Positions 1 to 20,183 of a DNA stretch of 20,183 bases are shown piece by piece. The notes beneath the pieces were generated by a model that had not been told where the DNA came from, made no database searches, and worked only from the letters and a program-made list of their open reading frames with translations. Source of the stretch: a virus; the IMG/VR virus record IMGVR_UViG_3300023301_000154, positions 1 through 20,183 of that record. One strand, 5' to 3'. Both the position numbers and the translations under genes were made by a program. Within the stretch, counting starts at the first letter, position 1. Every line of letters begins with the position of its first letter.

Positions 1-2
1 AA

Positions 3-176
3 GCCTTACCTGCAGATTGTGGCTTTGATGAAATTGAAATTGATAGAGTGGTATTTATACCAACGAGGAAAAAGATGAATGGATATGCACAAGCTGATAT
101 ATTCGCACACAATAAAGAGGGTTGGTTCAAAGCAGGACTTATGATTGTTGGAACAATGCTATCCAAGACCAGATAA
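3..176 (+). CDS. Hypothetical protein, C-terminal part (cut by window edge)
   Basis: An open frame enters from the left edge and runs 57 codons to TAA. It contains the stretch DEIEIDRVVFIPTRKK and then NGYAQADIFAHNKEGWFK, which reads like a real globular beta-rich protein rather than random translation. I do not recognise a family. The last dozen residues (LMIVGTMLSKTR) look less natural. A different frame starting around base 140 reads DCWNNAIQDQINYLKAEKA, which continues the style of the protein better, so the true gene may be longer with a frameshift near 138-145. The start lies outside the window. No function is assigned. Confidence 0.5.
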   Translation, partial: ALPADCGFDEIEIDRVVFIPTRKKMNGYAQADIFAHNKEGWFKAGLMIVGTMLSKTR

Positions 177-310
177 ATTATTTAAAAGCAGAGAAAGCGA
201 TAATCGAAGATTGATTCAATGATAGAGAGTTTGGAGAAATTTATCTATGGAGAAAGGGATACAAAGCCTTTATCAGTTATGGGGGGAATATTACTATAAG
301 AAATAAATAA
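116..310 (+). pseudogene. Possible broken continuation of the left-edge gene
   Basis: Frame 2 is open from 116 to 310 except for one TGA at 212-214. It reads protein-like sequence on both sides: INYLKAEKAIIED before the TGA, then FNDREFGEIYLWRKGYKAF and a TAA at 308-310. There is no good start codon. One explanation is that this is the 3' end of the gene at 3-176 after a frameshift and a nonsense change. A competing reading is a 26-codon ORF at 219-299 starting MIESLEKFIYGERD. The two overlap in different frames and cannot both be main products. Nothing here identifies a family. Confidence 0.25.
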
Positions 311-314
311 ATAT

Positions 315-473
315 ATGAAAACAATTAAGCGTAAAAAACATTATCCAGTTAAAAATACATTAGGAGGTTCGTTTTGTAAGAAATGTTTAAACTGGTCAAA
401 TTTACCAGACGGTTTAAAAGGGGAGGAGTGTTTAGCAACAAAAGAAGAAATTAAACAAAATAAAAAACTATGA
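315..473 (+). CDS. Small Cys-containing protein, 52 aa
   Basis: A 52-codon ORF begins MKTIKRKKHYPVKN and ends in TGA. The N-terminus is strongly basic. It is followed by CKKC and a third Cys about 15 residues on (CKKCLNWSNLPDGLKGEEC), which suggests a small metal-binding or zinc-ribbon-like fold, although the usual fourth ligand is missing. The leader is AT-rich (ATAAATATATG) with no Shine-Dalgarno sequence, as in most genes here. The stop overlaps the start of the next gene as ATGA, supporting a translationally coupled pair. It is the only gene in the window that I see ending in TGA. Function unknown. Confidence 0.55.
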   Translation: MKTIKRKKHYPVKNTLGGSFCKKCLNWSNLPDGLKGEECLATKEEIKQNKKL

Positions 474-562
474 AAACAATAACACTAGGTTTAATATCGG
501 GAGTTATTATCACAGTGGTGTTGGTCTGGGGAGTGTGGGAATTACTAGGAATCGTTATATAA
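470..562 (+). CDS. Tiny single-span membrane protein, 30 aa
   Basis: The ORF starts at an ATG overlapping the previous stop (ATGA). It encodes 30 residues dominated by one hydrophobic helix (GLISGVIITVVLVWGVWELL, roughly residues 7-26) after a short MKTITL head. Its size and single helix fit a small membrane peptide. A link to lysis or superinfection functions would be a guess. The start overlap with the upstream ORF and the hydrophobic periodicity are the main support. It ends just before a hairpin that acts as a terminator for the opposite strand. Confidence 0.45.
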   Translation: MKTITLGLISGVIITVVLVWGVWELLGIVI

Positions 563-601
563 AAAAAGAGAGTGGTTATAGCGATTAAGCCTCACTCTCT
601 T
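560..601 (-). terminator. Intrinsic terminator of the leftward 58-aa gene
   Basis: AAGAGAGTG (566-574) pairs perfectly with CACTCTCTT (593-601), giving a 9-bp stem. Read leftwards, the stem is followed by seven T residues (complement of A561-567). This is a textbook intrinsic terminator for transcripts of the gene at 663-839. On the + strand no U-run follows, so it should act mainly on the leftward transcript. Confidence 0.8.
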
Positions 602-605
602 GTTA

Positions 606-642
606 TCGGGGGATTAGCCCGACCCAGACTGATTACTCAGTC
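606..642 (-). other. Two hairpins in the 3' UTR of the leftward gene
   Basis: Between the stop at 663 and the terminator lie two compact hairpins. GACTGA-TTAC-TCAGTC (627-642) has a perfect 6-bp stem with a 4-base loop. TCGGG (606-610) pairs with CCCGA (618-622). With the terminator they make a 3' UTR of about 100 bases with three helices, which could be a stable 3'-derived small RNA or simply protection against decay. Confidence 0.45.
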
Positions 643-662
643 CTTAGATTTTGACCACCTCC

Positions 663-839
663 TTATTCAACGATTGCTCGTTTTTTAATTAAGTTCTCGC
701 AACCTCCTGAAACAACATAGTGGTTCAGAAGTTCGTCAACACTTTCGTGTGCACGACCATATATCTTCCAAAAATAATATTTATTTAAGTCAGATAATGC
801 TTCATCGAGTTCTTGCTTATTCAACAACTTTTGGTTCAT
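663..839 (-). CDS. Small accessory protein, 58 aa, self-contained unit
   Basis: This leftward gene is the only one running against the left block. I chose the ATG at 839 (MNQKLLNKQELDEALSD) rather than an upstream ATG. A perfect AGGAGGT lies 8 bases before it, and the promoter would fall inside a longer ORF. The protein is charged and mostly helical in appearance (ELDEALSDLNKYYFWKIYGRAHESVDELLNHY), with a basic C-terminus. I recognise no domain. Its own promoter, strong ribosome site and terminator make it a stand-alone unit of the kind called a moron in phages. Such genes often serve host takeover, exclusion or counter-defence. That role is inference. Confidence 0.7.
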   Translation of the reverse strand: MNQKLLNKQELDEALSDLNKYYFWKIYGRAHESVDELLNHYVVSGGCENLIKKRAIVE

Positions 840-847
840 CGTAATGT

Positions 848-854
848 ACCTCCT
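848..854 (-). promoter_or_regulatory. Ribosome binding site AGGAGGT
   Basis: A full-length Shine-Dalgarno AGGAGGT sits 8 bases upstream of the ATG at 839. It settles the start of the 58-aa gene. It is notable because no other gene in the window has a comparable site. Confidence 0.85.
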
Positions 855-860
855 GAAATA

Positions 861-890
861 ATTATAACCACCTTTAACTAAAAAAATCAA
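861..890 (-). promoter_or_regulatory. Leftward sigma-70-like promoter
   Basis: On the - strand, TTGATT (890-885) is followed after 18 bases by a perfect TATAAT (866-861). Transcription would begin near 854 and place the AGGAGGT site close to the 5' end. The promoter lies back to back with the rightward early promoter at 941-969. Confidence 0.65.
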
Positions 891-910
891 ATGAAAAAGA
901 AAGAAAAAAG

Positions 911-952
911 TTATGCACAGGTTATCCACTGTTCAACAGGTTGCACCGACAC
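911..952 (+). promoter_or_regulatory. DnaA-box-like pair plus GCACCGACAC (copy 1)
   Basis: TTATGCACA (911-919) and TTATCCACT (922-930) each differ by one base from the DnaA box TTATCCACA and are set 11 bases apart, one helical turn. GCACCGACAC follows at 943-952, overlapping the rightward promoter. The same arrangement recurs at 5564-5598. It could be a binding site for host DnaA or a phage regulator, or part of a replication origin. Confidence 0.55.
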
Positions 953-969
953 AGACATAGGAGTATAAT
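941..969 (+). promoter_or_regulatory. Rightward early promoter
   Basis: TTGCAC (941-946), a 17-base spacer and a perfect TATAAT (964-969). Transcription would start near 976 and give a leader of about 97 bases ahead of the ssDNA-binding gene at 1073. It probably drives the replication operon. Confidence 0.65.
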
Positions 970-983
970 ACAGAAATGATTAA

Positions 984-1053
984 GGTTTAAAGAAACCAAA
1001 ATCTTATCCGATTTATACTGGATAAATTATCAAAAAATGGTGGTAGACCACCA
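984..1053 (+). promoter_or_regulatory. Leader with three consecutive hairpins
   Basis: The leader contains GGTTT-AAAG-AAACC (984-997), TTATCC/GGATAA with a 10-base loop (1004-1025) and TGGTGG-TAGA-CCACCA (1038-1053). The last ends 19 bases before the ATG. A row of small hairpins just upstream of an ssDNA-binding protein gene suggests translational control or a single-strand replication signal. Neither can be shown from sequence alone. Confidence 0.45.
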
Positions 1054-1072
1054 AATAATATAAATAAAATAC

Positions 1073-1717
1073 ATGGGATTCGAAAATAGAGAGTCAGGAA
1101 AATACATTACTATCCTAGGAGGAAAGTTCTGTGAAAAAGTAAAAGAAGGAACAGAAGGAGCAGAAACTAGAGTGAACAAAATAGGAACAACAGTTCACGA
1201 AATATTTCACGACAGTTTTACAGGTAAATTGATTGACATTAAAGTTAAAGACGGAGAGTATGGAAAAAGTTGGAATTTCCACTTTTTAGACGAAGGAGAA
1301 GTTTACATCCTACAACTGTCTTACAGTAACAGTTTCTCAACAGCCTTTCTGAAAATGCTACCAAATATCGACCTAACGAAAGAAATGAAAGTTTCACCTA
1401 GCGTGAAAGAAGTAGATGGTAAAAACAAAAATTCATTGTTTGTAAACCAGGATGGTGTTGCAATCAAGCACGCTTACACAATGGCGGAGAAGAATGGAAT
1501 GCCTGATATGGAGAAGTTAGTAGTTAAAGGAGTAGAAGTATGGGATGATACAAAAAGATTAGTATTCCTACAAGAAATGGTTGATACACAAATTCTTCCT
1601 AAATTACTTGGAGTTGGAAATGTTAATCCGGTCGCAGTCGCACCAACAGCAGAAGCAGAAGCAGAAGCAGTAGAATATTCTGAAGATGAAATAAATATAG
1701 ACGGCATAGACTTCTAG
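1073..1717 (+). CDS. Probable phage single-stranded DNA-binding protein
   Basis: The 214-residue protein has a beta-rich body (GKYITILGGKF, then GKLIDIKVKDGEYGKSWNFHF and GEVYILQLSYS), followed by a flexible Ala/Glu linker (AEAEAEA). It ends in an acidic tail, SEDEINIDGIDF, finishing in Asp-Phe. An OB-like body with an acidic tail ending in an aromatic residue is the hallmark of replication ssDNA-binding proteins such as T7 gp2.5 and bacterial SSB, where the tail contacts partner proteins. It is the first gene after the early promoter and sits immediately before the primase-helicase, which fits. There is no Shine-Dalgarno sequence; the leader is ATAAATAAAATACATG. The family is inferred from architecture, not from a recognised motif. 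Confidence 0.65.
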   Translation: MGFENRESGKYITILGGKFCEKVKEGTEGAETRVNKIGTTVHEIFHDSFTGKLIDIKVKDGEYGKSWNFHFLDEGEVYILQLSYSNSFSTAFLKMLPNIDLTKEMKVSPSVKEVDGKNKNSLFVNQDGVAIKHAYTMAEKNGMPDMEKLVVKGVEVWDDTKRLVFLQEMVDTQILPKLLGVGNVNPVAVAPTAEAEAEAVEYSEDEINIDGIDF

Positions 1718-1769
1718 TCTTGAATTGAACGCAGGGTTAAAAATTTAAATTAAATAGTAGAGCAGTAAT

Positions 1770-1928
1770 ATGCAAAAATGTAACAAAAACCAAAAAGAAA
1801 TATTAGAGGTAAATCGAACACAGTCATTGTGCGAGTATGAGGGGTTAGTTACATTCCCTCTCAGAAAGCAGAATGGCTGTTTTCGTTTTATCTCTAGTAA
1901 CTTAATAAAAAATGTAATATGTCAGTAA
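1770..1928 (+). CDS. Small hypothetical protein, 52 aa
   Basis: An ORF of 52 codons starts MQKCNKNQKEILEVNRTQ and ends by overlapping the first bases of the primase gene (ten bases shared). It has four Cys residues and a plausible beta segment (GLVTFPLRKQNGCFRFISS). It fills the 200-base gap between its neighbours and has the usual AT-rich leader. If it is not coding, the stretch holds only weak hairpins (for example GAGGG/CCCTC near 1840-1860). Function unknown. Confidence 0.4.
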   Translation: MQKCNKNQKEILEVNRTQSLCEYEGLVTFPLRKQNGCFRFISSNLIKNVICQ

Positions 1929-4282
1929 AAAATAACAAAGGATTTTTAACATTCTTCCCTGACCATGTTTACCGATACATTGACCAAACCGGAGAAGGAC
2001 GACCGCCTGTATCGAGCACAGAAATCAAGGAGCAACTCAACCGAGATGGTTATGAGAGTTATTTTACTGTCAATGGATTCAGAGACTCCGCAAATGCCAA
2101 GAATGAAAGTTGTACTTCACTGAACGCTTTCTTTGTAGACATAGACGGAAGAAAAGATGAGGAAGAACTAGAACGAATAAAACTAAAGTTAGACCCAAGT
2201 TTTATTTTAGAAACAAAGAATGGATATCATATCTATTGGTTACTGGATGAGCCTATCTACAAGGATGAAATTGACGAAGAAGAATGGAAGATTTCTGTAA
2301 AAAAATGGGAAGAGTTAGAACAGAATATAGTAACGGAATTAAAAGCCGACCCAGTTGTAAAAGACCTTACGAGAATTTTGAGAGTACCGCAAACTTACTA
2401 CTGGAAAAAGACTGGTGATTTATGGAAAAAAGAAGACACAAAAGAAGTATTTAAAATCAAAGGTGTTTATAAAAACCCTGCGAACAGATACACGCTTGAA
2501 GAAATTGAAGAGACATTTCCGGCAAAAGAATTGCAACTAGACTTTAGTAGTATCCCAATAGAGACAGGAGAGAAAGCTAAAAAAATGGCTGATGCCGAGA
2601 AAAAGAATTTCTTTGACCGAGTGAATGAAAGTTTCCCGATGGAGCAAAGAGATAGTTTTAAGAAACTTATTTCCGGAGCACCTGAAACAATCGCAAATTT
2701 CAAAGGTAGAAACAACGGGCTAATTATTGTCGCTTCTTTAATGAGACAAGCTGGCTGGACTAAAGAAAAAGCCTTACAGCAAATTGAGAAGGTTGGTTGG
2801 CACGGACTAGAGAACGACCCAGGAGGACCTCAAGAAATTGTAAACACTATCAATAGTGCGTTTGAAGGTGGGTATACCTATTCACACAAACACGAGTTGA
2901 TTGAACACAACACTTCACCAGAAGAGAATGTGTTAATGCAACAGGCTATTACAGGAGTCTTAAAAATTAGAAAAGAACAGGACAAAGTTCGTTACTCAAA
3001 TTACGAAAGAGAAATCCTGGCTAAGAATCCATACCTAAAGAAAAACGAAACTGGAATAGTATATCGCTATCACAACGGAGTCTACAAAGAGGTTTCTGAC
3101 CAAGAGATGTCTGACATAGTTCTGAACGGACTGTATGACGATATGTTATGGGGATACAGGACAAAGAAAAGCGTGTCCGATAAAGTAGCGTGTCTTTTAT
3201 CAGTTATTCCTACTTTAGTTATTACACTAGACCAGGGCCGTTGGATTAATGTAAAGAATGGATTATTAAATATAGAGACAAAAGAACTACAACCTCATAC
3301 CCCAGAGTTCGTGACCTTGATACAATATCCTGTCCTTTATGACCCCGAAGCAAAATGTCCTATATGGAATGAATGTGTTAGCGAGTGGATGACGGGACCA
3401 GAACAGGAGGACAAAATTAGACTAATCAAACAATACTGTGGGTACATACTATCCTCTTCAATGGAATATGACCGTGCTTTATTCATGGTTGGTAACGGAG
3501 GAAACGGAAAATCAACTTTCATAGACACAATAGGAATGATTATTGGTATGCAAGCAACTTCGTATATTGACCTAGAGGGATTGTACGGGCAATTTGGAAT
3601 GAAAGGACTTGTTGGAAAAAGATTAAACATTATTGAAGAGGTTGCAGGGAATTACTACCAATCAAACAAACTGAAGAAACTAATTTCCGGAGAGCAAATT
3701 ACTATTGATGTTAAATACAAACCTCAATACACTTTCAGACCTCAAGCAAAATTTGTATTTTCAGTAAACTCATTACCTAGAATGGATGACACTTCTTCAG
3801 CTACAGAGAGAAGAATGTGTGTGGTTCAGTTCCGACAAAACTACAGAAAAAATCCCAACACGAAACTACGCTCAGATACAGGACTTCTAAACCAAGAGCG
3901 TTCCGGGATTCTAAACTGGATGCTAGAGGGGGCAGTAGACTTACAAGAGAGTGACGGTTTTATTACGACAAACGAACAGACAAAAATGCTGGACGACTAC
4001 AGGGCCGAGAACTCATCAGTAGAAGGATTCTTGAGTGAATGTATTGTAATGGAGCCAGGTATGGAAATTACGACTCCTGAACTTTACAGACAATATAAGG
4101 AATGGAGCCTGACGGAAGGAGGTAGAAAAATTAAAGCATCAATTACCTTCACAAAGGAAGTACGAGCCTACGCAAGTAAAGATGACCGATTCACTTATGA
4201 AGACAGAGACTACTCCGGAGGTGATTCCAAATTCGTTGGAATTAAATTGGCTCCGCAGTGGAAGAATAGAGATAATTTTTAA
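1919..4282 (+). CDS. Primase-helicase: AEP-like primase fused to SF3 helicase (D5/P4 type)
   Basis: The 787-residue protein would make primers and unwind DNA at the phage replication fork. The N-terminal third looks like an archaeo-eukaryotic-type primase: FFVDIDG with metal-binding candidates D74 and D76, then NGYHIYWLL and DLTRILRVPQT, patterns typical of plasmid and phage primases of this class. The C-terminal half is a superfamily 3 helicase: Walker A GNGGNGKS at 525-532 (Lys531), acidic Walker B IIEE around 573-574, and a motif C Asn in FSVNSLP (N617). It follows the probable ssDNA-binding protein and precedes an SF2 helicase by three bases, so all are likely co-transcribed. Length and domain order fit P4 alpha-like and poxvirus D5-like proteins. 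There is no Shine-Dalgarno sequence. Confidence 0.9.
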   Translation: MSVKNNKGFLTFFPDHVYRYIDQTGEGRPPVSSTEIKEQLNRDGYESYFTVNGFRDSANAKNESCTSLNAFFVDIDGRKDEEELERIKLKLDPSFILETKNGYHIYWLLDEPIYKDEIDEEEWKISVKKWEELEQNIVTELKADPVVKDLTRILRVPQTYYWKKTGDLWKKEDTKEVFKIKGVYKNPANRYTLEEIEETFPAKELQLDFSSIPIETGEKAKKMADAEKKNFFDRVNESFPMEQRDSFKKLISGAPETIANFKGRNNGLIIVASLMRQAGWTKEKALQQIEKVGWHGLENDPGGPQEIVNTINSAFEGGYTYSHKHELIEHNTSPEENVLMQQAITGVLKIRKEQDKVRYSNYEREILAKNPYLKKNETGIVYRYHNGVYKEVSDQEMSDIVLNGLYDDMLWGYRTKKSVSDKVACLLSVIPTLVITLDQGRWINVKNGLLNIETKELQPHTPEFVTLIQYPVLYDPEAKCPIWNECVSEWMTGPEQEDKIRLIKQYCGYILSSSMEYDRALFMVGNGGNGKSTFIDTIGMIIGMQATSYIDLEGLYGQFGMKGLVGKRLNIIEEVAGNYYQSNKLKKLISGEQITIDVKYKPQYTFRPQAKFVFSVNSLPRMDDTSSATERRMCVVQFRQNYRKNPNTKLRSDTGLLNQERSGILNWMLEGAVDLQESDGFITTNEQTKMLDDYRAENSSVEGFLSECIVMEPGMEITTPELYRQYKEWSLTEGGRKIKASITFTKEVRAYASKDDRFTYEDRDYSGGDSKFVGIKLAPQWKNRDNF

Positions 4283-4285
4283 AAT

Positions 4286-5563
4286 ATGTTACCACTCTAC
4301 GAACACCAAAAAAAAATAATAGATGCAGACCTAAAGAAATGTGGTTTGTTCCTAGGAACCGGAGCGAGTAAAACTCGAACGGCTTTGGTGATGGCCGAGG
4401 GTGATGTGTTAGTTGTCTGTCCGAAACAACAAAGAGACGATGATACATGGTTGAACGAAAATGAGAAGTGGCAAACTAAAAAAGGAGTAATGGTTATCAG
4501 TAAAGAAGACCTTCGAAGGGACTGGGATATTCTCCCCGCTTTCGATACTGTGATTTTTGACGAGTGCCACCACCACCTAGGTGTCCAACCTCACTGTGTC
4601 CAGAGAAACAAAGTGGAGGTCCCAAAGACTTCTGGAATTTACGACGCAACGAAAAAATTCCTAGAGAAACATCCACCGAAAAGATTATACTTACTATCAG
4701 CAACCCCCGCTCTAAAACCTATGAGTGTCTGGGCGATAGCAACTCTACTTGGCCAGAAATGGGACTACTACGAATTTAGAAGAAAATACTATGTACAAAT
4801 TAGAATGGGAGCGTACAGAAAAGTCTGGATTCCAAAGAAAGATGAGGTCCTTAAAAATAAATTAGCAGACCTAATAAAAAGATTTGGTTACACAGGAGGG
4901 CTAAATGACTTCTTTGATGTTCCAGAACAAACCCATAAGGTGGTCGAAATTGCCCTCTCACCGGCTCAGAAAATAGCAGTGGCAGATATATCCTTATCTG
5001 AAGCTGACCCTCTTATAAGGCGTGGTAGGCTCCGTACAATAGAGAATGGGATACTATACGGGAAGAAAATCGAGGTAATAGACGGAAAAACAGACAAAAT
5101 GACCGACAAGACGACTATTTTCCCTTCAAAGAAGATAGATTACATCCTTGAAAAAGCTCAGGAATTTCCTAAACTTCTTATCTTTGCAAACTACACCGCT
5201 CAAATAATTGAGATTGCAAAAGCACTTCACAAGGAAGGTTACACAGTTTCAACACTGACAGGGAAGACAAAAGATAGAACATTTATAAAGAAAGTAAATG
5301 AAAGCCCCGCTCCCCATATCATCGTGGCACAGTGTGCGATTTCTGAAGGTTACAACCTAGGAAGTTTCCCTTGTGTTATTTATGCAAGTAAGTCATACAG
5401 ATTCCTTTTCTATGAACAGTCATTAGGAAGGGTGTTGAGGTCTGATGCTTTGAAGAAAAACCTTTACATACATTTGGTTGTAAAAGGTAGCGACATGGAC
5501 TGTCACGATACAGTCATGGAAGGAAAAGATTTTCAAGAAAAGTTGACTGGAAATATAGAATAG
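4286..5563 (+). CDS. SF2 DEAD/DEAH-type helicase
   Basis: The 425-residue protein carries two RecA-like domains. An N-terminal Q-like segment (LYEHQKKIID) is followed by motif I GTGASKT (K29, T30), motif II DECH at 92-95, and motif III SATP at 138-141. The second domain has KLLIFANYT, a region around VAQCAISEGYNL, and motif VI QSLGRVLR at 378-385. Such phage helicases serve recombination-dependent replication, fork remodelling or origin opening. Motif I is unusual: the Gly before the catalytic Lys is Ser28. The gene begins three bases after the primase stop, indicating one operon. The ATG follows TTTTTAAAAT with no Shine-Dalgarno sequence. Confidence 0.88.
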   Translation: MLPLYEHQKKIIDADLKKCGLFLGTGASKTRTALVMAEGDVLVVCPKQQRDDDTWLNENEKWQTKKGVMVISKEDLRRDWDILPAFDTVIFDECHHHLGVQPHCVQRNKVEVPKTSGIYDATKKFLEKHPPKRLYLLSATPALKPMSVWAIATLLGQKWDYYEFRRKYYVQIRMGAYRKVWIPKKDEVLKNKLADLIKRFGYTGGLNDFFDVPEQTHKVVEIALSPAQKIAVADISLSEADPLIRRGRLRTIENGILYGKKIEVIDGKTDKMTDKTTIFPSKKIDYILEKAQEFPKLLIFANYTAQIIEIAKALHKEGYTVSTLTGKTKDRTFIKKVNESPAPHIIVAQCAISEGYNLGSFPCVIYASKSYRFLFYEQSLGRVLRSDALKKNLYIHLVVKGSDMDCHDTVMEGKDFQEKLTGNIE

Positions 5564-5598
5564 TTATCCACAGGTTATCAACTTGACAGCACCGACAC
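5564..5598 (+). promoter_or_regulatory. DnaA-box-like pair plus GCACCGACAC (copy 2)
   Basis: A perfect DnaA box TTATCCACA (5564-5572) starts one base after the helicase stop. TTATCAACT (5575-5583) follows in the same 11-base register, and GCACCGACAC lies at 5589-5598. The layout repeats that at 911-952, although spacing between the boxes and the GCACCGACAC word differs. It probably controls the RNA-encoding promoter it overlaps. Confidence 0.6.
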
Positions 5599-5612
5599 CA
5601 AAATGATAAAAT
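5583..5612 (+). promoter_or_regulatory. Promoter of the structured RNA region
   Basis: A consensus -35 TTGACA (5583-5588) and TAAAAT (5607-5612) are separated by 18 bases. The start would be near 5619, just before the first long RNA stem. The second DnaA-like box touches the -35, so its occupant could block RNA polymerase. Confidence 0.65.
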
Positions 5613-5634
5613 AAACGAAGTTCATTGAAATTAA

Positions 5635-5785
5635 ATAATGTGTAGAATGGATGTAGGTTCAAATCCTGCCCGTAGAAATACGAAGTAGCTTAAACTAGCA
5701 AGGTAGAGCAATGGTTGGTATAAAATCAGACAGGTAATAAGATTAAATGCTAGTTACTTATTATCTCATCCATTCTGCACATTAT
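5635..5785 (+). ncRNA. Structured RNA 1, with permuted tRNA-like arms
   Basis: No protein gene fits here. ATAATGTGTAGAATGGATG (5635-5653) pairs with 5767-5785 as a 19-bp stem with one G-U. Inside it are five hairpins in a row. (1) GTAGG-TTCAAAT-CCTGC (5653-5669), a classic T-arm with T-T-C-A-A loop. (2) CGTA-GAAA-TACG (5671-5682), capped by a GNRA tetraloop. (3) GCTT/GAGC (5688-5691 with 5706-5709) preceded by TA and with GG in its loop, like a D-arm. (4) TGGTT-GGTATAA-AATCA (5712-5728), a 5-bp stem with 7-base loop like an anticodon arm. (5) AGGTAATAAG/CTTATTATCT (5732-5766), 10 bp. The order is that of a circularly permuted tRNA whose ends lie between variable region and T-arm. It is not a normal tRNA: there is no CCA, the position before the anticodon is G rather than U, and the D-loop is 14 bases. 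Confidence 0.7.
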
Positions 5786-5786
5786 A

Positions 5787-5999
5787 AATAGTGTGTAGAA
5801 CCTTACGAGTTTTATTGAACTGAAACTGACAATAAACTAAGTGATGGTAACACTGAGAGACTCAAACTACGCATACTCAAACAAAAACATCCTGAGACAA
5901 GCCTAGTAACCAACATGGCGGGTTAAGAGGGATTGAGAGTATTGCAATACCAGAGTAGGGGTGAGACGTTCATTGGCTTGTAAGGCTCTGCACATTATT
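5787..5999 (+). ncRNA. Structured RNA 2, tandem partner of RNA 1
   Basis: AATAGTGTGTAGAACC (5787-5802) pairs with GGCTCTGCACATTATT (5984-5999), 16 positions with two G-U pairs and one mismatch. The stem sequences are nearly those of RNA 1, so the two elements look like diverged tandem copies of one closing helix. Inside are AGTTTTATTG/CAATAAACT (5808-5838, one bulge), AGTG-ATGGTAA-CACT (5840-5854), and a longer-range helix ACAAGCC/GGCTTGT (5897-5903 with 5975-5981). That helix encloses TAACC/GGTTA (5907-5925) and the palindrome GTATTGCAATAC (5939-5950). No known RNA class was recognised. No terminator follows; the transcript probably continues into the gene at 6016 or is processed. Confidence 0.65.
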
Positions 6000-6015
6000 A
6001 AATTTTAAAAACATT

Positions 6016-6390
6016 ATGAGAAAAATCGAAGCCAAGAAGAACACAATACTGAATCAGTACCTAAAAGAAAAAAAGTGGTACATATATTACGAGCTGAAAC
6101 AAACCAATATGGAGTCGTTTCAGTTTGCAAAAATTGAAGCAGGACAAGACGAAGGTTTACCAGCTCTTGAGAAATCCGGATTAGTCGTGAAATTCTCAGA
6201 CGAGATTAGTAGACAAAAACCATGTGACGGTGTATCAATCCCTCCACTTCCTTCCTATCTAGTTATAAAATTTAAAAAAGAATTTTGTTTCATAAGATAC
6301 AAGGAGATAGAGAAGTTAAGGAACCAGGGAGTTATATCAATCACAAAAGAAAAAGCAAAAGAGTTATCAGAAAAAATAATAATACTATAA
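6016..6390 (+). CDS. Possible PD-(D/E)xK Holliday-junction-resolvase-like nuclease
   Basis: The 124-residue protein starts with a helix, then WYIYYELKQT with a candidate ExK pair (E26, K28). It continues with a conserved-looking segment SFQFAKIEAGQ, LVVKFSDEISRQKPCDG (D71), and PPLPSYLVIKF. This order of an E-x-K strand, a Gln/Glu-rich helix and later strands resembles small phage resolvase-like nucleases of the restriction-endonuclease fold, which cut branched DNA during replication and packaging. The assignment rests on pattern resemblance and position in the replication block. A different nuclease-fold function is possible. It begins 17 bases after RNA 2 and its stop overlaps the next start (TAATG). 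Confidence 0.5.
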   Translation: MRKIEAKKNTILNQYLKEKKWYIYYELKQTNMESFQFAKIEAGQDEGLPALEKSGLVVKFSDEISRQKPCDGVSIPPLPSYLVIKFKKEFCFIRYKEIEKLRNQGVISITKEKAKELSEKIIIL

Positions 6391-6542
6391 TGAAGAAAAA
6401 AGCTACAGCTATGCCAAGAATGAACTCCAGAGTCCGGGTGGACCAACAGAAGTTCATAAGAACATTGGCAAAAAAAGACAAAAAAACGCACGGAGAACTC
6501 ATAAGGGAAATTATTGATTACTATATTAAAAATAAAAAATAA
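6390..6542 (+). CDS. Ribbon-helix-helix DNA-binding protein, 50 aa
   Basis: I start at the ATG overlapping the previous stop, giving 50 residues. The sequence NSRVRVDQQKFIRTLAKKDKKTHGELIREIIDYYI has the layout of a MetJ/Arc/CopG ribbon-helix-helix domain: a short beta strand with alternating polar residues (SRVRV), a helix, a turn with THGE, and a second amphipathic helix. Such proteins bind as dimers and usually repress promoters. A basic head (MKKKATAMPRM) precedes the domain. Possible targets in this window are the repeated promoter elements at 911-952 and 5564-5598, but this is inference. In-frame Mets at residues 8 and 11 are alternative starts. Confidence 0.7.
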   Translation: MKKKATAMPRMNSRVRVDQQKFIRTLAKKDKKTHGELIREIIDYYIKNKK

Positions 6543-6544
6543 TT

Positions 6545-6871
6545 ATGGAAAAAGAATTAGAAGAATACGCATTGTTAGATTCTCAAGAAAAAGAAATTGC
6601 TTCAAAAAAAGCACTATTGAGAACTAAGATTACAGAGGACCTTGTTGCAAAAGGAGAGAAGGGTGCAGTCACACCATTTGGAAGGTTTTCAATCTCTGAA
6701 CTTAAAACTTGGACTTACACAAAAGCCTTTGCGGTTAAAGAAAAGGCCTTTAAAGCTTCAATTAAGGAATTATCAGATGAGGTAAAAGCATTGAAGGCTA
6801 CTGAAGAAAGTACCGGAGATGCGACATTTGAATCAAGACCTTCATTATCATTTTCAGCAATTAAAATATAA
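6545..6871 (+). CDS. Phage coiled-coil protein of unknown function, 108 aa
   Basis: The protein is highly charged and starts with long helices (MEKELEEYALLDSQEKEIASKKALLR). A central segment, KGAVTPFGRFSISELKTWTYT, is followed by a second helical stretch (AFAVKEKAFKASIKELSDEVKALKA) and a short beta tail SRPSLSFSAIKI. A helix-hairpin-helix-like coiled coil with a KTWTYT motif and a strand at the end is a layout I associate with uncharacterised phage proteins in replication clusters. No enzymatic motif is visible. It begins two bases after the preceding stop. Confidence 0.7.
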   Translation: MEKELEEYALLDSQEKEIASKKALLRTKITEDLVAKGEKGAVTPFGRFSISELKTWTYTKAFAVKEKAFKASIKELSDEVKALKATEESTGDATFESRPSLSFSAIKI

Positions 6872-6875
6872 AACT

Positions 6876-7016
6876 ATGAAATTCAAAACAACAAAACAAT
6901 TAATGAAGGAGGTAGAGGATAAACCAGTATTTTGGCTAGTGTGGTCAATTATATGGAGATTGTACTTAGTCGTATTTGTACTCGGATTTGTTTACGGAAT
7001 TTTATTAACAGTTTAA
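6876..7016 (+). CDS. Small membrane protein, 46 aa
   Basis: I start at the ATG at 6876, four bases after the upstream stop. The result is a basic, soluble head (MKFKTTKQLMKEVEDK) and one long hydrophobic segment from about residue 18 to 44 rich in Trp and Val (FWLVWSIIWRLYLVVFVLGF). One membrane span with the N-terminus inside is likely. A holin-like or exclusion role is possible, but no lysis enzyme is adjacent, so I assign none. Confidence 0.6.
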   Translation: MKFKTTKQLMKEVEDKPVFWLVWSIIWRLYLVVFVLGFVYGILLTV

Positions 7017-7028
7017 TCTTAAAATAAT

Positions 7029-7604
7029 ATGACAAAGAAAAAAGTAACAAAGAAAAAAGAAGTAGTTAAAAAAGAAGTAGCTAAAAAAGCAAAAGCAAAA
7101 AAAACAGTAGTTAAAAAAGCAATAGTACCGGAAATGATTAGTTACTCAATTAGAATGACTATCCCAACAGGGCAATATGCAAATGTTATACCTGAGATAG
7201 TTGTTAAAGCTGGAACTCCTGACGAGGCTCACGCATATATCGCTCCTCACATGAATAAACTGTGGAAGGAATACTATATGGTTAGCGATAGAAAAGATTC
7301 AGTAGTTGAAAAACCTAAAGCAAAAACAGTAGTTGTCCCGGTAGCTAAACCAACACCAGTAGTTACTCCTGCGGCTAAACCAGCAGCAGCAGTCGTTCCA
7401 GATATGCCGATGCAAGAAGAGTCACCAGTTAGTGATGTCGCTCTTGTAAAAGCAACTCAAGCGATTCAGTCTTGTTTGTCTGAAGCTGCACTTGATTTAA
7501 TTATTAGACAAATTGCTGTGTCAACAAAATTAACTGACGAGCATAAGACAAGTCTTCTTCCTATTATTGAGGAAACTTCACTAAAACTAAATGTCAAAGA
7601 ATAA
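7029..7604 (+). CDS. Lys-rich-tailed protein of unknown function
   Basis: The 191-residue protein has three parts. Residues 1-35 are almost only Lys, Val, Ala and Thr (KKKVTKKKEVVKKEVAKK), like the tails of histone H1-like bacterial proteins, and would bind nucleic acid without sequence preference. Residues about 36-90 form a compact alpha/beta domain (ISYSIRMTIPTGQYANVIPEIVV, then a helix HAYIAPHMNKLWKEYY). A Pro/Ala/Val linker (about 98-130) leads to a C-terminal helical segment. It lies between DNA-processing genes. A DNA-compaction or recombination-accessory role is plausible but unproven. The last 14 bases overlap the nuclease gene. Confidence 0.6.
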   Translation: MTKKKVTKKKEVVKKEVAKKAKAKKTVVKKAIVPEMISYSIRMTIPTGQYANVIPEIVVKAGTPDEAHAYIAPHMNKLWKEYYMVSDRKDSVVEKPKAKTVVVPVAKPTPVVTPAAKPAAAVVPDMPMQEESPVSDVALVKATQAIQSCLSEAALDLIIRQIAVSTKLTDEHKTSLLPIIEETSLKLNVKE

Positions 7605-8283
7605 TTTAATTTTACCTAAGCCCCATTTATCTTGGTCCCAGATGACCTGTTGGGAAAGTAACCCTGTGAGATATCGCAGGGAATACTTCGAAGCAGGGAA
7701 AAAACTGGATACAAAGTACCTAAGATTCGGTAAAGGATTCGCAGAGGTAGTTGAAGACCTATCCAGGAATCCAGAACTGTTTGATGATGCTAAATGGGTT
7801 AAAGACAAGTTAGGGTTTGATATAGAGTCCGAAGAGTTTCTAGATTTCAAAAGTAACCTGGTTATATACGACAGCCCAGAGTACGAGATTAGAACTGTAG
7901 TTAAAGGAGTACCAATTCTTTCGTACATTGATAGTTACAACTCTATAGATAATGTATTCAGGGAATACAAAACAGGTAAGATACCTTGGACAAAAGTTAA
8001 AGTAATAAAACACGGACAATTAGTTTTCTATGCGACTGCGTTAAAATATAGTGTAGGGCAGATTCCCGAGTATTGTCATTTAGATTGGATTGAAACAAAG
8101 GAATACAAACCAGAGAAAAAAGATTTCTGGAGAGAAGATGGTAAAAAATTGAGATTTACAGGTAAAATAAAAGAGTTTGAAAGACAATTTGACGAACGAG
8201 AGATTGAAAAAATGGAAAAAAGAATCGTCAAAGCGGCTACAGAAATATCGAAAGCTTATCAGGAGTTTATTAAAGAAATATAA
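7591..8283 (+). CDS. RecB/Cas4-like PD-(D/E)xK exonuclease
   Basis: The 230-residue protein opens with LSWSQMTCWESNP, the N-terminal signature of RecB-family nucleases in which a short helix follows LS-S. An FGKGFAEVVED helix is next. The catalytic core is visible: ILSYIDSY gives D114, NVFREYKTG gives E125 and K127, and HGQLVFYATAL supplies the Q143-x-x-x-Y147-A motif typical of this family. Such enzymes degrade or resect DNA ends. In phages they serve recombination or host DNA breakdown. I see no cluster of four Cys, so it lacks the iron-sulphur site of Cas4 and AddB. The start overlaps the upstream gene by 14 bases, and the alternative reading frame confirms tight packing. Confidence 0.85.
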   Translation: MSKNNLILPKPHLSWSQMTCWESNPVRYRREYFEAGKKLDTKYLRFGKGFAEVVEDLSRNPELFDDAKWVKDKLGFDIESEEFLDFKSNLVIYDSPEYEIRTVVKGVPILSYIDSYNSIDNVFREYKTGKIPWTKVKVIKHGQLVFYATALKYSVGQIPEYCHLDWIETKEYKPEKKDFWREDGKKLRFTGKIKEFERQFDEREIEKMEKRIVKAATEISKAYQEFIKEI

Positions 8284-8288
8284 AAACT

Positions 8289-8516
8289 ATGAAAAAATTA
8301 TTTAATTTTAAAGGTGACAGCCAATTAGAAAGAATAACTCTTGCTTTAGAAGTGATAGCTAATTCTTCAGAAGAAATTGTTAGTAAGTTGGATATTTTAG
8401 GCATTAACCAAGATTGTGTGCTTCCAAGAGGGCACCGAGCAGGGGTGGAAATATTATGTTCAATTGAAGAAGCCATTAACAACATAACACTAACTTTGCC
8501 AAGAACAGAGGAATAA
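8289..8516 (+). CDS. Hypothetical protein, 75 aa
   Basis: A small acidic protein, probably two helices (SQLERITLALEVIANSSEEIVSKLDIL and VEILCSIEEAINNITLTL) joined by a loop containing VLPRGHRAG. Nothing points to a known family. It starts five bases after the nuclease stop with the AT-rich leader ATATAAAAACT and no Shine-Dalgarno sequence. Confidence 0.55.
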   Translation: MKKLFNFKGDSQLERITLALEVIANSSEEIVSKLDILGINQDCVLPRGHRAGVEILCSIEEAINNITLTLPRTEE

Positions 8517-8544
8517 ATTTAAAAATAATAAAACTAATAAAAAT

Positions 8545-8775
8545 ATGACACAAGAAGAAATACAAAAATCAACTCAAAATAAATTACAAAAAATAGAAGT
8601 TCTGCTAAAACAACTTCAAATGGTTCCTTCTGCAAAACAACGATTAAGTCAGGAAGGTTACTTGGAAAACATTGTTTTGTTTACTGATATTGAAAAATAT
8701 GCAGTAGAAGAAAATGTCGCACCTGAAAAATTACCAGTAAAAGATAACGGGGAAGACCCAAAAAATGATGCTTAA
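8545..8775 (+). CDS. Hypothetical protein, 76 aa
   Basis: A charged, largely helical small protein (TQEEIQKSTQNKLQKIEVLLKQLQ) with an acidic C-terminus ending NGEDPKNDA. The leader AATAAAAAT carries no Shine-Dalgarno sequence. The end overlaps the next gene by 11 bases, which suggests coupled translation. I recognise no family. Confidence 0.55.
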   Translation: MTQEEIQKSTQNKLQKIEVLLKQLQMVPSAKQRLSQEGYLENIVLFTDIEKYAVEENVAPEKLPVKDNGEDPKNDA

Positions 8776-8983
8776 ATTACCTTTCTACAAAGAAGACTCA
8801 ATTAAACTTGCTCTAGAGTTTGGAGTTACTCTTTCAGAGACCGCAGAATCTGTAGATAGGGAACTTACTTCAGAAATTGTAGAGAGAGCTGAGAAAATAT
8901 TCATAAACGAGATGAAGACTAACGGATATGAAAAAACAGCGATGAATTTTGTACCACTAATCCTTGCTTCTTTAGAAGTTTAG
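8765..8983 (+). CDS. Hypothetical protein, 72 aa
   Basis: The last gene of the rightward block. It begins with two adjacent ATG codons (8765 and 8768), either of which could be used. The protein appears all-helical (DSIKLALEFGVTLSETAESVD, then a helix ERAEKIFINEMKTNGYEK) and ends LILASLEV. No family recognised. Its 3' end contains the -35 box of the small-RNA promoter described at 8964-8992. Confidence 0.55.
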   Translation: MMLKLPFYKEDSIKLALEFGVTLSETAESVDRELTSEIVERAEKIFINEMKTNGYEKTAMNFVPLILASLEV

Positions 8984-8992
8984 TCTTATAAT
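8964..8992 (+). promoter_or_regulatory. Promoter at the end of the rightward block
   Basis: TTGCTT (8964-8969), exactly 17 bases, then a perfect TATAAT (8987-8992). Transcription would start near 8999-9000 and run only to the terminator at 9160, so it can only make a short RNA. The -35 is a partial match. Confidence 0.5.
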
Positions 8993-8995
8993 TGT

Positions 8996-9160
8996 ATAGG
9001 AGGTTGCTTATAGTATCGAGAAGACTTAATTTGAACCTTTCGGAGCATCGGGGGTAAGGGCTTTGTCCAGACGACCTATCAGTTTCACTCAAAAAATAAA
9101 CACTCTAGTTTCAAAGCAAGTACAAAAAATGTTAACTTGGCGAGACTCAGTGTTTTTTTT
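8996..9160 (+). ncRNA. Candidate small RNA between the convergent blocks
   Basis: This 160-base stretch lies between a promoter and a terminator and has no credible protein gene. ATAGG (8996-9000) can pair with CCTAT (9075-9079). Inside, AGGTT (9001-9005) pairs with AACCT (9034-9038) and GGGC/GTCC (9058-9068) forms a small hairpin. It contains AGGAGG (8999-9004) with no start codon at a usable distance. I do not recognise the RNA. It may instead be only the 3' end of the upstream operon mRNA. Confidence 0.4.
9099..9160. terminator. Bidirectional intrinsic terminator at the convergent junction
   Basis: AACACT (9099-9104), GTTTC (9108-9112) and CAAGT (9117-9121) pair in register with ACTTG (9135-9139), GAGAC (9142-9146) and AGTGTT (9149-9154), making a long, slightly interrupted hairpin. 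On the + strand eight T residues follow (9153-9160). On the - strand the complement of AAAAAATAAA (9091-9100) supplies a U-rich tail. It can stop both blocks. Confidence 0.8.
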
Positions 9161-9162
9161 AT

Positions 9163-12100
9163 TTATATAGTAGTAAAACGACTTGTTGTTTTTGATTTTG
9201 ATTTAGAAGATTTTCCTTTTTTCTTATTGTCCTGCTCTTTTCTATATTGTTTTGCTTCTGGTAGGTTGTATTTTCCAAACAGAGTTCCACGAATATAGTT
9301 AGAAGTAGATTTTTCAACATTGTATTTTTTTCTTCCGCTTTTTGTTCTTGAGGCTCCTTCATTAACTTCATTAAACCCTTGAACACTTCTTTTTATTTGA
9401 GCTCCGGCGGGGACCACGTTTGTTAAGAATGAGCTACCAACTGATGATAGTCTTCCCTCGGCATCAAGTTTATTTCCATAATCATCTTTACCTATAATAC
9501 CTTCCTGAATAATACTATCTATCAAGTCATAGATAGGTGGTTTTCCTAGCGTAACAAAAGGGAATGTGTCCAAAGTTTTCATACCAAATACTTTACCTAT
9601 TGTACTGAATAGTATCGCTGAACTAAGAATGTACCTTGCTAATTTAGCCCATTCTTTATCACCAACCTGACTACCAATTCTTTCTATTTGTTTTAATGTG
9701 AATGTCTGGAACTGGAATGCTGTTTTCATTACATCACTACTTAATAATAAAGGAGTATCTAGTGACCCGAACATAAACTGTGTTGTTTCAGCTACATATT
9801 TTCCATATTTTTTAGCATCTGCTTCAGTAGTTTCGTATCCTGATTCTTTTGTATATTGACGATTTAGAGACTTATTGACATCTTTAACGCTTACTTTACC
9901 ATCTAAAAATTTCTGTTTGGCACCATAATAAGCTGCACCACGGTTAATATGCTCAGTAACATTCATGTTGGCGTATAATATTTTATCGGCTTGCTCTGCA
10001 AATCTTTTTACAGCACTGTATGTTTGGTTGTCAGCAAAAGAGTTAAGTAGAACACCTTGGTCTCTAAGCTCTTGTCCAGCTCCTTTTTTACTGATAGCAC
10101 TGTATCCTACAAGTGTATACGCTGCTCCAATTTCTGAAAATGTGTTTACACCCTGAGTAAGGTTTTTAGCCATAGTAATAGCAGACCCTGCGATTACAGA
10201 CCTTGATTTCATTTTTCTTAATGCTGACGTAGCACTTCTTACCGGTCGTGGTCCACCAATAACTCTTCCGAACATTTTTACCGCTAGTGGGTGATGTGTG
10301 ATTTTATTGATTGAATTATCAACTAAAGTATCATTAGCATGAGGTCGCATGTTTACTACTCCGACAAGCTTTTCAACGTAGGTTTTTTCTTCTGGTGTTT
10401 TTAGTTTCTTTGCACCATTTTGCATAGCTTTTAGTGCTGGGTCTAAATGAACTTTTCTATTTGCTCTTCGTAAGTATAACTCAAGAGCTGTCCAAGTATC
10501 TTTTAGATACCCTTCTGCACCAAGTCTTTTTAGTAAATATTTATTGTAGACCTCACCAGGTTGTTTATTTCGAATCATTAAACCGATGTCATCAGGAAGT
10601 CCTTTTGAGTCTTTAGTAAAAATGTGAGAGATGTAATCACTAATTCTAGCCTCCTTGCTTAAACCAAGTCTGTCAGCCCATGTTTCTAAATATCCTTTTA
10701 TTTGTCCAGCCACATCAAGTTCCTGTGCTGTTAGTTCCGTTTTTTTATCACCATCTAGCCAGTTGAAAATTTTCTTATTACTTTCTTTACTGGGTACTGT
10801 ATTCATCCATCCTCTAATTTTTGCTTCAATAACAAAGTCTTCTTGCTGTCTTGCAAAATCAGCATCTTTTAACATATCGTATTCAGTTCTTAATCCCATT
10901 TTAGTTAGAACACGCACTGGAGATTGGGATATTGAAAATATACCTAGCCTTCCCTTGGGTGGAACTCTTGACGGTTTATTAGCTTTGAATAATGTAGTTT
11001 CTTCAACGACTGGTTCTCTTCCACCTTCGAATAGACCCTGTGTTTCGGGGTATTGTGATGGGTCAAAGTTTCCTTCAACTCCTTGGAATAAACTAGGTGT
11101 AGCAGCTTGTTCTACAGGAGCTTGTTCTACAGGAGCTTGTTCTCCTGGTTTATTTAACATCTCTTGCAATTCCTTCCTGAAGCTCGGAGGCTCTTTTCCT
11201 GCAAATTCAGACAGTGGAGTTTCTTTACTTCCGCTTAAAATCTTTTCATACAAAGGTCTTAGTTTTTCTACAGCAGCATCATTCTTCCTATTTACTAATC
11301 TTTTTAGACCAGCGAAGAATTTTTTAGATACTCTTTTTAGCATTGGTTCCATTTGAGCTGATGAAACTTTATTCTGATATATATATTCAGCAAAACTTTC
11401 AGCGAAGAACTCCGCCGCATCTTGTGTGTAATAATCTAAATCAGACTTGTCTCCTTCGTGAAATCCACCCTTAAATATTCGCTTGTTAGCTTCGGACTTT
11501 GCCCCTCCTTGTTCTTTAAAGATTTTATCAGAGATAGCCCTTTCTTCTTGAGTTAGAATCATGTAATATCCAGCGTGGCCTACTTCGTGAACAAATACTT
11601 TCCCAGGACTTCTATCCTTGTTCAGCATGTTAGTAAGACCTCTACTCATCTTTAATTTAGACTTTTTAATATCATATTCACCCTGAGCATTAGGATTCGA
11701 ACGTTGAAAAAATCCTGGTGTACGAGTCATACTAGCATCTTGCTTGAATGTCATTCCTCGCAAAAACGTATCATCCATATCTTCAAATATTGTTTTTAGA
11801 ATCGGAGCATCCTCGGGAAAAATTGTTTTATCCCTTTCCATGCTATCAATAAAGTCAGACATTTTCTTATACCCTTCTGTTGATTTGTTTGTTTTTTCGC
11901 TGTTGGTTTGAATATACTCTTCTTCTGTAGGTAAAGTATCAGCAACACTATCAATAGCTTTTATGGCACCCTCAGCATCTTTTTTCTTTAGAAGTTCAAT
12001 TGAATTAGCTTTATCCTGTCCACCTTGTTCCTGAATAGTCTCTGATGCTTTTTGGAATTGAGTTACGAATTCATTTCTAGTTACTTCTGCTCCCTGTTTA

Positions 12101-13350
12101 GTCTTTACTGCATCAATAGTTTTTTCTGGACTATTCCAAACTCCCGGTTCTTTCATTTTTTCAGTATCTCTGCTTGTTGTTTGAGGTGGAGCTTGTTGTT
12201 GAACTGGAGCTTGTTGTTGAACTGGAGCTTGTTGTTGAACTGGAGCTTGTTGAGTCGCACCGGGAGGTGGTGTTGGTGGAACATCACCTGGGAAAGTTAC
12301 ATTCTCTCTAGGAACAGTTACACCAGGGTTAGCTGGTCCCTGTTGAGGTCTGTTTTGGTTAATGATTTGTGCACCTCCACCGATTACTCCTCCGGATAGT
12401 CCTGCAACACCGGCTGTCATAAATATCTGGCCACTTGTGAAATATAATTTTGCATCAGCTTTTATAGCATCTTTTTCTTCTTGTGTGCCAGCTCTTAAAT
12501 AAGCATCCTGCATCTTCAAAAGGTCTTGAGTAACTTCTGTTCCTGATTCAGCTAGTCCTGATTTTGTGATTGTTCTAAGAAACGTGGCTTTACCAGATTT
12601 AAACAATCCTTCAATTGTGTCACCAAGAACTTTATCAAGAGCAACATCAATAATAATTGGATTTAAACTTTCCACTCTTCCTTTTTCTTGAATTTGTTCG
12701 TTGGCTGAAAGGGCTGTCCAGTAAGCAATACCTGCTGATGGGTTCAAAAGTGAAATACCTACTCCGATAGCTGTCTGTGGAATAGTGTCATAAGCTTGAT
12801 ATAAAAATTCTTTAAACTTAGAAGGGTTTTCAGCTTGTTTTTGTTTTATAGAAGAATAAGCCTGGTCGTAAGTTATTTCTGATGATGCTGCTGATTTAAA
12901 CATTGCTTCAATACTAGACCCGGATGTTTTACCAACTTGAGTTGCAAGGAACCTACCTGTTGGTGAGTTCAACACATTTATAGGTTGTGCGTTCTGTGTG
13001 GCCCTCATTGTACCCTGAAAAGGTTTACGGATAGTATCAGTCAGAGGTTTTGTAACCTCTCTTTGTCTGTCAGCCATTTGTTGAATCTGGCCAGTTCCTT
13101 CAGTGTAAGCTTTTTTCCCGGCATCAACCAAGTTACCGACTGGTTGAAATTGGTAAGGACTCTCAAACTTTTTTTGAGGTTTTAAAGATTCGAAATTATT
13201 CTGGGGTGCATTGTCAAAAGGTGAAAATGATTTCTTGGGTGCATTATCAAAAGGTGAAAATGATTTCTCAGGAACAGAAAATCTACTTCGCCTTACGCTT
13301 TTATTTTCTTCATCACTATTTACTGTTGTGAATCTGCTGTTGTTTATCAT
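9163..13350 (-). CDS. Giant virion ejection (inner-core) protein with zinc-protease motif
   Basis: The 1395-residue protein is the last gene of the virion block and the largest. Disordered repeats fill the N-terminus (KSFSPFDNAP twice) and Gln/Pro/Ala repeats occur at about 366-388. HEVGH at 588-592, with DAAEFFAESFAEY at 644-656 as the likely third-ligand helix, marks a zincin metallopeptidase domain. Hydrophobic segments near residues 192-215, 301-330 and 1237-1255 could enter membranes. The large helical C-terminal part (for example LRRANRKVHLDPALKAMQ, RGTLFGKYNLPEA) resembles very large phage internal proteins expelled with DNA. By analogy with T7 gp16 it would help carry DNA across the host envelope. 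It starts 21 bases after the previous stop, without a Shine-Dalgarno sequence. The ejection role is inference from size, position and neighbours. Confidence 0.8.
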   Translation of the reverse strand: MINNSRFTTVNSDEENKSVRRSRFSVPEKSFSPFDNAPKKSFSPFDNAPQNNFESLKPQKKFESPYQFQPVGNLVDAGKKAYTEGTGQIQQMADRQREVTKPLTDTIRKPFQGTMRATQNAQPINVLNSPTGRFLATQVGKTSGSSIEAMFKSAASSEITYDQAYSSIKQKQAENPSKFKEFLYQAYDTIPQTAIGVGISLLNPSAGIAYWTALSANEQIQEKGRVESLNPIIIDVALDKVLGDTIEGLFKSGKATFLRTITKSGLAESGTEVTQDLLKMQDAYLRAGTQEEKDAIKADAKLYFTSGQIFMTAGVAGLSGGVIGGGAQIINQNRPQQGPANPGVTVPRENVTFPGDVPPTPPPGATQQAPVQQQAPVQQQAPVQQQAPPQTTSRDTEKMKEPGVWNSPEKTIDAVKTKQGAEVTRNEFVTQFQKASETIQEQGGQDKANSIELLKKKDAEGAIKAIDSVADTLPTEEEYIQTNSEKTNKSTEGYKKMSDFIDSMERDKTIFPEDAPILKTIFEDMDDTFLRGMTFKQDASMTRTPGFFQRSNPNAQGEYDIKKSKLKMSRGLTNMLNKDRSPGKVFVHEVGHAGYYMILTQEERAISDKIFKEQGGAKSEANKRIFKGGFHEGDKSDLDYYTQDAAEFFAESFAEYIYQNKVSSAQMEPMLKRVSKKFFAGLKRLVNRKNDAAVEKLRPLYEKILSGSKETPLSEFAGKEPPSFRKELQEMLNKPGEQAPVEQAPVEQAATPSLFQGVEGNFDPSQYPETQGLFEGGREPVVEETTLFKANKPSRVPPKGRLGIFSISQSPVRVLTKMGLRTEYDMLKDADFARQQEDFVIEAKIRGWMNTVPSKESNKKIFNWLDGDKKTELTAQELDVAGQIKGYLETWADRLGLSKEARISDYISHIFTKDSKGLPDDIGLMIRNKQPGEVYNKYLLKRLGAEGYLKDTWTALELYLRRANRKVHLDPALKAMQNGAKKLKTPEEKTYVEKLVGVVNMRPHANDTLVDNSINKITHHPLAVKMFGRVIGGPRPVRSATSALRKMKSRSVIAGSAITMAKNLTQGVNTFSEIGAAYTLVGYSAISKKGAGQELRDQGVLLNSFADNQTYSAVKRFAEQADKILYANMNVTEHINRGAAYYGAKQKFLDGKVSVKDVNKSLNRQYTKESGYETTEADAKKYGKYVAETTQFMFGSLDTPLLLSSDVMKTAFQFQTFTLKQIERIGSQVGDKEWAKLARYILSSAILFSTIGKVFGMKTLDTFPFVTLGKPPIYDLIDSIIQEGIIGKDDYGNKLDAEGRLSSVGSSFLTNVVPAGAQIKRSVQGFNEVNEGASRTKSGRKKYNVEKSTSNYIRGTLFGKYNLPEAKQYRKEQDNKKKGKSSKSKSKTTSRFTTI
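11104..11148 (-). repeat. 15-bp tandem repeat coding VEQAP units
   Basis: AGCTTGTTCTACAGG occurs at 11104-11118 and 11119-11133, with a diverged third copy to 11148. It is in frame (five codons) and makes EQAPVEQAPVEQA in a linker of the giant ejection protein. Confidence 0.75.
12188..12253 (-). repeat. 18-bp tandem repeat coding VQQQAP units
   Basis: GGAGCTTGTTGTTGAACT is present three times without change (12188-12241), plus a partial fourth copy. The unit is six codons, so gains or losses keep the frame. It encodes a Gln/Pro/Ala linker. Confidence 0.85.
13204..13268 (-). repeat. 33-bp tandem repeat near the ejection protein N-terminus
   Basis: A 32-base word repeats with a 33-base period (13204-13235 and 13237-13268), with a single G/A difference. 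It encodes two copies of KSFSPFDNAP, eleven codons per unit. Confidence 0.85.
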
Positions 13351-13371
13351 TTTTTTTATTGTTTGCCACCA

Positions 13372-14475
13372 TTACCTAAAAATGTTCGTAAACCAATTAC
13401 CAGTTTCTTCTGGTGTGGCTGGTAACTGACTAACTAGATACACCTTAACTGCAGCAGGTAAATTACCTTCCATAATTTCAGCCGCAGCTTCTTCGTTGGT
13501 AATTTCACCATTCTTAACTTCTTGCACTAAATTAGCCAACAAGTCGCTCATTAGCTCATTCTGTTCTGTACCATCTATGTCGAAATACTTAGGTGGGTTA
13601 ACAAAGTAGTTTGCTAAATCTGGGTCTAGGACAAGGAACTCAGCTTCTGTCATTCCGGCTTTAGAAGAACCTTTATTTATTTGGTCTTGGGAGAACTTAT
13701 TGGAAACTGTTACCCCTCCTTCTGACCCTCCTCTACTTCCTGTTGTGGCTTTCCACTGTCTAATGTTTTCGTTTACTGAAAATATTTTATCTTCTCTGTC
13801 TGCATCTCTTTTCGCAGCTTCTTCTCTGGTTTTTAGTCTAGCAAAAATATCATCTTGTATTGGGTCATAAATTCCTGCATAAGCTTTTTCGATTGCTTCC
13901 AAATCACTTGGACTGTAAACAATGTTACCTCCCTGAGTAAAGTCGTAGGGGTCTGTAGTACCAGTTGCTATGTCATTTCGGGTGTTATTTAAATTAGTTG
14001 CTCTTTGATTCAGACTAGCTGATGACTCATCTGGGTTAGCCATTGAGTCTCCTGCGTATTGTCCAACGTCTCCATTCCCTTTTTGTTGAGGAACTTTACT
14101 ACCTAAGAAAGATGAATACTCTTCCGGTGACATTATATCTCCAGTTTCAGGGTCTCTATATTTTGCATACAAATCAACTTCTGGCTGTGCTGGGGATTGC
14201 CCCCCTTGAAATATTGAGGATTGTTCGGGTGCACGAGTTCCTTTTGCATTAAACATATCCTGTATTCCTGCATCAGGTTCACGAGTTCCTTTTGCATTAA
14301 ACATATCCTGTATTCCCGTATCACCAGAAGGATTACCAACGGCTCCCGCAACGCTATAACTTCCTCCTCCATTTGGAAGTTGTCTTTCGGTATTCATGTA
14401 CGAACTATAAGGCCCCATAACATTTGTGTTTTGTTTTCCGTAGTATTTTGAGATTGAGTCCATTGAGTTAAACAT
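13372..14475 (-). CDS. Probable internal virion protein, 367 aa
   Basis: The protein has a low-complexity Gly/Asn/Gln-rich N-terminal third with two exact copies of GIQDMFNAKGTR (around residues 54-85). A charged coiled-coil stretch follows (DDIFARLKTREEAAKRDADRED), then an acidic helical C-terminus (EVKNGEITNEEAAAEIMEG) ending NWFTNIFR. No catalytic motif is visible. It sits between the peptidoglycan-binding protein and the giant ejection protein, the position of T7-like inner-core proteins. The start follows the upstream stop as TAATATG, a spacing also seen at 17184. The role is inferred from position. Confidence 0.65.
   Translation of the reverse strand: MFNSMDSISKYYGKQNTNVMGPYSSYMNTERQLPNGGGSYSVAGAVGNPSGDTGIQDMFNAKGTREPDAGIQDMFNAKGTRAPEQSSIFQGGQSPAQPEVDLYAKYRDPETGDIMSPEEYSSFLGSKVPQQKGNGDVGQYAGDSMANPDESSASLNQRATNLNNTRNDIATGTTDPYDFTQGGNIVYSPSDLEAIEKAYAGIYDPIQDDIFARLKTREEAAKRDADREDKIFSVNENIRQWKATTGSRGGSEGGVTVSNKFSQDQINKGSSKAGMTEAEFLVLDPDLANYFVNPPKYFDIDGTEQNELMSDLLANLVQEVKNGEITNEEAAAEIMEGNLPAAVKVYLVSQLPATPEETGNWFTNIFR
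14232..14316 (-). repeat. 48-bp-period direct repeat
   Basis: A 37-base identical word occurs at 14232-14268 and 14280-14316. The period of 48 bases is 16 codons, producing GIQDMFNAKGTR twice. Perfect identity suggests a recent duplication. Confidence 0.85.
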
Positions 14476-14476
14476 A

Positions 14477-15466
14477 TTAGTTGAATTGGTTATAACGTCC
14501 TGTTGCTAGTAATTTATTTCCTCTGTTTTGAAGTCTTGATGCTGCTCTTGTGTTTTCTATCGCTGATTTTTCACCAAGTCTTGTTCCTTTGAAACTATTG
14601 AAGTTCCCGGGGTTGTAAATTTTTGAAAGTTCTGATGAACCAACACCACCTCGTGCTGTGTTTGCGTTGAAAGTATTACCCCCTAGGTTAAATGAATTTT
14701 TGAACTGGTTAGTGTTAGATTTACCGTATTTATATTGAAAGTCTTGGCCAATAGAACTAATGTCACGAGAAGTATTCCCGAACTGTCTGTCTTGGTCTTG
14801 TTGATAAGTCCTCTCTAAATTCTTTTCTTTCTGTACTCGTCCTCCTGAAAACAGAACACCACTATTCGCTGCATTCTGGTCGGCTTTCGTTTTATCAACT
14901 TCAAACTGTTGACCTGAATTTAATAAGTAATTCTGATAATCGGCTTGTTTCTGTGCCAGAGCTGATTCAGTATCCGCAGTTTCTCTGTCTTCTAAAGCTT
15001 TAAAATAAGCTCTAGTGTTTGCGTTAGAATCCTCAATTGCTTTTTGTTGTGTCTCGACATCAAAAGGCATACCAAATGAATCAGTAATAGTAGACAAGTC
15101 TCCGTTCTGAAGAGCTGATATTACAGATTCTATCGTATCGCCGTTATTTATAAGAGAGGCAACTTTAGGATTTCTTGATGCGACTTCAGCATATTGAGAA
15201 TCAACAGATTCCTGAGTTTCTCTTTGATTACCTCTACCAGAAGCAACTTGAATAGACCTTGGTCCCCAGTGTCCAGGTCCTGATGAGTTGTCTACACCAT
15301 TGGCTCGTTGCCAGCTTTTTACAGCGGCTGTAGTTCTTGGTCCATATATTCCAGGTCCTGTAGCAATATCAGAATCAGATAGAAGTCCTTGCTGTCGTAA
15401 AAACTGCTGTAGTTTTGCTACTTCCTGCCCTGTTTGTCCTGGTGATAAGTTTGTTTGTGGATGCAT
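14477..15466 (-). CDS. Virion protein with N-terminal peptidoglycan-binding domain
   Basis: Residues 8-75 match a PG_binding_1 module: GQTGQEVAKLQQFLRQQGLL, then GIYGPRTTAAVKSWQRANGV and HWGPRSI, the usual G-YGP-T-AAVK-wQ pattern of cell-wall binding repeats. The rest is long helices rich in Gln, Glu and Ala (ESALAQKQADYQNYLLNSGQQ; EKNLERTYQQDQDRQ), then an Asn/Gly-rich tail. It has no lysozyme or amidase motif, so it would bind rather than cut the wall. It probably anchors the ejection apparatus or directs a partner to the cell wall. The presence of this domain shows the host has peptidoglycan. A close promoter is described at 15479-15507. Confidence 0.8.
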   Translation of the reverse strand: MHPQTNLSPGQTGQEVAKLQQFLRQQGLLSDSDIATGPGIYGPRTTAAVKSWQRANGVDNSSGPGHWGPRSIQVASGRGNQRETQESVDSQYAEVASRNPKVASLINNGDTIESVISALQNGDLSTITDSFGMPFDVETQQKAIEDSNANTRAYFKALEDRETADTESALAQKQADYQNYLLNSGQQFEVDKTKADQNAANSGVLFSGGRVQKEKNLERTYQQDQDRQFGNTSRDISSIGQDFQYKYGKSNTNQFKNSFNLGGNTFNANTARGGVGSSELSKIYNPGNFNSFKGTRLGEKSAIENTRAASRLQNRGNKLLATGRYNQFN

Positions 15467-15478
15467 GGTGTTTGTTTA

Positions 15479-15507
15479 AGTATATTGTTAAATTATTGCT
15501 TTGGCAA
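15479..15507 (-). promoter_or_regulatory. Internal promoter before the ejection-protein genes
   Basis: On the - strand TTGCCA (15507-15502), exactly 17 bases, then TATACT (15484-15479). Each box differs from consensus by one base. It overlaps the last codons of the upstream gene. Transcription would start about 5 bases before the ATG at 15466, giving a nearly leaderless mRNA. Confidence 0.6.
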
Positions 15508-15861
15508 CCTTTTTTCTAATTCGTCCACTCTATCTATTAAATCATTTATTTTATTTGCGAATAATAAGTATAAATCTTGTTTAGATTCGAACATCCCAAC
15601 CATCTGCCCTTCCAGTTGCTTTTTAGGATTCATACCCATAGTTTCTAGTTTCCCCATGTGTTTCTCTCTTGGTCTTTTTTTAACTTCATAGTCTGGGTCA
15701 TCAGACATAGGGTCAAAAGTTTCGGGGTCAAATTGTTCACTGGGATTTAAAGTTTCATCCATGATTTCTTTATAAGCAATTTTTCTTTGGGATATAGAAA
15801 GATTTGTGTCTGATATTTTTTCATTCCTATTATTTAATTCTATTTTTGTTAGTCTTTTCAT
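15493..15861 (-). CDS. Small coiled-coil protein after the tail fibre, 122 aa
   Basis: A strongly charged protein with an acidic central region (SEQFDPETFDPMSDDPDYEVKK) and a C-terminal heptad pattern (LLFANKINDLIDRVDELEKRL) likely to form a coiled coil. It follows the fibre gene by nine bases, where phages often encode fibre chaperones, connector or minor virion proteins, but no family signature is present. No Shine-Dalgarno sequence; leader AATAAAATATT. Confidence 0.6.
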   Translation of the reverse strand: MKRLTKIELNNRNEKISDTNLSISQRKIAYKEIMDETLNPSEQFDPETFDPMSDDPDYEVKKRPREKHMGKLETMGMNPKKQLEGQMVGMFESKQDLYLLFANKINDLIDRVDELEKRLPKQ

Positions 15862-15870
15862 AATATTTTA

Positions 15871-17184
15871 TTAAACTGCGGTCATATCAAATTGACCTCT
15901 AAATCCGTTGACATACCCTCTAAAACCTTTTGTTCCAGAATCAAAATATCTTATCTCACCAGAGATACTTGGATTTGTTGAACGCCCGGTCTCAAAATAA
16001 AAAGCTCTGGCATCATCAATGTATCCTCCACCTGATAGGTCGATAATATCTGCCTCGATTCTGTTGGCACCTAATATGTCGTCTCCAACGGTCAAATCTC
16101 CTGTTATTGTTATATTATTAACATTGGTTAAGCTGTATCCTCCCCAGTTTTTACTTGTGTTTATAGAAAGTCCGCTAAGAGTTGTAACACCAGATGTTGG
16201 CCAAGATGTTCTACGAACACCACCCAGAGTAAGTCCATCATCAACATCTAATTCATCAGTATTAAGATTATCTATGTATCCAGTATTCCAGGGCTCTCCG
16301 GATGTTCCGAGTGAACCTACGGACCCAAAAAGACCTACTGCCCTAAATCCATTATCGTCTAATTCATAAAGTTGGCTTCCGACATAAATTCCTAATTCGT
16401 CATTATTAACACCGAAGATAGTGGCGGCCGAATTACCGTCTTCACCGTAAAAAACCATACCGGAATTTTTTATCAAAGTTCTTCTTGTTCCTCCTGTGTC
16501 AAAGGACTCTATGGAATCGTCATCTATTTCAATTCTTTCACCTGATACACTTGTTCTTAATAATGCTCCTGTAATTGTTCCAGAAGTAATAGACCCTATG
16601 TCAGCTGTAATTGCAGATAATTGACCTACATTCATTTTTGAAGCATCAATTGTATTAGCTAAAATATTATCTCCTACAATTTGAGTAGCTTCTGAAAGGT
16701 TGTAGGTTGCATTAGGGGTAGCGTTTTCAGCTACCGCAATAAGAACTTTTCCTATTCCAACAGAGTTTGCAGAGGTCGTTGTAATTTGATATTCCGTTTC
16801 AGAGGTTAGTAAGTCCAAATAGATATATGTCTTCGCTGACATATTTCCTGTATTCCCTGCACTAATAGAGTATGAATTTCCATCTGCTGATGTAAATGTT
16901 CCAGCACCCCACGATACAGTATTGGAATCTGTAGAAGAAAAAACAGATGTTTGTCCCCATCCCCAGTTTGAAACATCTAATACACCTGATGGAAAAGTTC
17001 CTGGTTCTAAGACTGCACCGTTTATAAGTACATTGCTAGTATTTATATCTTGGGCGGCACCACCTGAGGGGATTGGTTCCGGTTCTTCTGGTGTAGAATC
17101 CCAAGAAGTAAAAGCTGCTCCTTGTGCATCTTGTGAGGCGTCTCTGTATAAAAATCTATTCAAGTATAATTCTGGTAGTTCCAT
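15871..17184 (-). CDS. Tail fibre or host-recognition protein
   Basis: I choose the ATG at 17184 (MELPELYLNRFLYRD, 437 aa), one base after the upstream stop (TAATATG). A longer version from 17238 would overlap the upstream gene by 53 bases. The N-terminal part has a Pro/Ser-rich region and many beta strands. The middle carries the tail-fibre ladder QIVGDNILANTIDASKMNVG and ITADIGSITSGTITGALL, the N-T-I-x-A-x-x-I-x-x-G-x-I repeats common in phage J-like and fibre proteins. The end has short Gly/Ser-rich beta repeats and finishes RYFDSGTKGFRGYVNGF, a form typical of fibre tips. It should bind the host surface. It follows the tail hub gene and precedes the ejection genes. Confidence 0.8.
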   Translation of the reverse strand: MELPELYLNRFLYRDASQDAQGAAFTSWDSTPEEPEPIPSGGAAQDINTSNVLINGAVLEPGTFPSGVLDVSNWGWGQTSVFSSTDSNTVSWGAGTFTSADGNSYSISAGNTGNMSAKTYIYLDLLTSETEYQITTTSANSVGIGKVLIAVAENATPNATYNLSEATQIVGDNILANTIDASKMNVGQLSAITADIGSITSGTITGALLRTSVSGERIEIDDDSIESFDTGGTRRTLIKNSGMVFYGEDGNSAATIFGVNNDELGIYVGSQLYELDDNGFRAVGLFGSVGSLGTSGEPWNTGYIDNLNTDELDVDDGLTLGGVRRTSWPTSGVTTLSGLSINTSKNWGGYSLTNVNNITITGDLTVGDDILGANRIEADIIDLSGGGYIDDARAFYFETGRSTNPSISGEIRYFDSGTKGFRGYVNGFRGQFDMTAV

Positions 17185-17185
17185 A

Positions 17186-18634
17186 TTAATTTTTATCAAG
17201 TCCTTGGTTTGAAATTTTAAGTATTTCAATACCATCAAACCTTATAGGTTCACCTTTTGAGTTACCTCTTATTCTTGTACGAAGAGTGTTGAAATCTTTC
17301 GTGTCTGAGTTAGGGAATAAAGACACATATTTTTCACTTATTGTACCTAAGTCTTCCCATATATTTTTTCCTTCTTTTTGTACTTGAGATTGTAGTAGTG
17401 CACCCCCACCGTTTTCTGATAAAACAGAAAGTCCTGTAATCTTTTTAGTGTCGCTATACATTTCAGAAAAAGAGTATCTTCTTCCGATAATCTCATAATA
17501 GATATCAGAACCTAGGTCAGTAAAACCAGTGTCTAGAGTTGATACTTTATTAGTATCAGTTCCGGATATTTGATTAATGTTTGTTCCATCATCGAAACTA
17601 ATTAAAGCCGTAATCTTACCTCCAGCATAATCGTAAATTGTCCATATTTGAGTAGAGATTGTATATCTCATTTGGCAGTTTGAATATGTAACACCTTCAA
17701 CTGTAACCTCACCAACTGACCACTTAATCGCATCAGTACCATCGTAGATTCCAACAACTTTTTCGTAGTTTACTCTAGGAATTGCTTTAACGAAATCACT
17801 AACCCTTCTTGAAATTTCAGTAGGTTGCCCGTCGTATGAAAATTTATAGAAACCTGAAGAGTGGTGGAAGTAAACCCCATCTTTTCCTTGAACGATTGAC
17901 TCTTGTGAATAAGTTCCTACATTGTAAGCTGGATAAGGGTCTACATTAGTAGCACTATATACTCTAAAAATATGGTTTTGTTTAAAAATCAAAAGAGCTT
18001 TTGGAACTCTGAATAATCCTGTTATTGATTCTCCGTCTTGAGGAGAAAAGCTTTCAATGTAATTTGAAGTGTCGTAAGTCAAAGTAAATGTTGAAGGGGG
18101 TGTGAACTGGACAATGTCTGAGAAATAAACAGCATCATTTTCTTTGTTGACAATCCAAACTCTACCGTCAAATCCGGCTTGAATAAAATCACCGACCGGC
18201 ATCACTGGGGTAGTTGGTACGATATTAGTTATAGCAGAGAAGTTCCCACCATTGGAAGCTTGAAGTGCATCTGTTCCGTTTACCATATAAATATGATTTA
18301 ACCATTGGCTAAATCTTGCTTTAGTTGAAACTGTTGCTGTACGGACTGAAGTCCATGAAGACCCATCCCAAACTGAAACATCAGTTCCTACTTGGCCATA
18401 GAGAAGTTTATCTCCACCCTGTATTTGTAATGTTCCAAAAGAAAGAATACTACCACCTAAATCATCGGCGTACTCGGTCATTCCTAATCGAGTTGTAGCT
18501 GAACCAATTCTATCAAAGTGAAGGTTGACTGCTAACTCAACAGAGTTTTGTGGACAAACAGTATCATTCAGTTGTGCTGAACGGATAACTCCTTCTGTTG
18601 GATATTGAATTTTTACGTTATCTGCTGTTTCCAT
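17186..18634 (-). CDS. Tail hub or nozzle candidate, beta-propeller-like
   Basis: The 482-residue protein is rich in short beta strands separated by Gly/Asp turns. Repeated blade-like segments include KLLYGQVGTDVSVWDGSSW, NHIYMVNGTDALQASNGG, GRVWIVNKENDAVYFSD and NHIFRVYSATN. Near the start VNLHFDRIGSATTRLGMTEY resembles the opening of podovirus tail proteins that line the tail tube (tail tubular protein B-like or nozzle). It lies directly between the adaptor candidate and the fibre, the usual place for the tail hub. Names such as gp12 of T7 are only by analogy. No enzymatic motif visible. Confidence 0.7.
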   Translation of the reverse strand: METADNVKIQYPTEGVIRSAQLNDTVCPQNSVELAVNLHFDRIGSATTRLGMTEYADDLGGSILSFGTLQIQGGDKLLYGQVGTDVSVWDGSSWTSVRTATVSTKARFSQWLNHIYMVNGTDALQASNGGNFSAITNIVPTTPVMPVGDFIQAGFDGRVWIVNKENDAVYFSDIVQFTPPSTFTLTYDTSNYIESFSPQDGESITGLFRVPKALLIFKQNHIFRVYSATNVDPYPAYNVGTYSQESIVQGKDGVYFHHSSGFYKFSYDGQPTEISRRVSDFVKAIPRVNYEKVVGIYDGTDAIKWSVGEVTVEGVTYSNCQMRYTISTQIWTIYDYAGGKITALISFDDGTNINQISGTDTNKVSTLDTGFTDLGSDIYYEIIGRRYSFSEMYSDTKKITGLSVLSENGGGALLQSQVQKEGKNIWEDLGTISEKYVSLFPNSDTKDFNTLRTRIRGNSKGEPIRFDGIEILKISNQGLDKN

Positions 18635-18638
18635 AATT

Positions 18639-20027
18639 TTAACTATTAATTATTATTGATGATTGTCCTAGGTATAAATTGTCTACTAAAGCGTCTAGTA
18701 ACGATTCGAACTTTAATAGGTCCGCATCGTCTGGTTCAAGGTCATTATCTTTACGATATTTAATTGCATAACGCAAATACCATTTATACATTTCTCTGTA
18801 GTGTTCCGGAAGAACTTGATATAGGTCATTAACTTCTTCTACTTTTTTATAGTAATCAAGATATACATTTTTTCCTTGCATTGAGTCTGGAATGATTCTA
18901 TCGAATACTAATTTGTTTTCGTAGACTGTGTAATAAACAGGCTGTGAAATAGTTGGTCGAGCCCAAACTTTTGTTCCTACTGGTATTTCTCTTGTGACCC
19001 CTGTGACCCCTGTTAGTTGGTTTGTTAATGAATTAACTCCTGTGTACGCTATTTGCATAATAGTCTGGTCAAAATCACTTGTCGCAACGTATGCAACCCC
19101 TGAAGATGAGTCTGAGAAATCTCCGATAGTATCTAAGGTTATTGTAGTTCCTGAGATAGCAACAAGGGCCTGATTATCTCCTCCAGAAACAGAGAATGAC
19201 ATTTGGTTCCATGTACGCTTGTCTATATATATTAGGTTGTATGGAGTTAGTATACTACCAATTATTAGTCTTGCTGCTAAAATTGAGCGGTCTGTATCTT
19301 TAAAATCAATATTGTCCGGTAAGTCAATTGAGTTGGTTCCCGCTAGTAACTTAACTGGAAATTCAAATTCCTGTTGCCACTCTTGTCTGATTCCGTAGAT
19401 TCTACCTTCAACAAACTTTCTCGCATCGTTAACAGCACTAAGACAAAACTCCATAGTAATTTTAGTATCGCTGTCTGATACACCCATAGCTTTTCTTACT
19501 GGCAATATAATTTTAGCTGCTGAATTTTCTGGATAGGATGTGACACTGATTGGTGTAGAGAAAGAAGAAACATCAGTAGTTTCTGAATTTTCCCATCGAA
19601 CTTTATAGTAGTCTCCAGCCAATCCTGTGTTGTCAAAAAATATTGTATTTTGCTGTGTTGTAAAAAATGTTTTTATTTCTAGTTCTGTGTAAGTTCCGTC
19701 AATTGTTGAGCTTTTGTGAACTGATATTTTGTCGTATTTAATTTCACTAACAATGTCTCCACGGCTATGAGATAGAGCTGTAGCTAAAGTAGTTAGTGAT
19801 TGGATTGTGTGTTCTGTTGATTGAATTATTTCAGAATTCTCAGCACCCAGTGAAGACAACAATAAGAATATATTACCCGTTGAAAAGTCTGAGGCATTGT
19901 CGACGGGAACGGCAGTAACACCTGCTGCAATATTCGCACTAAGATATGTAGAGGTTTTAATATCCAGATTATTTGGGATATCAATGGTGTTCCCTATATT
20001 GTGTTTTATATTTATTTGAGGGTGCAT
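18639..20027 (-). CDS. Head-tail adaptor or tail tubular A-like protein
   Basis: The 462-residue protein has an immunoglobulin-like beta N-terminal half: a strand-rich region beginning STYLSANIAAGVTAVPV, a T/V-rich segment and YYKVRWENSETTD. The C-terminal half includes AVNDARKFVEGRIY, VYLDYYKKVEEVND and LPEHYREMYKWYLRYAIKYRK, with many helices around a Tyr-rich cap. The order LP-x-x-Y-x-x-x-x-x-W-Y-L-R-Y-A-I resembles the helical end of podovirus adaptor/gatekeeper proteins that seat below the portal. It is the first large gene of the virion block in this window, followed by tail hub and fibre. The N-terminal beta domains could be decoration. Function by analogy. Confidence 0.6.
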   Translation of the reverse strand: MHPQINIKHNIGNTIDIPNNLDIKTSTYLSANIAAGVTAVPVDNASDFSTGNIFLLLSSLGAENSEIIQSTEHTIQSLTTLATALSHSRGDIVSEIKYDKISVHKSSTIDGTYTELEIKTFFTTQQNTIFFDNTGLAGDYYKVRWENSETTDVSSFSTPISVTSYPENSAAKIILPVRKAMGVSDSDTKITMEFCLSAVNDARKFVEGRIYGIRQEWQQEFEFPVKLLAGTNSIDLPDNIDFKDTDRSILAARLIIGSILTPYNLIYIDKRTWNQMSFSVSGGDNQALVAISGTTITLDTIGDFSDSSSGVAYVATSDFDQTIMQIAYTGVNSLTNQLTGVTGVTREIPVGTKVWARPTISQPVYYTVYENKLVFDRIIPDSMQGKNVYLDYYKKVEEVNDLYQVLPEHYREMYKWYLRYAIKYRKDNDLEPDDADLLKFESLLDALVDNLYLGQSSIIINS

Positions 20028-20062
20028 ATATTTTTAATTTATTAATAATTATTATTTTAAGT

Positions 20063-20140
20063 CTATACCTTACTTCTCACAATCGCAACCATTATGTAGT
20101 TCTCTATTTTGTCAATCATTTCTTTGTTGGGATTTTCCAT
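20063..20140 (-). CDS. Tiny ORF, 25 aa, possibly leaderless
   Basis: A 25-codon ORF, MENPNKEMIDKIENYIMVAIVRSKV, starts about one base after the predicted transcription start of the promoter at 20148-20153. It ends 35 bases before the adaptor gene. Charged helix then hydrophobic stretch; no family recognised. It could be a translated leader or chance. Confidence 0.3.
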   Translation of the reverse strand: MENPNKEMIDKIENYIMVAIVRSKV

Positions 20141-20147
20141 TGTGTTT

Positions 20148-20156
20148 ATTATAACA
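20148..20156 (-). promoter_or_regulatory. Extended -10 promoter at the right edge
   Basis: On the - strand TGTTATAAT (20156-20148) is an extended -10 element, TG then one base and a perfect TATAAT. No good -35 lies 17 bases upstream, as expected for extended -10 promoters. It would drive the virion operon, starting near 20141. Confidence 0.5.
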
Positions 20157-20183
20157 TTTTTAAAAGAATGCGAGAAAGTTAGC

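What the first reader, a model, noticed from the sequence alone, without database searches (positions are those of the whole stretch)
5635..5999. Two tandem, highly structured RNAs sharing one closing helix
Seen directly: 365 bases without a protein gene hold two adjacent elements. Each is closed by a long stem whose strands carry the same words (xTGTGTAGAA at the 5' side, CTCTGCACATTAT or TTCTGCACATTAT at the 3' side). RNA 1 closes with 19 bp and RNA 2 with about 15 of 16 positions. Both contain several inner hairpins with G-U pairs, which suggest selection on RNA rather than DNA inverted repeats. A consensus -35 promoter sits just upstream. I know of no described RNA class with this layout; large phage RNAs such as GOLLD and ROOL are much longer.
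Basis: seen in the sequence. Interest (0 to 1): 0.8.

Follow-up and report, generated by a model that had tools for sequence, protein, structure and literature searches.

The report
Twin phage RNAs, one mimicking tRNA
A phage carries two side-by-side noncoding RNAs closed by the same terminal helix; the first holds a rearranged tRNA look-alike of the bacterial Y RNA (YrlA) type, and an unrelated phage has the same pair, so this looks like a new variant of Y RNAs whose protein partner is still unknown.

Summary
Confirmed: two adjacent, non-coding, strongly folded elements (5635-5785, 5787-5999; z -5.3, -4.7) lie between a near-consensus promoter and a resolvase-like gene. RNA1 is not classless: its MFE fold is a circularly permuted tRNA (T-arm, GAAA-capped acceptor hairpin, UA, D-arm) that keeps the tRNA elbow bases but has no acceptor end and no normal anticodon loop. 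This is the module of bacterial Y RNA YrlA. A model built from Ro60-bearing viral contigs finds RNA1 at 31.6 bits (E 3e-8; next best 6.8). Viral contigs with the module encode Ro60 in 33 of 46 cases, against 1 of 40 controls. But RNA1 scores only 12 bits with Rfam YrlA, its closing helix lacks the Ro60-side motif, and no Ro60 gene was found in the window or 31 relatives. Decisive: L552, a phage with no detectable protein similarity, carries the same tandem pair: same helix words (UGUGUAGA/CUGCACAU), same U.G wobble, covarying flanks (95.8% paired, 8 of 18 pairs changed on both sides). Best reading: a rare, conserved pair of Y-RNA-like RNAs sharing a protein-binding helix with an unidentified partner. 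A decoy role is inferred only.

The parts
5583..5612 (+). promoter, TTGACA (5583-5588), 18-nt spacer, TAAAAT (5607-5612)
   Evidence: 11 of 12 letters; relatives keep a TTGACA/TATAAT-like promoter right before the resolvase gene
5635..5785 (+). RNA1, 151 nt, Y-RNA-like tRNA mimic
   Evidence: fold z -5.33; R2 31.6 bits, E 3.2e-8 at 5650-5712; R1 15.2 bits
5635..5653 (+). RNA1 closing helix, 5' arm (pairs with 5767-5785)
5653..5669 (+). RNA1 T-arm GUAGG-UUCAAAU-CCUGC (its first G can alternatively extend the closing helix)
5671..5682 (+). RNA1 hairpin CGUA-GAAA-UACG in the place of the acceptor stem
   Evidence: P 0.96; aligned to the capped hairpin of viral Y modules
5686..5710 (+). RNA1 U8 A9 and D-arm GCUU...GG UA GAGC A
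5712..5728 (+). RNA1 arm in anticodon position, UGGUU-GGUAUAA-AAUCA, no U33
   Evidence: weak, mean P 0.33
5732..5766 (+). RNA1 V-like hairpin AGGUAAUAAG...CUUAUUAUCU
   Evidence: P 0.86
5767..5785 (+). RNA1 closing helix, 3' arm with UUCUGCACAUUAU
5787..5999 (+). RNA2, 213 nt, second RNA with the same terminal helix words, core of unknown class
   Evidence: fold z -4.66; homologous arrangement in L552 RNA B
5787..5810 (+). RNA2 closing helix, 5' arm: 13 bp, A5800 mismatch, 10 bp
5976..5999 (+). RNA2 closing helix, 3' arm with CUCUGCACAUUAUU, C5986 opposite A5800
6016..6390 (+). downstream gene, Holliday junction resolvase-like (124 aa); context, not part of the RNAs
   Evidence: phrog_843, E 3.5e-5; syntenic in relatives

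Best explanation
The locus makes two tandem noncoding RNAs of the bacterial Y RNA kind from one promoter. Shown by sequence analysis: RNA1 carries the circularly permuted, acceptor-capped tRNA-like module that characterises YrlA; both RNAs end in one conserved helix (UGUGUAGA/CUGCACAU with a fixed U.G wobble); the same pair exists in an unrelated phage. Inferred: the shared helix is the docking site of one protein, in the place where Y RNAs bind Ro60/Rsr but with a different motif, so the partner is a diverged or host Ro60 or another protein; the RNAs are cut free of the resolvase mRNA; RNA1's elbow (T-loop/D-loop) engages a tRNA-handling enzyme (a tRNA nuclease of host defence, PNPase or a tRNA-modifying enzyme) as decoy or tether, while RNA2 brings a second effector domain to the same protein.
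For: MFE fold gives the permuted tRNA arms unaided. R1, from ordinary tRNAs permuted, finds RNA1 as best hit, E 0.003. Viral loci with the same module encode TROVE/Ro60 in 33 of 46 contigs, against 1 of 40 tandem-tRNA controls, and nine of them match Rfam YrlA at 38-53 bits. R2 finds RNA1 at E 3.2e-8. Viral Y loci include tandem units with common ends, some without the tRNA-like module. L552 has a homologous pair with the same helix, 95.8% paired and 8 of 18 pairs changed on both sides, without protein similarity between the phages at E 0.01.
Against: RNA1 scores only 12 bits, E 0.22, with RF02553 and L552 none at E 10. The Ro-side 5' word is not above background, and the helix is fully paired where viral Y RNAs appear (by eye) to have an internal loop. 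No TROVE in the window, 31 relatives or L552. RNA1's stem enters next to the T-arm, not next to the D-arm as in viral YrlA. The scan pattern behind R2 was written with RNA1 in view, so its E-value is optimistic. Transcription, processing and protein binding are untested.
Confidence: 0.66

Rival explanations
1. The two elements are a structured 5' leader that controls translation or stability of the resolvase mRNA in cis; the tRNA-like fold would be sensed or bound by a protein.
For: They lie between the promoter and the resolvase gene without a terminator in between; in relatives the same promoter abuts that gene.
Against: In L552 the pair precedes a different gene (98 aa) in a phage with no similar proteins; relatives do without the RNAs; the long end-to-end helices suit discrete RNAs.
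Confidence: 0.17
2. True Y RNAs in the strict sense: they bind a Ro60/Rsr protein that is encoded by the host or by the unseen part of this phage.
For: The module co-occurs with Ro60 in 33 of 46 viral contigs; the window is a 20-kb fragment.
Against: No TROVE in 31 relatives, many of 40 kb or more, nor in L552; the Ro-side word is not met.
Confidence: 0.2
3. RNA1 is a decayed remnant of two neighbouring tRNA genes or a tRNA-derived relic without function.
For: R2 and the pattern also match neighbouring tRNA pairs.
Against: No tRNA in the window; no anticodon arm before the T-arm and no T-arm after the D-arm; capped hairpin and intact elbow; conserved paired helix in L552.
Confidence: 0.03
4. 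The shared ends are terminal inverted repeats of a small mobile DNA element, not RNA helices.
For: Common ends with different interiors; the site is an insertion hotspot in relatives.
Against: The U.G wobble sits at the same place in all four helices and changes are compensated; the interior obeys tRNA rules.
Confidence: 0.03

Closest known systems
Bacterial Y RNA YrlA (Rfam RF02553), including viral YrlA beside TROVE/Ro60 genes
   Same: Long stem joining 5' and 3' ends; permuted tRNA-like module T-arm, capped acceptor hairpin, UA, D-arm; tandem units with common ends
   Different: Terminal helix with its own motif and fully paired in RNA1; stem enters beside the T-arm; no Ro60 gene known in these phages; 12 bits with RF02553 (gathering 69)
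tRNA (RF00005) and circularly permuted tRNA genes
   Same: T-arm, D-arm and elbow invariants
   Different: No acceptor end or CCA, capped by GAAA; no U33; no ARAGORN or Rfam hit
tmRNA tRNA-like domain
   Same: tRNA-like module on a long stem
   Different: No open acceptor end, no tag frame recognised; ARAGORN finds no tmRNA
GOLLD, ROOL and other large phage-borne RNAs
   Same: Structured phage noncoding RNAs
   Different: No Rfam match; much shorter

Membership tests
Bacterial Y RNA (YrlA) | tRNA-like module: T-arm, capped acceptor hairpin, D-arm, in permuted order | tested here: met
   R2 31.6 bits, E 3.2e-8, RNA1 5650-5712; E-value optimistic because the scan pattern was derived with RNA1 in view; R1 E 0.003
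Bacterial Y RNA (YrlA) | long stem between 5' and 3' ends | tested here: met
   18-19 bp in RNA1, 13+10 bp in RNA2
Bacterial Y RNA (YrlA) | Rfam RF02553 score above gathering (69 bits) | tested here: not met
   12 bits, E 0.22, only hit in the window; note that nine Ro60-bearing viral YrlA also stay below gathering at 38-53 bits
Bacterial Y RNA (YrlA) | Ro60-side sequence word in the stem | tested here: not met
   PSSM of 58 viral words: the 22-column motif is absent; the first 12 columns rank 94th and 150th of 40,344
Bacterial Y RNA (YrlA) | Ro60/Rsr (TROVE) gene in the same genome | tested here: inconclusive
   none in window, 31 relatives or L552, but the window is a fragment and the host is unknown
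Bacterial Y RNA (YrlA) | binding of Ro60 and of PNPase | not testable with these tools
   needs biochemistry
tRNA | open acceptor stem with 3' end and anticodon loop with U33 | tested here: not met
   GAAA cap, loop GGUAUAA (sequence); no ARAGORN or RF00005 hit
Family of the window pair and the L552 pair | tandem RNAs, conserved helix UGUGUAGA/CUGCACAU kept by compensatory change, first RNA with tRNA-like module | tested here: met
   only two genomes known

The most novel reading that the evidence does not exclude
A new class of paired phage RNAs: a tRNA-elbow mimic and a partner RNA that share a terminal helix for a protein other than Ro60, found in unrelated phages and used against tRNA-targeting host defences.
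Probability: 0.33. Interest if true: 0.82.

Novelty: new variant of a known kind. Interest (0 to 1): 0.64.

Why it matters
[quoted passage not shown] A Y-RNA-like pair in phages without a known Ro60, with a terminal helix of its own, separates the tRNA mimic from Ro60 and gives a small system in which that idea can be tested. The survey also shows that Ro60 and permuted tRNA-like modules go together in dozens of viral contigs, while those checked (nine with RF02553) stay below Rfam's gathering score.

Tried and rejected
Scans with the closing-stem words over IMG/VR gave only chance matches. The RNAs are absent from the syntenic site in every relative read; that gap holds only a promoter or protein genes. 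nhmmer and blastn found no homologue in relatives. No antisense match within the window beyond the RNAs' own arms and short chance matches. tmRNA and group I intron were considered and rejected: no ARAGORN or Rfam hit. RtcB as a partner of the module: 1 of 33 records. A genome scan for the host found nothing useful. The other 13 loci look like chance matches in coding DNA; only L552 is a true pair. An idea that RNA2 also has a D-arm (UA-AGUG-AUGGUAA-CACU-G) stays weak: it is not in the MFE and neither R1 nor R2 hits it. The key Y RNA papers (Chen 2014, Wang 2018, Sim 2018) are not held.

Full report
What is there. Window 5564-6015, between a helicase gene and a resolvase-like gene, has no protein gene. 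A promoter with 11 of 12 consensus letters lies shortly before the first element. RNA1 (5635-5785) and RNA2 (5787-5999) fold far better than shuffled sequence. Their closing helices are among the most probable parts: 18 bp for RNA1; 13 bp, an A.C mismatch and 10 bp for RNA2.

What RNA1 is. Its MFE fold, obtained without any tRNA knowledge, has the arms of a tRNA in circularly permuted order: T-arm GUAGG-UUCAAAU-CCUGC, a hairpin CGUA-GAAA-UACG where the acceptor stem would be, U8 A9, a D-arm with A14, G18 G19 and A21, an arm of 5+7+5 in the anticodon position (weak) and a long V-like hairpin. Read on the sequence, the elbow bases of a tRNA are present (U8, A14, R15, G18, G19, A21, Y48, G53, U54, U55, C56, R57, A58, Y60, C61), while the acceptor end is closed by a GNRA loop and the anticodon-position loop lacks U33. 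To test this without RNA1 itself, 36 ordinary phage tRNAs were permuted and made into model R1: RNA1 is the best hit in the window, 15.2 bits, E 0.003, next 7.5.

Link to Y RNAs. Pattern scans for T-arm, short gap and D-arm in viral contigs returned neighbouring tRNA pairs, but also loci where the gap is a capped hairpin and no ordinary tRNA follows. That layout is described for bacterial Y RNA YrlA: a large end-to-end stem plus a domain like the D, T and acceptor arms of tRNA (PMC8394870). The link was tested by gene content. TROVE/Ro60 occurs in 6 of 10 and 27 of 36 contigs carrying the module, in 1 of 40 contigs with tandem tRNAs only, and in none of 32 records of the window's lineage. Rfam's YrlA model matches nine module carriers at 38-53 bits. 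A model of 33 modules from Ro60-bearing contigs, R2, finds RNA1 at 31.6 bits, E 3.2e-8, with nothing else above 6.8 in the window. Caveat: the scan pattern was written with RNA1 in view, so R2's E-value is optimistic; the less biased figures are R1 (E 0.003) and RF02553 (12 bits, E 0.22, but the only hit in the window). R2 also scores true tRNA pairs, but RNA1 has no second T-arm or anticodon arm around it that would make it such a pair.

Tandem arrays. Some viral Y loci hold two or three units in a row with common ends, some of them lacking the tRNA-like module (L329, L412; L460 and L474 read by eye, where a reading frame follows that I take for the Ro60 gene). RNA1 followed by RNA2 with the same ends but no such module is the same arrangement.

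The homologous pair. A scan for the stem word close to a Y-like module found L552 (IMGVR_UViG_3300005664_000023, 35 kb, minus strand about 32,065-31,738), which carries RNA A (module, 34.7 bits with R2) and RNA B (about 200 nt) in tandem. All four helices have UGUGUAGA opposite CUGCACAU, with the U.G wobble in the same place; RNA2 and RNA B share the A.C mismatch after UAGA, and RNA A has one a position earlier. On the 18-pair alignment 95.8% of cells pair, 8 pairs change on both sides, and the covariation score is 0.602 against 0.196 shuffled (0 of 500), falling to 0.16 or less when slid. The two phages differ in G+C (48.8% and 36.7%) and share no protein at E 0.01. In 5.6 Mb of held DNA the four best matches to the helix are these four RNAs. 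A last scan for the pair found no third case. Four sequences in two genomes are few: the covariation is clear, but the tree behind it is unknown.

How it may work. Shown by analysis: a promoter, no coding capacity, conservation as RNA, a tRNA-elbow module in the first RNA, a common terminal helix. Inferred: one protein binds both helices. In Y RNAs that protein is Ro60, but here the Ro-side word is not above background, RNA1's helix is fully paired where viral Y RNAs appear by eye to have an internal loop, and no TROVE gene was found in these phages. The capped acceptor and missing anticodon argue against a role in translation and leave binding by elbow-reading enzymes. A decoy for a tRNA nuclease was proposed for YrlA itself (PMC7790460); I take it as the leading but unproven role, at about 0.3. 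A purely cis-acting leader is less likely because the downstream gene differs in L552.

Site. In relatives the place between promoter and resolvase gene is either empty or holds protein genes, some of which look to me like HNH-type endonucleases (not searched against families). The RNA pair is therefore best seen as cargo at an insertion hotspot.

Novelty. YrlA and phage Y RNAs are known (PMC7765460 cites reports of YrlA in phages). The pair with its own conserved helix and no known Ro60, the different point of entry of the stem, and RNA2's core have no Rfam match, and I found no description in the papers I could search; the main Y RNA papers were not available.

Noticed in passing
window 1778-1918 (upstream of the primase gene): A long hairpin whose apical loop GTTACATT (1848-1855) is complementary to an upstream AATGTAAC (1778-1785). 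Nearly all relatives have it, and loop and upstream word change together (TCTACATT/AATGTAGA in L004, L005, L198, L201; TTGCATT/AATGCAA in L182, L183): a candidate conserved pseudoknotted RNA or replication origin.
   Followed up: partly
L014 7700-7815: A tRNA-like RNA (RF00005 48.9 bits) on a closing stem of about 21 bp, with the anticodon loop replaced by a GGUA tetraloop and no CCA.
   Followed up: partly
L007 7697-7795; L192 10660-10755: Further stem-enclosed tRNA-like elements in relatives; L007 has a T-arm followed by a GAAC-GAAA-GUUC hairpin, as in RNA1.
   Followed up: partly
L314, L318, L324, L446, L447, L418, L479 (module loci): A second group of capped tRNA-like modules with an ACAGCAA or ACAGCGA word and no TROVE gene found; the partner is unknown.
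   Followed up: no
L351 18312-18483; L362 14766-14958; L369 7195-7306; L373 4087-4209 (minus): Other structured intergenic elements closed by long stems in relatives, unrelated in sequence to RNA1 and RNA2.
   Followed up: no
window 5564-5572: TTATCCACA, the letters of a DnaA box, just upstream of the promoter; similar words stand near such promoters in relatives (for example L005, L183).
   Followed up: no
helicase-resolvase gap of relatives, e.g. L002 6290-6360: The promoter's -10 box ends only a few bases before the resolvase start codon, which suggests leaderless transcripts in this phage group.
   Followed up: no
L552 minus strand, RNA B: RNA B contains GGTGGCGGAATAGGTAGACGC, like the D-arm part of tRNA-Leu, directly above its closing helix.
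   Followed up: no
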